In this document: positions 1 through 64,000 of the stretch, in pieces
How the letters are laid out: every line of letters starts with the position of its first letter
How positions within the stretch are numbered: position 1 is the stretch's first letter
Source: an uncultured Nitrospirales bacterium
GTDB lineage: Bacteria; Nitrospirota; Nitrospiria; Nitrospirales; UBA8639
Reading direction: 5' to 3'
NCBI GenBank assembly: GCA_958295805.1
Contig: OY282373.1
Span: 1,149,001 to 1,213,000 of the forward strand
DNA: 64,000 bases
The notes under the pieces: generated by a model
What the model saw: only the letters and a program-made list of their open reading frames with translations
Databases searched by the model: none
Told to the model about the DNA's origin: nothing
Made by a program: the position numbers and the translations under genes

Positions 1-2
1 TC

Positions 3-212
3 GTCGTCCCGATTCGTGAGTGGTTTCGCGACCAGTCTGATGAGACCGTCTATCCCGTCTTGCTGAGTGACAGGTGCCGTCAGCGTGGGCTGTTTGAGCC
101 CAAAGCCCTGGAACGGGCGTTGCGCCGTCATGTATCGGGTCGTGTGGATCTGAGCAGTCAGATATTCCGATGGCTGACACTGGAAGTGTGGTGCCAGGAA
201 TTATTTGACTGA
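3..212 (+). CDS. Asparagine synthase (glutamine-hydrolysing), C-terminal fragment
   Basis: Only the last 69 codons are inside the window; the gene runs off the left edge and ends at TGA 210-212. The peptide contains PIREWFR, a leucine-rich stretch and the ending RWLTLEVWCQELFD. This pattern (P-x-x-WFR, then a helix ending L-x-L-E-x-W) is typical of the C-terminus of AsnB-type asparagine synthases, including the amidotransferases often found in exopolysaccharide clusters. In such clusters the enzyme is thought to amidate sugar acids or related groups, but no substrate can be read here. The next gene starts 33 bases on, on the same strand, so it is probably part of the same transcription unit. 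The assignment rests on a short tail only. Confidence 0.75.
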   Translation, partial: VVPIREWFRDQSDETVYPVLLSDRCRQRGLFEPKALERALRRHVSGRVDLSSQIFRWLTLEVWCQELFD

Positions 213-245
213 TTATCAATCTCTTGATTTGAGAGGTCATTGGAG

Positions 246-956
246 ATGAAACCTATCAATACCGCATTCTTTACAAGAGTGGACAGAGTCATCCGCCGGA
301 ACGTAAAGAAGTTTGTGAGGCTTCAACAGTTTAAGAGGAAAGGAATCGAGTACTGTCCACCAAATTTTATCTTTTCCCCAGAGAAATGGAAGAAGGATCA
401 CGTGCCCGTTGTAATTGACGTAGGCTGCGGCTATAAAGCGGAACTTTCTGTGATGATGATCGAGCGTTATGGCGCGAAGGTGTTCGCAGTCGATCCGACT
501 TTGAAGCACAGACCAGCACTAGCTAATCTATGCGATAAGTACAAGAGTCGTTTTTGTCATATTCCTTTCGCCATATCCACCAGTGACGGAACCCAGACTT
601 TTTTCGAGTCCAAGATCAATGAGAGTGGTTCCATCATGCCTGACCACGTTAACATCGTGAATGACGAAACGATAAGCTACGAAGTGAAGGTTCTAACACC
701 ACTTTCTTTACTCGCCCACGTCGGGATCGATTCGGCCGACATGCTGAAGTTGGATATCGAGGGGGCCGAGTACGATCTGCTGGAAAACCTGAGTGGCAAC
801 CAACTACTTCCGTTCGGCTCGATATTCATCGAGTTTCATCATCACGCTGTATCACGTTATTGTGAAGCGGATACAACTCGCCTTGTCGACAAGCTTTGTG
901 GCTTTGGCTTAAAAGCCTTTTCTTTGGATGATCACAACTACCTTTTTGTCAGGTAA
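246..956 (+). CDS. FkbM family methyltransferase
   Basis: This 236-residue protein is a SAM-dependent methyltransferase of the FkbM type, a family that usually O-methylates sugars or polyketides. The SAM-binding motif I is VIDVGCGYKAE near residues 57-67, and the family-typical LKLDIEGAEYDLLENL lies around residue 165. I chose ATG 246 over TTG 240 because GAGAGG (231-236) sits 9 bases before the ATG and only 3 before the TTG. It is the first complete gene of the glycan island. Its DNA is visibly AT-richer than genes further right, like the next three genes, which suggests horizontal acquisition. Confidence 0.85.
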   Translation: MKPINTAFFTRVDRVIRRNVKKFVRLQQFKRKGIEYCPPNFIFSPEKWKKDHVPVVIDVGCGYKAELSVMMIERYGAKVFAVDPTLKHRPALANLCDKYKSRFCHIPFAISTSDGTQTFFESKINESGSIMPDHVNIVNDETISYEVKVLTPLSLLAHVGIDSADMLKLDIEGAEYDLLENLSGNQLLPFGSIFIEFHHHAVSRYCEADTTRLVDKLCGFGLKAFSLDDHNYLFVR

Positions 957-1016
957 GGATCATTGACCGAGCGGCGTACAAAGCCCTTAAGCTAACTGAG
1001 AAGGGAACATTATCGA

Positions 1017-1853
1017 ATGTGCACCATGAAAATTGAACCCACAAATGACGACGAACTGAAGGATTACTTTGCAGGGAAAAAGCTGTTCGGAGACGATTTC
1101 GAAATAGAAGAGATCAAAGAATGGTACGACCAGGAAAAAGAAGGGTGTGCGGACCTCATCCGGCTACGGCCAAACAGGGACGAGTATGAATATCATTTTT
1201 TGAACGTCTATCACGGTTATCGGCATCTGGATCACAGAAGATTGCGAAAAGCCTTGGGACTGGGGAGCGCGTTTGGATATGAATTTTTGCCCGTGGCAGA
1301 TATTCTTTCTCATATCGTGATACTGGAAACTTCCGGCTTCTATAGGCAATACGAAAATGAGAGAGGGATGAGAATTGAATACCATAAGCCGTCGGTGAGC
1401 GGTCAGATGATATTTCCAACCGATAGCTTCGATCTTCTTACTTGCTTTGGTGTCTTACATCATATACCCAATGTCACGTTTGTAATGAGTGAGTGTTTCA
1501 GGTGCATGCGTCCGGGCGGATACATGCTTCTTAGAGAACCGATATCCTCCATGGGTGATTGGCGGAAACCCCGTCGGGGACTCACGAAAAATGAACGGGG
1601 AATTCCAGTACGCATCTTGGATGACATTGTGAAAGACTGCGGATTTGAAATTTTGCGACGTAGTTTTTGTGGTTTTCCTGTCATACCAAGAATCGGGCGG
1701 TATTTTAATTTCTCCGTCTATAATAACAGGACCATGACAATGATGGATGCGGTTCTTTCGAAAATGTTTGCCTTTAATACAAGATACCATCGTACAAAGG
1801 TGCGTCATAAATTTGGACCAGGATCTTTATGTTACGTTCTCAAAAAGAGATGA
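1017..1853 (+). CDS. Class I SAM-dependent methyltransferase
   Basis: This 278-residue protein has the C-terminal half of a Methyltransf_11 fold: FDLLTCFGVLHHIPN near residues 141-155, then RCMRPGGYMLLREP, the usual post-motif strand after a glycine turn. The glycine loop is in the form LGLGSAFGYEF (about residues 80-90) rather than a classic GxGxG. The start ATG 1017 follows a GAGAAGGGA ribosome site (998-1006). It sits between FkbM and a glycosyltransferase, so a sugar or glycan substrate is likely, but this is inferred from context only. Confidence 0.8.
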   Translation: MCTMKIEPTNDDELKDYFAGKKLFGDDFEIEEIKEWYDQEKEGCADLIRLRPNRDEYEYHFLNVYHGYRHLDHRRLRKALGLGSAFGYEFLPVADILSHIVILETSGFYRQYENERGMRIEYHKPSVSGQMIFPTDSFDLLTCFGVLHHIPNVTFVMSECFRCMRPGGYMLLREPISSMGDWRKPRRGLTKNERGIPVRILDDIVKDCGFEILRRSFCGFPVIPRIGRYFNFSVYNNRTMTMMDAVLSKMFAFNTRYHRTKVRHKFGPGSLCYVLKKR

Positions 1854-1945
1854 ACGCGTAAGTGCTTTGGTTCTTCCGATAACAGTCTGATGGGGTTCAT
1901 GGACAGTTGCAGACCTGATACACAAATCAAACGAGAAATGAAGCC

Positions 1946-3019
1946 GTGAAGAAGCTGCTTGTCTTACAAAACCTCATTCTGCCTTATCGCAAGCCCGTCT
2001 ATAATGGCCTTGCACGCGATTATGACGTGACCGTCTTGCATTCAGGAACGCCCACGGTGGAACCCGAAGATGCCTATAAAGAAATTCTGGTTCCTGTCCG
2101 CAGACTTGGGCCGTTCTTTATCCAGAAGGGCGTATTCAGGGAAATATCGTCCGGAAAATATGATGCGATTATCGCAATGTCCGACTTACATTGGCCCGCA
2201 TATATTTTGCCCGTGCTTAAGAGCCGAAGACGATATGGAAAGTGGATATTCTGGGGGCGTGGATGCGGCCGCCGGATCGCTATGAACTACATCCGGAATT
2301 GGCTGGCGAAAAAGGCGGATGCCATACTGCTATATGGCTGTGAAAATATCGACAAAATAATACAAGGAGGAATACAGGAAGATAAAATATTCGTCGCCAG
2401 CAATACGATTCATGTTCCGAACCATCGTGATTACAGCAGGAATGAAAAGAACAGTTTGCTATTTGTTGGCGTATTTAATAAATACAAAAGGATCGATCTT
2501 CTAATAGAAGCTTTTGCACGGATTCGGGGGGTGATTCCCGATAACGTGAGGCTTGAAATTGTAGGTAATCCTCCCGAAAGCAAGCTTTCTCATGCTGACA
2601 CATCCGACGAAAAAGTGGATTTACTGTACAAAAAGGTGGAAGAGTTTGGTCTGAGTGAGAGAGTCGTGTTTCATGGCCAAGTGTACCAGCAGGATCTGCT
2701 GGCTGAGATTTTTTCGAAAGCTTACGCATATGTCTCTCCAGGGCATGTCGGTCTTGGTGTCTTGCATAGCTTTGCTTATGGTGTGCCGGTACTTACTCAT
2801 GACAAGTCCGAGATACATGCACCGGAATTCGAGAACTTGAAGCACCGCCACAATGCGATCATCTATGGAAGCGACAAAGAGTTGGAAGACGCGATGATAG
2901 AGATATGTAACTCGCCATCACTGACGACCACTTTGGGGAGAAACGCATATAATCTTTACTCAAAAGAGAGAACCCTAGAGATAATGCTGGATGGGTTCAA
3001 AAAGGCAATTGAGGATTGA
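1946..3019 (+). CDS. Glycosyltransferase (GT4-like)
   Basis: This 357-residue protein has a GT-B layout. The N-terminal half starts MKKLLVLQNLILPYRKPVYN, and the C-terminal nucleotide-sugar domain begins near LLFVGVFNKYKRIDLLIEAF. A late loop AYVSPGHVGLGVLHSFAYGVPVLTHD corresponds to the donor-binding segment of group 1 glycosyltransferases, although the usual SE(G/S)xP acid is replaced by GLGVLHSFA. The start is GTG 1946; an ATG 8 bases upstream hits a stop after two codons. No transmembrane segment is seen, so it probably acts at the inner face of the membrane on a lipid-linked glycan. Donor and acceptor cannot be told. Confidence 0.8.
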   Translation: MKKLLVLQNLILPYRKPVYNGLARDYDVTVLHSGTPTVEPEDAYKEILVPVRRLGPFFIQKGVFREISSGKYDAIIAMSDLHWPAYILPVLKSRRRYGKWIFWGRGCGRRIAMNYIRNWLAKKADAILLYGCENIDKIIQGGIQEDKIFVASNTIHVPNHRDYSRNEKNSLLFVGVFNKYKRIDLLIEAFARIRGVIPDNVRLEIVGNPPESKLSHADTSDEKVDLLYKKVEEFGLSERVVFHGQVYQQDLLAEIFSKAYAYVSPGHVGLGVLHSFAYGVPVLTHDKSEIHAPEFENLKHRHNAIIYGSDKELEDAMIEICNSPSLTTTLGRNAYNLYSKERTLEIMLDGFKKAIED

Positions 3020-3140
3020 TTAGAATTCATAGCAGGATGTATAGGGTCGCAATAAACGGGATTAGTTCAAACATCGTGATAGAGAATTGCTTGAGCAACA
3101 GAAACTCGAAAGAAATTTTGACTGGTGAGAAGAAAAGAAC

Positions 3141-4316
3141 ATGAAAGTTTTACACATTATCGTTAGCATGGCACCAGAATATGGAGGGCCTGTGCTGACC
3201 GTGTCGGGACTGGTGTCGGCTTTGGCGCAGGAGGGTATTCACTGCGAAATTTTCACGACTCTCTGGAAAAAAGATAGTGCCGATGCAATGCCGTCTTGTA
3301 CTGTTCCAATCAACCGATTCGATGTGGAATTCTCGTCGCGTTTCTGGCTCGGTTATTCGAAGAGTCTGACCAAAACACTTTGGGACAGAATAGGAAGTGG
3401 TGCTTTTGATCTTGTTCACGTCCATGAACCTTGGCACTACCCGGGATTCGTAGCATTCCGCGGCGCTTGTAAACAGGGCATTCCTTATGTTTTGAGTCTC
3501 CACGGTGCGCTTGAAGCATGGTGTCTTAGGCAAAAGGCATTCAAGAAATGGGTATATATGAGGATGATTCAGGGTCATATTCTGAAATTCGCCGATGCCC
3601 TTCATGCACTTACAAACGAGGAGATGAAGCAGATCTCCGAACTTGGATACAGGACTCCTGTTTTTATCGCTCCCAACGGAGTCGATTCGTCACAGTTCGA
3701 GTACTTGCCTGATATATCGGAGTTCTTGGCGGCGTACCCGGAGTTGTCGGGCAAGCGCGTGATCCTATTTATAGGGCGCTTGCATAAAAAAAAAGGGCTA
3801 GATGTGCTTGCGCGAAGCTATGCGAGCCTATCGCACAAGTTCAAGAATGTTGCGTTGCTGGTCGCAGGACCGGATGAAGACGGCACCCAAAAAAGAATGG
3901 AATCGATTCTGAAGACATCATCAGCTTTACGCGGTACCGTATTCACCGGCATGTTGACAGGTAAGGACAAGTTGGCAGCACTGGCGTGCGCTGATTTGTT
4001 CGTCCTGTCCTCCTACTCTGAGGGATTCAGCGTGGCAGTAATTGAAGCCTTGGCGGCTGGATTGCCCGTGGTTATCTCCAGACAATGCAACTTCCCTGAA
4101 GTATCTGAACACAATGCAGGATTCGTCGTTGAACCAGATGATATGGCTGTGACTGAGGCAATCAGCACGTTGCTGTCAGACGACCAACTTCGCGCTCGCA
4201 TGGGACAGAATGGTCGGAATCTGGTGAGGGAAAAGTACACTTGGAACGCAGTCGCCGCGTCAATGGCTGGCCTTTATCGAAAGTTGGTCGCCCGGCGGTC
4301 TACAAAACAAAAATAG
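3141..4316 (+). CDS. Glycosyltransferase family 4
   Basis: This 391-residue GT-B enzyme is of the common group 1 type. MKVLHIIVSMAPEYGGP opens the acceptor domain with the glycine loop typical of GT4. The donor domain has VILFIGRLHKKKGLDVLARS near residue 205 and the signature SYSEGFSVAVIEALAAGLPVV near residue 295, with the EGFSVAVIEA acidic motif intact. It ends 3 bases before the next gene, so the two are probably co-transcribed and translationally close. It would add one sugar to the growing glycan on the cytoplasmic side. Confidence 0.9.
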   Translation: MKVLHIIVSMAPEYGGPVLTVSGLVSALAQEGIHCEIFTTLWKKDSADAMPSCTVPINRFDVEFSSRFWLGYSKSLTKTLWDRIGSGAFDLVHVHEPWHYPGFVAFRGACKQGIPYVLSLHGALEAWCLRQKAFKKWVYMRMIQGHILKFADALHALTNEEMKQISELGYRTPVFIAPNGVDSSQFEYLPDISEFLAAYPELSGKRVILFIGRLHKKKGLDVLARSYASLSHKFKNVALLVAGPDEDGTQKRMESILKTSSALRGTVFTGMLTGKDKLAALACADLFVLSSYSEGFSVAVIEALAAGLPVVISRQCNFPEVSEHNAGFVVEPDDMAVTEAISTLLSDDQLRARMGQNGRNLVREKYTWNAVAASMAGLYRKLVARRSTKQK

Positions 4317-4319
4317 GAT

Positions 4320-5489
4320 ATGGACTACACGAACACACCGCTCTGGTTCCGGATCCGCAAGGTCCTTCGCTACGTACGCATGTACGGAATATCTAAAACT
4401 CTGGCCAAAGTGCGTGGACAATACCACAGGCACGCCCAATACGATGCGCTTCCCAATTGTGAGCAGATGCCCTCCGACGGGCGCCATGTGGGGATAATCG
4501 GTTGCGGTAATTTTGCCTTCAGCACTATCGCCTACTATCTGAACAAGGCAGTGGGGCCGGTTTTGCGCGGCGTTATGGACATCGACATTCACCGGGCTGC
4601 GTCGCTGTTCAAGCACTACCGGGCGGCTTATTACACGACGGATGCGGAAGAAGTGCTGTCCGACCCGGCAATCGACTTGGTCTTTATAGCCTCAAACCAC
4701 GCCAGCCATGCAGATTACGCCATTGCCGCCATTAAGGCCGGTAAGGCCGTCCACATTGAGAAACCACATGTCGTCAACGAAGACCAGTTGCGCCGCCTGT
4801 TAGCAACCGCAGACGTCGCTGAGAATGTCCGCATCAGGCTTGGGTTCAACCGCCCCTTCAGTCCCCTCAGCCGACACTTGCTGGCAGCCATGGACACTCA
4901 AGAAGGCACGAGTATTATTAACTGGTTCGTGGCTAGCCACAAACTTGGTCGGGACCACTGGTATTTGCATCCGGCTGAGGGTGGTCGCGTACTCGGTAAC
5001 CTGTGTCACTGGACGGATTTCAGCTTGCATATGATTCCCACTGGAGGACGCTATCCGATCCGCATTATCCCGGGAAGGGCAGAGAGGAGCGACTGCAACA
5101 TCGCCGTGTCCTTCGTGTTCGGCGACGGGTCGATCGTAGCCATCACGTTCTCTGAGAAGGGCGAACCCTTCGAAGGCGTACACGAACAACTCCATGTCCA
5201 CAAGGGAGATATTCTGGTTTCGATGGCCAATTTTAGCGAATTGGTGATCGAAAACATGGAACGCAAGAATCGTTTTCGACCACTGTTTCGACAGCACGGC
5301 CACAAACAGGCCATTCTCGCGAGTTATGGCATGAGTGAGCGCGGGGGCAACGCACCGGGCGTTGAGATTGGATACGTGCGCCAAACCGCCGAGCTCTTCC
5401 TCGCGACCCGTGCAGCTCTTGAAGCCGACCGGGAGATCGTGCTGGACTCCTCCGGTATCGAATCGGTGAAAGCTTCTGCTCCCTACTAA
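4320..5489 (+). CDS. Gfo/Idh/MocA family oxidoreductase
   Basis: This 389-residue NAD(P)-dependent dehydrogenase carries the Rossmann loop VGIIGCGNFAFSTIAYYL at about residues 58-75, preceded by a roughly 55-residue extension of unknown role. The family motif around the substrate lysine appears as VHIEKPHV near residue 145, and a later segment resembles the C-terminal alpha/beta domain. The C-terminal half of the fused oxidoreductase two genes downstream belongs to the same family, so the pair may act on one sugar-nucleotide route. Its TAA (5487-5489) lies inside the first copy of a duplicated gene start. Substrate unknown. Confidence 0.85.
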   Translation: MDYTNTPLWFRIRKVLRYVRMYGISKTLAKVRGQYHRHAQYDALPNCEQMPSDGRHVGIIGCGNFAFSTIAYYLNKAVGPVLRGVMDIDIHRAASLFKHYRAAYYTTDAEEVLSDPAIDLVFIASNHASHADYAIAAIKAGKAVHIEKPHVVNEDQLRRLLATADVAENVRIRLGFNRPFSPLSRHLLAAMDTQEGTSIINWFVASHKLGRDHWYLHPAEGGRVLGNLCHWTDFSLHMIPTGGRYPIRIIPGRAERSDCNIAVSFVFGDGSIVAITFSEKGEPFEGVHEQLHVHKGDILVSMANFSELVIENMERKNRFRPLFRQHGHKQAILASYGMSERGGNAPGVEIGYVRQTAELFLATRAALEADREIVLDSSGIESVKASAPY

Positions 5490-5523
5490 AACAAATTTTT
5501 CAATCCTATCGAATCGGTAATCT
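5482..5523 (+). repeat. Diverged duplicate of the start of the downstream oxidoreductase gene
   Basis: Bases 5482-5523 align without gaps to 5847-5888, the start region of the gene at 5851. About three quarters of the positions are identical, including a 13-base exact core, and most differences are transitions. Read in the matching frame, the first copy encodes KQIFQSYRIGNL against KQILQSYRTGEL in the real gene, so the similarity is at protein level too. The first copy has no start codon and does not continue as that gene. It looks like the stub of a homologous gene, now separated by the DUF2442 remnant. Confidence 0.7.
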
Positions 5524-5556
5524 CAGGTGCCTGAACACCTCCCTTGGAGTAAGCGT

Positions 5557-5806
5557 ATGCCGATACCCAGAGTGCTTTCAGTTATTCCCATAGGTGATCA
5601 TACTTTGCTAGTGGAATTTCATAATCGCGAGAAAAGGAAGTATGATATCACGCGATTGCTTAAAAAAGATATGTTTGCTCCTCTTAAAAAATCCTGCACT
5701 CTTTAAGTCTGTCCAAGTAGAAAAAGGAGGGTATGCCGTGTATTGGAATAGCGAAATTGATATAAGCGAATACGAATTATGGCGTCATGGGCAGCCCTTG
5801 TCGTAA
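5557..5806 (+). pseudogene. DUF2442 family protein, frameshifted
   Basis: An ATG at 5557, 10 bases after GGAG (5545-5548), opens MPIPRVLSVIPIGDHTLLVE, a typical DUF2442 start, but it stops at 5704-5706. In another frame the family sequence goes on: NPALFKSVQVEKGGYAVYWN, then DISEYELWRHGQPLS, ending with TAA 5804-5806. The frames join at a run of six A residues (about 5687-5692); five would restore an 82-residue protein. DUF2442 proteins are small and often linked to toxin-antitoxin pairs. No partner is visible. It could be a dead gene, a sequencing error in the A run, or a slippage site. Confidence 0.75.
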
Positions 5807-5850
5807 CAAAAGCATCGATTGAACTCCCTTACAGCAAAAGCTATTGCATA

Positions 5851-8022
5851 ATGAAGCAGATTCTCCAATCCTATCGAACCGGTGAGCTGTGGCTTGCCGA
5901 GGTGCCGGTGCCCGCGTGTGGGCGGGGTGGCGTGCTGGTCCGAACGCGATCCAGCGTGGTTTCAGCCGGTACGGAGGGGATGTTGCTGGCGCTTGCCAAG
6001 AAGAGCTTACTCGGCAAGGCGCGGGCGCGTCCCGACTTGGTTAGACAAGTGCTCAAGAAGGCGCGGGTCGAAGGGATCAAGCCTACGATGGAGAAGGTCT
6101 TTGCCAAGCTGGATGAACCTTTTGCGTTGGGCTATTCCGCTGCCGGCGACGTCGTCGAGGCCGGGCGCGAGGCCGTCGGACTGAAGCCCGGTGACCGCGT
6201 GGCAATGGCCGGGATGGGCTACGCGGCCCACGCCGAGTTCAACTTCGTTCCCGCAAACCTGTGCGCGAGAATACCCGAGGGCGTCTCCTATGCGGACGCT
6301 GCCTTTGCAACCGTCGGCGCGATTGCGCTCCAGGGCGTGCGCCAAGCCCAACCCCTGATCGGCGAGCGCGTCGCGGTCATCGGTCTGGGGCTGCTCGGTC
6401 TGTTGACCGTGCAGATATTGAAAGCCAACGGCTGCGCCGTGTTAGGCGTTGACCTTGATGAAGAACGGGTGGCACTGGCCGAGAAGTTGGGCGCCGACAT
6501 TGCGGTGAGTGCCGATCCCGAAAGAGCTTGTGAGGCGTTCACCGGCGGGTGCGGCGCCGATGCCGTCATCATCACCGCTGCCACGCCCGGCAACGAACCA
6601 ATCGAGAACGCGGCTGAGATGTCGCGGCACAAGGGGCGGGTGGTTGCCGTGGGGCTGGTTGGCATGAACGTGCCGCGAGATGCCTTTTTCCGCAAGGAAC
6701 TTGACCTGCGCCTGTCAATGTCCTACGGCCCGGGCCGTTATGATCCTGCTTATGAAGAAGGAGGACACGATTACCCCTTCGCGTATGTGCGCTTTACCGA
6801 GCAGCGTAACATGGAAAGTTTCCTGTACTTGGTGCAACGGGGCAAGGTGACGCCGGCGGCGTTGGTGACGCATCGCTTGGCTTTCGACGACGCGCTTGAT
6901 GCGTATGCCTTGATAGAGGGCAAGTTGCCCAAAGACAGCACGCTCGATTCCAAGTATCTCGGGGTTCTGTTCGAGTATTCGACGGACGCGCCGATGGAGC
7001 GCACGGTGTGCCGTTACGACGCGGTCGGTTTGGCCGGCAAGGAGGTCGGCGTGGGCTTCATCGGTGCCGGTAACTTCGCCAAAGGCATACTGTTACCGCA
7101 TCTGACTAAACTGAGCGGCGTCAGACTGACGGGTGTCTGTACCGGCACCGGCAAGAGCGCACAGCAGACGGCACGGCATTTCAACTTCGGGTTGGCGACA
7201 ACGGATCCGGCGGTGTTGCTCGCGCAGGACGAAACCGATGTCGTGTTCATCGCCACGCGCCACGGTAGCCATGCTTCTCTGGTCAGTGCGGCGTTGCGCG
7301 CCGGCAAGCACGTCTTCGTCGAGAAGCCGCTTTGTATCCATGAACCTGAACTTGACGAGATCGAACAAGCACTCAAGGATGCTCGTGATGCCGGACAACA
7401 GCCGTGTCTGATGGTCGGTTTCAACCGTCGGTTCTCGCCCCACGCGCGTGAGTTGCAAGTTGCGTTCAAGGACCGTAAGACCCCAATGGTGGTGAACTAC
7501 CGGATCAATGCCGGGAGCATTCCGGTTGACAGTTGGATTCACGATCCCAATGAGGGTGGCGGGCGCATCATTGGCGAAGTCTGCCACTTTGTGGATTTTT
7601 GCACGGCACTGATCGGTAGCGAACCGGTGACGGTAACGGCCAATAGCATCTCCTCGGATCGACGCGACGTTGTGGCGGAAGATTCCGTCGTCATCACCAT
7701 CCAATACATTGACGGCTCACTGGCGACCATTCAGTATTTGGCCGAGGGTCACAAGGACCTTCCAAAGGAGCGTTGCGAGGTGTTTGCAGACGGCAAGAGC
7801 GCGGTCATGGACGATTTCCGCACAACCCAATTCTATGGCGGAGGCAAGAACGTTCGCGGCAAGCAGACCAAGGGCTTTGCAGAGGAACTGCACACGTTTC
7901 TCAACGTGTGCCGCGACGGTGGGGCATGGCCCATATCCTGGCAGACTATGGTCGGCACACATCGGGTGTGCTTCGGGGCGATGCACAGCCTTGAGACCGG
8001 CAAGAGGGTCAATATCATGTAA
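5851..8022 (+). CDS. Bi-domain oxidoreductase: zinc-type alcohol dehydrogenase plus Gfo/Idh/MocA
   Basis: This 723-residue protein fuses two dehydrogenases. Residues 1 to about 375 form a medium-chain dehydrogenase without the structural-zinc cysteine set, with the nucleotide loop VAVIGLGLLGLLTVQILKAN near residue 175. From about residue 395, VGVGFIGAGNFAKGILLPHL opens a Gfo/Idh/MocA domain with HVFVEKPLCIHEPE. I start it at ATG 5851 because MKQILQSYRTGELWLAEVPVP is the usual family start; a longer reading frame from 5779 only overlaps the DUF2442 remnant. Such fusions are common beside heparinase-like lyases in exopolysaccharide clusters, as here, and probably convert a sugar nucleotide or sugar acid. 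Confidence 0.88.
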   Translation: MKQILQSYRTGELWLAEVPVPACGRGGVLVRTRSSVVSAGTEGMLLALAKKSLLGKARARPDLVRQVLKKARVEGIKPTMEKVFAKLDEPFALGYSAAGDVVEAGREAVGLKPGDRVAMAGMGYAAHAEFNFVPANLCARIPEGVSYADAAFATVGAIALQGVRQAQPLIGERVAVIGLGLLGLLTVQILKANGCAVLGVDLDEERVALAEKLGADIAVSADPERACEAFTGGCGADAVIITAATPGNEPIENAAEMSRHKGRVVAVGLVGMNVPRDAFFRKELDLRLSMSYGPGRYDPAYEEGGHDYPFAYVRFTEQRNMESFLYLVQRGKVTPAALVTHRLAFDDALDAYALIEGKLPKDSTLDSKYLGVLFEYSTDAPMERTVCRYDAVGLAGKEVGVGFIGAGNFAKGILLPHLTKLSGVRLTGVCTGTGKSAQQTARHFNFGLATTDPAVLLAQDETDVVFIATRHGSHASLVSAALRAGKHVFVEKPLCIHEPELDEIEQALKDARDAGQQPCLMVGFNRRFSPHARELQVAFKDRKTPMVVNYRINAGSIPVDSWIHDPNEGGGRIIGEVCHFVDFCTALIGSEPVTVTANSISSDRRDVVAEDSVVITIQYIDGSLATIQYLAEGHKDLPKERCEVFADGKSAVMDDFRTTQFYGGGKNVRGKQTKGFAEELHTFLNVCRDGGAWPISWQTMVGTHRVCFGAMHSLETGKRVNIM

Positions 8023-8105
8023 TTCGCGTTATGGCACGCGTGTTGCGTGGGCCAACACTCAAATCTACCTTGTCATTTTTGTGAAATCTGTCAAGGAGGT
8101 GCATC

Positions 8106-9524
8106 ATGAATAAAATAATACTCTTTGAACTGAACGAAGTACCATTCCGAGTCATCGACTATTTTTGCCAGATCAATCCCCATTCCACACTGGCACGCCT
8201 TATGCCCTCGTTGCATCAATACGAGAGTTATTCGGAAGATGTGTCTTCACTCTCGCCGTGGAAGACTTGGCCAACTGTGCATCGCGGCGTGATCGATGGA
8301 AAACACTTCTTGCACGATTTCGGTCAGGATTTGACCGAGGTCGACAAAGTTTATCCTCCGCTATGGAAAACTTTGACGCAAAACGGTATCAAGAGCGGGG
8401 TCTTTGGCAGCCTGCACACCTATCCGCTACCCGAACCACTCGAGAACTACACGTTTTATTTTCCGGATACTTTTGCTGCGGGGTCCGAGTGCTTTCCGGA
8501 TGTGCTGTCAACCTTTCAGGCTTTCAATCTCGAGATGGCCAGAGAATCAGCGCGTAATGTCTCGAGACGTGTGCCATGGAAGTCGGCGATGAATGTCATT
8601 GCCAAGAGCCCAGACTTGGGACTAAAGGTTAGTACGTATGGAAAAGTCGGCAAGCACCTCATCTCCGAATGGTCTGACGGGTGGAAAAAAACGCGCAGGC
8701 GTACGTATCAAGTGGTGCTCGCGTTCGATATCTTTATGAAACAACTCAGGTCAACCAAACCAGCATTTGTGACGTTTTTTACGAATCATGTGGCGTCGTC
8801 AATGCATCGTTATTGGGCAGCTTGTTTTCCAAAAGATTACGATGAATTTGAATTTCCAGACGATTGGGTAAACACCTATTCGAAAGAAATTGATTTTGTC
8901 ATGAAGAAATTCGACGAAATGTTCAAAGTACTCGTCAAATTTGTAGATCGCAATCCCGAGTACGTTTTGTGGATCAGTTCGAGCATGGGACAGGACGCGA
9001 CGATCGCAAAGCCTTTGGAGACACAACTTTACATCAAAGATCGCGATAAATTTATGTCACAACTCGGGGTAGAAAAATCCCATTGGGAGGCAAAGCCATC
9101 AATGCTCCCGCGCTACAATTGTTTTGTGAACGAGGCGAAGGCAAAAATTTTTAGGGACAATCTGAGGTCCCTTTTAGTGGACGGTGCTCCTGTGGAGTGG
9201 GCAGAGGCGGAGAAATGTTTTTTTATGCTTAAGCTTGGACACGAAAATCTTTACGAGAAATCGCAATCCGTGTGGATGGGCGGCAGAGAAATTCCGTTCG
9301 ACTCAATGGGACTTGAAAATACGCCAATTGAGGACAAGGCGAACACGACCGCTTACCATATACCGAGCGGTGTGCTCCTCATCTATAATCCCAAGTCGGC
9401 AAAACTCCCTCAAAAAGAAAGATCGAGGCCGCAGGTATCGACGCTTGAGATCGCTCCGACGATCCTGAAAAATTACGCCGTTCCAGTGCCGGATTATATG
9501 AAAACTCCTGTGCCGATTGGGTAG
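8106..9524 (+). CDS. Alkaline-phosphatase-fold protein (nucleotide pyrophosphatase/phosphodiesterase-like)
   Basis: This 472-residue protein starts MNKIILFELNEVPFRVIDYF after a strong AAGGAGG site (8095-8101). The FELNE opening and the later SSLSPWKTWPTVHRGV segment (near residue 55) match the pattern of alkaline-phosphatase-superfamily proteins found in glycan clusters, where a metal-binding Asp/Glu near the N-terminus precedes a Thr/Ser nucleophile loop. Central HVASSMHRYW and WISSSMGQD fit further metal or product-release loops. No signal peptide is seen. A role in adding or removing a phosphate-linked substituent is possible but not shown. The DNA is AT-richer than its neighbours. Confidence 0.6.
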   Translation: MNKIILFELNEVPFRVIDYFCQINPHSTLARLMPSLHQYESYSEDVSSLSPWKTWPTVHRGVIDGKHFLHDFGQDLTEVDKVYPPLWKTLTQNGIKSGVFGSLHTYPLPEPLENYTFYFPDTFAAGSECFPDVLSTFQAFNLEMARESARNVSRRVPWKSAMNVIAKSPDLGLKVSTYGKVGKHLISEWSDGWKKTRRRTYQVVLAFDIFMKQLRSTKPAFVTFFTNHVASSMHRYWAACFPKDYDEFEFPDDWVNTYSKEIDFVMKKFDEMFKVLVKFVDRNPEYVLWISSSMGQDATIAKPLETQLYIKDRDKFMSQLGVEKSHWEAKPSMLPRYNCFVNEAKAKIFRDNLRSLLVDGAPVEWAEAEKCFFMLKLGHENLYEKSQSVWMGGREIPFDSMGLENTPIEDKANTTAYHIPSGVLLIYNPKSAKLPQKERSRPQVSTLEIAPTILKNYAVPVPDYMKTPVPIG

Positions 9525-9564
9525 CGGTTTTGACGTCGTATAATCCGTTTGCAAGAGTTCATAT

Positions 9565-11301
9565 ATGAGCATCATTTTGGGAATCAACGCATTCCACGCG
9601 GGCGCGGCTGCCGCCTTGGTCATCAACGGCGAACCCGTAATCGCCATTGCAGAGGAGCGGCTCAACAGAGTGAAGTACTATGCTGGCTTTCCCGCGCTTT
9701 CCATTCAACGGTGTCTTGATTACGCGGGGTTGACCTTTTCGGATATAGACGCGGTGGCCATCGGTCGCGACAAATCAGCCAATCGAGTTCAGAAACTCAC
9801 CTATGCTGCACAACGCCCCGGTAAACTCCTAAACTTCGTCAAGTTGCGGTCAGCGCGATCAGCACTGGACGACATCAGGAGTCAGATAGTCCATCACTGC
9901 GGCGTGAATCGGGACCAGCTCCGCTTCGAGCAGTACAATGTCGAACATCACCTGGCCCACACCGCGAGTGCCTATTTCATCTCACCATGGGAGCAGGCGA
10001 CGGGGCTGACGGTAGATGGTTCCGGCGATTTTGCCACTTGTTTGATGACCGAATGCGTGGGGGCCGAAATCAAAATCAAGCACCGCATCTACGTGCCGCA
10101 GTCACTTGGGTCGCTGTACACGATGGTGTGCGAATTTATTGGTTATAACCGCTATGGCGACGAGGGCAAGGTGATGGGCTTGGCACCTCTGGGGGATGAC
10201 GTGTATCGGGATACGTTCGTCGATATGATCGAAACGACCTCCGCCGGCATGCGTTTGAACCTGAAATACTTCCGGCCATTCGGTTCCAATCAGGGAATCT
10301 CTATCGCCGACGATGGTACGATGAAACTGGCTCGGCACTATTCGGACGAAATGGTAAAGCGATTTGGTGCCCCCCGGCGACGCGGTGCAGAGATCGCGCA
10401 GCGTGACCAGGATCTCGCATGTAGCCTACAAGCGCGTTTCGAGGATGTCTATATGCATCTGCTTCGCCTGGCCCATCAGAACGCGCCGAATGATCGCGTT
10501 TGCCTCGCGGGCGGCTGCACGCTCAACAGCGTGGCCAACGGCAAGCTGTTTGACGAGACCCCATTTAGGGAGACGATGATTCAACCGGCTGCGGGAGACG
10601 ATGGTCTCGCCCTTGGGGCAGCTCTCTATGTGAGCAATTCGATAAAAAAAGAGGGCAGGCGGTGGGTGATGTCCAACGCATTTCTGGGGCCGGAGTATTC
10701 GCACGAGACGATGAAGCGCGTATTGAAGGACAGAGGAATCGCCTATCGTAAGCTAAACCGCGATGAACTTCTCAACGAGACAGCCGAAGAGATCGAACGC
10801 GGGTGTGTCGTGGGTTGGTTTCAGGGCCGCAGCGAGTGGGGACCGCGGGCCTTGGGGAATCGTTCTATCCTTGCACATCCCGGTCTGCCTGACATGAAGG
10901 ATGTCCTCAATGCGCGCATCAAGCATCGCGAGGCATTCAGGCCGTTCGCTCCTGCGGTCCTCGCAGAAAGGCAATCCGAAATATTTGAACGCGATCATCC
11001 ATCCCCATTCATGCTACACGTCTATAAAATTCGCTCCTCGTGGCGTGAGCACCTGTGCGCCGTCAATCACGTCGATGACACGGGGCGTCTCCAAAGCGTG
11101 TCACGCGAAGATAACCCACTTTACTATGATCTCATTCGGGCATTTGAAGCGCGAACCGGTATCCCGGTCATTCTCAACACCAGTTTCAACGAGAATGAAC
11201 CAATCGTTGAGCACCCGGCCGAGGCGGCTGAGTGCTTCATCCGCACGAAGATGGATGTGCTGGTGCTCGGTCCCTACTTCTGCCGTAAGGGCGATTCATG
11301 A
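9565..11301 (+). CDS. Carbamoyltransferase, NodU/CmcH family
   Basis: This 578-residue protein matches the two-domain O-carbamoyltransferases that make carbamoyl-adenylate from carbamoyl phosphate and ATP and transfer the carbamoyl group to a hydroxyl. The N-terminal actin-like domain starts MSIILGINAFHAGAAAALV and includes HHLAHTASAYFISPW and YGDEGKVMGLAPLG. VCLAGGCTLNSVANGKL lies near residue 315. The C-terminal YrdC-like domain has WFQGRSEWGPRALGNRSI and FRPFAPAVL. The cytoplasmic acceptor is probably a sugar of this cluster. Its TGA overlaps the next ATG by four bases (ATGA, 11298-11301), so the pair is translationally coupled. Confidence 0.92.
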   Translation: MSIILGINAFHAGAAAALVINGEPVIAIAEERLNRVKYYAGFPALSIQRCLDYAGLTFSDIDAVAIGRDKSANRVQKLTYAAQRPGKLLNFVKLRSARSALDDIRSQIVHHCGVNRDQLRFEQYNVEHHLAHTASAYFISPWEQATGLTVDGSGDFATCLMTECVGAEIKIKHRIYVPQSLGSLYTMVCEFIGYNRYGDEGKVMGLAPLGDDVYRDTFVDMIETTSAGMRLNLKYFRPFGSNQGISIADDGTMKLARHYSDEMVKRFGAPRRRGAEIAQRDQDLACSLQARFEDVYMHLLRLAHQNAPNDRVCLAGGCTLNSVANGKLFDETPFRETMIQPAAGDDGLALGAALYVSNSIKKEGRRWVMSNAFLGPEYSHETMKRVLKDRGIAYRKLNRDELLNETAEEIERGCVVGWFQGRSEWGPRALGNRSILAHPGLPDMKDVLNARIKHREAFRPFAPAVLAERQSEIFERDHPSPFMLHVYKIRSSWREHLCAVNHVDDTGRLQSVSREDNPLYYDLIRAFEARTGIPVILNTSFNENEPIVEHPAEAAECFIRTKMDVLVLGPYFCRKGDS

Positions 11302-12365
11302 GTGATGGGATCAAGTCGAATTTGTCGTCTCTGTACCGCGTGTGGGAGGTGTCGTCCTTGCGCGGCTTTGCAATCGAATGGCTGTCGCCCGAGGGCGTCC
11401 TGTTGTCGAAGCGGAACATCCTTTACGAGGCCGACGGGATAGGTTGCAGTTCAATGCGCCGCGTTGGCGCAGTCTCCCGACCATTGTGGTGGTCACTTGC
11501 CATTCGCCGGCGTCTGGTGCAAAGGGCGTTGCGGCAGATGTTCTACAATGTCTTACCCTTGGCTGACGGTTCGATTTTTGTCACCTACGCCAGGGAAGTT
11601 GGGATATTCCGGGATGGAACCTATCACCGGCTAAAGGGACTCGTCCGGCCGTGCCGGGTATTGCGCGGGGCAGCCGCAGTCGCCGAAGACGGGCATGTCT
11701 TCTTCGGAGAATATCTGGACAACGCCGAGCGTGGGCCGATGCGGATATATCGGTACATTCCTGGCGATGAAGACGTCAGCGTGGTGTACACCTTCTTGCC
11801 GGGAGCCATCCGCCACGTTCACGGGGTCTATCACGACCCATTCGACCGCTGTCTGTGGTGTCTCACCGGTGATGTGGGGGAAGAGGCACGCATTCTGATT
11901 ACGGACGATGGCTTCAAGACGCTAGCGACGATCGGTTCGGGAGACGAAGGCTGGCGGGCGGTGAGCGTCCAGTTCACCCGCGATGCGGTCTGGTATGCCA
12001 TGGATGCGGAATTTACCCAGAACAAGGTGTTCCGCATCGATCGTGCAACGCGACAGCGTTCCGAAATAGGCGCGGTTGATGGCCCTGTCTATTATTCGAG
12101 CAAGTGGCGTGAAAACTTGTTCTTCGCCGTAACAGCGGAACTTTGCCCGAGTCAGGATGGACAATCGGCTACCCTTTGGACGGTCCATGATGGCGCATTA
12201 TCACGGGTGGTGAGTTTTGACAAGGATTGGTGGCCTGTGAAGTTGCTACCGGGGACATTGCACTTTCCACTTGGCCCCGGTGTTGAGGACGGTCTGTACT
12301 TCCAAGGTGTGGCTCTCGATAATGCCGATGCCCGATGCTTTTGCGTAGAACTTGACACAGGGTAA
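11298..12365 (+). CDS. Uncharacterised protein, possible beta-propeller
   Basis: This 355-residue protein is not one I recognise. It has repeated short beta-strand blocks with aromatic-Asp-Gly patterns, such as LADGSIFVTYAREVGIFRDG, VAEDGHVFFGEYLDN and ITDDGFKTLATIGSGDEGW, which resemble the blades of a beta-propeller of the sugar-lactone-lactonase or BNR type. There is no signal peptide or membrane segment. It overlaps the carbamoyltransferase by four bases and so is likely to work in the same step, perhaps binding a sugar substrate. The function stays unknown. Confidence 0.6.
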   Translation: MSDGIKSNLSSLYRVWEVSSLRGFAIEWLSPEGVLLSKRNILYEADGIGCSSMRRVGAVSRPLWWSLAIRRRLVQRALRQMFYNVLPLADGSIFVTYAREVGIFRDGTYHRLKGLVRPCRVLRGAAAVAEDGHVFFGEYLDNAERGPMRIYRYIPGDEDVSVVYTFLPGAIRHVHGVYHDPFDRCLWCLTGDVGEEARILITDDGFKTLATIGSGDEGWRAVSVQFTRDAVWYAMDAEFTQNKVFRIDRATRQRSEIGAVDGPVYYSSKWRENLFFAVTAELCPSQDGQSATLWTVHDGALSRVVSFDKDWWPVKLLPGTLHFPLGPGVEDGLYFQGVALDNADARCFCVELDTG

Positions 12366-12483
12366 TAGATACTATTGCTATGCCTCCGGCAGGAGGGAAC
12401 AATGACAAAGACCGCGAAGATATCCTGGAATGGTCAACCTTCAGTCCCGTGTTCGCAAACGTGATGGGAGTTGAACGTTCAGA

Positions 12484-13209
12484 ATGAGCAAGGCCATAGA
12501 TTGGCTGGACCGATTCCTCTATCCGGGATTTTCCGACCATTGGGATGACTGGCTGTTTCGACGGGAGATACTCAAGTATCTCAACTCATCGACCGTGTTG
12601 TTGGATCTGGGAGCCGGTGCTGGAATCCTCCCTTAGATGGATTTCAGGGATCACGTCGGTTTGGCCTGCGGAATGGATATCGAGCCGTGCGTGCTTGACA
12701 ACCCATTTCTTCATGAAGCCCGTGTCGGCAACGTGGAGCAACTCCCTTGGGAGGACAATACCTTCGACATTGTTGTCTCGAACAACGTTTTGGAGCACTT
12801 GTCGGAACCTGCGACAGTGTTCTCGGAGGTCTGTAGAGTTCTGAAACCAGGTGGTGTGTTTCTCGCCAAGACTCCGAGTTCTCTGTACTACGTGGCACTA
12901 CTGGCACGTTGTACCCCTCACCGTTTTCATCAGTGGTTCAATGAAAAGCGCGGTCGGGCGGCAAAAGACACGTTCCCTACACTCTACCGTGCCAACAGTG
13001 TCGGACGTATCCGTGGATACTGTCTCTCCGCTGGGCTTCTCGTGGAAGACATCCGCCATATAGAAGGGCGGCCCGAATATCTCCGCTTTTCTGTTCCAAG
13101 CTACTTGGCTGGGGCTTTCTATGAGCGTGTGGTAAACGGCACGCGAATCCTGTCCTCTTTCCGAGTGGTTCTCATCGCGGTGATGCGAAAACCAATGGAT
13201 CCTGAGTAG
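12484..13209 (+). pseudogene. SAM-dependent methyltransferase with in-frame TAG
   Basis: From ATG 12484 the frame gives MSKAIDWLDRFLYPGFSDHW and then LLDLGAGAGILP, the SAM-binding motif I, before a TAG at 12634-12636 (codon 51). The same frame goes straight on through ATG 12637 with DNTFDIVVSNNVLEHLSEP and VLKPGGVFLAKTPS, the later motifs of a Methyltransf_11 enzyme, to TAG 13207-13209. The two parts make one 240-residue enzyme if codon 51 is read as an amino acid; a CAG-to-TAG change would explain it. The downstream 190-residue piece alone lacks motif I and should not bind SAM. Restart at TAG-ATG is possible. A sequencing error cannot be excluded. Confidence 0.8.
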
Positions 13210-13384
13210 AGACCTTTGCACAACCATCTTGCCCGCTGGCTCTTTCCGCTTTGGGAACGTCTCGCCCCCTCACACCAGCCCTCTCCCTCCAGGGGAGAGA
13301 GAGAATTTTCTTTTCCGTCATTCCCGTGTAAACGGGAATAACGGTGGCGAGTGTTGGCGCGGAGTCATTTGATTTTGCAAAGGT
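13209..13384 (+). mobile_element. MITE-like element with inverted ends, no gene
   Basis: GAGACCTTTGCA at 13209-13220 faces TGCAAAGGT at 13376-13384, an inverted pair about 155 bases apart. Between them are two hairpins: CTCTCCC/GGGGAGAG at 13281-13299, and a TTCCCGT-GTAA-ACGGGAA palindrome near 13321-13338. There is no reading frame of note. The left end overlaps the last base of the methyltransferase stop codon. A third copy of the same 12-base end, in the right-end orientation, lies at 18384-18395 after the palindrome array. The layout fits a non-autonomous miniature element, but no target duplication was established. Confidence 0.45.
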
Positions 13385-13857
13385 ATTGAGGATGTCAGAC
13401 TTGGTGTTTAGAAGTGACTGGGTGGATGGTGGCGTTATTGAGTGGGAGATTACGGCTGGATAATATATAGACTATTGGTATAATTCAGGCTATTTGGCAC
13501 TGGGAGAGTCGTTGGAGAAGGGATGGTACTGGAATGCTTGTGCCAGGGACGAAGGTAGGCGGACAGACTGCTTTATTTGTGCCTTGAAAACGGCCCTCCC
13601 CCTCACCCCGGCCCTCTCCCGCCAAGGGAGAGGGAGAGCGAAACGTTGTTCGTAGCTGCGCGATCTAATCGCCTCCCTGCTTGGCATACAGATGGGTAGG
13701 CGAGTGCGTGTGGCGTTCCACGAGGGGCGCCATGAGATGGCGCAGCTACGGCGGAACGGAAGAGAAGATATCAGAGGCCCCCAAACTCGACGTGGCGTTC
13801 AAGTGATGTGCTATCTTCTCGATACGAATGCTTTTGCATCACCTTTAGGATAGCTTC
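13385..13857. other. Gene-free interval with two palindromes
   Basis: No coding sequence is convincing here. At 13612-13634 a palindrome CCCTCTCCC-GCCAA-GGGAGAGGG is preceded by CCCTCACCCC; it is a single copy of the palindrome family that forms the array at 17984-18354. Further on, GTAGCTGCGC (about 13652) and GCGCAGCTAC (about 13736) are exact inverse copies, the second overlapping a GCGCCA-TGAGA-TGGCGC hairpin. These look like dispersed extragenic palindromes and mark this gap as a hot spot for repeats. Confidence 0.6.
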
Positions 13858-15525
13858 TTGTCCTTCATACGCTCCCTGAGAACGATTCGGCATTTGCGTG
13901 CTTGTCAGCTTGTCTATCAGATTTTCTATCGGCTGACGAGGAAGCATCACAGACGTTACGGCGACTCGGGGCCGATACCGAGACTGCGCTGGGCTCAGGA
14001 TGTGAATTTTCCTGCGCCTACGGGTGATACCACCAACGACTCGGACACCATCGCGTTGGGAGCCCTGACGTTCTTGAATCGGCAGGAGACGGTCGGCTTT
14101 CCCCCGGACTGGAAGCGTGCGGATCTGCCGAGGTTGTGGCTCTACAACCTGCACTACCACGAGTTCTTGTGGGAGTTGGGATTTGAGCAAGCACGTGCGG
14201 TCGTGCTGGACTGGGTCGCAAACTACGGGTCAGGAGCGGCACAAGTAGGTTGGGAAGCTTATCCCACCTCGCTTCGGCTTGCCAATTGGTGTGCGATTTT
14301 CTTTGGCCGTTACCGTTCGCGGACGCTGATGGATGAGCAGTTCTGCGAAAGGCTGTGGGCGAGTATCTATGAGCAGGCGGAGCACTTGCGACGAAACTTG
14401 GAGTGGCATTTGTTGGGCAACCACCTGTTGGAGAACGCGGTTGCCTTGGCATTGGTGGGGAGTTGCTTTGAGCATCCGGCTGCCGAGGTTTGGTTTGAGA
14501 AGGGCTGCGCAATTCTGGAGCGGGAATTGCCTGAGCAGGTCCTCGCGGATGGCGGGCACTTTGAACGTTCGCCGATGTACCAGTGTCGGGTGCTCTACGC
14601 TCTTCTGCTTTTAAGCGCCACCGGTGATTCTCTTTTGAATGAATTGGTGCGCCCGTACCTCGGGCGTCTGGCCGGTTCGCTCGCTGCCGTGACCCATCCC
14701 GATGGCGGCATTGCGTTGTTCAACGACAGTGCGTTTGGTATTTACCCGAGGCCGCGGGAGTTGATGGAAAGAGCCGGCGTGGAGTCGCCGCGAGTCGGTG
14801 TTTTCGCGCTTCCCGAGAGCGGTTACTATGGTGCCCGCACCAGTGACGGGAACTATATTATCTGCGATGCGGGTGCCATCGGCCCGGATTACCAGCCCGG
14901 GCATGGGCACGCCGATTTGTTCTCGTTTGAACTTTCGTTGCAGGGGGCGAGGGTCGTGGTCGATAGCGGGGTCTCCACGTATGAGGCCGGTCCGATGCGG
15001 GACTACTGTCGCTCAACACGCGCACACAACACCATAGAGATCGAAGGGGAAGACCAAGTGGAGTTGTGGGCGGCGTTTCGTGTGGGGCGCCGGTGTCGCC
15101 CTCGGGCGGTCAAGTGGAAGGCGTGTGAAGATGGTTTTGAGTTGTCGGGGCGACACGACGGCTATCGACATCTGCCGGGACGGCCGACCCACGCGCGGAC
15201 CTTTCTCTGGCAACCGCAAGGACGGCTCGAACTCCGTGACCGAGTGGATGCTGAGCATCCTCTGCGGTCGATTGCCAGGCTTCACTTTCACCCGGATTGT
15301 CGAATCGATGACGTTGGCGGTGACGCCTGTGTGCTCATCTTTCCCCGCGGTCGGGTACGGGTCTCGTGGTTGGGATGGGAAACCGTTGCCAAGGATGAAT
15401 CTTTTTACTGTCCTGAGTTCGGGATAGAGTTTCCCAATCCATGTTTGGCGTTTTCGAACCCTTCGCAGCTCAGGGCAGGCGCCGTTGTCGGCTTTGAAGG
15501 AACGATCCGGATCGAGCTGCTGTAA
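13858..15525 (+). CDS. Heparinase II/III family protein
   Basis: This 555-residue protein has the alpha-toroid N-terminal region (LYNLHYHEFLWELGFEQARA near residue 95, then HLLGNHLLENAVALALVG) and the C-terminal beta-sandwich with GHGHADLFSFELSLQGARV and YCRSTRAHNTIEIEG, the His-rich region conserved in polysaccharide lyases of this group. The start is a TTG at 13858: an in-frame TAG at 13846 closes off any earlier start, and the sequence right after it (IRSLRTIRHLRA) matches the usual start of the family. There is no signal peptide, which is common for family members in exopolysaccharide clusters; the role may be trimming or modifying uronic-acid-containing glycan. It overlaps the next gene by one base. 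Confidence 0.88.
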   Translation: MSFIRSLRTIRHLRACQLVYQIFYRLTRKHHRRYGDSGPIPRLRWAQDVNFPAPTGDTTNDSDTIALGALTFLNRQETVGFPPDWKRADLPRLWLYNLHYHEFLWELGFEQARAVVLDWVANYGSGAAQVGWEAYPTSLRLANWCAIFFGRYRSRTLMDEQFCERLWASIYEQAEHLRRNLEWHLLGNHLLENAVALALVGSCFEHPAAEVWFEKGCAILERELPEQVLADGGHFERSPMYQCRVLYALLLLSATGDSLLNELVRPYLGRLAGSLAAVTHPDGGIALFNDSAFGIYPRPRELMERAGVESPRVGVFALPESGYYGARTSDGNYIICDAGAIGPDYQPGHGHADLFSFELSLQGARVVVDSGVSTYEAGPMRDYCRSTRAHNTIEIEGEDQVELWAAFRVGRRCRPRAVKWKACEDGFELSGRHDGYRHLPGRPTHARTFLWQPQGRLELRDRVDAEHPLRSIARLHFHPDCRIDDVGGDACVLIFPRGRVRVSWLGWETVAKDESFYCPEFGIEFPNPCLAFSNPSQLRAGAVVGFEGTIRIELL

Positions 15526-16769
15526 TGCGCATTCTCTTCCTCTCTCATTATTTCCCGCCTGAGGGAAATGCGCCGGCCTCGCGCACGTTTGCCCATTGCA
15601 AGCGATGGGTTGCCGCTGGCCACGACGTCACGGTGTTGACCTGTGTCCCGAACCATCCGAAGGGGGTTGTCTACGCGGGCTACAGAAACCACCTTCGCCG
15701 GGTTGAAGACGTGGAGGGGATTCGGGTCGTGCGGGTCTTCACCTACCTGGCTGCCAACGCGGGCACCTGGGGAAGAATTGCGAACTACCTGTTGTACATG
15801 CTGTCGGCGGTTTTTTTCGGCTTCTTCGAGCGCAGGCCGGATGTTGTGATTGCCACGTCACCGCAGTTCTTCTGTGGATGGGCCGGCGTCCTGCTCGCCA
15901 CGTTCCGACGTCTTCCTTTCCTGCTCGAGATCCGCGATCTGTGGCCGGAGTCGATCTCTGCGGTCGAGGCGATGCAATCCCGAAGCATGCTGCGGCTGAT
16001 CGAGAAACTCGAACGTTGGATGTACCGGGCCGCGTGGCACATCGTGACGGTGGGAGAAGCGTACCGGAACCGGTTGATTGCGTCTGGAATCGATCAGTCT
16101 CGCGTGTCGGTCATCATGAACGGCGTGGATCGTGAACGTTTTTTTCCAAGAGAGAAGAATCGAGCCCTCGCCGAGCGGTTTGGCGTGACTGATCGTTTCG
16201 TGGTCACGTACTGCGGGACGATTGGGTTGGCGCATGGTCTTGACGTGGTGCTGCGGGCCGGTGCTCTGCTGCGTGAACGTGGCCGCTTGCAGATCGTCTT
16301 TCTGTTGGTCGGCGACGGCGCTCGGCTCGACGTCTTGCGTGACGGGGCGAAGCAGCGCGGGCTTGATAACGTGAGGTTCACCGGAAATATCGACAAGAAC
16401 TTGATTCCCGACGTGCTCGCGCTTTCGGACGTCTGTCTGGTCCACCTGCGAGAGTCGGAGACCTTCACGGTTGTCATGCCGTCGAAGATCTTTGAAGCCG
16501 CCGCGATGGCCCGGCCGATCATTCTGGGAATCCGGGGATTTGCCGAAGCCTTCGTCCGGAAAGCGGGTTGCGGTTTGTGCATCGAGCCGGAAAATGAAGA
16601 GGAACTCGTCGAAGCGGTGCTTCGATTGGAGGATGCCCCGGACCTGCGGGCGGAATTGGGCAAGGCCGGCTGCGCCTACGTGGTCAACGAGTTCGACCGA
16701 GATCGACTGGCCGCCCGGTATCTCACGATTATCGACCGGATCGTTCACCAAGGGGGAACACGAGCGTGA
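15525..16769 (+). CDS. Glycosyltransferase, WbuB-like (GT4)
   Basis: This 414-residue protein starts MRILFLSHYFPPEGNAPASR, the usual start of WbuB/colanic-acid-type group 1 glycosyltransferases. A hydrophobic patch YLLYMLSAVFFGFFERRPDV near residue 90 probably docks it to the membrane. The donor domain has YCGTIGLAHGLDVVLRAG and the late motif MPSKIFEAAAMARPIILG with the conserved KIFEA. ATG 15525 overlaps the previous TAA (TAATG), so it is translationally coupled to the heparinase. A likely donor is UDP-GlcNAc or a derivative, from the epimerase next door, but that is inference. Confidence 0.9.
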   Translation: MRILFLSHYFPPEGNAPASRTFAHCKRWVAAGHDVTVLTCVPNHPKGVVYAGYRNHLRRVEDVEGIRVVRVFTYLAANAGTWGRIANYLLYMLSAVFFGFFERRPDVVIATSPQFFCGWAGVLLATFRRLPFLLEIRDLWPESISAVEAMQSRSMLRLIEKLERWMYRAAWHIVTVGEAYRNRLIASGIDQSRVSVIMNGVDRERFFPREKNRALAERFGVTDRFVVTYCGTIGLAHGLDVVLRAGALLRERGRLQIVFLLVGDGARLDVLRDGAKQRGLDNVRFTGNIDKNLIPDVLALSDVCLVHLRESETFTVVMPSKIFEAAAMARPIILGIRGFAEAFVRKAGCGLCIEPENEEELVEAVLRLEDAPDLRAELGKAGCAYVVNEFDRDRLAARYLTIIDRIVHQGGTRA

Positions 16770-17896
16770 TGAGAGATCGGATCCGCATTCTGAACGTCGT
16801 CGGGGCGCGGCCCAACTTCATGAAGATCGCGCCCTTGATGTCCGCGTATCGTCGAAACGAGGTCATCGAGCCGCTGCTGATTCACACGGGTCAGCACTAT
16901 GACGAGAACATGAGCAGACTCTTCTTCCATGACTTGGGAATTCCCGAGCCGGACTTCAACCTGGAAGTGGGTTCGGGAAGCCACGCCGTGCAGACGGCGG
17001 AGATTATGAAATCCTTCGAGCCCGTGGTGCTTCGGTCCCGACCCGATGCCGTGCTGGTGGTCGGTGACGTGAACGGCACGATCGCCTGTGGCTTGGTGGC
17101 GGTGAAGCTGGGCGTTCCCTTGGTTCACGTCGAAGCGGGTCTGCGGAGTGGGGATCGCACGATGCCCGAGGAGATCAACCGCATTCTCACCGACGCTATC
17201 AGTGATCTGTTGTTCTGTACCGAACAGTCGGGAATTGACAACCTCGCACGCGAGGGCATTGGGGCCGAGAAGGCGTTCCTGGTCGGCAACCTGATGGTTG
17301 ATTCGCTGCTTGATCACCGAGAGCGGTGCCAGGCGTCCTCAATCCTGGAGACGCTGAGACTGATGCCGCGGAAATACGCGGTACTGACGCTGCATCGACC
17401 GTCCAACGTGGATGATCGAGACGTGCTGACCGGCATTCTCGACGCGCTTGTCGAGATTCATGCGGACATGTCGATCGTCCTGCCCCTGCATCCACGACTT
17501 CGGAAGTCTCTGGTCGATTTCGGACTGAACCAGCGTCTTGCGGGGATGAACCGGCTAAGGGTGACTGATCCGCTCGGCTACCTCGACTTCCTGCGGCTCA
17601 TGAGCGAAGCCGGAATCGTCCTGACCGATTCGGGAGGGATTCAGGAGGAGACGACGATTCTGCAGGTGCCGTGTTTGACGTTGCGAGAGAACACCGAGCG
17701 CCCGGTGACTCTCGATGTCGGAACCAATCGCTTAGCGGGCACGACCACGGAGAGCATCTTGACGGCCTTTCGCTCGACGTTCTCGAATCGGGTTGCCGGC
17801 GAAGTGCCGCCTCTCTGGGACGGCCAAGCCGCCGGCAGGATCGTGGCGATTCTGGCTGAGAAACTGCCCCGAATCAGGGCCGCCCGGAGCCATTGA
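16766..17896 (+). CDS. wecB: UDP-N-acetylglucosamine 2-epimerase (non-hydrolysing)
   Basis: This enzyme interconverts UDP-GlcNAc and UDP-ManNAc in the cytoplasm. The 376-residue length and these motifs fit the family: LNVVGARPNFMKIAPL at the N-terminus, LLIHTGQHYDENMS, VHVEAGLRSGDRTMPEEINR near residue 125 with the conserved Glu-Ala-Gly-Leu-Arg, VLTLHRPSNVDD, and ILTDSGGIQEETTILQVPCL with the Glu pair at the active site. The start is GTG 16766 or ATG 16769; the AGGGGG at 16751-16756 is better spaced for the GTG. It overlaps the glycosyltransferase stop. The nucleotide-sugar dehydrogenase facing it across the palindrome array could use the product. Confidence 0.93.
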   Translation: MMRDRIRILNVVGARPNFMKIAPLMSAYRRNEVIEPLLIHTGQHYDENMSRLFFHDLGIPEPDFNLEVGSGSHAVQTAEIMKSFEPVVLRSRPDAVLVVGDVNGTIACGLVAVKLGVPLVHVEAGLRSGDRTMPEEINRILTDAISDLLFCTEQSGIDNLAREGIGAEKAFLVGNLMVDSLLDHRERCQASSILETLRLMPRKYAVLTLHRPSNVDDRDVLTGILDALVEIHADMSIVLPLHPRLRKSLVDFGLNQRLAGMNRLRVTDPLGYLDFLRLMSEAGIVLTDSGGIQEETTILQVPCLTLRENTERPVTLDVGTNRLAGTTTESILTAFRSTFSNRVAGEVPPLWDGQAAGRIVAILAEKLPRIRAARSH

Positions 17897-17983
17897 GGCT
17901 TGAGGCGACATTTGGTGCGTCTCAACGCGACAATCAGAGCGTTTACTTCTCACGGCATTCCTGTATGTGTTCCCTCTACCCCA

Positions 17984-18354
17984 CCCTCACCCCGTCCCTC
18001 TCCCGTCAAGGGAGAGGGGGCAGGAAAGAGGACGGGCGCACCAAGTTTTTCCTCTCCCCTAGTGGGAGAGGGGCAGGAAAGGGAACGGACTCACCAAGTT
18101 TGCCCTCTCCCTTGGTGGGAGAGGAGGCAGGAAAGGGGACGGGCGCACCAAGTTTTTCCTCTCCCTTGGTGGGAGAGGGGGCAGGAAAGGGAACGGACTC
18201 ACCAAGTTTTCCCTCTCCCTTGGTGGGAGAGGGGGAAGGAAAGGGAACGGACTCACCAAGTTTTCCCTCTCCCTTGGTGGAAGAGGGGCGGGAAAGGGGA
18301 CGGGCGCACCAAGTTTTTCCTCTCCCCTGGTGGGAGAGGGGCAGGGTGAGGGGG
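17984..18354. repeat. Array of seven REP-like palindromes, 53-54 bp period
   Basis: Seven palindromes of the type CCTCTCCC-TTGGT-GGGAGAGG start at about 17997, 18051, 18104, 18158, 18212, 18266 and 18319. The period is strictly 53 or 54 bases. The links between them carry AGGAAAGGG, a variable GGACGGGCGC or GAACGGACTC block, and CACCAAGTTTT. The whole array is bracketed by inverted arms: CCCTCACCCC at 17984-17993 and GGGTGAGGGG at 18344-18353. Both strands are open to translation with repeated peptides, but this is a by-product of the repeat. It fills the gap between two convergent genes (17897-18432), where it may end transcription in both directions. Confidence 0.9.
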
Positions 18355-18432
18355 AAATCCCTGGTCGTGGTCCATTTCACTTATGCAAAGGTCTCAAACG
18401 GGAGAAGAGCAACACTGAGAGGGAATGGGGAT

Positions 18433-19734
18433 CTATAACAAGGTAACGTGCTCTTTATTCTTTTTGACGTGACGGGTTGCGTTCCGTGTATCAAAGATGA
18501 TCGATGCACGTTCAACGATCATGTCATAGTCAAACGTGGAATGGGCCGTAAGAATCAGGCAGGCGTCACATTCAGTCAGCAATGGCGGAGATAAGGTCTT
18601 GGCAGCGTACTCCGTATCCCCCAGCGTCAGTCTTGGAGCGAATGGATCCACGTAGATCAACGTCGCTCCTTCCGTCTGTAATAATTCCATGACCTTGGTC
18701 GCCGGTGACTGTCGGGGGTCTCCAACGTCGGCCTTGTAGGTCACTCCCAGGACGAGAATCGTCGCGCCGTTCAAACATTTTCCGTTTTTATTGAGAATTC
18801 GTTGCAGTTTCCCCACGACAAAGTACGGCATTCCCTCATTGATTTCTCCAGCCAGCTCGATAAAGCGCGCGTGGAGATCGTAGGCTTTTGATTTCCACGA
18901 CAAATAATAGGGGTCAAGGGGAATGCAGTGTCCTCCGACCCCCGGTCCGGGGTAAAAAGGCATGAACCCGAAATTTTTTGTGGTCGCCGCGTCGATCACT
19001 TCATGAACGTTGATGCCCATTCGGTCGCAGAGCATGGCCAACTCATTCACGAACGCAATGTTGACCGATCTAAACACGTTTTCAACCAACTTGGTCATTT
19101 CCGCGACGCGTGCCGAGGAAACGGGAAAGATGTTGACAATCGATTGTTCATAAAAGGTCCGTGCCATTTCACCACAGGTTGACGTGACGCCTCCAACGAG
19201 CTTGGCGGTATTGTGGGTCTTGAAGGAAGCGTTTCCGGGATCGACGCGTTCCGGTGAAAACGCAACGAAGAGATTGCGTCCTGCTTGAAGCCCGCGTCCG
19301 GTTAATGCCGGTACGATGATTTCTTCAGTGGTTCCTGGGTAGGACGTGCTTTCCAGGACGACGAGCATGTCGGGATGAGCGTGTTGGGCCAGGGTCTTTG
19401 TGACCTTGAGCACGGCGCCGAGGTCAGGCTCTTTGTTGGCGGTGAGCGGGGTGGGGACGCAAATCAGAACAATGTCGCATTTCTGAAGAACGTTGAAGTT
19501 CGTGGTGACGGAAAATCCGGTTGTGCCTGATACGTGCGCGAGGTCTGCATCCTGGACGTCTCCGATGTAGCTTTGCCCTTTGTCAATCCGGGCGATTTTT
19601 TCATGATCTTCGTCTATTCCGAACACGCGAAATCCTGTTTTTGCCTGAAGAACCGCTAGAGGAAGTCCAACGTATCCTAAGCCCACCACGCCGACGACCG
19701 CGGAATGATCGTGTATTTTGTCCAATAACGCCAT
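18433..19734 (-). CDS. UDP-N-acetyl-D-hexosamine 6-dehydrogenase (WbpA/WecC type)
   Basis: This 433-residue protein oxidises the C6 hydroxyl of a UDP-HexNAc to the uronic acid with two NAD+. The N-terminal Rossmann loop is VVGVVGLGYVGLPLAVLQ, the middle domain has AEMTKLVENVFRSVNIAFVN, and the catalytic cysteine is in PGPGVGGHCIPLDPYYLSW near residue 265. The C-terminal UDP-binding domain carries VLGVTYKADVGDPRQSP. This form of the cysteine loop is closer to UDP-GlcNAc 6-dehydrogenases (WbpA/TviB) than to UDP-glucose dehydrogenase, though UDP-ManNAc is an alternative substrate given wecB nearby. It lies 34 bases after cysC on the same strand. Confidence 0.9.
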   Translation of the reverse strand: MALLDKIHDHSAVVGVVGLGYVGLPLAVLQAKTGFRVFGIDEDHEKIARIDKGQSYIGDVQDADLAHVSGTTGFSVTTNFNVLQKCDIVLICVPTPLTANKEPDLGAVLKVTKTLAQHAHPDMLVVLESTSYPGTTEEIIVPALTGRGLQAGRNLFVAFSPERVDPGNASFKTHNTAKLVGGVTSTCGEMARTFYEQSIVNIFPVSSARVAEMTKLVENVFRSVNIAFVNELAMLCDRMGINVHEVIDAATTKNFGFMPFYPGPGVGGHCIPLDPYYLSWKSKAYDLHARFIELAGEINEGMPYFVVGKLQRILNKNGKCLNGATILVLGVTYKADVGDPRQSPATKVMELLQTEGATLIYVDPFAPRLTLGDTEYAAKTLSPPLLTECDACLILTAHSTFDYDMIVERASIIFDTRNATRHVKKNKEHVTLL

Positions 19735-19768
19735 CTGTGCCTCTCTGGATATTGATGCTCCGAATTGG

Positions 19769-20317
19769 TCAAACCTCGGTGAACGGCTTGAGGAGTTCCA
19801 ATTCTTCTAATTGTCTCAGGATTTTCTGAAGACTGTCCTGAGGCTGTTCCGTGTTGGTTTCGACGAGAATCTCCGGATTTTGGGGTTCTTCATACGGATC
19901 GGAAATGCCCGTGAAGCATGAAATTTCTTTCCGTTGTGCCTTGGCGTACAAGCCTTTGGGGTCACGTTCAATACAGACGTGCAGGGGACACTTGACGAAT
20001 ACTTCGACGAAGTTCCCAATTTCTCTGCGCGCGTCCGCGCGAGCGTGAGCATAGGGCGAGATTGCTGCCACGATCACCACTCCCCCCACGTTGGTGAGGA
20101 GTGTGGCCACGTAGGCAATCCGTCTGATGTTTTCCTCACGATCCTCCCGTGTAAACCCCAACTCTTTGGTCAACCGTTTCCTCACTTCATCACCATCCAA
20201 CAGCACCACGGGAAGCCCGAGTTGTCTGAGGGAGTCTTTCAAGAGCGTGGCAAGCGTGCTTTTTCCTGCGCCCGACAAGCCGGTAAACCAGACGGTAAAT
20301 CCCTTCGCGTGCTTCAT
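19769..20317 (-). CDS. cysC: Adenylylsulfate kinase (APS kinase)
   Basis: The 182-residue enzyme phosphorylates APS to PAPS. It has the P-loop GLSGAGKSTLA at about residues 13-23, DGDEVRKRLTKELGFTREDR after it, and the APS-binding lid PKGLYAKAQRKEI, followed by GISDPYEEP. There is no fused ATP sulfurylase, and no ATP sulfurylase or reductase gene is next to it. The neighbours are metG upstream and a nucleotide-sugar dehydrogenase downstream, with 30-35 base gaps, so it is probably in the same operon. A link to sulfation of glycans is plausible but no sulfotransferase is seen in the window. Confidence 0.93.
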   Translation of the reverse strand: MKHAKGFTVWFTGLSGAGKSTLATLLKDSLRQLGLPVVLLDGDEVRKRLTKELGFTREDREENIRRIAYVATLLTNVGGVVIVAAISPYAHARADARREIGNFVEVFVKCPLHVCIERDPKGLYAKAQRKEISCFTGISDPYEEPQNPEILVETNTEQPQDSLQKILRQLEELELLKPFTEV

Positions 20318-20347
20318 TTTTTTCTCCTTGAGATTCGTAAGAGTCGA

Positions 20348-22360
20348 TTATTTTACCTTTGTGCCCGGCTGAACGTCGCCGTTCTCAACCGCGATGAGCC
20401 CTTGGACTTCCTGATCCCCTGCCGCTAAGATCATGCCTTGAGAAGCGACGCCCATCAGTGTCGCCGGTTTGAGGTTCGCCACGACCACCACGGTTTTCCC
20501 AACCATATCGTCCGGGCTGTATTTTTTTCCGATTCCCGCGACAATCTGTCTGTGTTCGGTGCCGAGGTCCACCTGGAGTTTGAGGAGTTTGGCTGATTTG
20601 GGTATGCGTTCGGCCGTGAGGACTTTTGCAACCGTTAAGTGAACCTTCTGAAAATCGTGAATCGTGATGAGACCGTCCTCTTGCTGCGATGGAGGAGACG
20701 AAGTCCCCTCAGTGCGGGGCGTTGCCGTGGACGCCGCTCCCGACGTTGATGGAGATGGGGCGGCTGATTGGTCCGTTTTCATGGAGTCTCCTTGTCGCAA
20801 AAAGGTCGATGCGTCGATTCTCGGGAATAAGGCTTTCCCTTTGGCCACGACGGCCTCTGCTCCCCCGTCACCCCAGGCAATGGGGGAGGCGAGGAGCATT
20901 TGTGAAACATCATGGGGAAGCCCAAGTTGTCGAGCTACCTCTCGCGCGGTTTCCGGCATGAATGGATAGGTGGCGACGCAAAGGAACCGGAGGGTTTCCG
21001 CTGCGTGAAAGAGCACGGTCTGAAGTCGTTTTGAGTCGGCAGGGTCTTTTGCAAGCACCCAGGGCGCGGTTCTGTCGATGTATTGATTGCCAAGCTGAAC
21101 CAATCCCCATATCGCTTCGAGCGTTCGGTTGAACGCCAACCGATCCGCACGTAAATGATCGGGCATTGTTTTGTGAATGAGCAATTCCGCGGCGGATTGC
21201 AGTTCTGTTTCGAGCTGGGTGACCTCAGAAGCATGTGAAGGAGGCACCGTGCCGCGGCAACACCGCTGGATCAACGTGACGGTTCGACTCAACAAGTTGC
21301 CCAGGCCATTGGCCAAGTCACCGTTGACGCGGCCGATAAAGGATTCATACGAAAAATTCCCATCCTGTCCAAAGGGGATCTCGCGCAGCAGAAAATATCG
21401 AAACGCATCAGCACCGAATTGGTCCACGACGGTGTACGGGTCAATGACGTTGCCCCGGCTTTTGGACATTTTTTCTCCATCAACCGTCCACCAGCCGTGT
21501 GCAAAGATCGCGTGGGGCAATGGCATCTCCAACGCCATCAGCATGGTTGACCAGTACACCGCATGCGTCGTCAGAATGTCTTTGCCGACCAGATGCACGG
21601 TTGCCGGCCACACGCGATTCTCCGCGGGTTGCGCCGGCAGGTATTCGAGTCCCGAGATGTAATTGATCAGCGCGTCGAACCACACGTACGTGACGTAGTT
21701 CGCGTCAAATGGCAATTCAATGCCCCAGGCCAGACGCGATTTTGGACGAGAAATGGAGAGATCTTCCAACGGTTTTTGCAGAAAGCCCAATACTTCGTTG
21801 CGACGAGACTCCGGACGAATAAAAGAAGGGTTGGCTTGAACGTGCTCAATCAGCCGTTGTTGATATCGTCCCATGCGAAAGAAGTAATTGCTTTCGCTGA
21901 GTTGCTCAACCGGCCGTTGACAGTCGGGACACAGACCGCGTTCAACGTCCTTTTCCGTCCAGAAGCGTTCGTCGAACGTGCAATACCAGCCGGTATAGTC
22001 CGCGTGATAGATGAGCTGCGCGTCATACAGGGCTTGCAAACAGCGTTGAACCACGGCTCGATGCGGGGCATCGGTGGTGCGAATGAAGCCGTCGTTGGAA
22101 ATGCCGAGTTTCTTCCAGAGGTTGAGAAATTGTGGGGTCAATCGGTCGCAATGAGCTTGTGGTGAAATCCCCGCTTGGGCCGCAGCCTGCTGGACTTTTT
22201 GACCGTGTTCATCCAGTCCCGTCAGAAAAAAGACTTCTTCCCCAATCAGGCGATGCCAGCGTGCCAGGACGTCTGCCGCGATGGTGGTGTAGGCGTGTCC
22301 AATGTGCGGGACGTCGTTCACGTAGTAAATGGGCGTGGTGATGTAAAAGGGTTTCGGCAT
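20348..22360 (-). CDS. metG: Methionine--tRNA ligase
   Basis: This 670-residue enzyme charges tRNA-Met. The HIGH motif is PHIGHAYTTIAADV near residue 17, the KMSKS loop is GEKMSKSRGNV near residue 300, and a one-knuckle zinc region reads CPDCQRPVEQLSES. After a low-complexity Ser/Thr/Pro linker around residue 535-560, the C-terminus holds a tRNA-binding OB-fold (EMAPII/Trbp111-like) with VHLTVAKVLTAERIPKSAKL and GMILAAGD. This fused dimerisation domain is common in bacteria. It lies between holB and cysC in one probable operon. No T-box or SAM-linked leader is seen; the gap to holB is 51 bases. Confidence 0.96.
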   Translation of the reverse strand: MPKPFYITTPIYYVNDVPHIGHAYTTIAADVLARWHRLIGEEVFFLTGLDEHGQKVQQAAAQAGISPQAHCDRLTPQFLNLWKKLGISNDGFIRTTDAPHRAVVQRCLQALYDAQLIYHADYTGWYCTFDERFWTEKDVERGLCPDCQRPVEQLSESNYFFRMGRYQQRLIEHVQANPSFIRPESRRNEVLGFLQKPLEDLSISRPKSRLAWGIELPFDANYVTYVWFDALINYISGLEYLPAQPAENRVWPATVHLVGKDILTTHAVYWSTMLMALEMPLPHAIFAHGWWTVDGEKMSKSRGNVIDPYTVVDQFGADAFRYFLLREIPFGQDGNFSYESFIGRVNGDLANGLGNLLSRTVTLIQRCCRGTVPPSHASEVTQLETELQSAAELLIHKTMPDHLRADRLAFNRTLEAIWGLVQLGNQYIDRTAPWVLAKDPADSKRLQTVLFHAAETLRFLCVATYPFMPETAREVARQLGLPHDVSQMLLASPIAWGDGGAEAVVAKGKALFPRIDASTFLRQGDSMKTDQSAAPSPSTSGAASTATPRTEGTSSPPSQQEDGLITIHDFQKVHLTVAKVLTAERIPKSAKLLKLQVDLGTEHRQIVAGIGKKYSPDDMVGKTVVVVANLKPATLMGVASQGMILAAGDQEVQGLIAVENGDVQPGTKVK

Positions 22361-22411
22361 GGGCGTTTGTTTTTGGTTGTTGATTGCTGATTTGAGAACA
22401 TTCGAGTTTGT

Positions 22412-23425
22412 TCAGGCAACACGTCGGATCACTTGATGAAACCGAAGCAGAAAATTCTCCAGGGCCAACTGGAGATTCAGGTTTTGCCTTGGTGCCCGTT
22501 CCAGCGCGTGCAGGCGTTCCGCAAGCTCGACGACGTGCGCGGGGTCTACCGACTCTGCGACGTGGTGAAGCGTCTCGACGTTCTTCTGATGTAAGAGGAG
22601 GTCTCGCTCCGCGCCGATGCTGACCAGCAGGAGGTCACGCAGTCCATGGGCGAGCCACTCAATCACGTCAGGGAATCGTTTGGTTTTTGACAGGTCTTCC
22701 GCTCGTTCAAGAATGGTCGTGGGATTGGCCGGGGGCCTGTCCCGGCATAATTGAAAAAAGTGATCGTGTTGGCTGCGAAGTTGGGCCGTATCCATCCCGA
22801 AGGCCACGCCAATCCGGTTGCCGGAAATCTGAGCAAGAAATTTGGCATCGTCGCTCGCCACGGCCCGTTTCAGTGCCAGGGCACCTTCAAATTGCATGGA
22901 CGTTGCCGGAGAAAATTTCAGAGTCAAACAGCGCGACCGTACGGTCGCCAACAGACGGAAGGGTTGGCTGGTCACCAGAATAAATACACTGTGGTCGGGT
23001 GGATCCTCCAAGGTCTTGAGAAAGGCATTCGCGGCGTTGGTCGTGAGTCGGTCGGCGTCGTCAATGATACAGATTTTATGAGAGCTGAACAGTGGACGGT
23101 AGATCATGTGACGTTCAATCTCTCGAACCTGATCGATTTTAATCTGCGGGTTGGCTTTCTCCCGTTCAGGTTGGATCATCAACGCGTCGGGATAGGTACC
23201 CGTGGCCACTTGGCGACAGGCTCGGCACTCTCCGCAGGAGTCCGGTTGAGACGAAGCCGGAGGGGTGTCACAGGATAAGGCTTGAGCAAACCGGACGGCC
23301 ATGAGCCGTTTGCCGATTCCTTCGTCTCCTGAAAAGAGGTAGGCGTGGCCGATGGTTTGCCGGCCTAATGCCGTCCGGATTTTGCGTTTGGGTCCGTCGT
23401 GTCCGATGATGTCGGCGAATGGCAT
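22412..23425 (-). CDS. holB: DNA polymerase III subunit delta'
   Basis: This 337-residue clamp-loader subunit starts MPFADIIGHDGPKRKIRTAL. It has the P-loop-like GDEGIGKRLMAVRFAQAL near residue 33, a zinc-type cluster CGECRACRQ, IIDDADRLTTNAANAFLKTL with the SRC-type motif further on as ATVRSRCLTLKF, and a helical collar domain. Delta' joins delta and the ATP-hydrolysing tau/gamma subunits to load the beta clamp. It follows tmk by 16 bases, the common bacterial order tmk-holB. Confidence 0.93.
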   Translation of the reverse strand: MPFADIIGHDGPKRKIRTALGRQTIGHAYLFSGDEGIGKRLMAVRFAQALSCDTPPASSQPDSCGECRACRQVATGTYPDALMIQPEREKANPQIKIDQVREIERHMIYRPLFSSHKICIIDDADRLTTNAANAFLKTLEDPPDHSVFILVTSQPFRLLATVRSRCLTLKFSPATSMQFEGALALKRAVASDDAKFLAQISGNRIGVAFGMDTAQLRSQHDHFFQLCRDRPPANPTTILERAEDLSKTKRFPDVIEWLAHGLRDLLLVSIGAERDLLLHQKNVETLHHVAESVDPAHVVELAERLHALERAPRQNLNLQLALENFLLRFHQVIRRVA

Positions 23426-23441
23426 GGTGGAATCGACGTGG

Positions 23442-24167
23442 TTAAGACGGGTTGACGGACACGCGTTGGGTCCGCAGACCGGCTTGAATCAGAGGCTCGA
23501 CCACGGCGATGACGTGCTTGGAAATCGTCTGCGCGGACCGGCTGGCGTTCACCGTGTGAATGCGTCGAGCGTGTTGCTTAGCTAACGTTACAAATCCTTT
23601 CCGAACGCGTTGATGAAAGGCGGAGGTTTCATGATCCAGTCGATTTGCCTTATGGCTGTCTAATCGTCGTTTCAACCCTTGGGCAACGGGGAGATCCAAT
23701 AAAACAGTCAGGTCGGGAGTCAGGTTTTGTGATACCCAACGTGTAAGCGGACGAAGAGCGGAGAGTGGCAAGCCTCGGCCGAATCCCTGGTAGGCCAGGG
23801 TGGAATCGGTAAACCGATCGCAGAGGATAATCGCCCCTTGTTGTAAAGCCGGGCGCAGCAGGTTGGTGACGTGCTGGCTTCTGGCGGCCACAATCAAGGC
23901 CACTTCACATTCCGGCGTGAGGGGATCCGCTAAGTCACGGACGGGGTCTGGCCGAAGAAGCATGTCTCGAATCTGTTCCGCTACCGGGGTGCCCCCGGGT
24001 TCACGCGTTTCCAGTACCCACAATCCTTTGGACCGGAGGTAGTGGGCGAGGGCGCGGGATTGGGTTGATTTCCCGCTCCCTTCGACCCCCTCGAAGGTGA
24101 TAAACAGGCCCTTGCGACGCGATGGTTTGGTTCCGTCTGGTGTCTCTGGAGAACGTGTGCGTGCCAC
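23442..24167 (-). CDS. tmk: Thymidylate kinase
   Basis: The enzyme phosphorylates dTMP to dTDP. The P-loop is FITFEGVEGSGKSTQSRALA at about residues 22-41, the DR(F/Y) motif is ILCDRFTDSTLAYQGFGRGL near residue 128, and LTVLLDLPVAQGLKRR follows. The 241-residue length includes a basic N-terminal extension of some 20 residues. The start is GTG 24167; no in-frame ATG precedes the P-loop. It is the first gene of the leftward run tmk-holB-metG-cysC-dehydrogenase, and it faces the DUF502 gene across a shared intergenic region. Confidence 0.93.
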   Translation of the reverse strand: MARTRSPETPDGTKPSRRKGLFITFEGVEGSGKSTQSRALAHYLRSKGLWVLETREPGGTPVAEQIRDMLLRPDPVRDLADPLTPECEVALIVAARSQHVTNLLRPALQQGAIILCDRFTDSTLAYQGFGRGLPLSALRPLTRWVSQNLTPDLTVLLDLPVAQGLKRRLDSHKANRLDHETSAFHQRVRKGFVTLAKQHARRIHTVNASRSAQTISKHVIAVVEPLIQAGLRTQRVSVNPS

Positions 24168-24210
24168 GGTGCATCGTAATCCAACTCATTGATCTACGCA
24201 AGAAAAGAGG

Positions 24211-24239
24211 TTGAACGCCACGCCGTATGCTTGTAATAT
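24211..24239 (+). promoter_or_regulatory. Sigma-70-type promoter for the DUF502-glmU-glmS run
   Basis: TTGAAC at 24211-24216 and TAATAT at 24234-24239 are 17 bases apart, close to the consensus TTGACA-17-TATAAT. They lie about 90 bases upstream of the DUF502 start in the gap between two divergent gene runs. No operator or riboswitch was recognised between the promoter and the gene. Confidence 0.6.
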
Positions 24240-24329
24240 GCCGCCTGAAACTGTGAAAAAAGTCCGCCAGTTGCGTGGATTTCGTTGGTCGGGGGAACGC
24301 GAATAATCATCTCATCTTATCTTTGCCCA

Positions 24330-24950
24330 ATGTCAAGCACGGCGTTGAAACGGTATTTTCTCACGGGATTATTAGTGGTGACTCCTATCTGGGGCACGGT
24401 GTTGGTCCTGAAAACCCTTTTTGTCACCGTGGACGGCATCTTGGGAAACATGCTGGCTGAGGTGGTGACGGAAGACTACTACGTGCCGGGCTTGGGGATC
24501 TTGACGCTGGTCTTTCTGATTTTGTTCGCTGGGTTTATGGGCACCAATTATATCGGGGGTCGCTTGGTGAAACGGTGGGAAAAATTTTTGGAACGTGTGC
24601 CGATTGTTCGAGGCGTCTATGCGACGCTGAAATCCATGATGGACATTCTCTCGTTTCAACAGCGGGAAAAATATAATAAAGTGGTCATGATTCAATTTCC
24701 CAAGGACGGGAACTACTGTTTGGCCTTCGTGACCGGCGAGACCCAGGATGCGGTTCAGACCTTGGCACCTGAACCTCTGGTGCACGTGTACGTTCCTACC
24801 TCGCCGAATCCGACGTCGGGGTATTTTTTGTTGGTTCCGGAACGGGAAGTGGTTTCCGTGGGAATGAGCGTGGAAGAAGCCATGAAATTGATCGTCTCAG
24901 GGGGACTGTATTCCTCAAATAAGACCATGGGGGTGTCGGTTTCCTCGTGA
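24330..24950 (+). CDS. DUF502 family membrane protein
   Basis: This 206-residue protein has two predicted transmembrane helices: YFLTGLLVVTPIWGTVLVL near residue 9, and a second around ILTLVFLILFAGFMGTNYIG near residue 57. The hallmark segments RVPIVRGVYATLKSMMDILS and AFVTGETQDAVQTL place it in DUF502, an inner-membrane family of unknown function found in many bacteria and plants. I chose ATG 24330 because MSSTALKRYFLTG matches the family start; a longer frame upstream adds a poorly conserved peptide. It precedes glmU by 91 bases. Confidence 0.9.
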   Translation: MSSTALKRYFLTGLLVVTPIWGTVLVLKTLFVTVDGILGNMLAEVVTEDYYVPGLGILTLVFLILFAGFMGTNYIGGRLVKRWEKFLERVPIVRGVYATLKSMMDILSFQQREKYNKVVMIQFPKDGNYCLAFVTGETQDAVQTLAPEPLVHVYVPTSPNPTSGYFLLVPEREVVSVGMSVEEAMKLIVSGGLYSSNKTMGVSVSS

Positions 24951-25041
24951 TCGATCATCGTCCGTTCCCGTGCAGTGCGTCGCAATCAAGGCAGAAGACC
25001 CTCCAATGGATCCGTCGCTGCTCAATGGAGGTGAGTTGTTG

Positions 25042-26523
25042 ATGAAAAAGGTATCGGCTGTCGTTCTGGCTGCGGGCCATGGAACACGCATGCGGTCCAA
25101 AAGGGCCAAAGTGTTGCACCCTGTCGCCGGGCGACCCATGCTCTGGTACGTGGTTTCAGTTGCCAGACAAATCACGGATGGTCACGTGGTGGTGGTCATT
25201 GGGCACCAAGCCGATCATGTCCAGGCTTTTCTTGAACAGTCCAAGTCGGAATTCGATCCCTTCGATATTGTTGTCCAAGCCAAGCAAATGGGGACGGGCC
25301 ATGCCGTGCAACAGGGCCAGGCGGTCTTGATGCCCAATGGCCAACCCGTTTCCAGGAATTGTCTGATTGTGAATGGGGATACCCCGTTATTGACGCGCTC
25401 GACCGTTGAGCGATTGTTGGCTCAGCATGACGAAACCAACGCGGTACTGACCATTCTGACGACGGATTTACCTGATCCCAAAGGATATGGGCGCGTGGTG
25501 CGAGGGGAGACGGGGGAACTTGTCAAAGTGGTGGAAGATCGGGACGCCGGTCCAACGGAACGCGCCATTCATGAGGTGAATGCCGGAATCTACGTGGCCG
25601 ACAGCCAATTTCTGTTTATGGCCTTAGCCCGGATTCAACCCGATAACGCCCAAAGGGAATATTATTTGCCCGATCTCATTGGCTTGGCCGTGACGCATGG
25701 GGGCCGCGTGACGGGAATGAAGACGTTGGAAAACTCGGAGTGTCTGGGGGTTAATAGTCGGGAACATCTTGCTGCCGTTGAACGGGTGATGCAGCAGCGC
25801 ATTCGGACGCGATGGTTGGAGCAAGGCGTGACGATGCTCGATCCTCAAACGACGTTTATTGAGGACCGTGTCACGGTTGGTCAGGATACGGTGTTGTATC
25901 CCGGCGTCACGTTGGAAGGACAAACGGAAATCGGCACCGACTGTGTGATTCGATCCTCTTCTCGAGTGACGAACAGCGTGGTCGGGAACGTGGTCACGAT
26001 AGAGGACCATTCCGTGATTGACGGGGCGATGATTGAGGAAGGGGCGACCGTTGGTCCTTTTGCACGCTTGCGCGCCGGATCGATTGTGAGAAGCAACGCT
26101 CAAGTGGGAAATTTTGTTGAATTAAAAAACACGGAATTGGGTGCCGGCTCCAAAGCGAATCATTTATCTTATCTGGGTGATACATCGGTCGGTCAACGGG
26201 TCAATATCGGAGCGGGGACGATTACGTGCAATTATGATGGATTCCGAAAAGAGCACACGATTATTGAGGATGAGGCGTTTATTGGAAGTGACACCCAACT
26301 GGTTGCTCCCGTCAAAGTGCAAAAAGGGGCGGTGGTGGGGGCGGGATCCACGATTACGCAAGACGTTCCTCCGGATGCGTTGGCCTTGTCACGAAGTCAA
26401 CAATCCAACCGTGAAGGATGGGCTTCCCGACGTCGCGCGTCTTATCCGGAGACGCCGACGCCATCGGCCACTTCTAAGTCTACGCCTTCTTCTCGTAAGA
26501 AGAAAAAGGGATCTCACGAGTAA
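25042..26523 (+). CDS. glmU: Bifunctional UDP-N-acetylglucosamine pyrophosphorylase / glucosamine-1-phosphate N-acetyltransferase
   Basis: GlmU acetylates glucosamine-1-phosphate and then couples it to UTP, giving UDP-GlcNAc. The nucleotidyltransferase domain opens with VVLAAGHGTRMRSKRAKVLH at residues 7-26, and the hexapeptide-repeat left-handed beta-helix fills the C-terminal half, with RLRAGSIV, GNFVELKN and INIGAGTITCNYDG (the His/Lys/Asn acetyltransferase region). The last 35 residues are a basic, Ser/Thr/Pro-rich tail not needed for the fold. ATG 25042 follows GGAGGTGAG (25027-25035). The product is the substrate of wecB in this window. glmS follows after 38 bases. Confidence 0.96.
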   Translation: MKKVSAVVLAAGHGTRMRSKRAKVLHPVAGRPMLWYVVSVARQITDGHVVVVIGHQADHVQAFLEQSKSEFDPFDIVVQAKQMGTGHAVQQGQAVLMPNGQPVSRNCLIVNGDTPLLTRSTVERLLAQHDETNAVLTILTTDLPDPKGYGRVVRGETGELVKVVEDRDAGPTERAIHEVNAGIYVADSQFLFMALARIQPDNAQREYYLPDLIGLAVTHGGRVTGMKTLENSECLGVNSREHLAAVERVMQQRIRTRWLEQGVTMLDPQTTFIEDRVTVGQDTVLYPGVTLEGQTEIGTDCVIRSSSRVTNSVVGNVVTIEDHSVIDGAMIEEGATVGPFARLRAGSIVRSNAQVGNFVELKNTELGAGSKANHLSYLGDTSVGQRVNIGAGTITCNYDGFRKEHTIIEDEAFIGSDTQLVAPVKVQKGAVVGAGSTITQDVPPDALALSRSQQSNREGWASRRRASYPETPTPSATSKSTPSSRKKKKGSHE

Positions 26524-26561
26524 CCGGCTCGTTCCGTTTGCTCGGAGACGACGCGTACCCG

Positions 26562-28391
26562 ATGTGTGGAATTCTAGGATATCTTGGCCGGGACAATGCC
26601 GTTGACGTGCTCGTCAATGGTCTGAAGCGTCTGGAGTACCGAGGATATGATTCGGCCGGGATTGCCGTGTTACAACAGGGTCGAATTGAAGTCCGCCGAA
26701 GCGTCGGTGCGTTAAGAAATTTAGAAGAATCTCTGAAACGGGAATCCCTCTTTGGGACAACCGGGATTGGGCATACCCGGTGGGCGACCCATGGCAAACC
26801 TTCCGAACAAAATGCCCATCCCCATTGCTCCGGAAACGTGGTCATCGTCCACAACGGCATTATTGAAAATTATCTGACCCTTAAACAACGACTGGAGAAC
26901 GAAGGCTACGTCTTCGAGTCCGAGACGGATACCGAAGCGATCGCGCATTTATTCGCGTTTCATATGCAGGAAAGGCGCTCCTTTCTCCAGGCGTTCCGTG
27001 CCGGCATTCGTGAATTGCGGGGGAGTTATGCCATTGCCGGAATGTGTGAAGCGGAACCGGATATGCTGCTCGTGACCAGGTCGGGGTGTCCCCTCGTCTT
27101 GGGGCAAAATGAGAACGCCGTCTTTCTGTCCTCTGACGTGACGCCGTTACTTGCCCATACCCGAACGGTGACGTTTTTAGAAGACGGGGACCTCGGCACG
27201 TTAACTCCACGCGGCGTGACGGTGACCGATGGAGAAGGCCGACCGATCTCACGGGAAACGTCCCACGTTGACTGGAACGCGGAAGCCGTGGAAAAAGGCG
27301 GGGCTCCGCATTTCATGCTCAAAGAAATCCATGAACAACCCGAAATCCTTCTCGATACCCTGCGGGGTCGATATTCTTATGACGCAGGTGACGCGGATCT
27401 GCTGGATGTCACCATCCCCCTGGAGACGTTCAGGCAGGTTCGACGAATGTGGATTGTCGCCTGTGGAACGTCCTGGCACGCCGGCATGGTAGGGAAATAT
27501 TTGCTTGAGTCCCTCATTCGCCGGCCGGTTCAAGTCGATATTGGATCGGAATTCCGCTATCGAGAGCCGCTGGTGCAGGAAGGGGATTTAGTCATTACTG
27601 TTTCTCAGTCGGGAGAAACCGCGGATACCTTGGCCGCTGCGCGAGAGGCCAAACGCTTGGGCGCACGCGTGTTGTCGATTGTGAACGTCGTGGGGAGCAC
27701 GTTGGCCAGAGAATCGGACGGCGTGCTGTACACCCGTTGCGGCCCGGAAATCAGCGTGGCTTCGACCAAAGCCTTTACCAGCCAGGTGATGGCGTTCTAC
27801 CTCTTCGCGTTGCACGTGGGGCGAACGTGTCACGTTTTGAATCCGGAAGACGGCCGATGGTGGCTGGATCAATTGGCGGCCGTGCCCGGTTACGTTGAGC
27901 ACGTCATCAAGCACGAAGCCGAACTCGTTTCTCTGGCGAAGCGGTTCTACCGCAAGCGCAACTTCATCTATCTCGGACGCGGAATCAATTTTCCGATTGC
28001 GTTGGAAGGCGCGCTCAAGCTCAAAGAAATTTCTTACATTCACGCCGAGGGCTACGCGGCGGGAGAAATGAAGCACGGTCCCATTGCCCTGATTGATGAA
28101 GACGTGCCCGTGGTGGTACTCGCCCCGCGTAACCAGTTGTATGACAAGACCTTAAGCAATCTGATGGAAGTCAAGGCTCGCAATGCGCCGGTCATTGCCT
28201 TGGTGAGTGAAGGAGACCATTCACGGGACGTGTCCGCGGATTGTGTCTTTGCGATTCCCGATTGCCATGCGTTGCTCTCACCCATCCCCTTGGCGGTCGC
28301 GCTTCAACTCTTTGCCTACCACGTTGCCGTTCTTCGCAACATCGATGTCGATCGTCCACGGAATCTGGCCAAAAGCGTGACGGTGGAGTAG
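26562..28391 (+). CDS. glmS: Glutamine--fructose-6-phosphate aminotransferase (isomerising)
   Basis: GlmS makes glucosamine-6-phosphate from fructose-6-phosphate and glutamine, the first step to UDP-GlcNAc. The start ATG 26562 places Cys2 (MCGILGYLG) as the N-terminal nucleophile, which decides the start. The 609-residue length is the standard one. GIGHTRWATHGKPSEQNAHP belongs to the glutaminase domain, two SIS domains follow (VACGTSWHAGMVGKYLLES and TVSQSGETADTLAA), and the end KSVTVE is the conserved C-terminal tail. The 38-base gap before it is too short for a glmS ribozyme. It is the last gene of the DUF502-glmU-glmS run. Confidence 0.97.
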   Translation: MCGILGYLGRDNAVDVLVNGLKRLEYRGYDSAGIAVLQQGRIEVRRSVGALRNLEESLKRESLFGTTGIGHTRWATHGKPSEQNAHPHCSGNVVIVHNGIIENYLTLKQRLENEGYVFESETDTEAIAHLFAFHMQERRSFLQAFRAGIRELRGSYAIAGMCEAEPDMLLVTRSGCPLVLGQNENAVFLSSDVTPLLAHTRTVTFLEDGDLGTLTPRGVTVTDGEGRPISRETSHVDWNAEAVEKGGAPHFMLKEIHEQPEILLDTLRGRYSYDAGDADLLDVTIPLETFRQVRRMWIVACGTSWHAGMVGKYLLESLIRRPVQVDIGSEFRYREPLVQEGDLVITVSQSGETADTLAAAREAKRLGARVLSIVNVVGSTLARESDGVLYTRCGPEISVASTKAFTSQVMAFYLFALHVGRTCHVLNPEDGRWWLDQLAAVPGYVEHVIKHEAELVSLAKRFYRKRNFIYLGRGINFPIALEGALKLKEISYIHAEGYAAGEMKHGPIALIDEDVPVVVLAPRNQLYDKTLSNLMEVKARNAPVIALVSEGDHSRDVSADCVFAIPDCHALLSPIPLAVALQLFAYHVAVLRNIDVDRPRNLAKSVTVE

Positions 28392-28512
28392 TCCGCGACG
28401 CATTTCGTACCCGCGCGTTCTGGAGTTTATCCAGAAGGTCACGCAGCCTGTGCATTCAATCCACGCGTCTCACCGTGTGTAAATTCTCGCCGACACCCCC
28501 TAACGACACTGA

Positions 28513-28627
28513 GACGCTTCTCTAACCGGCAAATGGTTTCTTGCCAGACCGACAATCAGACGCTATAGTAACCGGAAATTAGACGATCTTATAACCGTCA
28601 ATTAGACGCTTCTCTAACCGGCAAATG
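28513..28627 (+). repeat. Five tandem 23-bp repeats ending at the ATPase start codon
   Basis: Units start at 28513, 28536, 28559, 28582 and 28605, exactly 23 bases apart. The first and last are identical over 25 bases (GACGCTTCTCTAACCGGCAA and the next five); the third and fourth share GACG, TAACCG and AATTA; the second is badly decayed but keeps an ACCG core. The last unit ends on the ATG (28625-28627) of the ATPase gene, and the first carries a matching decoy ATG. The repeat looks like a set of protein-binding sites over the promoter and translation start. No clear sigma-70 pair was seen. Confidence 0.75.
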
Positions 28628-29872
28628 GTCTCTGACAAATCTCTCTATCCGCGCTTACTGATCCCCGTCATCCGCGAGGCTATGACGGACACGCCGGTGG
28701 TCTGCCTGCTCGGCCCGCGTCAAAGCGGCAAGACGACGCTTGCTCAAACTCTGGCACCGGATCGCGCTTTTGTCAGCCTGGATGAAAAGAGCTACTACAA
28801 GGTCGCCACGGAGGACCCCGTTGGTTTTGTTGCGAGCCTGCCGGATGCGGTGACTCTTGACGAAGTGCAGCGGGCGCCGGACCTGCTCCCTGCCATCAAG
28901 CGTGTCGTGGACCGTGACCGCCGTTCCGGCCGTTTCCTGCTTACCGGTTCGGCCAATTTATTGCTGCTGCCGAAAATCACGGAATCCCTCGCGGGACGCA
29001 TGGAGATTGCCCATCTGCAACCATTGACGGAGGCGGAAAAAATGCGCACGCAGGGCCGGTTCCTGAATGATTTGCTGGAAGGCGCCTTCGTGACCGGTAT
29101 CGAACCCGGGAGAAAGTCTGTAGGGCCAACGCTGGCGAAATTGTTGGTGGCCGGCGGCTATCCTGAACCGTTGACCCGCCCGTCCCACCGTGCTCGCCAA
29201 TGGCACCGACAGTATTTGCACAACATCATCGAACGGGACGTGCAGGACGTGACCCGGGTGAAAGACGGCCATGAACTGGCCCACTTACTGGAACTGCTGG
29301 CCCTGCGTAGCGCACAGTTGTTGAACGTCAGTAACCTGGCTCGTGATCTTGGCCTGCACAGGGAAACGGTGGAGCACTATCTCGCTGTACTCGAACGGCT
29401 TTTTCTTGTGCGGCGACTGCCCGCTTGGCACCGCAACAGGGCCAAACGACTCGTCAAATCGCCAAAAGTCCATTTGCTCGACAGTGGGCTTGCCGCGACC
29501 CTTGCCGATTTGACGGCTGGCGACTGGCTTGATGCACGAGACCGCATGGGGCATCTGCTGGAGTCTTTTGTGGTTCAGCAGCTCATTGCTCAAGCCGCCT
29601 GGACTGACCCCGACCTGCGTTTCTGGCATTATCGCGACAAGGATCGGATAGAAGTGGACGTGGTAATCAGCCGAGGCCGAAAGGTTTGGGGCGTCGAAGT
29701 CAAGGCTGCCGGTACGCTTTCATCCGGTGACGGGCGTGGGCTTGCCAGGTTGGCTGACTGCTGCGGCAAGGACTTTCAACGTGGCATCCTGCTCTATGCC
29801 GGCGAAGACCTTCTCCCTCTTGCGGATACACGCATGCTCGCGGTACCGCTGCGTGAACTGTGGGAGCGATGA
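28625..29872 (+). CDS. ATP-binding protein with AAA_14 and DUF4143 domains
   Basis: This 415-residue protein has the P-loop LLGPRQSGKTTLAQTLA at about residues 30-46, Walker B-like AVTLDEVQRAPDLLPAIK near residue 84, and the sensor-type LLTGSANLLLLPKITESLAG. The C-terminal half is DUF4143, with a winged-helix-like part (NLARDLGLHRETVEHYLAVL) and a nuclease-fold-like end, FWHYRDKDRIEVDVVI and VWGVEVKAA, reminiscent of a PD-(D/E)XK core (D...E-x-K). The family is widespread and its role unknown; some members are linked to mobile or toxin-like loci. It is a lone gene after the 23-bp repeats. Confidence 0.88.
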   Translation: MVSDKSLYPRLLIPVIREAMTDTPVVCLLGPRQSGKTTLAQTLAPDRAFVSLDEKSYYKVATEDPVGFVASLPDAVTLDEVQRAPDLLPAIKRVVDRDRRSGRFLLTGSANLLLLPKITESLAGRMEIAHLQPLTEAEKMRTQGRFLNDLLEGAFVTGIEPGRKSVGPTLAKLLVAGGYPEPLTRPSHRARQWHRQYLHNIIERDVQDVTRVKDGHELAHLLELLALRSAQLLNVSNLARDLGLHRETVEHYLAVLERLFLVRRLPAWHRNRAKRLVKSPKVHLLDSGLAATLADLTAGDWLDARDRMGHLLESFVVQQLIAQAAWTDPDLRFWHYRDKDRIEVDVVISRGRKVWGVEVKAAGTLSSGDGRGLARLADCCGKDFQRGILLYAGEDLLPLADTRMLAVPLRELWER

Positions 29873-29926
29873 GTATGAGGGCGAGACAACACGCTTCCAG
29901 GGAGATGGGATTGATTCAGAGGCCTT

Positions 29927-30466
29927 TTATCGTCTGGAAAAGGCAAACGTGTGGGTGTCGGCTTTTTGGCCCTTATCGTACAGGGTCCATTGATGGGTCA
30001 TCCGGTCTGTATCCTGAAAGGTGATCGTGAGTTCGTGCATGTGGGTGTCATTGAAGGATCGCATGCCGGCCCCATCCACGTAGTGCAACGTCACCCGGTC
30101 ACCCGACTCTGTCCCATGCGTCTGCATACGAGGCTGGTTGCCGAGTATGCAGTAGTGCGTCATGGTCAATTCATGCCCGTCTTGCGTATAGATCGACACC
30201 ATTTCTTTGGGCGTCCCCGGGAAAAATCGCTCCATCACCGCCGACCCTTTGGCCGTGACTGAATATTCGACAATAATGGTTTCCTGACCCTTGAGCGATT
30301 GTTTGGTTCCCTGCCACGTACCCACTAACGCTTTGATCCGGTCAAACGGCATGGGCGTGAGAGAGGAGTGTTCAGCCATGGCTTGTCCGCACCACGGCGT
30401 CGTGACGCTGCCCAGCATGACGAGGAAGAGAAAAGTTCTCACAAGATTTGTCGTCGTTTTGGCCAT
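29927..30466 (-). CDS. Secreted protein of unknown function, lipocalin-like barrel candidate
   Basis: The protein has an N-terminal signal peptide (TFLFLVMLGSVTTPWCGQAM, then AEHSS) and then about 140 residues starting FDRIKALVGTWQGTKQSLKG. The L-V-G-x-W opening followed by repeated beta strands is typical of small secreted barrels (lipocalin or DUF1579-like). I used the internal ATG at 30466 because MAKTTTNLVRTFLFLVML is a normal signal peptide; an ATG at 30505 would add 13 residues. It is transcribed away from the MOSC gene. No function can be given. Confidence 0.65.
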   Translation of the reverse strand: MAKTTTNLVRTFLFLVMLGSVTTPWCGQAMAEHSSLTPMPFDRIKALVGTWQGTKQSLKGQETIIVEYSVTAKGSAVMERFFPGTPKEMVSIYTQDGHELTMTHYCILGNQPRMQTHGTESGDRVTLHYVDGAGMRSFNDTHMHELTITFQDTDRMTHQWTLYDKGQKADTHTFAFSRR

Positions 30467-30568
30467 TTGGACGTGGGGTTGGAGGACGCTATTCTGATTC
30501 AGCATTCATGTATTACTATAAAACGCCGGCGTTAAGAGAGTCAAAAATTACGAATCGGACGTAGTGCC

Positions 30569-31036
30569 GTGTCTCAGAACGTGAAGACAGCAGTACCGGA
30601 GGGGCAACTCGAAGCCATCTGGATCAAACGTATGAAGCGCGGGCCCATGGACTCCGTGCAGCAGGCCACGTTGCAAGCGGGCCATGGGCTGCTCGGCAAT
30701 GCGAATCAAGGGGGCAAGCGGCAAATCACAATTCTGGAGCGAGAGGTTTGGAAAGCATTAATGAGGGAAGTCAAAGGCTCGTTGCCGCCATCTGCACGTC
30801 GGGCAAATTTATTGATCAGCGGCCTCAGCTTGTCTCATTCCAGGAAGCGCATACTCCGCGTTGGACGGTGTCGCATTCGCATCGTGGGTGAAACCAGGCC
30901 GTGCGAGCGCATGGAGGAAGCCTGCCCCGGGCTACAAGCAGCCATGTCGCGTCCCTGGGCCGGAGGAGCGTTTGGTGAAATCCTGGACGATGGCGAGATC
31001 GTCATCGGGGCGCCTTTGTGTTGGGTAGAGGAATGA
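30569..31036 (+). CDS. MOSC domain protein
   Basis: This 155-residue protein fits a stand-alone MOSC (molybdenum cofactor sulfurase C-terminal) domain. It has the early GHGLLGNANQGGKRQITILE, a common MOSC start, then RRANLLISGLSL and CERMEEACPGLQAAM with a conserved cysteine in RPCERM. MOSC proteins bind Moco and may pass sulfur or act in reduction reactions. The proposed start GTG 30569 is weak because no good ribosome site is seen; the reading frame itself is not in doubt. Confidence 0.85.
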   Translation: MSQNVKTAVPEGQLEAIWIKRMKRGPMDSVQQATLQAGHGLLGNANQGGKRQITILEREVWKALMREVKGSLPPSARRANLLISGLSLSHSRKRILRVGRCRIRIVGETRPCERMEEACPGLQAAMSRPWAGGAFGEILDDGEIVIGAPLCWVEE

Positions 31037-31088
31037 ACGGTCCTTCCCCGGCTTTTGCGCAATCGCAATACGATGGTGACAGGAGGTG

Positions 31089-31514
31089 ATGACCGTTGAC
31101 GGTTCCGGTCTGTGGATATTGTTTCTGAGTGCCTTTTTGTCTTCGACCTTCCTTCCCGGTGGGTCAGAGATGGCGTTGGCGATGCTGGCCACCTATGACG
31201 AACATGATCCGTGGGTGCTTTTGGTCGTGGCTTCAGCAGGGAACACGTTAGGAGGGATGAGTACATGGGGCGTGGGACGGTTTGTGGAGTGGTGGTATCC
31301 AGCCTCACGGTTCACTCGCCCCCGGTATCAACGAGCCGTTCGGTGGTTGCAGCAATGGGGAAGCCCTGCCTTGTTGCTGTCATGGGTGCCCGTCGTGGGA
31401 GATCCGCTGTGTTTGGCCGGCGGGTGGTTGCGCATCTCTTGGGCTTGGGCCCTCTTCTGGATCGGACTTGGGAAAGCGAGCCGTTATGCCGTGATCCTGT
31501 TTGTGGCAGCTTGA
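31089..31514 (+). CDS. YqaA family small membrane protein (VTT/DedA-like)
   Basis: This 141-residue protein has hydrophobic helices at LWILFLSAFLSSTFLPGGSE, WVLLVVASAGNTLGGMSTWG and the C-terminal LFWIGLGKASRYAVILFVAA. The glycine-rich GNTLGGMSTWGVGRFVEWWY and VPVVGDPLCLAGGWLR are typical of YqaA, a small branch of the DedA/VTT membrane family. AGGAGG lies directly before the start, with ATG 31089 just after it; GTG 31086 overlaps the site and is unlikely. The role is unknown; VTT proteins are thought to move lipids across membranes. Confidence 0.85.
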   Translation: MTVDGSGLWILFLSAFLSSTFLPGGSEMALAMLATYDEHDPWVLLVVASAGNTLGGMSTWGVGRFVEWWYPASRFTRPRYQRAVRWLQQWGSPALLLSWVPVVGDPLCLAGGWLRISWAWALFWIGLGKASRYAVILFVAA

Positions 31515-31543
31515 CGCGACTCGGCCTACGCACGTGCTGAAAG

Positions 31544-32095
31544 TTACGTGCAGGGACGAATCGTGCAGACGTGAACGCCAAATCGGTGAGACTGAGCGTC
31601 TCGACAATATCGTTCGAGCGTTTCACGGATCACGGGAAACGCCAGGTCCGGCCATGGAATCTCTTCTCGTTTCAACAGAGTGACTTCCAAACTTTCTTTG
31701 CCCGCGCCGAACTCCGCCTTGTTCATGATTCCGCGAAAAACGATGTACACCTGGTTGACTTGAGGAATGCTGAAGATCGCATAGAGCTGGGAGATCTCAA
31801 CCGCAGCGTTGGCCTCTTCCAGAGTTTCGCGCGCAGCCGCGTCTTCCACGGTCTCATCCATTTCCATAAATCCCGCGGGGAACGTCCAGAGCCCATACCG
31901 TGGTTCAATGGCTCGTTTGCAGAGCAGGATGCGATCCTTCCATTCTGGAATACAACCCACCACGATTTTGGGATTTTCGTAATGAATGGTCGCACACTGC
32001 CCACATACCAAACGGGGCAAGGTATCTCCGTCGGGGATTTTAGTACTGAGGGACGCTCCACACGCACTGCAATATTTCATCACGTCGGTCATCAT
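31544..32095 (-). CDS. NUDIX hydrolase with N-terminal zinc ribbon
   Basis: The protein (183 residues from ATG 32095) has a zinc ribbon CSACG then CGQC near its N-terminus and then a NUDIX box GFMEMDETVEDAAARETLEE, close to the GX5EX7REUXEEXGU pattern. The glycine of the REUXEEXGU end is replaced, the segment reading EEANAAV. Proteins of this design hydrolyse nucleoside diphosphates such as NADH or ADP-ribose. A GTG at 32122 would give nine more residues; ATG 32095 gives the compact start MMTDVMKYCSACG. The stop lies 30 bases from that of the YqaA-like gene, which is convergent. Confidence 0.85.
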   Translation of the reverse strand: MMTDVMKYCSACGASLSTKIPDGDTLPRLVCGQCATIHYENPKIVVGCIPEWKDRILLCKRAIEPRYGLWTFPAGFMEMDETVEDAAARETLEEANAAVEISQLYAIFSIPQVNQVYIVFRGIMNKAEFGAGKESLEVTLLKREEIPWPDLAFPVIRETLERYCRDAQSHRFGVHVCTIRPCT

Positions 32096-32218
32096 CCGGG
32101 GATTGGGATCATGCGCCGTCACGTGGCGGCGAGCGCGACCCTTTCGACTTGCTCGTTCCTTTCAGGTGTGTTTGAATAGCAGACCGTTTCACCTATGGTA
32201 GCAGGAGAGCCGTTGTCC

Positions 32219-33334
32219 GTGAAGGTCCCCTTATTGGATTTAAAAGCGCAGTTTCAGCAGATTCGGGCGGCTGTCCTGTCGGCGGTCGAAGGGGTGTGCG
32301 AGGATCAAAGCTTTATCCTCGGTCAACGAGTCGAGACCTTTGAGGCGGACATTGCTGATTATCTCGGGTGTCGGTACGCCGTTGGCGTGGCTTCGGGCAG
32401 CGACGCGTTATTGTTGTCCTTAATGACCGTGGGGATCGAGCCCGGTGATGAAGTGATCACCGTGCCGTTTACCTTCTTTTCCACGGCAGGCGTGGTCTCC
32501 CGATTATCCGGCGTGCCGGTGTTTGTTGATATCCAGACCGACACCTTTACGATGGATCCCGACCAGCTTGAAAAAGCCGTCACGCCTCGCACGAAAGCTA
32601 TCATCCCCGTCCATCTCTTCGGTCAATGTGCCGATATGGAGGCCATCATGGACGTGGCGGACCGCCACGGCGTCAAGGTCATTGAGGACGCCTGTCAATC
32701 CATCGGGGCCAGTCGTCATGGGCGACGAGCGGGGACAATGGGGTATACCGGATGCTTCAGCTTCTTTCCGTCGAAAAACCTCGGAGGCGTGGGTGACGGC
32801 GGGTTGATTACGACGAATGATCCGGCCGTCCGTGAGTTGCTCTTGGCCTTGCGGGTCCACGGCAGTCGATCCGACTATCACCACGATCATATTGGTCTCA
32901 ACAGCCGGCTTGACGCCATGGAGGCGGCGGTACTGCGCGTCAAACTTCCTTACCTGAAGGACTGGAATACGAAACGAGCCCGAAACGCGGCGAAGTATGA
33001 ACGGTTGTTTGCTGACGCCGGTTTGTTCGATCGCGTGACGCTGCCTACGACGGATGCCGGCAACGTCCACGTCTTTAACCAATATACCATTCGTGCCCAA
33101 CGACGCGACGAGTTAATGGCCTATTTAAAGGACCATGAGATCGGCCATAAAGTGTATTACCCCGTCCCCCTTCATCTTCAGGAATGTTACCAACCTCTTG
33201 GGTATCAGAAAGGTCATTTTCCGGTGTCGGAGTTGCTGGCCCGAGAAGTCTTGTCCCTGCCCATTTATCCGGAACTCACCGACTCACAGATTCAACGCGT
33301 GGTCCAGAGTATCAGTGATTTTTACAAGAGCTAG
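32219..33334 (+). CDS. DegT/DnrJ/EryC1/StrS family aminotransferase
   Basis: This PLP enzyme usually transfers an amino group to a keto-sugar nucleotide. Motifs are VGVASGSDALLLSLM near residue 55, FVDIQTDTFTMDPDQLE, VIEDACQSIGA near residue 158, and the PLP lysine in CFSFFPSKNLGGVGDGG (about residue 186). I start it at GTG 32219, since (M)KVPLLDLKAQ is the usual start of the family and AGGAGAG (32203-32209) is 9 bases upstream; ATG 32195 is possible. It stands alone, between a NUDIX gene and queF, and may supply an amino sugar to the surface glycan. Confidence 0.9.
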   Translation: MKVPLLDLKAQFQQIRAAVLSAVEGVCEDQSFILGQRVETFEADIADYLGCRYAVGVASGSDALLLSLMTVGIEPGDEVITVPFTFFSTAGVVSRLSGVPVFVDIQTDTFTMDPDQLEKAVTPRTKAIIPVHLFGQCADMEAIMDVADRHGVKVIEDACQSIGASRHGRRAGTMGYTGCFSFFPSKNLGGVGDGGLITTNDPAVRELLLALRVHGSRSDYHHDHIGLNSRLDAMEAAVLRVKLPYLKDWNTKRARNAAKYERLFADAGLFDRVTLPTTDAGNVHVFNQYTIRAQRRDELMAYLKDHEIGHKVYYPVPLHLQECYQPLGYQKGHFPVSELLAREVLSLPIYPELTDSQIQRVVQSISDFYKS

Positions 33335-33353
33335 TAACGCCGTCTCCGACGTT

Positions 33354-33386
33354 CCGGCTTCTTCGCGCCTGACCACTGCGAAGCCG
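33354..33386. terminator. Imperfect hairpin between convergent genes
   Basis: CCGGCTTCTTCGCG at 33354 faces GCGAAGCCG at 33378-33386, a stem with a three-base bulge, between the DegT aminotransferase and the convergent queF. Only a short weak T tract (TCTTTC) follows on the + strand, so a terminator role is uncertain. Confidence 0.3.
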
Positions 33387-33475
33387 TCTTTCATTCCTGA
33401 ACGTTGTCTTTTAACCAGGGATCATGGGGAGAGGACGAAGTTCGCGTCGGATCGGGTTCCGTGGGTCAGACGTGG

Positions 33476-33907
33476 TCAACGTTTGCGCAATCGTGATCCG
33501 CGTCTTTCTTTCGGGTATTTTGCTTGAATGGTGCTGCTGAGACCACCGCGAGCCGTAAACGTGCCGGTCACAATGGCCCATTCGGGCCGACAGGCTTTCA
33601 CGAAGTCCTGCAGGATCCGGTTGACGGCGTTTTCGTAAAAGATGCCGAGGTGACGATAGGCGTGAATGTAGAGTTTCAACGATTTGAGTTCGACGCAGGC
33701 TTTGAGGGGCATGTAGTGAATGGTGATGGTGCCGAAGTCGGGAAGTTGGGTTTTGGGACAAATAGCGGTATATTCCGAGATTTCGATGGTGATCTCATAC
33801 CCGGGAAATTGGTTGGGCCAGGTTTCAATTGCGGGCAAGGCTGCATCTAGTCCACTCTGGGAATGGGCCTCGGTATAACCACTCTTAATGTGTTGACGAT
33901 GTTTCAT
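33476..33907 (-). CDS. queF: NADPH-dependent 7-cyano-7-deazaguanine reductase
   Basis: QueF reduces preQ0 to preQ1 in queuosine synthesis. The 143-residue length fits the short, homo-oligomeric type. The catalytic cysteine lies in YTAICPKTQLPDFGTI near residue 52, the conserved ELKSLKLY follows near residue 74, and the end AIVTGTFTARGGLSST matches the family. It is a single gene on the - strand; no other queuosine gene or preQ1 riboswitch is next to it. Confidence 0.92.
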   Translation of the reverse strand: MKHRQHIKSGYTEAHSQSGLDAALPAIETWPNQFPGYEITIEISEYTAICPKTQLPDFGTITIHYMPLKACVELKSLKLYIHAYRHLGIFYENAVNRILQDFVKACRPEWAIVTGTFTARGGLSSTIQAKYPKERRGSRLRKR

Positions 33908-34075
33908 CTAGGCATTGATCTTTTCTTAGGACTGCGAAGGAGTGGTGCCTCATTGAAGTGAAGTCTACATCGCCTCACAATATCCTGCAATCAAGAAAGG
34001 AAATGGGCCTGGAGGGTAATTGACGTTGTTTTGTCCCAGGTCTCATTCTCTTTTGATCGAAAAGAGGAGACGAGT

Positions 34076-35160
34076 ATGGCCAGGAAAGCATCATTTTCCA
34101 TTTTGACGATGTTTGTTACAGTTGGGTTAGTCTCTGCCGTACTTTATGGATACGAATTTTTCTTCAATCCTTATACTGGAATGCCGGCAAATGGATGGAT
34201 TGGAAATGAGCTTTATACGTGGGGCCATTTGGTAAAAAACAATCAATATGGATTTCGGGAACGGAATTTCGATAGCCCGAAACCTTCAGGCATTTATCGG
34301 ATCATGGTGTTAGGCGATTCCCTGACTTGGGGAGTGGGGTTGGCACCCGAAGAACGATATACGGCAATTGCTGAGAATCTCTTAAACAAGACTTTCAATG
34401 ACAGGAAATTTGAGATATTGAACTTCGGAATTTCCGGCAGTACTACAATCCAAGAGAGAGAGAGATACTGCGGAAGTATAAGGACATCGGGACTCCTGAT
34501 TTAATCGTTGTAGGTTTTTGCCTGAACGATCCACAACCGAGAGTTCAAGATTACAGCATTGAAAGAGAAAATTTAGAGAACAGCACAATAGGACGTATTG
34601 TTCAACGGATGCAGGTATTCTTGAGAGATGTCCGGCTCCTGTATCTAGCCGAACGCCTGAAGGTGGCGTTTTATAATTTGGCAATGAAAGCAGGGATGAT
34701 CCCTGATTGGCAAACTGCGCTTCAGAGAACCTATGAGCCTCAATCAGATGAATGGTTGGACTTCGTCCAAGCGTTAAGAGATATAAAGAATATATCTGAT
34801 GAATTCCATCTTCCGCGGCCGATTTTTGCAATTCTAAACCACGGAAACCACTCGTCGGACTACGATAATTTGGGCTTAGAGCAGACTTTGCAGAGTCCTG
34901 CCGTCTACGCCGTCGGCCAGGATCTTCCCGGGAGCGTAAAGCAGTTTTTGGCATGGTATCATCAAGCAGAAAAAGCAGCGCAAGATGTCGGGTTTATGAC
35001 ATACAATCATGAGTACGAAATTCCCCGCCAAATTAAAAATGAATCCTTGAAGGTCAATAGTTTGGATGGACACCCCTCGGCAAGCCTTAATCGTGTCTAC
35101 GGAGAAAAACTGTACCGGAAAATTATTGAAGTGATTAAAAATTCCGCCAACGCTACCTGA
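34076..35160 (+). pseudogene. SGNH/GDSL hydrolase-like membrane-anchored protein, frameshifted in a GA run
   Basis: From ATG 34076 (AGAGGAGA at 34063-34070 before it), an N-terminal membrane anchor FSILTMFVTVGLVSAVLYGY is followed by the block I motif IMVLGDSLTWGVGLAPEERY near residue 79 and FGISGSTT. The frame then breaks in a (GA)6 run at 34454-34465 and stops soon after, at 34502-34504. With one GA unit less, the protein goes on as EILRKYKDIGTPDLIVVGF, and ends with the block V Asp/His segment SLDGHPSASLNRVYGE, for about 360 residues. Such proteins act as esterases or O-acetyl-group enzymes on surface glycans. It may be a pseudogene, a phase-variable gene, or a sequencing error. Confidence 0.75.
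34454..34465 (+). repeat. (GA)6 dinucleotide run at the SGNH hydrolase frameshift
   Basis: Six GA units in a row lie exactly where the SGNH hydrolase frame is lost. Removing one unit (2 bases) rejoins the two halves with no stop and with good family sequence on both sides. A gain of one unit by strand slippage would explain the broken state. Confidence 0.75.
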
Positions 35161-35285
35161 TGCGACTCGTCCTATCGGAAGTCCGGCTCGTGGGAGCGAT
35201 GCTCCTGATGTCCGGCACAGTTGGGGCACCGTTCATCTCTATTCTCGCTAGTACGTTCTGGATTGGAATTTTACTCTCACGTTGA
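35160..35285 (+). CDS. Possible 41-residue membrane peptide
   Basis: ATG 35160-35162 overlaps the TGA of the SGNH frame (TGATG), and a 41-codon frame runs to TGA 35283-35285. The peptide is hydrophobic in its last two thirds (LVGAMLLMSGTVGAPFISIL, then ASTFWIGILLSR) and could span the membrane once. It would be translated by coupling to the hydrolase. It could also be chance, as it is short and I do not recognise it; its stop overlaps the -35 of the next promoter. Confidence 0.3.
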   Translation: MRLVLSEVRLVGAMLLMSGTVGAPFISILASTFWIGILLSR

Positions 35286-35311
35286 GTCCCGCTTCATTCC
35301 TTCGCTATAAT
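35282..35311 (+). promoter_or_regulatory. Sigma-70-type promoter of the phosphonate operon
   Basis: TTGAGT at 35282-35287 and a perfect TATAAT at 35306-35311 are 18 bases apart. They lie about 110 bases before the first phosphonopyruvate decarboxylase gene and after the SGNH gene, so the operon can be transcribed on its own. Confidence 0.6.
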
Positions 35312-35421
35312 CAAAATTCGTATTCTGCAGTCGAATAACTCGCCTGCGGTTTTTGGGTTGTGCCATTCTTAGCAGGGGATGTGTTCGGCATTTTCTCCAC
35401 CCTGAAAGAGAGACGATATCC

Positions 35422-35919
35422 ATGATTGACAGCGACGATTTTGTCAAAGCCTTGCAGGATATCGGGTGTGATTTTTTTACCGGAGTGCCGGATACCATTC
35501 TGGGTGGAATTATTGAAGTGCTGAGCGAGCAACGTCTCTATACCCCGTCGGTCCGTGAGGATGAAGCCGTTGCGATGGCCGCTGGTGCGTTTCTGGGTGG
35601 AAAGGTCCCTGTGGTGCTGATGCAGAACTCCGGGTTGGGCAACGCCCTGAACGTGCTGATGTCGTTGCACCTGATTTATTTGATTCCCTGCCTGCTGATT
35701 GTTTCGTGGAGAGGGTTTGAAGGGAACGATGCCCCGGAACACGTGGTGATGGGGCAAACCATGCCGCAGTTGATGGAGACGCTTCGGATTCCTCATCGAA
35801 CTTTATCCGCGGAAACCATGGTGGATGATCTTCAATGGACGGCTCATACGTTTATGGATCAGCGTATTCCGGTGGCGTTGTTTTTGAAAAAGGGCGTGGT
35901 GAAAACCATCCAACCGTAG
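35422..35919 (+). CDS. Phosphonopyruvate decarboxylase, alpha (PYR-type) subunit
   Basis: This 165-residue protein is the N-terminal half of a thiamine-diphosphate decarboxylase. MIDSDDFVKALQDIGCDFFT is the usual start, VREDEAVAMAAGAFLGGK near residue 48 carries the glutamate that activates the cofactor, and LMQNSGLGNALNVLMSLH follows. Phosphonopyruvate and sulfopyruvate decarboxylases share this split layout; the transaminase of 2-aminoethylphosphonate type two genes on favours phosphonopyruvate, giving phosphonoacetaldehyde and CO2. ATG 35422 follows GAAAGAGAGA. The beta subunit starts 16 bases after the stop. Confidence 0.88.
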   Translation: MIDSDDFVKALQDIGCDFFTGVPDTILGGIIEVLSEQRLYTPSVREDEAVAMAAGAFLGGKVPVVLMQNSGLGNALNVLMSLHLIYLIPCLLIVSWRGFEGNDAPEHVVMGQTMPQLMETLRIPHRTLSAETMVDDLQWTAHTFMDQRIPVALFLKKGVVKTIQP

Positions 35920-35935
35920 GAAAGGATGATCGTTG

Positions 35936-36529
35936 GTGAGTTTGCGACCCGAAGAAGGCGTGATGCAGAGTCGAGCCCAGGCGATTCAGGCGCTCTTTGA
36001 CGTGCTGTCTGACCAACCGGTCATCATTTGTAACGGGTTTCCTTCACGGGAGGCCCACAAAATTCAGGATCGTTCCGGCAATTTTTACATGATTGGGTCG
36101 ATGGGAGTTGCCGCCTCAATTGGATTGGGGCTTGCCCTGGCAAAACCGGACCATCAGGTCGTCGTGTTCGACGGTGACGGGAACGTGCTGATGGGGATGG
36201 GGACGTTGGCCACGATCGGTGCGCTCAAACCCGGGAATCTGACCCACGTCGTCTTTGACAATGAGGTATACGGGACGACTGGAAATCAGCCTTCTTATTC
36301 TCGGCTCGTCCGGCTGGACCACGTGGCCAAGGCTGCCGGCTACGCCAACGTCGAACGAGTCTGGGAACGAGAGGACATTGTCTATGAATTCAAAGACATG
36401 CTGAACAACGAGGGACCGAATTTTTTACTCATCAAAGTCAACGAGCAGATCGAAGATGCCGACCGCGTGGCTCTTGATCCCCCCGACATAACAACACGTT
36501 TTCGAGACGCCGTGGGGTCGGCGTCATGA
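35936..36529 (+). CDS. Phosphonopyruvate decarboxylase, beta (PP-type) subunit
   Basis: This subunit (197 residues) holds the thiamine-diphosphate-binding domain: GSMGVAASIGLGLALAKPD near residue 49, the metal-binding GDGN in VVFDGDGNVLMGMGTLATIG and the distal Asn-Glu in HVVFDNEVYGTTGNQ. It forms one enzyme with the alpha subunit. Several start codons are possible (TTG 35933, GTG 35936, ATG 35963); GTG 35936 is 9 bases after GGAAAGGA. The next gene's start lies 52 bases past its stop, so all are likely co-transcribed. Confidence 0.88.
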   Translation: MSLRPEEGVMQSRAQAIQALFDVLSDQPVIICNGFPSREAHKIQDRSGNFYMIGSMGVAASIGLGLALAKPDHQVVVFDGDGNVLMGMGTLATIGALKPGNLTHVVFDNEVYGTTGNQPSYSRLVRLDHVAKAAGYANVERVWEREDIVYEFKDMLNNEGPNFLLIKVNEQIEDADRVALDPPDITTRFRDAVGSAS

Positions 36530-36581
36530 CGTGGGGCATGTATGGGCGTTGACAACCAGAAAAGGGAATGACTCGGCGCGT

Positions 36582-37676
36582 ATGATTCTGCTCAATCCCG
36601 GTCCAGTCAACGTTTCCGATCGCGTGCGCAAGACCTTGATGGGTCCTGATCTCTGTCATCGGGAATCCGAATGTGCGGCATTGTTCGGGAATATTCGTCG
36701 AAAATTGCTTGAAGCCTTTGTTCCGGGCGCGGAGTCGGAGTATACCGCGATTCTGTTGACCGGGTCCGGCACGGCCGCGGTTGAGGCTTCGATCATGTCG
36801 TGTTTGCCGGCCGGGAAGCGCCTGATTCACGTGAATAACGGCGTGTACGGGGAACGAATTTCTTCCATCGTCGCGACGCAGCGTCTCGGCATTGCCGAAA
36901 TCAAATCTGCGTGGGATACCCCTCCTGACCCCGAAAGAATTCTGAAGTCTCTGAAACAAGAGCCGGCGGTGTACGCGGTCGTCATGGTGCATCATGAGAC
37001 GACGTTGGGTCTGATGAATCCCGTCCACGAAATCGCCGATCACGTTGACGGCCGGGGGTGCGTCTTTGTGGTGGATTCCGTCAGTGGGTTGGGCGGGGAG
37101 CCCTTGGACATTGCAGGTCGTCACATGTACATGGTGGCGGGAACCGCGGGAAAGTGTATTCAGGGATTTCCGGGAGTCTCTTTTGTGTTGGTCCGTAAAG
37201 GCTTCATGGAGAACGTCGTCAAACATCCCAAGCGATCCTGGTATTTGAACTTGGCCAATTATTACGAAGCCCAGAAAAACGACAGCATCCCCTTTACCCC
37301 GGCCGTGCAGGTGTATGCGGCCTTTGATGAGGCCTTATCCGAATTGCTTGAAGAAGGGGTCGCCAATCGGTGTAAGCGATACGCCCGATTCGCCTCGCTG
37401 ATTCGGGATCGAATGAACGCCCTTGGGATCCAAGCCGTGCTTCCGGCTGCGTACCAGTCGAATTCCGTCACGGCGTTTTACGTGCCGGAAGGGTTGACGT
37501 ATTCCGTGCTTCACGACCGTCTGAAAGAACGAGGCTACGTTATCTATGCCGGGCAGGGATATCTGGAATCGAAGATTTTCCGCGTGGCGAACATGGGTGC
37601 CTTAGAGGAGAAAGACGTTGAGGGATTTGGAGACGCGTTTGAAGAGGTGCTCAGGCAGGAAATCGGCGGTGTATGA
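36582..37676 (+). CDS. 2-aminoethylphosphonate--pyruvate transaminase family protein
   Basis: This 364-residue class V PLP aminotransferase starts MILLNPGPVNVSDRVRKTL, the typical start of 2-aminoethylphosphonate transaminases. PLP contacts appear as LLTGSGTAAVEASIMSCL and FVVDSVSGLGGEPLDI, and the PLP lysine in GTAGKCIQGFPGVSFVLV (about residue 191). After phosphonopyruvate decarboxylase it should run in the direction phosphonoacetaldehyde to aminoethylphosphonate. I chose ATG 36582 over upstream starts on family pattern. Its TGA overlaps the next ATG (ATGA, 37673-37676). In some bacteria the transaminase and the next activity are fused as PntC, so the coupling is meaningful. Confidence 0.88.
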   Translation: MILLNPGPVNVSDRVRKTLMGPDLCHRESECAALFGNIRRKLLEAFVPGAESEYTAILLTGSGTAAVEASIMSCLPAGKRLIHVNNGVYGERISSIVATQRLGIAEIKSAWDTPPDPERILKSLKQEPAVYAVVMVHHETTLGLMNPVHEIADHVDGRGCVFVVDSVSGLGGEPLDIAGRHMYMVAGTAGKCIQGFPGVSFVLVRKGFMENVVKHPKRSWYLNLANYYEAQKNDSIPFTPAVQVYAAFDEALSELLEEGVANRCKRYARFASLIRDRMNALGIQAVLPAAYQSNSVTAFYVPEGLTYSVLHDRLKERGYVIYAGQGYLESKIFRVANMGALEEKDVEGFGDAFEEVLRQEIGGV

Positions 37677-38443
37677 AGGCGGTCATTTTGGCTGCGGGGG
37701 TCGGGAGGCGTCTTCATGCTCTGACGCAACATCGTCCCAAATGTCTGATTGAAATCGGTGGAAGATCTCTTCTTTACCGCTACTTTGACGTCTTGCTTGA
37801 TCTGGGGATCACCCGGATTTGTCTGGTCGTCGGATACAAACAAGAGCTGATTCGTGAGGCCGTCGCATCATATCCTTCCTTCTTGGACGTGACGTTCCTT
37901 GTTAATGCTGCATTTGAACGCGGGAGCATTGGTTCTCTGTGGGTAGCTCGGCAGGTCTTTGATGATGATCTGGTGATCATGGACGCCGACGTCCTGTTTC
38001 ACCCCACGATCCTTTCCCGGTTATTGACTTCTCCCTCTCCCAATGCCCTTTTGATGGATGAGACCGTGACGCAACGCACGGAGGAATGTATGGTCGCCGT
38101 GTCCGACGGGCGGGTGGTGTCGTTGTCCAAGCGGATGCCGGCACGGTATGACTTGGTGGGAGAAGGGGTGGGGTTTCTCCGCGTGGCACGTGCGGCCCTC
38201 CCTGGTTTGCTTCGATCCGTGGAGGCGCGCGTGAGTCGGGGCGAGTTGGATGGAGAATATGAAGATGCGTTGGACGATTTCTTTCGTGAAACCCCCGTCG
38301 GGTTTGAGAAAATCGGGGGACTGCCGTGGATTGAAATAGACTTCCCTGAAGACGTGGAGCGGGCCCAACGCGATGTCTTGCCCAAGTTGGAAGGCCATGG
38401 GCGGAGACACTGTGCTCCATTAAGCACACGAACTCCAAGCTGA
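37673..38443 (+). CDS. Nucleotidyltransferase, probable CTP:aminoethylphosphonate cytidylyltransferase
   Basis: This 256-residue protein has the sugar-nucleotidyltransferase fold: MKAVILAAGVGRRLHALTQ at the N-terminus, RPKCLIEIGGRSLLYRY, a central VIMDADVLFH metal-binding DAD, and a late WIEIDFPEDVERAQRDVL. It resembles the LicC/PntC group that charges phosphocholine or aminoethylphosphonate with CMP. With the transaminase directly before it and a CDP-alcohol phosphotransferase directly after it, CMP-aminoethylphosphonate is the likely product. It overlaps the transaminase by four bases. No biochemical specificity can be read from sequence. Confidence 0.85.
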   Translation: MKAVILAAGVGRRLHALTQHRPKCLIEIGGRSLLYRYFDVLLDLGITRICLVVGYKQELIREAVASYPSFLDVTFLVNAAFERGSIGSLWVARQVFDDDLVIMDADVLFHPTILSRLLTSPSPNALLMDETVTQRTEECMVAVSDGRVVSLSKRMPARYDLVGEGVGFLRVARAALPGLLRSVEARVSRGELDGEYEDALDDFFRETPVGFEKIGGLPWIEIDFPEDVERAQRDVLPKLEGHGRRHCAPLSTRTPS

Positions 38444-39793
38444 ATGCGACTGATGGATCGAATACTCAATCAACCTGAAGTGTGTACCGTTGATACGGCC
38501 GTCTTGTTGACCTCGTCCGACGTGTTTGATGCAACCGGTTCTCCCTCTCCCGTTGGGGCCTTGACCCGTATTGGCGGGCTGACCTTGTTTCAACGAACCA
38601 TTTTCACGCTTCAGCGAGGTGGGATTTCGCACGTTCTGACCTTGGTTGGTGAGGAGGAACAATCCCTTCGTGCGCTGATGGATGGCGATGACCGCGTCCA
38701 GGCGGCCATTCGCTGGCTCCCCGTTGGTGAGTTTCCGCCGTCAGATCCTCAGACGTGGGACACCTTGGCGAATGACGTTCAGGGATCCTGCCTGATTCTC
38801 AGTTGCCACGCGGTCTTTTCTCCCTCGCTGATTGAATCGCTCAGAGACGAAGGCCGATCGGGCGAGGTCGTTGTGGCAACTTGGCGGAATGCAGGCCATG
38901 ACCTTGTACCGTCAGCAGATATGGTCGTCTTGCCGGTTCGATGGTTCAGAAAATCTGGTGAAGGGACCGCTTCGGAATTCGGCTTGATTCGATGGGCGTT
39001 CGAGCAGGCGGCCGCGGAAGGCGCGGTCCACGTCGTGTCCGTCGCTTCTCACGAGTATCAAGACGTTCGAGGTCCCGGCGGGTTACGGCAAGCGGAACGC
39101 ACGTTGTTTCGTTCATTGGAAAACGTGCAAGGCAGCTTGAACGGATTCATTGATCGCCACGTGAATCGCAAGCTGTCCCGGGTTTTCACTCCATTCTTTA
39201 TTCAACTGGGATTTTCGCCTAATGCCGTGACCATGGTGTCGATGGTGATTGGCCTGATGGGTGCGGTGTGTTTTGCCCTGGGTTCGTATCAGCTGGGGAT
39301 TCTCGGAGCCCTCCTGTTTCAACTTGCGGTGATTCTGGATTGTTGTGATGGAGAAATGGCGCGCCTCCTTTTTGCCGAATCGCCGTTCGGCCAAACGTTG
39401 GATATTGTGGCGGACAATGTGGTCCACATGGGGATTTTTGCAGGCATTGCCTGGGGAGCGTCCCTCGAAAATCCTTGGCACGACAGCCGTCTCCCTTTGA
39501 TTTTAGGGACTCTGGCCGTTATCTCGAATGGGATTGCTCTGTGGTGCGTGAGTCGGATCAGGTCTCTGAAAGCCGATCCTGTGAAGTGGCAACGTCTTCG
39601 TGACACACACCGCATCCGCTTTGACTTTATCCTTGACCGCGTGGCGAATCGTGATTTTTCGGTCGTCGTGTTCGTGTGTGCCTGTATGGGCGTGCTCCCT
39701 TGGTTCTTGTGGCTTGCGGCGGTCGGGTCAACCTTTTTTGCCGTTATGCTGACCTGGAGCGTTCGGCAAGCGCTGTTGTCTCGTCAATTCTGA
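38444..39793 (+). CDS. Nucleotidyltransferase-like domain fused to CDP-alcohol phosphotransferase
   Basis: This 449-residue protein has two parts. Residues 1 to about 225 resemble a nucleotidyltransferase fold (RIGGLTLFQRTIFTLQRGGI) but lack the glycine-rich LAAGxGxR loop, so catalysis there is doubtful. The C-terminal part is a CDP-alcohol phosphotransferase with the full signature D-x2-DG-x2-AR-x8-G-x3-D-x3-D, read as LDCCDGEMARLLFAESPFGQ followed by TLDIVADN near residues 300-325, and several transmembrane helices (MVSMVIGLMGAVCFAL, LGALLFQLAVI, VVFVCACMGVLPWFLWLA). The layout recalls the archaeal and thermophile IPCT/DIPP synthase fusion. It begins on the base after the previous stop. It should transfer the phospho- or phosphono-group from a CDP/CMP donor to a membrane alcohol. 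Confidence 0.85.
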   Translation: MRLMDRILNQPEVCTVDTAVLLTSSDVFDATGSPSPVGALTRIGGLTLFQRTIFTLQRGGISHVLTLVGEEEQSLRALMDGDDRVQAAIRWLPVGEFPPSDPQTWDTLANDVQGSCLILSCHAVFSPSLIESLRDEGRSGEVVVATWRNAGHDLVPSADMVVLPVRWFRKSGEGTASEFGLIRWAFEQAAAEGAVHVVSVASHEYQDVRGPGGLRQAERTLFRSLENVQGSLNGFIDRHVNRKLSRVFTPFFIQLGFSPNAVTMVSMVIGLMGAVCFALGSYQLGILGALLFQLAVILDCCDGEMARLLFAESPFGQTLDIVADNVVHMGIFAGIAWGASLENPWHDSRLPLILGTLAVISNGIALWCVSRIRSLKADPVKWQRLRDTHRIRFDFILDRVANRDFSVVVFVCACMGVLPWFLWLAAVGSTFFAVMLTWSVRQALLSRQF

Positions 39794-39901
39794 TCGTTTT
39801 CGTCATCGGTGCCCGAATGAATTGACGTGCTGCGTCACGCTCACAAATTTCTTTGCGTATCACGCATCAGTCTCTTTATCTCGTTCCGTTAAGTTTCTCT
39901 C

Positions 39902-40885
39902 ATGATCCGACTTGCGTTTCTTGCCGTAGGGATGATGTTTCTGATCGGGCTGGTCTGGCACATCGGGCCGTCTCAGATATGGGAGACGACTGAACGCGTG
40001 GGGATTGGGCCGTTCTGCATCATTCTCCTCCCTCTGTTGGCGGTGTACCTTCTCGATACGTATGGATGGTGGCTGACGCTGGGCCATTGGGTGAGTCGAA
40101 TCGGATTTTTTCGGTTATTCATGGTGAGAATGGCCGGCGAAGCTATTAACGTGACGACTCCGACCGCCATGCTCGGCGGCGAACCCATGAAGGCGTACCT
40201 TCTGAAACGCGACGGAGTGCCCATGGTGGAAGGGCTCGCGTCGGTGGTTGCCGCCAAGACGATCATGGTCATTGCCCAGATGCTCTTCATGTTGTTGGGG
40301 CTCGGTCTGATGGTGTGGACCGTCGGGGAAGGCGAATACGACGTCTTGGGCGCGTTCGTCAGCGTGGGCTTGCTTGGATTCGGCGCCTTCCTGTTGCTGA
40401 TCGTCCAGCGGTATGGAATCGGGGCAGGGCTGTTGACCGTGGCTGAGACGTGCAGGATTCGACGGCAATGGGTTGAGTCCCGTCGGTCGCAGTTCTTGGA
40501 ATTAGACCGAACGCTTCGAAGGTTTTACCATCAGCGTCGTCAGACCTTTGTGGTTGCCCTGTGTGTCTTCTTTATCGCTTGGTTGACGGAATGCCTGGAA
40601 GTGTATGCGATTTTATATTTCCTGGGAGCGGAGGTGGGGTGGCTGTCTTCTTTATCGATCGCAGCCATCGCCGTGCTCATCAAGGGAAGCGTCTCGTTTA
40701 TTCCCGGCGGGATGGGGGCGCAAGAAGGCGGCTATCTTTTTTTACTCATGGGATTCGGGTACGGCGAGGTGACGGGGCTCACTTTTGCGTTGCTCCGGCG
40801 TATGCGTGAAATCATCTGGATTCTCATCGGGCTGATCTTTCTGGCCGCCCTGAGAGGGAGGACTGCTCTTGCTTCAACAGCTTGA
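39902..40885 (+). CDS. Lysylphosphatidylglycerol synthetase TM-region / flippase-like membrane protein
   Basis: This 327-residue protein has about eight hydrophobic helices, among them LAFLAVGMMFLIGLVWHIG, FCIILLPLLAVYLLDTYGWW, MVIAQMLFMLLGLGLMVWTV and VVALCVFFIAWLTECLEVYA. The segment AGEAINVTTPTAMLGGEPMKAYLL near residue 77 and GSVSFIPGGMGAQEGGYLFL near residue 265 are hallmarks of UPF0104/LPG_synthase_TM proteins, relatives of MprF and YbhN that are thought to move or flip lipids. Following the CDP-alcohol phosphotransferase by 108 bases, it may place the product in the outer leaflet. That is inference. Confidence 0.85.
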   Translation: MIRLAFLAVGMMFLIGLVWHIGPSQIWETTERVGIGPFCIILLPLLAVYLLDTYGWWLTLGHWVSRIGFFRLFMVRMAGEAINVTTPTAMLGGEPMKAYLLKRDGVPMVEGLASVVAAKTIMVIAQMLFMLLGLGLMVWTVGEGEYDVLGAFVSVGLLGFGAFLLLIVQRYGIGAGLLTVAETCRIRRQWVESRRSQFLELDRTLRRFYHQRRQTFVVALCVFFIAWLTECLEVYAILYFLGAEVGWLSSLSIAAIAVLIKGSVSFIPGGMGAQEGGYLFLLMGFGYGEVTGLTFALLRRMREIIWILIGLIFLAALRGRTALASTA

Positions 40886-40891
40886 AACGGC

Positions 40892-41899
40892 TTACTGGTC
40901 TCGATGGACCATGTAATCGGCGACCACCGTGAGGGCGCGTTTCGCCGTGGAGTCGTCAAAGGAGTGAAGATTCAGAAGGGCGGCGTCGATGTATTCTTGG
41001 GACCGGTCCCGGGTGTAGTGTAAAGACCCGTGTTGGTGCATGTGATCCGTGATCTGAAGCAGATCATGCTCCGTCACGGCTTCGGTTTCGATGCTCGCGA
41101 TAAGACGTTGACGGTCCTTCTCCGTCAGACGTTGGAGTAAATGAATAAGAGGAAGAGTGACGGTCCCGTGCATCAGATCCTGGCCCAGAGTTTTTCCCAG
41201 GGTTTTGTTATCGGCTGTATAATCGAGATGGTCGTCGGCGAGTTGAAAGGCAATGCCCAGGGATAAACCGAATTGATACAATTCTTCCCGTTGAATGGGC
41301 GAGGTCCCTCCCAGAATCCCCCCGACTTTGCACGCGGCCGCAACCAACGCGCCGGTTTTGTACTCGACGATCCGTATATACTCCGACTCGGGCATGAGGG
41401 GTCGTCGGTTGGCGCACAATTGAAGAATTTCTCCTTCCGCCATCTTGCGGCACGCTGTGGCGATCGTCGCGTTGATGTCGTGGTTTTCAAATGCGGCAAT
41501 GTGCTGCATTGCCCGTGAGTAGAGATAGTCTCCCACCAGAATACTGGCCCGATTTCCCCAAATGTGGCGAGCCGTGGGTTGGCCGCGGCGAAGCACGGCT
41601 TCATCCAGGACGTCGTCGTGGAGCAGCGTCGCCGTATGGATAAATTCGATGAGGCTGCCCAGGACCAAGTCTTCTTTTGGAAGGTAGCCGGTAAGGCGAG
41701 CACAAAGGTCTACAAGGAGGGGACGAATGCGTTTGCCGCCTCCATCGAGAATGTGTGCGGCAATTTCGTTGCTGCAGGGTGCTTGGGAATCGAGGTTGCG
41801 ACGGATGTGCGATTCAATTTCTTCAATGTCCCGGCTGTAAATCTCCCAGACATCGTCTATTGTGAGCAAGCTTTGAATGGCGGGTTGCCCGTTGGCCAT
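40892..41899 (-). CDS. All-trans polyprenyl diphosphate synthase (IspB-like)
   Basis: This 335-residue enzyme extends isoprenoid chains from IPP, giving the tail of quinones or a lipid carrier. The first aspartate-rich motif is LLHDDVLDEAVLRRGQPTAR near residue 91, the second is FQLADDHLDYTADNKTLGKT near residue 219, and GGGKRIRPLLVDLCARL lies near residue 53. The chain-length class (octaprenyl or shorter) cannot be settled by eye. It is convergent with the flippase-like gene, with only six bases between the stops, and divergent from gltB. Confidence 0.92.
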   Translation of the reverse strand: MANGQPAIQSLLTIDDVWEIYSRDIEEIESHIRRNLDSQAPCSNEIAAHILDGGGKRIRPLLVDLCARLTGYLPKEDLVLGSLIEFIHTATLLHDDVLDEAVLRRGQPTARHIWGNRASILVGDYLYSRAMQHIAAFENHDINATIATACRKMAEGEILQLCANRRPLMPESEYIRIVEYKTGALVAAACKVGGILGGTSPIQREELYQFGLSLGIAFQLADDHLDYTADNKTLGKTLGQDLMHGTVTLPLIHLLQRLTEKDRQRLIASIETEAVTEHDLLQITDHMHQHGSLHYTRDRSQEYIDAALLNLHSFDDSTAKRALTVVADYMVHRDQ

Positions 41900-42159
41900 T
41901 GCACGATCCTATGGCAGGGTCTGATGTTTGTCAAGGTAAAGGGCAGGGTCCGCAACGGGAAGAATGACACGGATAAGAAGACCGATCACGCATGGCTCAC
42001 TGTGGGGCCGTTCAGTTCAGGGTTTTGTCTTGACACTCATTTGAAACATCCAGTAGATTCCGAACTTGTCTCTTTTCTCCTCGGTTTTCCTTTCTTTGAG
42101 TACGTTTTGGCGCATTCTTGGTGATGCAGAGGACGTCAGATTCGGGGGACTGATTCCTT

Positions 42160-45100
42160 ATGAGTGATTTCCAGCCTGTATACGGTTTGCCCCGTCAACA
42201 AGGTCTTTATGACCCGCGGTTTGAGAAAGACGGGTGCGGGATAGGCTTCGTCGTCAATATTAAAGGGCAGAAGTCCCACGCCATTGTTCAACAATCCCTC
42301 CAGGTCTTGAAAAATCTCCATCATCGCGGGGCGCAGGGCTGTGATCCCCGTACCGGTGACGGGGCGGGGATTCTCCTCCAGATTTCTCATGAGTTTTTCA
42401 GAAGAGTGGCGGGCGAACTCGGTATCCGATTGCCGGAAGCAGGCGGATACGGCGTCGGGATGGTGTTTCTCCCACAAGATGAACCGCTTCGTCGGCAATG
42501 CGAAGGCTTGTTTGAATCGATCATCCGAGAAGAAGGTCTGCGGTTTTTAGGATGGCGCGACGTGCCCGTAAAGTTAGCGCACGTGGGGAATCAGGCCAGA
42601 CAAACCCTTCCGCACATTCGACAGTTCTTTCTCGCCCGCGACGTTTTGAATGAATTCCAATTTGAACGGAAACTGTACGTGGTGCGAAAACGAATTGCGC
42701 AAGCCGTGCGCGAGTCCGCGTTGGTCGAACGGGGTAAGGTCTATATCTGTAGCTTGTCGTCCAATACGGTTGTCTATAAAGGTATGTTGTTGCCTGAGCA
42801 GCTTGATCAGTTTTTTCCTGATCTGGCCGACGGCACTATGATCTCGGCGCTTGGATTGATCCATTCCCGTTTCAGCACGAATACCTTTCCGACTTGGTCT
42901 CTGGCTCATCCGTATCGCTACATCGTCCATAACGGCGAAATCAACACGTTGCGTGGCAACGTCAATTGGATGCGGGCGCGACAGGGGAAACTGGCGTCGA
43001 ACGTGTTCGGAGAAGACCTCGAAAAGCTGTATCCGATTGTGTTCGAGCCTCAGAGTGATTCCGCGTGTCTGGACAATGCGATTGAATTCCTGGTGATGGC
43101 CGGGCGATCGCTTCCTCACGCCATGATGATGCTGATTCCAGAACCGTGGGTCGGGAATCCCCAAATGAAGTTGGATCGTCGCGGGTTTTACGAGTATCAC
43201 GCGGCCATGATGGAGCCGTGGGACGGCCCTGCAGCGGTGGCCTTTACCGATGGGAAATTAGTCGGTGCCACACTGGATCGTAATGGATTGCGACCGTGTC
43301 GCTATCAGGTGACGACGGACGACCTGGTGGTGCTGGCCTCCGAAGCCGGCGTTCTTCCCACGGACGTCGCAAACATTCGCCAGAAAGGTCGGCTTCAACC
43401 GGGACGCATGTTTCTGGTGGATACGGTCAAAGGTCGCATCATTGACGATGAAGAGATTAAAGCGGAGATCGTGAGTCGCCAACCCTATCGATCCTGGGTC
43501 ACGCAACATCGGGTGTCCTTGGATGAGTTGCCGGACCCGTTGAGTGTGCCACAACCGGATCATCCGACGCTCCGGCAACGCCAGCATGCCTTCGGCGTCA
43601 CGATTGAAGAGTTGAAGATGGTCCTGTCTCCCATGGGCATTAACGGAGAAGAGCCGACCTCTTCCATGGGTACGGATACGCCGCTTGCCGTGCTGTCGAA
43701 CCGGCCGCAGCTCTTGCCGAAATACTTTAAGCAACTCTTTGCTCAAGTCACGAATCCACCCATTGATCCGATCCGGGAACAACTGGTGATGTCGCTCGTG
43801 ACCAATATCGGGCCGAAGCCGAATCTGATTGCTGAAACGCCGGAGGCGTGCCGGCGCATTAAGGTCCAGCGGCCGATTTTGACGAACGCCGAACTGCAAA
43901 AGCTGAAGGAATTGGAAGACCCTCATTTCCGGTGTCAGACGCTTCCGATGCTGTTTCGAGTGTCGGAAGGGCCTGATGGATTGGGCGCGGCTGTGGATCA
44001 GGTGTGTGCGTCGGCGTCCAAAGCGATCAAAGAAGGATACAAATTTCTGATTTTGAGTGATCGGGGTCTTAATGAAGACTGGGCGCCCATCCCGAGTCTC
44101 TTGGGCATTTCCGCGGTACATCATCATCTGGTCCGCGAGGCCACTCGCACGGAAGTCGGCCTGATTCTGGAATCCGGCGAACCGCGGGACGTGCATCATT
44201 TTGCCTGTTTAATCGGATACGGCGCGGGGGTCGTGAATCCCTATCTCGTGTTTGAAACTTACGTGGATTTGGAACGGGACGGCTATTTGCCCGAGGGTGT
44301 GGACGCAGGGACGGCTTCCGACAAATTCATCAAGGCCATTAATAAAGGATTGCTGAAGATCTTCTCCAAAATGGGCATTTCCACGGTTCAATCCTACTGC
44401 GGGGCGCAAATTTTTGAAGCGGTGGGTCTGAGCCGGGAGTTGGTGGATCGGTACTTTACGGGAACGCCTTCTCGCGTTGAAGGCATCGGGATGCGGGAAA
44501 TCGGTGAAGAAACCTTGCGTCGACATACCTTGGCCTATACGCCCGTGCCCGTGCGTCAGTTGGATTTCGGCGGCGAAATTCACTATCGCATCCACGGCGA
44601 TCATCACAACTGGAATCCCGACACGATTGCGAAACTGCAACACGCGACGAAAACGAACGACGCCGCAACTTATGAAGAGTATGCGCAACTGGTTAATGAG
44701 GAAAGCCGCCGTCGCTCCAACCTGAGAGGGTTGTTCGATTTCAAATGGGCTCCGGAACCGGTTCCCCTGGAAGAAGTGGAACCCGCACAGGCCATCGTGA
44801 AACGGTTTACCACGGGCGCCATGTCCTATGGGGCCATTAGTAAAGAGTCCCATGAAACGTTGGCGATTGCCATGAATCGAATCGGCGGCAAGAGTAACAC
44901 GGGCGAGGGGGGAGAAGACGCTGAACGTTTTATCCCCTTACCCAACGGCGATTCGAAGAACTCCTACATCAAACAGGTCGCCTCGGGTCGTTTTGGCGTG
45001 ACCGCGAATTATTTAGTGAACGCCAAAGAACTCCAGATCAAAATGGCACAAGGCGCCAAGCCTGGGGAGGGTGGTCAACTTCCGGGGCATAAGGTCGATG

Positions 45101-46719
45101 ACGTCATTGCCAAGATGCGATTTTCGACTCCCGGCGTCGGGCTGATTTCCCCGCCGCCCCATCATGACATTTATTCCATCGAAGACTTGGCTCAACTCAT
45201 TTTTGATTTGAAAAATTCGAATCCGGAAGCCGACGTATCGGTCAAGCTGGTTTCGGAGGTCGGCGTCGGGACGGTGGCGGCCGGGGTGTCGAAAGCGCAT
45301 GCCGACAAGGTTTTGATCAGCGGCGATTCAGGCGGGACCGGCGCGTCTCCGCTCTCGTCAATCAAATACGCTGGGCTTCCTTGGGAACTTGGCGTGGCGG
45401 AAACCCATCAAACCTTGGTCCTCAATGATCTGCGGAGTCGGATCAGAGTGGAAACCGACGGGCAAATGAAGACGGGCCGAGACGTGGTGATTGCCGCGCT
45501 GCTGGGAGCGGAGGAGTTTGGATTTTCCACGGCTCCGTTAATCGTCGAAGGCTGCGTGATGATGCGGAAGTGCCATTTGAACACCTGCCCGGTTGGCGTG
45601 GCGACGCAAGATCCGGAACTGCGCAAACGATTTACCGGTCAACCTGAACACGTGGTGAATTTTTTCTTTTTTGTGGCTGAGGAAGTTCGTCGGTTGATGG
45701 CGAACCTTGGTTTCAGGAAATTTACCGACGTGATCGGGCGAGTCGATAAACTCAAAGTCCAAAAAGCCATGGACCACTGGAAGGCCAAAGGATTGGATCT
45801 TTCTCCGTTGCTCTGGAAGCCCGAGGTCGAGCCTCACGTCAAAACGTATTGCGTCGATCCTCAGGATCACGGGTTGGACGCCGTGCTGGATAACAAGTTG
45901 GTCGAACTGTGCCGACCGGCCATTGAGCGAGGGGAGCCGGTGTCGCTTGATCTCCCCATTCGGAACACCGACCGGACGACGGGGACGATTCTGTCGAGTC
46001 ACGTTGCGCGGAAATATGGGGAAGAGGGTTTACCGTCCGATACCATCACGATCAACTTCGCCGGCTCAGCGGGTCAGTCGTTTGGTGCCTACGTGTCTCG
46101 CGGCATTCTGTTGCGGCTCGAGGGTGAATCAAATGATTATCTCGGCAAAGGCCTCTCTGGTGGAAAAATTATTGTAATCCCCCCCAAGGGCTGTAGGTTT
46201 GAGCCGGAAGAAACGATTTTGATCGGCAACACGTCGCTGTATGGGGCGACCGGAGGGGAGTGCTATTTCTACGGCACGGCGGGAGAACGATTTGCAGTCA
46301 GAAACAGCGGGGTGCGGGCCGTGATTGAAGGGACCGGGGACCATGGGTGTGAATATATGACCGGCGGGGTCGTGGTGGTCCTGGGACGGACGGGTCGCAA
46401 TTTTGCGGCGGGCATGTCCGGTGGCGAAGCCTACGTGTTTGATGAGGACGGCAAGTTTGCCTCCCGGTGCAACCTGGGCATGGTCGAGTTGGAACACGTG
46501 GTTGACCCTCAGGATATCCAAACCTTGCGGACCATGATTGAGGCGCACCTGCGGCACACGGGTAGTCGAAAAGCCAGGATGATCATCGATTCCTGGCGGG
46601 GTGCGTTGTCCAAGTTTGTCAAGGTGATGCCGATGGATTACAAGCGCGTTCTTGCTCAACGCAAAGCCGCCTCGGCGAAGAAAGTCAGTTGTGAAAAAGA
46701 GGTGATCGTACATGGGTGA
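42160..46719 (+). CDS. gltB: Glutamate synthase, large subunit
   Basis: GltB (1519 residues, the usual length) combines glutamine amidotransferase and synthase. Cys26 in [16 protein letters not shown] is the likely N-terminal nucleophile after propeptide removal. The synthase half has [16 protein letters not shown] and [20 protein letters not shown] near residue 1050, and the three 3Fe-4S cysteines are C1132, C1138 and C1143 in [16 protein letters not shown]. The C-terminal beta-helix includes [20 protein letters not shown]. Ammonia from glutamine is channelled to 2-oxoglutarate to give two glutamates. Its stop overlaps the gltD start by eight bases. GOGAT also supplies the glutamate from which glutamine for GlmS is made. 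Confidence 0.97.
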
Positions 46720-48148
46720 TCCCAGGGGATTTTTACGGATTGCCCGTGAAGGTCCCGCGCGTCGGCCGGTCGAACTTCGCGTCCTGGATTGGAATGAGTT
46801 TTACGAACCCTTTCTGGATGAAAAACTGCGCAACCAGGGCGGGCGGTGTATGGATTGCGGGGTGCCCTTTTGCCAGAGCAACAATGGCTGTCCCGTGGCG
46901 AATCTGATTCCCGAGTGGAATGATCTGGTGCATCGTGGTCGGTGGCAGGATGCACTCAAGGCGCTCCACTCGACGAATAATTTTCCTGAATTTACGGGTC
47001 GGTTGTGTCCCGCGCCGTGTGAATCGGCGTGCGTGCTCGGGATCAACGCCGATCCCGTCTCCATTCGGGTGATTGAATGGAACATCATCGACCGCGGGTT
47101 TGACGAAGGGTGGATCGAACCGGTGATGCCGGTGACCACGACCGGCAAGACCGTGGCGGTCGTCGGTTCGGGCCCGGCCGGTTTGGCCGCAGCTCAACAG
47201 TTAGCCAGAGTCGGCCACAACGTCACAGTGTTTGAAAAGGCGGATCGGATAGGCGGGTTGCTTCGCTACGGCATTCCGGATTTCAAAATGGAGAAGTGGG
47301 TTATTGATCGGCGGTTGGGTCAGATGTCGGCGGAGGGCGTGCAGTTTGAAACCAACGTCCACGTCGGGATGGATATCACGGGCGAGACCCTGTCACAACG
47401 GTTCGATGCCGTATGCCTCGCCTTGGGAGCTGAACATGCGCGCGATTTGCCGGTGCCTGGTCGGGACCTCAAGGGCATCCACTTTGCCATGGAGTATCTG
47501 ACTCAACAAAATAAACTGAATGCCGGGGATGGTCCTCCCGGGGAGAGGATCACGGCAAAAGATAAACGAGTCGTCATTATCGGCGGTGGTGATACCGGAT
47601 CCGATTGCCTGGGCACTGCGCATCGACAAGGGTGTAAGGAAGTTCATCAGTTTGAGTTGTTGCCTGAACCGCCGCCTCAGCGCGCTGAGGCCACGCCGTG
47701 GCCTTTGTGGCCCATGCAGTTACGTACTTCTCACGCGCACGAGGAAGGCTGTGATCGGCAGTGGCGCGTGTCAACCACGAAGTTCTCCGGGGTCAATGGT
47801 CGCGTCGCAAAATTGCACGCCCACCGCGTGTCGTTGGAAGCAGGAAAATTGACTGCCCTTCCTGACTCCGATTTCGACATGGATGTCGATTTGGTGCTGT
47901 TGGCCATGGGCTTTACCGGACCGGTTCACGGCGGATTACTCGATGGTCTTGGCGTGAACTACGACATGCGCGGAAACGTCGTCGTAGACGAAAACTTCAT
48001 GACGAACAAAGAAGGAATCTTTGCGGCAGGTGATACCAAGCGTGGAGCGTCTCTCATTGTTTGGGCCATCTCCGAAGGCCGCAAAGCTGCCGCGGCGATT
48101 GACGCGTATCTCAGCGCCGGAAAGAGTTTATCGGCTCCATCCTCCTGA
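46712..48148 (+). CDS. gltD: Glutamate synthase, small subunit
   Basis: The 478-residue beta subunit of GOGAT takes electrons from NADPH through FAD to the Fe-S clusters. The N-terminal cysteine motifs are [20 protein letters not shown] and [12 protein letters not shown], which bind two 4Fe-4S clusters at the subunit interface. FAD binding is seen in [20 protein letters not shown] near residue 149 and NADPH binding in [20 protein letters not shown] near residue 287. [19 protein letters not shown] near the end matches the conserved FAD end. It overlaps gltB, and the two are surely co-translated. Confidence 0.97.
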
Positions 48149-48225
48149 GTGTTTCTGCTGTATTCCTCTCCTCTCGCACGCCTCGTTTTCCCTCTGGCAC
48201 GTGACCCTTGGTCGTTCAACACCGG

Positions 48226-49122
48226 TCAGCGACTGGGCACGCTCTTTTTGTTGGATTGACTACGCGTCGATTTCTTGAGGGCTTGTTGAATGGCCTGAAT
48301 GAGTCGGTTTTCAATTTCTGCGATTTCGTTATCACCAACGTCGAGAACTTTTCCCCCCTGAGCCACCTTTTCATACTGCGCCTTGATCTTGAGCGCGGTC
48401 TGGTTGTTGGCCTGAGATTCTAATTTCACCAGGTACTGGTTGCGGAAACCGGCCACCTCGATCAAAAGAGAAGCGGAAGTTTTTCGTTCCGTGACGAACA
48501 CGGCTTTTTGGTCCGTCTCCATCGTTGCCATCACGGCATACCCGTGTTGGGCTAAGGCTCGTCTGGTGGCGTTGACGACGTCGGGCAACGCGTGGGTGAG
48601 TGGTGTGGCCTTTACCGTCTGCATATTGGTTTGAAGAGATTTTCGAAAAATCTCTCGTTGCCTGCGTAACCATTGGGCACCGTCTTTGAGTTTCTGGTTC
48701 TCTCTTTGAAGTTTCTGATTGTCCTTTTGGAATTTCTGATTGTCTTCGTTTAACGTCGACACTTGTTGGAGAAGGTGACGTTTTTCCGCGGCAAGAGCCT
48801 TGCCGGTTTGCTGAGCACGTTTCAGCTGCCTCGCAAGGCCCTTCTGCTTGTCTCGCAGTTCCTGATTGTGAAGTTCCTGATTGCGCAGTTCCTGATTGAG
48901 CCGATCAACCTGTTCCTGGAGAACACGATTTCCTTCCTGAAGCGTCGTCATCATGGTTTCTTGTTTGACGATTTGTTTTTTGAGCTGCTCCTTTTCCTCA
49001 ATGAGAGGCGTGTTGTCAGGAGGACAACCGGTTGACGCGATGAAGGCGAGAATGAGGGGAATGCCTTGGGCCAGAGACCCTGCCAAGCGTCGAACGTTCT
49101 GGAACGGTTGATCGGTGGTCAC
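48226..49122 (-). CDS. Coiled-coil lipoprotein candidate of unknown function
   Basis: This 298-residue protein starts at GTG 49122 with a hydrophobic segment IPLILAFIASTGC that ends in a possible lipobox (S-T-G-C, not the usual L-x-x-C). About 110 residues of heptad-like, Gln/Glu/Lys/Leu-rich coiled coil follow, with decayed repeats such as NQELRNQELHNQELRDKQKG and NQKFQKDNQKLQRENQKLKD. The last 130 residues form a mixed alpha/beta domain (ALAQHGYAVMATMETDQKAV). It is convergent with gltD. An envelope role is likely; I do not recognise the family. Confidence 0.6.
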   Translation of the reverse strand: MTTDQPFQNVRRLAGSLAQGIPLILAFIASTGCPPDNTPLIEEKEQLKKQIVKQETMMTTLQEGNRVLQEQVDRLNQELRNQELHNQELRDKQKGLARQLKRAQQTGKALAAEKRHLLQQVSTLNEDNQKFQKDNQKLQRENQKLKDGAQWLRRQREIFRKSLQTNMQTVKATPLTHALPDVVNATRRALAQHGYAVMATMETDQKAVFVTERKTSASLLIEVAGFRNQYLVKLESQANNQTALKIKAQYEKVAQGGKVLDVGDNEIAEIENRLIQAIQQALKKSTRSQSNKKSVPSR

Positions 49123-49331
49123 GGTGTTGGCTCAGTCTCTCGTGGGCACCTGATTCAGAGAATGGTTGACTCTCGCTGATGACTGTGCCGGCATTCTGAA
49201 TACGGGACCGGATTGTAGGTCTCTTACAAAGCGAATGCAAATTCAACATGTTCTACTCTTTCCCTTTCATCACAATTCCACGCCGTCGTGTGGTCTCGCG
49301 AGGGGAAAGAAATCAGTCAGAAGGAGAACGT

Positions 49332-49470
49332 GATGCGACACGTTCGTTGCCTGCTTCTTATGGTCGGTTGTTTGGGAGTTGGAGCCGTTTAGGTTCAGGC
49401 TTTGTCGAAGAAGCGTTATTGAAGAAGGCTGGGGAAGAACTACGGGCCGAGGATTCGCAGACGACCCTGT
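49332..49470 (+). pseudogene. Remnant of a small secreted protein gene
   Basis: AGAAGGAGAA (49319-49328) precedes ATG 49332, which opens a signal-peptide-like MRHVRCLLLMVGCLGVGAV and then stops at TAG 49389. After that, a shifted frame encodes EEALLKKAGEELRAEDSQTT, which looks like the start of a real protein. One stop and one frameshift would be needed to rejoin them. It ends against the convergent gene at 49474. The reading as a decayed gene is uncertain; the good ribosome site is the best evidence. Confidence 0.35.
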
Positions 49471-49473
49471 ACG

Positions 49474-50487
49474 TTATGGTTCTACCAGAATATCGACAAA
49501 AGCCGGCAAACTGTCCGCCCCGTGGACGTCGGTCACCCGGAGTTTGAAACGAAAGAGACGAGGTTGCACGACGAAAGGCGCTAAAAATCGAGCCTTGGGG
49601 GAATAGGGGTCAAGAAGGGCAATCTTACTACCTCGAATTTGAGACCAATGGTACTGTAAGGAGCCCCCTTCAGGATCGGAGCTTTGGAGGCCGTTTAAGG
49701 TCACGGGGTCTCCTGAGTAGACGATTTGCTCTGAACCTGAGTCCGCTAGGGGAGGTTCGTTTGGGGCAGAATCGACTTCCACCAGGACATCGAGCGCACG
49801 TTCCACTCCACGGTTGCTGACGGTGAGAGTCGTCGCGCCATTTCCAATCAACTGGAGTTGTCCGTTGTCACTGACGGTGATCACGGATTCATCGTCCACG
49901 TGGTAGGTCGTCCCGGTTGAGGCACTCCGAATTGAACGGACCGTTCCGTCTGCGAATCGTCCCACCACCGGCAGGTCGATGATCTTTCCTAAAAAATCGA
50001 GTTGATCGTAGACCCTTACGGCACCGGCTCGTCCAAATTTTAACGGTTTGTCCGTCTGAAATTCGATGTCTTCCAAGGAGGTTTGAGGTTGGATCTGGAG
50101 GAGCACTTCGTCGAAGATCGCCCATTCTTCGTCCTCGGATTGCAGGCCCTCTTGTTCCGCGACGGCCAAGAGCCGATAGGTGCCAATGGCGGCTTTGGGT
50201 GGTTGAAGGTCAACGCCGAAGGGTGGAGACGTGGCGACTGTTGCCAACTTTTCTTCAACGAATTCCTTGAGCATGTCTTCCTGTTCCCCGTACCAATAGA
50301 ATCTGACCTTGGTGATTCCCGTCACTTCTCCAGTCGTGAGCACCACGGAAATTTTTTGGTTGGAGGGGTGGACGCTGGATTCTTTCGGTTGCGCGATGGA
50401 GAAGGCCGCGGCATCCCGCGGAATGCCCGAATGCACGAGCATGAAAAAGAAGATCAAGTTGACCAGACGGGAGAAGACCAGTTTCAC
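49474..50487 (-). CDS. Secreted protein with PKD/REJ-like domain
   Basis: This protein (337 residues from GTG 50487) has a signal peptide FSRLVNLIFFFMLVHSGIPR. The N-terminal part KVRFYWYGEQEDMLKEF and GVDLQPPKAAIGTYRLLAVA is a beta-rich domain. A Big_2-like piece (ESVITVSDNGQLQLIGNGAT) follows, and the C-terminus is a PKD/REJ-like domain with PPLADSGSEQIVYSGDPVTL and NGLQSSDPEGGSLQYHWSQI. Such domains bind surfaces or proteins. GGTGAGGTGG supports the GTG start; an ATG at 50550 would add 21 residues before the signal peptide. Function unknown. Confidence 0.7.
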   Translation of the reverse strand: MKLVFSRLVNLIFFFMLVHSGIPRDAAAFSIAQPKESSVHPSNQKISVVLTTGEVTGITKVRFYWYGEQEDMLKEFVEEKLATVATSPPFGVDLQPPKAAIGTYRLLAVAEQEGLQSEDEEWAIFDEVLLQIQPQTSLEDIEFQTDKPLKFGRAGAVRVYDQLDFLGKIIDLPVVGRFADGTVRSIRSASTGTTYHVDDESVITVSDNGQLQLIGNGATTLTVSNRGVERALDVLVEVDSAPNEPPLADSGSEQIVYSGDPVTLNGLQSSDPEGGSLQYHWSQIRGSKIALLDPYSPKARFLAPFVVQPRLFRFKLRVTDVHGADSLPAFVDILVEP

Positions 50488-50654
50488 AACCACCTCACCA
50501 CGCACGCAGAGAACATAATCTGGCTCTAGTCTACGGTTGTGGAAAATCATTATGCAACGAAGAAATCGAATGGGGAGGAGCGTGTGTCTTCAAACCTGTT
50601 GTTTTTTATGGATTTTGTCTTCAACGTGAATCAAAAATGTTTTGAAATTCTGCC

Positions 50655-50683
50655 TTGCGTCCTGCGTCGGCTTGTGCTATAAG
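50655..50683 (+). promoter_or_regulatory. Possible sigma-70 promoter of the small cupredoxin gene
   Basis: TTGCGT at 50655-50660 and TATAAG at 50678-50683 are 17 bases apart, giving a moderate match. Transcription would begin near 50690, some 120 bases before the cupredoxin-like gene and just before a short upstream frame. Confidence 0.45.
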
Positions 50684-50705
50684 TACCTCTACTTGCTTCG
50701 GGAAA

Positions 50706-50804
50706 ATGAAAGTGCTGGAGCAGGTCCGTTTGAAAATGGAAATAACCTTGAAGGTTTTCAAGTGGCAATTTTTTATTAACGTCTTTTTATTGTTGAGGAG
50801 GTAG
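50706..50804 (+). CDS. Possible 32-codon leader peptide
   Basis: ATG 50706 opens a frame of 32 codons (MKVLEQVRLKMEITLKVFKW, then QFFINVFLLLRR) whose stop TAG (50802-50804) lies in the ribosome-binding region TTGAGGAGGTAG of the next gene. A ribosome finishing it would be placed on the start of the cupredoxin gene, as in a leader peptide or coupled pair. It has only a weak ribosome site of its own (CGGG), so it may be chance. Confidence 0.3.
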   Translation: MKVLEQVRLKMEITLKVFKWQFFINVFLLLRR

Positions 50805-50807
50805 GCA

Positions 50808-51302
50808 ATGCACAAGGTGCTTCTATCCGTCCTTTTGAGTGTTATGTTGGTGGCAGCCGGTTCGTCAGTTGCCCTCGCGTTGCAGTCCGGTGGATTTAGT
50901 GTGGGCAATCTTGAAACCGGTTCTGTCGTTGGTCAATCCTTTAAGAGTCTTGATGTCGACCTTGAATTCACCGCTTTAATGCTCGGCGGGAAGAAAGCCT
51001 GGTATCCTGGCACCGCGATTCTGGATCTGCGAAACCAGGGAACATTAGGTCGGAGAGGTCAGCCCATCTTAATCAAAGTCACTAATACCCTGAAGGGTGA
51101 GCATGGATTCAACCTTTCTGCTGATTCGGCTTTTGCGGGTCCCACCTCGATGCAGGTTGAAATTACGGTGAAGCCTGGAGAAACCAGATATATTGGTATC
51201 CCCATGAGCGATCTGACGTTTGTTACCGCTCCTGGCAGCATGAAGGTCAGATGTCAGCTTCATGAAGCTCACCTTACTTCGCATCTCATGATCTTTAAGT
51301 AA
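50808..51302 (+). CDS. Secreted cupredoxin-like protein
   Basis: This 164-residue protein has a signal peptide MHKVLLSVLLSVMLVAAGSS, then VALALQS, and a strong GAGGAGG ribosome site. The mature part is beta-rich. A type 1 copper site is suggested by His99 in LKGEHGFNLS and the C-terminal Cys149, His152 and Met161 in RCQLHEAHLTSHLM, where further His155 and His159 are unusual. Related secreted cupredoxins have CQLHPAH-type ends. It would be a periplasmic electron carrier or copper binder. It ends 35 bases before a strong terminator, so it is likely a monocistronic unit. Confidence 0.7.
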   Translation: MHKVLLSVLLSVMLVAAGSSVALALQSGGFSVGNLETGSVVGQSFKSLDVDLEFTALMLGGKKAWYPGTAILDLRNQGTLGRRGQPILIKVTNTLKGEHGFNLSADSAFAGPTSMQVEITVKPGETRYIGIPMSDLTFVTAPGSMKVRCQLHEAHLTSHLMIFK

Positions 51303-51336
51303 AAGGTCGATCCTCAGTTTTTTTGAGTGAAGACAC

Positions 51337-51374
51337 AAAAAGCCCCGTTCCATGTTGATGGAACGGGGCTTTTT
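51337..51374 (+). terminator. Rho-independent terminator
   Basis: A perfect 17-base stem AAAAAGCCCCGTTCCAT / ATGGAACGGGGCTTTTT with a GTTG loop follows the cupredoxin-like gene. The symmetric A and T ends let it work on both strands, though only the + strand gene is next to it. Confidence 0.95.
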
Positions 51375-51452
51375 ATTCTCCGAACGTCTTGGTCTTTCCC
51401 GCAAGCAAGAGCATGGTATCTTTCGCGTTCGTATTTTAACGTGTCCCCTTCC

Positions 51453-52670
51453 ATGATCCAGAAGACATATGATTATATCATCATTGGTGGCGGTATTATC
51501 GGTACGTCAACGGCATGGCAGTTACAGAAACGCCGGCCTGACCGAAAAATTCTGATAATCGAAAAGGAGGAGCAATTTGCCCGTCACCAGACGGGACATA
51601 ATAGCGGCGTCATTCATGCCGGCGTGTATTACCAGCCCGGCAGTCTCAAGGCCAGATTTTGCAAACGGGGGGTCGTTGAAACCATCAACTTTTGCAGGCA
51701 GCAAGAGATACCGTATGACAGGTGTGGAAAACTGTTGGTCGCCACGGACGCTGGCGAACTTGAACGCATGCATGCCTTGTACGGACGTTGCCGGGAAAAC
51801 GGTATTGTGTCGGAACTGCTGGATAAAGAGCAGTTGGCCGAACGTGAACCGGCAGTGACCGGTTCAGGCGCGATCTTTGTCCCGGAGACCGGCATCGTTG
51901 ACTATAAAAAAGTTTGTACGGCTATGGCACACTGTTTCCAGGAACTGGGTGACGACGTCGCGTTAGGCATAAGGGTCAGGGACATCAGGGAAAATGAGCA
52001 ATGCGTAAACCTTGTGACATCATGTGGGAGCTATTCAACCAAATATCTGATCAGTTGTGCCGGCCTTATGGCAGACCGGCTCGTGAGACTGCACGGAATC
52101 GAGGTGGATTTCCAGATCATACCGTTTCGAGGTGAATATTATCGGTTGCCGCCTCACCGGAATGGATTGATCCGGCATTTAATCTATCCGATTCCTGATC
52201 CCTACTTCCCCTTTCTCGGAGTACATCTGACACGAATGATAGACGGCAGTATTACCGTCGGCCCCAACGCCGTGCTTGGTTGGAAGCGAGAAGGGTACGG
52301 CAGATTTAACTTGGACCTGCGCGATACGGGTGAGATGATGGTTTCCACAGGTTTCTGGAAAGTATTGATCGCACACTTCTGCAGTGGTCTCCGTGAAATG
52401 GAAAACTCTGTATGGAAACGGGGTTATCTCAAACTGGTACAAAAATATTGTCCTCAACTGGTTCTGCACGACTTGTTACCGCATCCTGCGGGTATACGTG
52501 CTCAAGCGGTACTGAGCGATGGCACCCTGGTGCAAGATTTTCTCTTTGCCGAAAGTCCACGCAGCTTGCACGTGTGTCATGCCCCGTCCCCTGCGGCGAC
52601 GTCTGCGATACCCATTGGTGACTATATTTGTGACAGGATTCAGGAAAAGCATCATGACGCTCTCTTATAA
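51453..52670 (+). CDS. lhgO: L-2-hydroxyglutarate oxidase
   Basis: This 405-residue FAD enzyme of the DAO family oxidises L-2-hydroxyglutarate to 2-oxoglutarate and passes electrons to the quinone pool at the membrane. The FAD loop is YIIIGGGIIGTSTAWQLQKR near residue 7, and HQTGHNSGVIHAGVYYQPGS near residue 47 is a strong signature of LhgO. IPFRGEYYRLPPH and GPNAVLGWKREGYG follow, with LLPHPAGIRAQAVLSDG in the C-terminal part. ATG 51453 comes after the terminator; an in-frame start at 51327 would run through it and is rejected. The enzyme repairs or recycles this by-product of central metabolism. Confidence 0.93.
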   Translation: MIQKTYDYIIIGGGIIGTSTAWQLQKRRPDRKILIIEKEEQFARHQTGHNSGVIHAGVYYQPGSLKARFCKRGVVETINFCRQQEIPYDRCGKLLVATDAGELERMHALYGRCRENGIVSELLDKEQLAEREPAVTGSGAIFVPETGIVDYKKVCTAMAHCFQELGDDVALGIRVRDIRENEQCVNLVTSCGSYSTKYLISCAGLMADRLVRLHGIEVDFQIIPFRGEYYRLPPHRNGLIRHLIYPIPDPYFPFLGVHLTRMIDGSITVGPNAVLGWKREGYGRFNLDLRDTGEMMVSTGFWKVLIAHFCSGLREMENSVWKRGYLKLVQKYCPQLVLHDLLPHPAGIRAQAVLSDGTLVQDFLFAESPRSLHVCHAPSPAATSAIPIGDYICDRIQEKHHDALL

Positions 52671-52845
52671 ATATATCGTTCTGACGTGAGTCGGTATTTT
52701 TGCCGATAAGGGAAGCGTGTCAGTTGATCTTGCAGGCGGCGATCATGAAAGGGCAGGATGGTATTTGATATTGAACGGATGACGCTCTTATCCGGTAAAA
52801 AGCTTGGTGAGGATGTTGAAATTCAGTCCGTAGATTTCATTTCGT

Positions 52846-53352
52846 ATGGCTTCAAAAAAATTTCAAGCAACGGACAAACCGTCAGCCCCTAACAAGAAGC
52901 GAATCCTGTTTCTGGTCCTCATGTCTCTATTGTTGATCTCCGGGGCGATGTTATTTAATGCTCCTCAAAAGACGGAGATCATCGAAGTCCGGTTTCCCCA
53001 TGGGGCTCCGTTGCAGGCGGAAGTAGCGGATACTCCGGAAAAGTTATTGTTCGGGTTGGCCTTCCGAGAGACCCTTCGGAACGATCACGGTATGCTTTTC
53101 CTTTTTGAACGATCTGATTTTCATAAGGTCTGGACTAAACGGTACCAGTTCAACGTTGATCTGATCTGGGTAGATGAAAGTCGACACGTCGTCCATATCG
53201 TCGAAACGGCCGTCCCATGCGTGAACGATCCCTGTGAGTGGTATGGGCCACCCCCTGAGCGGGCACGATACGTCATTGCGGCGACGAGCGGCTTTGTGGA
53301 TCGAGCACAGGTCTCAGTGGGAAATGAGCTTGTCTTTGCCTTGCGGATGTAA
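52846..53352 (+). CDS. DUF192 family membrane-anchored protein
   Basis: This 168-residue protein has one N-terminal membrane helix, ILFLVLMSLLLISGAMLF, after a basic start, and then a DUF192 domain. AEVADTPEKLLFGLAFRETL near residue 58 and HGMLFLFERSDFHKVWTKRY follow the family pattern (M-x-G-L-x-F-R then HGMLF), with DLIWVDESRHVVHIVETAVP and the C-terminal VIAATSGFVDRAQVSVGNEL. The domain probably faces the periplasm. Function is unknown. It lies upstream of the Rieske gene on the same strand. Confidence 0.88.
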   Translation: MASKKFQATDKPSAPNKKRILFLVLMSLLLISGAMLFNAPQKTEIIEVRFPHGAPLQAEVADTPEKLLFGLAFRETLRNDHGMLFLFERSDFHKVWTKRYQFNVDLIWVDESRHVVHIVETAVPCVNDPCEWYGPPPERARYVIAATSGFVDRAQVSVGNELVFALRM

Positions 53353-53433
53353 GAAATAGGGATTCCAATGGGTTTTGGCTTGACGGAAGGCGCACGTTTT
53401 CTCATAACGTAACCAGCAGAGGGCACTGGCCGG

Positions 53434-53769
53434 ATGACTCCCCAATTATCAGAAACGTTCGTGTTGGTCGGGAAGGTGGAAGACGTTCCTCCCGGACAGT
53501 CAAAAGCCGTCAAGGTACATGGAAGAACCATCGCACTGTTTCACGTGGCTGGACAGTTTTTTGCGATCAATAACATTTGTCCGCATAAGGGTGGGCCGCT
53601 TGCCAAAGGTAAACTGAAAGGCTACGTCGTCGGGTGTCCGTGGCATGATCTCCAGTTCGACGTGCGGACGGGGTTCGGGACGGACGGCGGGGGGTATTGT
53701 GTGGCAAGCTATGACGTGCGGGTTCAGGACGGGGAGATTTTCGTCAGTTCACAATGCCGAGCATTATAG
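53434..53769 (+). CDS. Rieske 2Fe-2S protein (NirD/ferredoxin-like)
   Basis: This 111-residue protein has a single Rieske cluster site: Cys49 and His51 in CPHKGGPL and Cys68 and His71 in CPWHDLQFDV. The C-x-H and C-x2-H spacing fits the small-subunit-of-nitrite-reductase or ferredoxin type. There is no signal peptide, so it should be cytoplasmic. It carries electrons for an oxygenase or reductase that is not visible nearby. It ends 33 bases before the chagasin-like gene. Confidence 0.9.
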   Translation: MTPQLSETFVLVGKVEDVPPGQSKAVKVHGRTIALFHVAGQFFAINNICPHKGGPLAKGKLKGYVVGCPWHDLQFDVRTGFGTDGGGYCVASYDVRVQDGEIFVSSQCRAL

Positions 53770-53802
53770 ATACTAGATACGCGGGTCTTTTAAGATATCC
53801 TG

Positions 53803-54117
53803 ATGGACGATCACCAGTCTGATAGTCAATCACTTGCCGCGACGGTCGGCGTTCCCTTTACGATCAATCTTTGGGAGGATCGAACGCGCGGGGAACAGTG
53901 GGTCCCCTCATATGACCCCAGCCAACTTGTCTTAACCGAGGATGAGTTTCTTCGTACCACCAGCAATAACGCCGTTGATTCGGGAAAACGTCGGTTCGAA
54001 TTTGAGCCGTTCCAGGTCGGGATTCACCGGTTGGAATTTCACAAACGGATGGCGTGGAAATTTACGTCCGAAGCTCGCCGCGTCTTTCTCGTCCACGTTC
54101 AGGAGCCTGCTTCTTAG
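53803..54117 (+). CDS. Chagasin-like (I42) cysteine-protease inhibitor family protein
   Basis: This 104-residue protein has the inhibitor pattern: a short hydrophobic strand VGVPFTINLWEDRTRGEQW (in place of the usual NPTTGY loop), followed by DPSQLVLTEDEF and VGIHRLEFHKRMAWKFTSEA, where the last block resembles the RPWE-type loop. Chagasin-type proteins block papain-like proteases with three loops. The usual loop residues are only partly kept, so inhibition is not certain. No signal peptide is evident. It sits between a Rieske gene and an aminotransferase gene. Confidence 0.65.
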   Translation: MDDHQSDSQSLAATVGVPFTINLWEDRTRGEQWVPSYDPSQLVLTEDEFLRTTSNNAVDSGKRRFEFEPFQVGIHRLEFHKRMAWKFTSEARRVFLVHVQEPAS

Positions 54118-54135
54118 CGTCCTTTTTTACTCAAG

Positions 54136-54993
54136 ATGCCTGCCATTGCTTATCTGAACGGCCGATTCCTTCCATTGGAAGAAGCCAACGTCTCGATTGA
54201 GGATCGAGGATTCCAATTTGGTGACGGCGTCTATGAGGTCATTCGGGGATATGGTGGCGCGTTGTTCCGGCTGGAGGACCACCTTTCACGATTAGAACGC
54301 AGTGCCCAAGCCATTTCTATTTCGGTTCCTTTCTCTCAAATCGAATGGGAGGCATTGATCCGGGAAGGCGTAAAGAGGAGCGGCTACGGAGAATGCAAGG
54401 TGTACATCCAGTTGACCCGCGGTACGGCTCCAAGAGAGCACCGCTTTCCGTGTTCGGCGAGCCCTACCGTCGTGATGACGTTTAGGGAAATTCCTGAGAT
54501 GGATGCGTCCGTTCGGCAACGGGGAGTTCACGCCGTGACTCTTCCTGATTTGCGGTGGGGTCTGTGCTCGATCAAAAGCTTGAATTTGCTCCCGAACGTC
54601 TTGGCGAGACAGGAAGCGAATGAGGCGGGAGCCTTTGAAGCCATTCTGGTTAAGAACGGGTTTGTGACCGAAGGAACGTCGAGCAACGTGTGTCTGGTCA
54701 TGGATGGAACCATTGTCACTCCATCCTTAAACGATCACCTGTTGGCTGGGGTGACACGCGCCGTGGTGTTGGAGTTGGCGAGGCAAAGAGGGCTGCCCGT
54801 TGAGGAAAGGAACGTTCGTGAGGAGGAGTTACTGCAGGCGGATGAACTGTTTCTGATTGGGACGACGATCGATGTGGTCCCTGTTTCAAGGTTGAACGAC
54901 GAGCTGGTGGGGGATGGCATGCCGGGAAAAGTAACCCAGGCGATGCGGGATGGCTTGCGTCGCTGTGTTGAATCTGCAACAGAAAGCCATTGA
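54136..54993 (+). CDS. D-amino-acid transaminase-like class IV aminotransferase
   Basis: This 285-residue PLP enzyme has the fold-type IV pattern. VSIEDRGFQFGDGVYEVIRG near residue 19 and LTRGTAPREHRFPCSASP near residue 95 are typical of D-alanine transaminases, the RxxAPRxHxFP loop being their hallmark. The PLP lysine is in CSIKSLNLLPNVLARQEANE near residue 145, and FVTEGTSSNVCLVMDGTIVT follows. The likely reaction is D-alanine plus 2-oxoglutarate to pyruvate plus D-glutamate. Branched-chain transaminase or aminodeoxychorismate lyase are alternatives. It starts 18 bases after the chagasin-like gene. Confidence 0.85.
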   Translation: MPAIAYLNGRFLPLEEANVSIEDRGFQFGDGVYEVIRGYGGALFRLEDHLSRLERSAQAISISVPFSQIEWEALIREGVKRSGYGECKVYIQLTRGTAPREHRFPCSASPTVVMTFREIPEMDASVRQRGVHAVTLPDLRWGLCSIKSLNLLPNVLARQEANEAGAFEAILVKNGFVTEGTSSNVCLVMDGTIVTPSLNDHLLAGVTRAVVLELARQRGLPVEERNVREEELLQADELFLIGTTIDVVPVSRLNDELVGDGMPGKVTQAMRDGLRRCVESATESH

Positions 54994-55070
54994 AATATCA
55001 GGAAAAATTCTCCAACGTCATCTCTTTGGCCACCGTCTTTCTGGTCCCCATGCCGAAGGCTCAAGAACTC

Positions 55071-55099
55071 TTGACACTTCCTGACCGTTTTCAGTAGTT
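55071..55099 (+). promoter_or_regulatory. Possible promoter of the multicopper oxidase gene
   Basis: A perfect -35 box TTGACA lies at 55071-55076. The -10 region at about 55094-55100 (GTAGTTT) matches only in part. It is about 95 bases upstream of the start codon; the gene itself has a strong ribosome site, TAAGGAGG, at 55182-55189. Confidence 0.4.
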
Positions 55100-55196
55100 T
55101 TTGTCTTTCACTACACGTAGGCAACCTGTAACGATTGTCGAGTTCACCAACATCTACCCGCTTAGATATTCCGTTTATCTTTAAGGAGGCCGGTCC

Positions 55197-58100
55197 ATGT
55201 TTCACTTCAATCGTTTTTCCATAAAATCCTGTGCCTTTCTGGGATTGGGAAGCATCCTTGTGCTGCCGTTCTTTTTGCTTCCGATTTCCGGTGCTGAAGC
55301 TCAACAGTCACCACCGATGATTCATAAGACAGGGATGGATCATCAGCCCAATCGGACGATTGAATGGGCTGAACGCTTAAAAGGACAGACGATCGTCGAA
55401 AATGCCCAAGAAGGCAGGGCCGAACGTGCTGCCCTCGTTGAACAACAACATGAGCGATTGATGAAGCAGATGCAGAAGGAAACGTCTGAATCCACGAATA
55501 CGGGCGGATTCAACACGATGTCCATGATGCATCAATACGGCGCCGGAAAAGGAAACTATTTATTGCATTCCGATGCCGACGTTGAACCGGTCTCGCTGAC
55601 CGCCGGGGGAAAATGTCCGGCTACGGCTCCGGTGAAGCATTATGATATTTCTGCCATTAACGTCGAGATTACCTTGAATCAATGGCTGGATTATTACCCC
55701 GGTTACATGTACGTGCTTACCGACAATATCGACAACGTTCGCGAGGAAGAAGAAAAGAATGCCGCAGCCAGAGAATCAGAAGGCCACCATGATCCCGGCG
55801 GCGTGAAAAACGGAATCCAAGGTCAATACATCCAACCGTTGGTGATTCGTGGAAACCAAGGCGATTGCGTGACCATCGCCCTTCGTAATCAATTGGAGTT
55901 CGGCGAAGACGTCAGTCTCCATATCAATGGATCCAGCATGGTCGTCAGTAAAACGGGCCAACCGGCTACCACAACCAATCCTGATGCCATTGCGTATGGG
56001 CTCGAAGAAGAGGAAGAGGAAGAAGCCGAAGCCGAAGGCGATAAAAAAGCCGAAGACAACGAAGCCAAGGATGGCGATGATCGGAGCGTCATTGCCTTGG
56101 AATGGTATATTCATCCTGATACGCAAGAAGGTGGTCGGCAATTTCACAGCTACAGCAACGACCGAGAATTGACAGTGATGGGGCTGTTCGGCGTGTTTGT
56201 TGTGGAACCTGCCGGGTCAAAGTATCTGGAGCCGTTGGGCACTGGTCCTGCCACGCCTGCTGAGAGCGGATGGCAGGTGATGATTGATACTCCCCAGGGG
56301 CCTGACTTCCGTGAGTTCGTGCTGATTTATCATGAAGTAGGCGATGAAGCGTTTCGACCCGTGAACAAACATGGAGACTTCCTCCCACAACGCGATCCTT
56401 TAACCGATGCCTATCGACCCGGGGCTCGGGCACTCAATTATCGAAGCGAGCCGTTCGGGATCAATAACATGCACGTCCAACATGAGTATTTTGGGTTCGA
56501 AGATGAATCCATGGCCTATAGTTCCTATACCTTTGGGGACGCGGGCCCGACGATTCCAAGGAGTTATTTGGGCGATCCGGCCAAGTATCGATTGGTTCAC
56601 GGGGGGTCGGAAGTCTTCCATTCGCATCATCCCCACGGGGGGGCCATTCGGTGGGAGCGCAGTCCGAGAGCCGTTGATCAGATGCCCATGTGGCATAAAA
56701 ATCAGAATGGCCCCGTGAAATATCCCTTGATCCGTGCCAAGTCGGATCGGGTTGACGTCGAAGTGATTGGGCCGTCTGAAGCGTTAGATCTGGAAACCGA
56801 GTGCGGGTCCGGTCTCTGCCAATATCTGGCGGGTGACTTCTTATTCCATTGCCACGTGGCGCATCATTACGTGGCAGGGATGTGGGGCTACTGGCGGGTT
56901 TACAACACTCTCCAGGTGCCTGGGTTCCAAAACGACGTGATGTCCCCTCTTCGTGAATTGCCTGATCGGATGGGGCGTATTTCGGAACCTGTGACTTCGG
57001 ATCAGTTAGTCGGGACGACGGTTGACTGGTTTGGTAAGAAGTTCAGCATTGTCTCCAACGATCAACAGTCGAATTGGAACGCTGCCCCAGCCGTGGTCAC
57101 GATCTATGACTGGGTGGAAATGCAATTGCCGACTCGCGGGCTTCCCGGTCATACGGAAGATGAGATCGGACAACTCAAATCCTATGACGCGACGGTGGTG
57201 GATTGGGTGTGGGACGGGAATCGTGCCATGAGTGAGAAAGAAGGCACGACGGGGAATCCCAAGTACCATCCGGAATGGCAGGGGTATGAGGCAGGAAAAC
57301 GGCGGTCTATCTGGTTCGAGCCGATGACCGGCAAGGTCGCGTGGCCGTGGTTGACGCCTCACTTTGGAAAACGGGCACCGTTTTCGCCGGATCGCAATCC
57401 TGCTCCATGGTTGGAAATGATCCATTTGGATGAAGACGGCCAGCCTTCGGTTGAACCAGCCAAACCTGGTGAGAATGGGCGTTGGAGTCTGTGTCCCGAT
57501 CGGGCTGGTTCTCAAAAGTATAACATTCACTTCATTAAGCTGCCGATTGAGTTGTCAGCGGCCCAAGGTGATCAACCGGCCGTCGTCGACCCGAATGGCC
57601 TGCTCTACGTGGTTCATGAAGAAGAGGAAGCCATTCGTCACGACAATGCTTTGAAAGTGCCCTTGGTGTTCCGTGCCAATATTTACGATTGCATGGATTG
57701 GATATTGACCAGCGAGTGGCTGGATGATGACTTTACGAATTTTCAATCTTCTAAAATCAATACGCACTTCCATTTTGTGCAGTTTGATAATCAAGCCTCT
57801 GACGGCGTGATTTCAGGGTTTTCGTATGACCAGTCCATGCGGCCCTTTACCCAATTCGAGAAGAAAACGGAGAAAGGGTTGCCGGTGCCGATGAACGCCA
57901 AGTTGACCAAACCGGCCAAGAAAGGAGATCGAACCATTCACGTGACGAATGCCGGCCAATACCACGTCGGCACCGTTCTCTTGGTTGGGGCGGACAACGT
58001 CGCAGGCAATGAGGTGAAGCGGATCGTTGCCATTGACGGGAGCGGCGAAGCCGGTGAATCGGCTTCTTCTGATGGAACGTACGTGGTCAGACCCGGCGAT

Positions 58101-60398
58101 ACCTTGAGCAACATCGCGCGTGACCAGGGGACGACGGTCGACGCATTGAAGGAAGTCAATGGCCTTGTTGATGTCAACGTTCTCTCGATTGGGCAAAAAC
58201 TCCAGATTCCAGGGTCTGGAGGGAGTGGTCATGGAGAGCCCATGCCAGCCGTCGGTGGTCCGGGGACGATTACCTTCAAAAAGCCCTTGGCCCATGACCA
58301 TCCGGTGGGCGATATTGTGACGGTGGAGTTCGTCCGGCAACGGTTCTGGGCTGATGCCGACGTGGGTTCCGTGTTCTGTCATGACCATGCCTTTGGTGGA
58401 ACAACGTGGCCGCATGGGGCGGTGTGCTCCTTCCTGATTGAGCCGTTTGGCTCCACTTGGCATGATCCGGTGACGGGTGAGGCTAAACGGACCGGCCCGG
58501 TCATGGATATTCATACGGTGGAACCCGTGGGCTATGGAGTGAGCGGGAGTTTCCGTGAATTGATGGTGCAAATCATGGATACGGTTCCCCACACGGTCAA
58601 CGTCGTCACGGCGGGGAATCCTCCCGGGCAGCCCGTCGAAGTGGCGTTGGAAGCCGGACGCACCGTGTCGTTCCAAATGCCCCCGAACGACGTGATAAAA
58701 ATGACGCCTATGCCTTTCCTCAACGGTGGAACGCATACGACGGGTGGGGCGTTGAATTTCCGTGCTGAACCTTTTGCGCAACGGTTGGCGAATGCCCCGG
58801 ATGCGTCGCAGCTTTTCAGTAGTACGATTCACGGCGATCCCAGCACGGTGACGTTGCGGGCGTATCTGGGTGACGCCATCGTGTTCAGGCTCATTGACGT
58901 GACCATGAATGAAAGCAACGTCTTCACCGTGTCCGGTCATCACTTCCTGACCGAACGGTACGCGGGTGACGCCAATCGGAAGAATTCCATTCACATCGGC
59001 ATTGCCGAACGATACGACTTGGTCGTGCCACAGGCTGGTGGTCCAAGGCTCCAGCCTGGGGATTACATGTATTTCAATGGCCGGAGTTCCAAGCTGTCCG
59101 AAGGCTCGTGGGGCGTGATTCGGGTATTGGATAAAGAAGTGCCCGATTTGCAACCCTTGCCCAATGCTGCCTTTGGAGGCCCGGGGATCAAGAAGCCGTT
59201 GCCAGTGTGTCCGGAGGAGGCACCGGTGAAAAGCTTTAACGTGGTGGCCATTGATTTTCCCCAGATGACCTTCAATCCAAACGTGGAAGAAGCCATTGAA
59301 GTTGACTTTGAACGAACCATTGAAGTTCGAAACCCGGATGCCAAGATCTACGTCTTGGAAGAAGAAGTGGCCAAGGTCGCTGGAGAATTCCAACCCATGC
59401 CGCTTACCTTACGAGCCAACGTCGGCGATTGTTTGAAAGTGAAGCTTACCAACAACATGAAGGAAAGCCGGGCGTCTTTTTCAGCCTTTGCTCTGGCCTT
59501 CGATCCCAAAGACTCTCAAGGGGTCAACCTTGGCAATAATCCTGGAGATCAAACCGTGGCTCCGGGGGAAAGCCGGGTCTACACCTATTATGCGGATCCG
59601 TTGGTCGGGGAAACGCAATCCTTGGTGTGGGATTGGGGGAACGTGGCGATGAATCCGCGAAATGGGTTGTTCGGCGGGATTGTCATTGGTCCCAAAGGGT
59701 CCCAATATCGTGATCCGAAGACAGGAGCGGATGTTTCTCAGAAAAATAGCTGGGTGGCCGACGTGATCGTTGATCGGACGATCCCCGGTAATGAACATCG
59801 GGCCAACTATCGTGACGTGGCCCTGTATTTCCAGGATGAAGACAACATTATCGGGACGAGTTTCATGCCCTACGTCCAAAACGTAGCGGGCCTGATAGGG
59901 GTCAATTACCGAAATGAACCCTACTTGTATCGTGAGGAACAAGGGTGTTCCCTGGGCCGGATGTTCCAGCCCTGTAACGTTGATGAGCCGAATGAACCCG
60001 CAACGCCTATTATTGAGGCCCATGCGGGCGACCCCGTTCGGATTCACGTGTTTGGTGCCAGCAATGAACAGAACGGCATGTTTACCCTGGAAAAACATGA
60101 ATGGCCGATTGAGCCGTTCATGCTTGGTGCCGACCACATCAGCGTGGTGGAATTTGCTGGTTCAGAAGGTATTGACGTCTTTGTGCCTTCTGCCGGTGGC
60201 CCTTATGCCTTGACGGGAGATTACGTGTACAGCAACGCTCGCTTGCCGTATTCTCAATCGGGGCAATGGGGATACTTCCGGGTTCTGTCGAAGAACGATC
60301 AGAGGGTTCTCCCGCTCGGTCGAGCCGCGCCTGGAGTCAAAGAAGCGAAGGCGGCTAAGCCTGAACAAGGTCGCGTTCAGCCAATCGCATTCAAATAA
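55197..60398 (+). CDS. Giant secreted multicopper oxidase with internal LysM domain
   Basis: This 1733-residue protein has a signal peptide (FLGLGSILVLPFFLLPISG, then AEAQQ). Several cupredoxin-like domains follow. Copper motifs are HSHHPH (residues 475-480, HxxHxH) and HCHVAHHYVAGM (551-562, HCHxxxHxxxxM), a full type 1/type 3 set, and then THFHFVQFD (H857, H859) and CHDHAFGG (H1062, H1064), two HxH pairs. The HxH pairs come after the last-domain motifs, the reverse of laccases. Residues about 270-295 are a Glu/Asp/Lys-rich stretch, and about 961-1006 form a LysM domain (TYVVRPGDTLSNIARDQGTT). The C-terminal third has two or more cupredoxin-like domains without clear copper ligands. The enzyme should be periplasmic and oxidise metals or organics with O2; a manganese oxidase such as MnxG is one candidate relative. 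Confidence 0.85.
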   Translation: MFHFNRFSIKSCAFLGLGSILVLPFFLLPISGAEAQQSPPMIHKTGMDHQPNRTIEWAERLKGQTIVENAQEGRAERAALVEQQHERLMKQMQKETSESTNTGGFNTMSMMHQYGAGKGNYLLHSDADVEPVSLTAGGKCPATAPVKHYDISAINVEITLNQWLDYYPGYMYVLTDNIDNVREEEEKNAAARESEGHHDPGGVKNGIQGQYIQPLVIRGNQGDCVTIALRNQLEFGEDVSLHINGSSMVVSKTGQPATTTNPDAIAYGLEEEEEEEAEAEGDKKAEDNEAKDGDDRSVIALEWYIHPDTQEGGRQFHSYSNDRELTVMGLFGVFVVEPAGSKYLEPLGTGPATPAESGWQVMIDTPQGPDFREFVLIYHEVGDEAFRPVNKHGDFLPQRDPLTDAYRPGARALNYRSEPFGINNMHVQHEYFGFEDESMAYSSYTFGDAGPTIPRSYLGDPAKYRLVHGGSEVFHSHHPHGGAIRWERSPRAVDQMPMWHKNQNGPVKYPLIRAKSDRVDVEVIGPSEALDLETECGSGLCQYLAGDFLFHCHVAHHYVAGMWGYWRVYNTLQVPGFQNDVMSPLRELPDRMGRISEPVTSDQLVGTTVDWFGKKFSIVSNDQQSNWNAAPAVVTIYDWVEMQLPTRGLPGHTEDEIGQLKSYDATVVDWVWDGNRAMSEKEGTTGNPKYHPEWQGYEAGKRRSIWFEPMTGKVAWPWLTPHFGKRAPFSPDRNPAPWLEMIHLDEDGQPSVEPAKPGENGRWSLCPDRAGSQKYNIHFIKLPIELSAAQGDQPAVVDPNGLLYVVHEEEEAIRHDNALKVPLVFRANIYDCMDWILTSEWLDDDFTNFQSSKINTHFHFVQFDNQASDGVISGFSYDQSMRPFTQFEKKTEKGLPVPMNAKLTKPAKKGDRTIHVTNAGQYHVGTVLLVGADNVAGNEVKRIVAIDGSGEAGESASSDGTYVVRPGDTLSNIARDQGTTVDALKEVNGLVDVNVLSIGQKLQIPGSGGSGHGEPMPAVGGPGTITFKKPLAHDHPVGDIVTVEFVRQRFWADADVGSVFCHDHAFGGTTWPHGAVCSFLIEPFGSTWHDPVTGEAKRTGPVMDIHTVEPVGYGVSGSFRELMVQIMDTVPHTVNVVTAGNPPGQPVEVALEAGRTVSFQMPPNDVIKMTPMPFLNGGTHTTGGALNFRAEPFAQRLANAPDASQLFSSTIHGDPSTVTLRAYLGDAIVFRLIDVTMNESNVFTVSGHHFLTERYAGDANRKNSIHIGIAERYDLVVPQAGGPRLQPGDYMYFNGRSSKLSEGSWGVIRVLDKEVPDLQPLPNAAFGGPGIKKPLPVCPEEAPVKSFNVVAIDFPQMTFNPNVEEAIEVDFERTIEVRNPDAKIYVLEEEVAKVAGEFQPMPLTLRANVGDCLKVKLTNNMKESRASFSAFALAFDPKDSQGVNLGNNPGDQTVAPGESRVYTYYADPLVGETQSLVWDWGNVAMNPRNGLFGGIVIGPKGSQYRDPKTGADVSQKNSWVADVIVDRTIPGNEHRANYRDVALYFQDEDNIIGTSFMPYVQNVAGLIGVNYRNEPYLYREEQGCSLGRMFQPCNVDEPNEPATPIIEAHAGDPVRIHVFGASNEQNGMFTLEKHEWPIEPFMLGADHISVVEFAGSEGIDVFVPSAGGPYALTGDYVYSNARLPYSQSGQWGYFRVLSKNDQRVLPLGRAAPGVKEAKAAKPEQGRVQPIAFK

Positions 60399-60423
60399 CG
60401 AGCGGGATGGATGGTGGGATTGG

Positions 60424-60458
60424 CGGGGAAGCCGAAGTTCGGCTTCCCCGTTTTTTTT
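60424..60458 (+). terminator. Rho-independent terminator after the multicopper oxidase
   Basis: CGGGGAAGCCG and CGGCTTCCCCG form an 11-base perfect stem around an AAGTT loop, followed by eight T. It separates the oxidase from the following gene group. Confidence 0.95.
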
Positions 60459-60536
60459 CGACGGGGTAGGTATGAACTTAGGTTGGTTGTCGGTGTATCA
60501 CGTCATAGGCGATAATTTGAGGCAACGGGAGGATCC

Positions 60537-61448
60537 ATGACTGATCGGATGTTGGGTGTATGCTTGGCGTTTCTCTTTTTGGCGTCACCGGGTTGGGCCT
60601 ATGAGGAAATTGCCGTTGCGAATGGCGGCACCATCAAGGGTCGCGTGACGGTTCACGGCAATAGCCCCAGGCCCATGGCCTTTAATTTAGTGACGATTCC
60701 CGATGCCGTGTATTGTGGACGGATCTCCACGGGTACGGGTTGGCGAATCGTGGAAGATTTTCTCATTGGTCCGGATGGAAGCCTCAAGGATGCGGTCGTG
60801 ATGCTGGAAGGGGTCACCAGGGGAAAAGCGTTTGATTTGCCGAAAGTCCGCATTGAAGCCATGGATTGCGATTTTCTCCCGTTTGTCAACGTGTTGCGTG
60901 ATCAAGATGAAATCACCGTGATTAACATGGATCCGGTTGAACATGATATTCAAGGATACGAAACGGCGAGAGTCCGAGGGGCCAGAGTGTTGTTTAACAG
61001 ACCATTGCCCATGAATCCTTTTCACAGGGTGTTGGGACTGGTGCATAGCCATCAGCACTTGCCCGGCCAGCCCATGGTTCAAAAAGTTCACCTCAGAAAA
61101 GGGAGAAACCTTTTTGTGATGCAGTGCGGGTTCCATCCCTATATGTTCTCGTGGGGGGTGGTTGTCAATAATCCCTACTATGCGATTACCAAGGAAGACG
61201 GACTCTTTGAACTCACGGACGTTCCCCCTGGAGACTATGTCTTGAAAGTGTGGCACGCGGGGATGAAAACATATTTAGAACAACGCGTCGCAATAGCGCC
61301 TGACAGCACGGTGACGGCACATTTTACATATGAGGCACCACAGGGACGCCGCAGTGTGCATGAAATGCATGAAAACCCGCATTTTGGCATGGAGTTGCTC
61401 GGTGAGGGCGTCGAAATTGTGCCTTCTCTTCGATTGCAGAAACCCTGA
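60537..61448 (+). CDS. Secreted cupredoxin-like protein with carboxypeptidase-regulatory-like domain (copy 1)
   Basis: This 303-residue protein has a signal peptide (MTDRMLGVCLAFLFLASPGW, then AYEEI). A first beta domain, GGTIKGRVTVHGNSPRPMAF, is of the carboxypeptidase-regulatory or Cna_B type. A cupredoxin-like domain follows with His136 in NMDPVEHDIQGYE and Cys197, His200 and Met203 in MQCGFHPYM, the ligand set of a type 1 copper site. A third part (FELTDVPPGDYVLKVWHAGM) is again a Cna_B/regulatory-like fold. The next gene is a paralogue, 15 bases on. It follows the multicopper oxidase and may carry its electrons or help in copper handling. Confidence 0.75.
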   Translation: MTDRMLGVCLAFLFLASPGWAYEEIAVANGGTIKGRVTVHGNSPRPMAFNLVTIPDAVYCGRISTGTGWRIVEDFLIGPDGSLKDAVVMLEGVTRGKAFDLPKVRIEAMDCDFLPFVNVLRDQDEITVINMDPVEHDIQGYETARVRGARVLFNRPLPMNPFHRVLGLVHSHQHLPGQPMVQKVHLRKGRNLFVMQCGFHPYMFSWGVVVNNPYYAITKEDGLFELTDVPPGDYVLKVWHAGMKTYLEQRVAIAPDSTVTAHFTYEAPQGRRSVHEMHENPHFGMELLGEGVEIVPSLRLQKP

Positions 61449-61463
61449 GAACAGGAAACGACG

Positions 61464-62369
61464 ATGAGCCGGACGATCACAACGACCCTGGGCCTTTTGC
61501 TGATCTGCGTTTCCTCGGGTTGGGCTTATGAAATTCGAGAAGTGGAAAACGGCGGATCCGTTCAGGGAACCGTCACGCTTTCCGGACGCCTACCCGACCC
61601 GAAAGCGTATAATTTGGTCACCTTTCCGGATCCCGAATATTGCGGGCGTATTTCCAACGGCAGGGGGTGGCGGCTGCTCCGTGACTTTATTGTGGATGAG
61701 GAAAACAGGGTTCAAAACGTGGTCGTCTTAGTGGAAGGCGTTAAGGTCGGCAAACCGTTTTCTCTCTCCGTTCCGCGTGTCGAAGCACGGGATTGCCGGT
61801 TCCTGCCGTTTACGACCGTCGTCAGAAGCGGACACGGCGTCGAAGTGGTGAACATGGATCCCGTGATGCACGATATTCAAGCCTATGAGACTTCAACTGC
61901 GACGGGGACCAGGGTGCTCTTTAATTCACCGCTTCCCTTTAATCAACGTCATAAACGGGGCGATTTGCATGCGATGCACGACCATAAACCGGGAGAGTCT
62001 TTCGTTCGACAATTCCAGTTGAGCAAAAAACGCCGAACCTTTGTCATGCAGTGCGGATTTCACGCCTATATGGAAAGTTGGGCCATTGCGGTTGATAATC
62101 CGTACTACGTCCTGAGCGACGAGCACGGGCGATTTTCCATCAATGACATTCCACCGGGAACGTATGACCTTCGGGCGTGGCATCCAAGCATTAAGAGGGT
62201 GGTCAAACGGGAAGTGACGATTCAACCGAAAAGAGCATTGACCGTCGATTTTCAGTTACCGTCTCCAGGAAGACGAAAGACTGTGCTCACGGTTCGGACT
62301 CCTCCCCGATTCACCCCCGCTGCACTGGGTCGAGAATTTACGATCGATCCGATTCTTGAGCGTCAGTAA
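61464..62369 (+). CDS. Secreted cupredoxin-like protein with carboxypeptidase-regulatory-like domain (copy 2)
   Basis: This 301-residue protein is a clear paralogue of the previous one, with the same order of domains. The signal peptide is TTTLGLLLICVSSGWAYEIR. The proposed copper ligands fall at the same residue numbers, His136 in NMDPVMHDIQAYE and Cys197, His200 and Met203 in MQCGFHAYM. RFSINDIPPGTYDLRAWHPS is the final beta domain. The sequence between them has drifted, so the duplication is not recent and both copies were kept under selection. It is followed by the 62373 gene after 3 bases, in one operon. Confidence 0.75.
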   Translation: MSRTITTTLGLLLICVSSGWAYEIREVENGGSVQGTVTLSGRLPDPKAYNLVTFPDPEYCGRISNGRGWRLLRDFIVDEENRVQNVVVLVEGVKVGKPFSLSVPRVEARDCRFLPFTTVVRSGHGVEVVNMDPVMHDIQAYETSTATGTRVLFNSPLPFNQRHKRGDLHAMHDHKPGESFVRQFQLSKKRRTFVMQCGFHAYMESWAIAVDNPYYVLSDEHGRFSINDIPPGTYDLRAWHPSIKRVVKREVTIQPKRALTVDFQLPSPGRRKTVLTVRTPPRFTPAALGREFTIDPILERQ

Positions 62370-62372
62370 TGG

Positions 62373-63005
62373 ATGATCGTCTTGGTTCCTCGTCAATCTC
62401 AATCAGAGTGGTTTCCGTTTCTTCTTTTGTTGTGTTCCGTCTTCTTCTTCAACCTGTCCGATGACAACGTTTCTGCCGCGGATCTGGAATTTTCAGCCCG
62501 CCTCAAGTGGAGAACCGACGGGAAAACGTCACACGCCCAGTTGTTTGTCAAAGACGACCGGTATCGAGTGGAGCATCTTGGTGGCATCAAAACGGATGTG
62601 GGTTACGCGACCGTCACCATCGTTCGGCTGGATAAACAGAAGGTGTGGTACGTCATTTCGAAACAACGGTTGGTCGTGGAGGTGCCTTTGACCTTGGATT
62701 ACGTGCTGCCCCTTTCCGTGAACCTGGAGGGCGAGGTGTCAAGGACTCGGATCGGTGATGCGATGGTGGGGAACCAGGAGGCCACGTTGTTTGAAGTGGT
62801 GGTGGTCCGGCACGATCGTCGAGAAACGTATTATGAGTGGGTCGATGAATCACGAGAATTGTTGCTCAAGTTAGTCAGTCAAGATCGAGATTGGTCGGTC
62901 GAATATGATCGGGTTATTCAATCGAAACAGCCGGCGTACTTTTTTGAAACCCCATTAGGGTACCGGAAATTCGAAGCGACTGAAAAGCGGGTTGAGGAAG
63001 GGTAA
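62373..63005 (+). CDS. Secreted protein, LolA/DUF4412-like fold candidate
   Basis: This 210-residue protein has a signal peptide (FPFLLLLCSVFFFNLSD) and then a beta-rich mature part beginning ADLEFSARLKWRTDGKTSHA. A strand pattern with VKDDRYRVEHLGG, VWYVISKQRLVVEVPLTLDY and ETYYEWVDESRELLLKLVSQ resembles the one-sided half-barrel of LolA or of DUF4412 proteins. It lies within an operon of secreted proteins, and the next gene starts directly after its TAA. Function unknown; binding a small or lipid ligand is a guess. Confidence 0.55.
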   Translation: MIVLVPRQSQSEWFPFLLLLCSVFFFNLSDDNVSAADLEFSARLKWRTDGKTSHAQLFVKDDRYRVEHLGGIKTDVGYATVTIVRLDKQKVWYVISKQRLVVEVPLTLDYVLPLSVNLEGEVSRTRIGDAMVGNQEATLFEVVVVRHDRRETYYEWVDESRELLLKLVSQDRDWSVEYDRVIQSKQPAYFFETPLGYRKFEATEKRVEEG

Positions 63006-64000
63006 GTGTTCGTCAAGGTGTTGCAAAGGGGCGTGCTCTTGCTGAGCGTGGCCTGTTGCCTGGAGCCTCTCAGCGGTTTCTCGATGACCGTCGAGACATC
63101 CCGTGAGACAGTTCTCAATCTGGCCGAACACGCGTTCGACCGTGGTGATTTTTCCAAGACAATTGAGATGGTTGCTCCCCTCCTGACGGATGATTCTCAA
63201 TCTCTTCGATTTGCCCACCGGTTGCACATGCTTAGTTTGGTGCGGCTTGGAAAGACTTCTGAAGGGGTGGGTGCCTATGATCGATTCGTTAAGGCTGCGA
63301 ACGGGAGCGATGACGTGCTTCTTCGGGAATTGGCCATCCAAAGCATCCTGCCGTTCCGGTCAGATATGCGGGAGCAGGTGAGGGGAGCGGCGTATTCGGC
63401 GCTAAAAGAAGTGGCATCGGAGCAGGTTGTTCCCTATTTGCAAGATGGACTCGGCGACCGGTCAGGCATGATTCGGGTATTGGTGGCCGAGGGCGTGGGA
63501 AAATTCACGTCCGGGCGTCAGTCGAGTATGTTTCGGGGAGCCTTGAATGATACGGCAGGGTTAGTGAGGGTAACGGTCATCACGGCCTTTGGTCGAGGAG
63601 GCGATCCGGAAACGATCCCACTCCTTACCCCTTTTCTCAAGGATGAGCAAGAAATCGTGCAGGTTGCGGCCGCAGCGGCTTTATATCGACTGGGACAAAA
63701 GGAACGTTGGCACAGGGTAGAACGGGCGACTCATGTGACCGAGGGCTATGAGCGCGGATCGGCTTTGCGCATGATCGGTGAAATGGAAGACCCGCGCGGC
63801 TTGACGCTTCTCCTGCAAGGACTTCATGATAAGCAGCCGTCAATTCGAGCGGCGGCCGCGGTCTCGCTGGGTAAGCTCGGTCTTGCAGAAGGCGTTCCCC
63901 CGCTGATTGCTCTGCTGTCCGAACCCGTCCCCGCTGTTCGGAGCGTGGCAGCCGTGATATTGGGCAAGCTCAAGGCTGAGCAGGCAATCTCTTCCTTAAC
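63006..64000 (+). CDS. HEAT-repeat protein, 3' part beyond the window
   Basis: The frame from GTG 63006 (immediately after the previous TAA, 63003-63005) stays open to the right edge, giving at least 331 residues. It has a weak signal-peptide-like start (VLLLSVACCLEPLSGFSM). About residues 35-110 are helical and may be TPR-like. From about residue 125 there are HEAT-type repeats: EQVVPYLQDGLGDRSGMIRV, ETIPLLTPFLKDEQEIVQVA, RGLTLLLQGLHDKQPSIRAA and EGVPPLIALLSEPVPAVRSV. It probably binds proteins in the envelope. The true C-terminus is not visible. Confidence 0.75.
   Translation, partial: MFVKVLQRGVLLLSVACCLEPLSGFSMTVETSRETVLNLAEHAFDRGDFSKTIEMVAPLLTDDSQSLRFAHRLHMLSLVRLGKTSEGVGAYDRFVKAANGSDDVLLRELAIQSILPFRSDMREQVRGAAYSALKEVASEQVVPYLQDGLGDRSGMIRVLVAEGVGKFTSGRQSSMFRGALNDTAGLVRVTVITAFGRGGDPETIPLLTPFLKDEQEIVQVAAAAALYRLGQKERWHRVERATHVTEGYERGSALRMIGEMEDPRGLTLLLQGLHDKQPSIRAAAAVSLGKLGLAEGVPPLIALLSEPVPAVRSVAAVILGKLKAEQAISSL

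Follow-up and report, generated by a model that had tools for sequence, protein, structure and literature searches.

A direct repeat at the start of a bi-domain oxidoreductase gene, best read as the footprint of toxin-antitoxin module insertion

To our knowledge, it is unsettled how lone chromosomal toxin-antitoxin (TA) pairs that carry no mobility gene of their own are spread. For restriction-modification systems, insertion with long target duplication is covered in a review by Mruk and Kobayashi. Such insertions are accompanied by a long, variable target duplication, of the order of 100 bp (Nobusato 2000, Furuta 2010, cited in PMC3874152). The TA families that concern us here, DUF4160 and DUF2442, have been described in several settings. 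In Dickeya dadantii and E. coli, growth is inhibited when the DUF4160 protein is overproduced, and the inhibition is lifted when DUF2442 is co-expressed (PMC8198452). In work on Thermus plasmids, transformants without the DUF4160 gene were obtained while those without the DUF2442 gene were not; there, too, DUF4160 is apparently toxic and neutralised by DUF2442 (PMC12724237). The DUF4160-DUF2442 pair is also found among the predicted TAs of a marine survey (PMC12654330), and the occurrence of TAs on genomic islands is treated in PMC5481352. Among the literature matches listed, with subscription papers mostly outside their range, no report of long target duplication for TA modules was found.

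The stretch of DNA analysed here, 64 kb in full (the window), is part of a 2.9-Mb single-contig genome, and its 5' part holds a gene cluster that looks like one for polysaccharide synthesis. The cluster comprises a glycosyltransferase gene, a Gfo/Idh/MocA-family oxidoreductase gene (4320-5489, forward strand, an open reading frame with a match to Pfam GFO_IDH_MocA, E 2.5e-19), an intact bi-domain oxidoreductase gene (hereafter ox, 5851-8022, forward strand, with zinc dehydrogenase and Gfo/Idh domains recognised as Pfam ADH_zinc_N and GFO_IDH_MocA), and a carbamoyltransferase gene. A search of genome contigs with ox returned 27 related loci, the best of them 84% identical. The initial annotation had pointed to duplicated segments at 5482-5523 and 5847-5888 that flank a small gene, and this duplication is real: the best ungapped segment pairs 5476-5527 (copy 1) with 5841-5892 (copy 2) at an offset of 365, with 37 of 52 positions identical. 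Within it, a 12-codon core (5489-5524 and 5854-5889) agrees at 28 of 36 positions, and transitions account for six of the eight differences, which bears out the earlier remark that most changes are of this type. Copy 2 contains the true start of ox (ATG at 5851), as had been proposed; copy 1 is without an ATG and overlaps the upstream stop codon, and thus provides no usable gene start. Copy 1 may be regarded as a relic of the ox start at the original junction.

The segment between the copies had been taken for a DUF2442 gene alone. To judge from its alignment with a related cluster, it is rather the remains of a two-gene TA module of the DhiTA type, DUF4160-DUF2442. In that cluster (L039, contig OY282377.1 from an uncultured Latescibacteria genome), gene order is as in the window, and an intact 82-aa DUF4160 gene (66.4 bits) lies between the Gfo/Idh gene and ox, followed after a gap of 4 bp by an intact 82-aa DUF2442 gene (43.5 bits). 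The same comparison establishes the identity of the module and what became of it in the window. The DUF4160 toxin gene relic (5527-5552) consists of the first three codons (5527-5535) joined to the last 17 bases (5536-5552), so that 223 bp present in L039 are absent. The DUF2442 antitoxin gene (5557-5806) is one base longer than its counterpart and is divided over two frames; the pieces match positions 2-42 and 41-69 of the Pfam family, and neither attains the family cut-off. It is broken at an A6 run, as first annotated, although the run occupies 5686-5691, one base to the left of the 5687-5692 given then; L039 has A5 at this point and its frame is open. Because both genes are broken, the window holds a relic and not a working module. 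With DhiTA of D. dadantii the locus shares the two families, the toxin-first order and the near contact of the genes as preserved in L039, where the DUF2442 gene directly follows the DUF4160 gene at the orthologous site; it differs in that only relics of the two genes are left in the window, and in that the part of the DhiTA report available to us makes no mention of a target duplication (PMC8198452). The Thermus Persistence Enhancing Module is likewise built from DUF4160 and DUF2442 families, but is plasmid-borne and functional, whereas the window contains a chromosomal relic (PMC12724237).

The frameshift could possibly be a homopolymer error of sequencing or assembly, and the loss of the toxin gene would then be the only real one. 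The indel amounts to one base within an A run, which is where such errors would fall; on the other hand, over the roughly 8 kb that align with L039 no other indel clearly breaks a frame, despite the 48 A6/T6 runs of the window, and decay is expected of a relic that has no toxin. The other gaps listed between the two sequences are a 2-base gap in the spacer before ox, a 6-base gap and, at 4814-4823, a group of gaps with a net length of zero. We regard an error as a tentative possibility, one that is compatible with the insertion of a TA module.

Insertion sequences resemble the locus in that their target is directly duplicated at both ends, but the duplications are 8-10 bp long for IS1 and 4 bp for IS5 (PMC3031569), whereas those seen here measure from tens to a few hundred bp. 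Neither of the features by which a transposon or insertion sequence is recognised, a transposase gene and terminal inverted repeats, was found at the window insert: within 5490-5850 only the relic frames and ox reach at least 40 aa, no open reading frame of transposase size lies in the insert, and window positions 5440-5900 contain no inverted repeat of at least 12 nt. In L039 there is one 12-nt inverted pair near the DUF4160 start, away from the two ends of the module. Apart from the locus itself, a DNA search of the window's own genome with 5470-5860 returned just copy 2 (E 0.15) and a 22-base match at chance level (E 0.28), and hence no second copy that could have served as donor. A close version of the cassette elsewhere in the phylum sample was also considered; the best match outside its own genome (G181, 73% identical to the L039 cassette) adjoins an M16 peptidase gene at a different site and was set aside.

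Two related loci, L046 and L040, situated on two contigs of a single MAG (ERR2206779_bin.75), supply the version without the insert that the initial annotation had proposed to look for. The module is absent from both, and the same kind of Gfo/Idh gene is followed by a single ox whose ATG has a 4-bp overlap with the stop codon. Copy 1 of the window therefore occupies the position of the ox start before the insertion. As an intact module is present in L039 and none is found in L046 and L040 at the position of copy 1, an insertion of the TA module with duplication of the ox start is probable. The filled and empty sites, like the repeat itself, are established by this comparison. There is no sign of a second oxidoreductase at the locus, ox is single in L046 and L040, and copy 1 extends over only about 36-52 bp; the earlier idea of a recombination scar around a small cassette is supported, while its corollary, the replacement of the greater part of another, homologous oxidoreductase gene, is not.

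We consider it likely that a DUF4160-DUF2442 module was inserted at the Gfo/Idh-ox junction, duplicated the ox start and later decayed in the window. The insertion would have taken place in a common ancestor of the window and L039 clusters, at the point where the Gfo/Idh gene passes directly into ox, and would have duplicated about 36-52 bp of the ox start. A relic copy would have been left at the old junction and an intact copy downstream of the module, by virtue of which ox stayed whole. Decay in the window would then have removed 223 bp from the toxin gene and shifted the frame of the antitoxin gene. We infer that duplication and insertion were one event, and that loss of the toxin came first.

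Further empty sites were searched at the dsbA, trpB and L103 sites. At dsbA, the empty site L284 has a single copy of a 182-bp end, and neither a match to the module nor a DUF4160 motif is present there, while the filled sites L121, L122, L136 and L138 are arranged as copy, module, copy. At trpB, a label that is our reading of a PALP hit and the sequence for L113, the empty sites L355 and L359 have a single copy of a 63-bp end and likewise do not match the module, and the filled site L113 has two copies with the module between them. The dsbA and trpB loci each combine one intact neighbour with a short duplicated piece. Three sites in all, with that of the window compared through L046 and L040, thus have two copies when filled and one when empty: direct repeats of the target flank the insert, and the empty site of a related genome has one copy, as in long target duplication. 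At L103, the repeat was considered as a methyltransferase start, for which Pfam returned no family at 1e-5; since the repeated piece recurs at several other genes, it is treated as a weaker case.

Identity between the window and L039 is a mosaic, with 93-95% in the module and 75-91% per 150 bp in ox. Fourfold sites agree at 0.65 in ox and at 0.93 in the gene after it. Later recombination must also have touched the locus, which keeps alive, at low weight, the reading that a block consisting of the module and ox came from another cluster and displaced the native ox, leaving an illegitimate joint near codon 12 on the left and a homologous one further right. A fall in identity from about 94% (module) to about 80% (5' half of ox), with a rise to about 97% in the next gene, is what such a replacement might leave behind. 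However, L039 has the same structure, and the joint is thus older than the mosaic; moreover, L046 and L040 have a single ox, and the dsbA and trpB sites present duplications against single-copy empty sites. A replacement is accordingly judged unlikely, and insertion with duplication of the ox start remains the preferred reading.

The repeat lies far above chance level, the ground on which the initial annotation had suggested that it might fail. Its local score is 125, a value that was never attained in 5000 dinucleotide shuffles of the left flank (null maximum 88); the maximum over 60 shuffled 64-kb windows, at spacings of 20-600, is 111. Higher scores occur in the real window only at repeat arrays near 18.0, 13.3 and 28.5 kb, and the same score is reached by a repeat with a 21-bp period at 48.7 kb. 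Copy 1 of the window also aligns in register with the ox starts of six loci, a result equalled by none of 1000 shuffles for five of them and by 3 of 1000 for the sixth. For copy 1 of L039 the match to the same six starts is weaker (0, 1, 1, 5, 22 and 25 per 1000 shuffles), and to its own copy 2 it is identical at 23 of 36 positions (a score of 70, which 1 shuffle in 1000 attains); this copy is eroded separately from that of the window. That the end of the Gfo/Idh gene resembles the start of ox by chance could be argued from the low agreement within L039, where copy 1 is read as the end of the Gfo/Idh frame, but is highly improbable in view of the shuffles and of an in-register match with the ox starts of several relatives at the very junction where these relatives start ox. 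The repeat of the window is short and eroded, which counts against an insertion with duplication.

Flanking repeats were surveyed at DUF4160 loci from a search of one phylum (395 genomes sampled from a larger group, with DUF4160 in 226 of them), from which 130 matches were taken among those listed, largely those with the best HMM scores and hence not a random set (30 as loci, 100 by coordinates). In a first design these and further loci, including L039, made up 147, of which 46 were dropped as no usable module was recognised, and 99 distinct modules were compared. Flanking repeats with a score of at least 100 were found at 21 of the 99, against 0.27 expected from 4000 cross pairs, and a gapped comparison gave repeats at 28 of 99; among the within-flank controls there were 8 in 123, and among the cross-locus pairs 2 in 300. 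A second, uniform design used hit centres and required flanks of at least 300 bp to either side; five of the 130 DUF4160 loci were too near a contig end. Here, flanking direct repeats occur at 26 of 125 DUF4160 loci and at 9 of 57 HicA and ParE loci (4/28 and 5/29), compared with 2 of 155 non-TA places (cold-shock genes 0/28, Gfo/ox hits 0/29, other places in ox loci 2/98). In 14 DUF4160, two HicA, one ParE and no non-TA cases, one of the two copies is the end that a neighbouring open reading frame of at least 120 aa turns towards the module, by an automatic rule whose reading frames were checked in part. Relative to the non-TA places, Fisher p values are 4e-8 for repeats and 8e-6 for gene ends with DUF4160, and 1.5e-4 and 0.019, respectively, with HicA/ParE. 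L121, L122, L136 and L138 represent one site, so that at most 23 of the DUF4160 repeat sites and 11 of the gene-end sites are independent.

The copied gene ends named by Pfam belong to a SAM methyltransferase (L111), a chorismate mutase-prephenate dehydratase (L078), a DsbA-like protein (L138), an alanine racemase (L082), an M16 peptidase (L067, from the first-design set), an ABC ATPase (L180), a PALP enzyme (L113) and a protein with an isochorismatase domain (L183). The repeats at L169 and at L068 (the latter in the first-design set) look dispersed or of low complexity. Among 15 DUF4160 loci from other genomes, those behind the named loci, a single one has a strong repeat, and not at a gene end, which counts against generality; as the 15 include the L039 site, short eroded repeats go unseen in this test. 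Small horizontally acquired genes are not among the non-TA controls, and the contrast is therefore no proof of a difference between TA modules and other small inserts.

The insertion described here resembles the "insertion with long target duplication" of restriction-modification systems. In both, a solitary addiction module is flanked by a direct target duplication and is unlinked to a known mobile element, although the genes are those of restriction and modification in one case and of a type II TA module in the other (PMC3874152). Illegitimate insertion appears to be the most economical account. The two ends of a TA-bearing fragment would be joined to separate points of target DNA that is replicated or broken. 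Where target was thereby deleted, a gene would be destroyed, whereas insertions that duplicate target could spare the neighbour and survive, and addiction would then keep the module in place. Modules would thus settle without a transposase, the survivors being those that leave the neighbour intact. Whether this extends to lone chromosomal type II TA modules in general (DhiTA, HicAB, ParDE), such that they commonly enter chromosomes without a transposase, duplicate tens to hundreds of target bases, survive where an intact neighbour is regenerated and share a mode of mobility with restriction-modification systems, is in our view an evenly poised question.

The local case is modest, and the recurring footprint is the interesting part. 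An intact gene end, a relic copy across the module and a single copy in empty relatives would allow insertions to be oriented, counted and perhaps dated, and would provide a direct test of whether TA pairs move like restriction-modification systems. The window represents a late stage, in which the toxin gene is deleted and the antitoxin gene broken, while the duplicated target is still legible.

Alignment of window positions 3924-12025 with the corresponding cluster of L039, an uncultured Latescibacteria locus (OY282377.1) that shares the gene order, revealed identity that is markedly unequal from gene to gene: 73-92% in the upstream portion, 93-95% in the DUF4160-DUF2442 toxin-antitoxin module (a relic in the window), 75-91% in the bi-domain oxidoreductase gene, and approximately 97% across 8087-9586. 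The last segment contains a gene for a 472-aa protein (8106-9524), which has no Pfam match at an E-value of 0.01 and is 97% identical to its L039 homolog; the proteins flanking it are 84% and 92% identical to their counterparts. Such unevenness along the cluster would be a sign of allelic exchange.

The repeat scan of the window also detected a tandem array of several imperfect copies of a unit of about 54 bp (17995-18353), as well as clustered, overlapping repeats with spacings of 23-92 bp (28498-28633). An imperfect direct repeat with a CCCTCTCCC-type motif (13241-13304 and 13574-13637) is similar to the array at 18 kb and is possibly a dispersed intergenic repeat.

In the flanking-repeat survey, direct repeats of 50-244 bp flank the HicA/ParE toxin loci L234, L235, L238, L247, L259, L262, L266, L280, and L281. 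At L113, where the module lies between two copies of the end of a PALP-enzyme gene (probably trpB), a 77-aa ORF (L113 positions 1051-1284) is located immediately 5' of the DUF4160 gene, within the duplicated flanks, and possibly constitutes a third gene of this module.

Follow-up and report, generated by a model that had tools for sequence, protein, structure and literature searches.

A LysM domain nested in a probable six-domain, MnxG-like multicopper oxidase of a Nitrospirales bacterium

The window analyzed here, a stretch of 64,000 nucleotides from an uncultured Nitrospirales bacterium, contains a gene for a multicopper oxidase (MCO) in which a LysM domain lies among the copper-binding motifs. 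This locus raises the questions of what kind of oxidase the gene encodes, whether the order of its copper motifs is as anomalous as it looks, and what a LysM domain might do inside such an enzyme.

A probable six-domain oxidase with a single copper set

The MCO open reading frame (55197..60398, + strand; all coordinates are those of the window unless stated otherwise) was translated without an internal stop into 1733 residues, as an earlier note on this DNA had claimed, and occurs only once in the genome, a single contig of 2.9 Mb. An antisense open frame of 526 amino acids (57813-59393, - strand) lies within the gene and is probably a by-product of codon usage. Residues 1-36 (55197..55304, + strand), ending in LPISGAEA, look like a Sec signal when judged by eye, which would imply export of the protein. 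The best solved relative of the MCO was MnxG (PDB 9bxa, E 2.4e-68), in agreement with the profile searches, and the MnxG model NF041487 was the sole multicopper-oxidase model to match in an NCBIfam search; the hint in the earlier note at MnxG-type oxidases was therefore right. Membership of the NF041487 equivalog was rejected by score (111.6 bits vs a cut-off of 3100), the 1894 positions of this model being matched in three stretches. Sequence searches against MnxG gave several shifted matches, and identity with a Priestia MnxG-like protein was approximately 28%, with matches between repeated domains. The alignment showed six cupredoxin anchors (D1 to D6) along the chain, with copper ligands retained in D2 and D3 only; D1, D4, D5, and D6 lack a complete copper set. 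By translation, alignment, and profile and structure-database matches, we identify the protein as most probably a bacterial six-domain MCO, kin to the manganese oxidase MnxG.

All four copper motifs were found at exactly the residues claimed for them. In D2, H475-S-H-H478-P-H480 (56619..56636, + strand) supplies one ligand each to the type-1 (H475), type-2 (H478), and type-3 (H480) coppers, labels that we assign from family knowledge, while H551-C552-H553-xxx-H557-xxxx-M562 (HCHVAHHYVAGM; 56847..56882, + strand) holds the type-3 ligands H551 and H553 and the type-1 ligands C552, H557, and M562. The two HxH pairs are located in D3, namely H857-F-H859 (57765..57773, + strand) and H1062-D-H1064 (58380..58388, + strand). 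The residue just before the second pair, C1061 (58377-58379; FCHDH), adjoins a type-3 ligand, and this position is Cys in nearly all LysM-bearing and some LysM-free genes and Trp in most paralogs. All 12 copper ligands were invariant among 76 aligned sequences, a set with paralogs, homologs from further families of the class, one Streptomyces protein (L108), and the Priestia MnxG-like protein (L109). Given that this invariance is far beyond chance, the MCO is probably enzymatically active. Two AlphaFold models built with 24 close homologs reached pLDDT values of 32.5 and 31.9 and are too poor overall to place the trinuclear histidines, so that their meeting in one site rests on homology.

The earlier note had described the motif order as permuted, and the order is indeed the reverse of that in three-domain laccases, where both HxH pairs lie in the first domain and HxxHxH and HCH in the last. 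One could suspect a genuine circular permutation, with a laccase or ceruloplasmin as the starting point; we consider this extremely improbable and reject it, since the six anchors run along the chain with ligands kept only in D2 and D3, and since the order is the norm of the class. Earlier work placed the type-1 copper of all bacterial six-domain MCOs examined in domain 2 and their trinuclear cluster at the junction of domains 2 and 3, with a model in which another of the three ancestral sites has survived (PMC3600357, 2013); our alignment likewise placed the type-1 ligands in D2 and the trinuclear ligands only in D2 and D3. The same order occurs in MnxG (9bxa) and in the Priestia protein, with which all 12 ligands align. 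The motif order thus reflects which of the three ancestral sites was kept and is not a permutation. Homologs that combine a conventional order with absence of LysM had been envisaged; LysM is indeed missing from 49 of the 76 aligned homologs, but these share the order of the MCO and not that of laccases. Ceruloplasmin and hephaestin resemble this class in having six cupredoxin domains (PMC3600357), but in them domains 1 and 6 form the trinuclear site and as many as three type-1 sites occur, whereas the MCO is predicted to have its trinuclear site between D2 and D3 and has one type-1 site.

The LysM domain: position, distribution and selection

The claim that a LysM domain lies between the two HxH pairs was borne out by Pfam: PF01476 matched residues 962-1005 (58080..58211, + strand) over positions 1-43 of 43 (E 1.3e-14, 54.3 bits vs a gathering cut-off of 20.9). 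On the basis of the alignment and local strands in the AlphaFold model, this LysM, flanked by linkers rich in glycine and serine, is nested within a single hairpin of a small beta domain that is inserted into D3 at residues 885-1043 approximately (57849..58325, + strand). The strands of the insert domain had block pLDDT values of about 46-74, and the LysM, at about 70-78 locally, showed the strand-helix-helix-strand order. Nitrospiria homologs have an extra domain of about 80-90 residues between the HxH pairs, with or without LysM, which is absent in MnxG 9bxa; MnxG, at 1227 amino acids, thus differs from the MCO in having neither insert domain nor LysM. The LysM of the MCO is canonical, like that of LytE and other wall enzymes. 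LysM domains of wall hydrolases are usually terminal or in tandem, whereas the MCO has one copy nested inside an oxidase domain.

The named relatives of the host are Nitrospirota MAGs, most of them labelled Nitrospirales or Nitrospira and one (DOFS01000002) as isolate UBA8639, and from these names we infer that the host belongs to the family UBA8639. We take the host to be marine and presumably sponge-associated, a sponge link being suggested by the names of some MAGs. UBA8639 corresponds to lineage IV nitrite oxidizers (PMC12342949). The MCO family was present in 59 of 60 sampled relatives and, across 198 sampled genomes of the phylum, in Nitrospirales and related families of the class, with weak matches beyond; it is nearly universal in Nitrospirales. 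Many genomes have multiple paralogs, and a single match, of the LysM form, was found in the host and in three genomes of the same genus (G010, G012, and G013). In a family-wide search in which matches covering the whole query were counted, 31 of 49 UBA8639 genomes carried the LysM form with the domain at the same spot, so that a chance or assembly artefact can be rejected. Among the groups sampled, the LysM form was seen solely in UBA8639, and in the two plasmid-borne homologs from outside Nitrospirota that were read, L108 and L109, no LysM was found. Most paralogs, the sampled sister families, and some orthologs lack the LysM, which is therefore unnecessary for catalysis.

A tree computed after removal of the LysM columns requires four changes of the trait, consistent with one or two gains and with losses in the orthologs L055 and L059, where the residues at the junction look like the last part of the LysM linker. 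One further gene (L026:709-5805) combines a body of the LysM-free paralog type with a LysM that resembles the one in the LysM-bearing gene of the same genus, which suggests that its LysM arrived by gene conversion. In two genomes (G028 and G030), LysM-free genes (L071 and L072) occupy the same syntenic locus. By pooled counting over pairs that are not independent, dN/dS was about 0.11 for the LysM, 0.04 for the core, and 0.20-0.25 for the LysM linkers, and the LysM is thus under purifying selection. Given this value, the losses, and the LysM-free genes at the same locus, the LysM is maintained by selection and yet dispensable over longer time scales.

The LysM most likely tethers a periplasmic MCO to peptidoglycan, the binding being predicted from sequence. 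The wall-tied multi-cupredoxin oxidase proposed in the earlier note is plausible in view of the canonical LysM, its purifying selection, and the signal-like N-terminus; the anomaly of motif order that had been part of the proposal did not hold up. It is unlikely that the LysM is instead a tolerated passenger, or a binder of some other GlcNAc polymer (chitin, an exopolysaccharide, or a host glycan) rather than of the cell's own peptidoglycan: the losses in L055 and L059, the variable linkers, and the ability of LysM to bind chitin besides peptidoglycan (PMC4004799) would fit such a role, but purifying selection on the domain and its presence in all ten sampled genera of one family argue against it. 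In the open-access literature searched, nothing relevant was found on bacterial MCOs with LysM, nor anything on MnxG with cryo-EM, and the gain of a LysM in a known MCO class seems to be a variant previously undescribed in that literature.

Operon partners and the predicted reaction

The MCO gene is followed by cpd1 (60537..61448, + strand), an operon partner encoding an amicyanin-like blue-copper domain (H136, C197-x2-H200-x2-M203) together with a CarboxypepD_reg domain, by cpd2 (61464..62369, + strand), which encodes a second protein of this kind, and by orf210 (62373..63005, + strand), whose 210-amino-acid product has a signal-like N-terminus and no Pfam match and whose synteny extends across the family and into sister families. 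The order MCO-cpd1-cpd2-orf210 is conserved across UBA8639, recurs in L075 from a sister family, and is similar in L078, and a type-1 copper signature with amicyanin-like spacing was present in 76 of 78 aligned cpd1/cpd2 proteins. A third, distant cpd relative is located at L084:4367-5161.

We estimate at roughly 70% the probability that the MCO is a periplasmic, MnxG-like six-domain oxidase with one copper set in D2/D3, a LysM wall tether, and blue-copper partners, with a reduced metal as its most likely substrate. An outside substrate would donate single electrons to the type-1 copper (C552, H475, H557, and M562), from which they would cross a His-Cys-His bridge to the trinuclear site between D2 and D3, where O2 would be reduced to water with four electrons. 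The LysM in the D3 loop would hold the enzyme to peptidoglycan and leave the catalytic core untouched, and the cpd1 and cpd2 proteins probably exchange electrons or copper with it. We put forward metal oxidation as a hypothesis, with Mn(II), Cu(I), or Fe(II) as the most likely candidate substrates and a role that would lie in the control of metals or oxidative stress rather than in energy gain.

Candidate functions in the light of known systems

Periplasmic MnxG-like MCOs, similar to the manganese oxidase of SG-1, have been described in Nitrospina gracilis and Ca. Nitrospira defluvii, within a conserved NXR-associated cluster that also has cupredoxins and bd-like oxidases, and a defence against reactive oxygen based on Mn(III) was tentatively proposed for them (PMC3578206, 2013). 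No LysM is mentioned in that description, and the proteins probably correspond to the LysM-free members that are general in Nitrospirales. That the MCO is specifically a manganese oxidase, an MnxG-like producer of Mn(III)/Mn(IV) at the wall that might, for instance, scavenge superoxide, is possible but doubtful. The published idea for the nitrite oxidizers and the position of MnxG as best solved relative favor it. However, the Bacillus Mnx complex needs MnxE and MnxF (PMC5622069), and two small proteins of the Priestia locus, MnxE/MnxF-like by position only, had no match in the host genome in a search run without a positive control. Given this and the identity of only ~28% with the Priestia protein, kinship with MnxG is not enough to infer a manganese substrate. 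In addition, the authors of a study on lithotrophic manganese oxidizers of the same phylum disfavor their MCOs for that growth (PMC9040806).

A role in copper handling, with CueO-like periplasmic oxidation of Cu(I) and the blue-copper proteins as copper carriers, appears rather unlikely. It would account for the operon shared with two type-1 copper proteins, and CopC genes lie beside the Streptomyces relative and near the Priestia homolog; on the other hand, a copper exporter is absent among the neighboring genes read, and the six-domain architecture is not CueO-like.

Less probable still is that the MCO serves the nitrite-oxidation chain as an additional electron sink, passing electrons from the operon cupredoxins to O2. 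Two cytochrome bd-like oxidases and two cytochrome c genes, together with DUF420 and two sulfatase-modifying-factor-like genes, are located about 10-20 kb downstream of the MCO, and the NXR-associated cluster of Nitrospina and N. defluvii points the same way; but MCOs have no known way of conserving energy, an MCO goes unmentioned in the N. marina paper, and nxr was not found adjacent to the MCO, the sole NxrB-like Fer4_11 match of the genome lying far away. Because that match sits at the terminus of the one contig (G000:C1:2904108-2904365), the assembly may have split the nxr region or may lack part of it. The bd-like oxidases, the two FGE-sulfatase-like genes, and the cytochrome c genes span L084:8631-18550 (genome about 1220.6-1230.5 kb). 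More speculative than any of these functions is the view that, in lineage IV nitrite oxidizers, an MCO widespread in Nitrospiria has become a sacculus-bound periplasmic layer, fed by two dedicated cupredoxins, that consumes O2 or oxidizes metal and is tied to nitrite metabolism.

For the reading that we prefer, the metal-oxidizing and wall-tethered MCO, a wall-anchored enzyme with two blue-copper partners would give a handle on both the site of action and the electron feed, and the occurrence of orthologs with and without LysM at the same locus allows a natural comparison. The text of a 2025 comparative genomics study of Nitrospirales makes no mention of copper or multicopper oxidases (PMC12342949). 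Upstream of the MCO, the window also contains a polysaccharide-type gene cluster (5779-28391) that encodes a carbamoyltransferase, a heparinase II/III-like protein, a sugar nucleotidyltransferase, and a SIS/glutamine amidotransferase protein.
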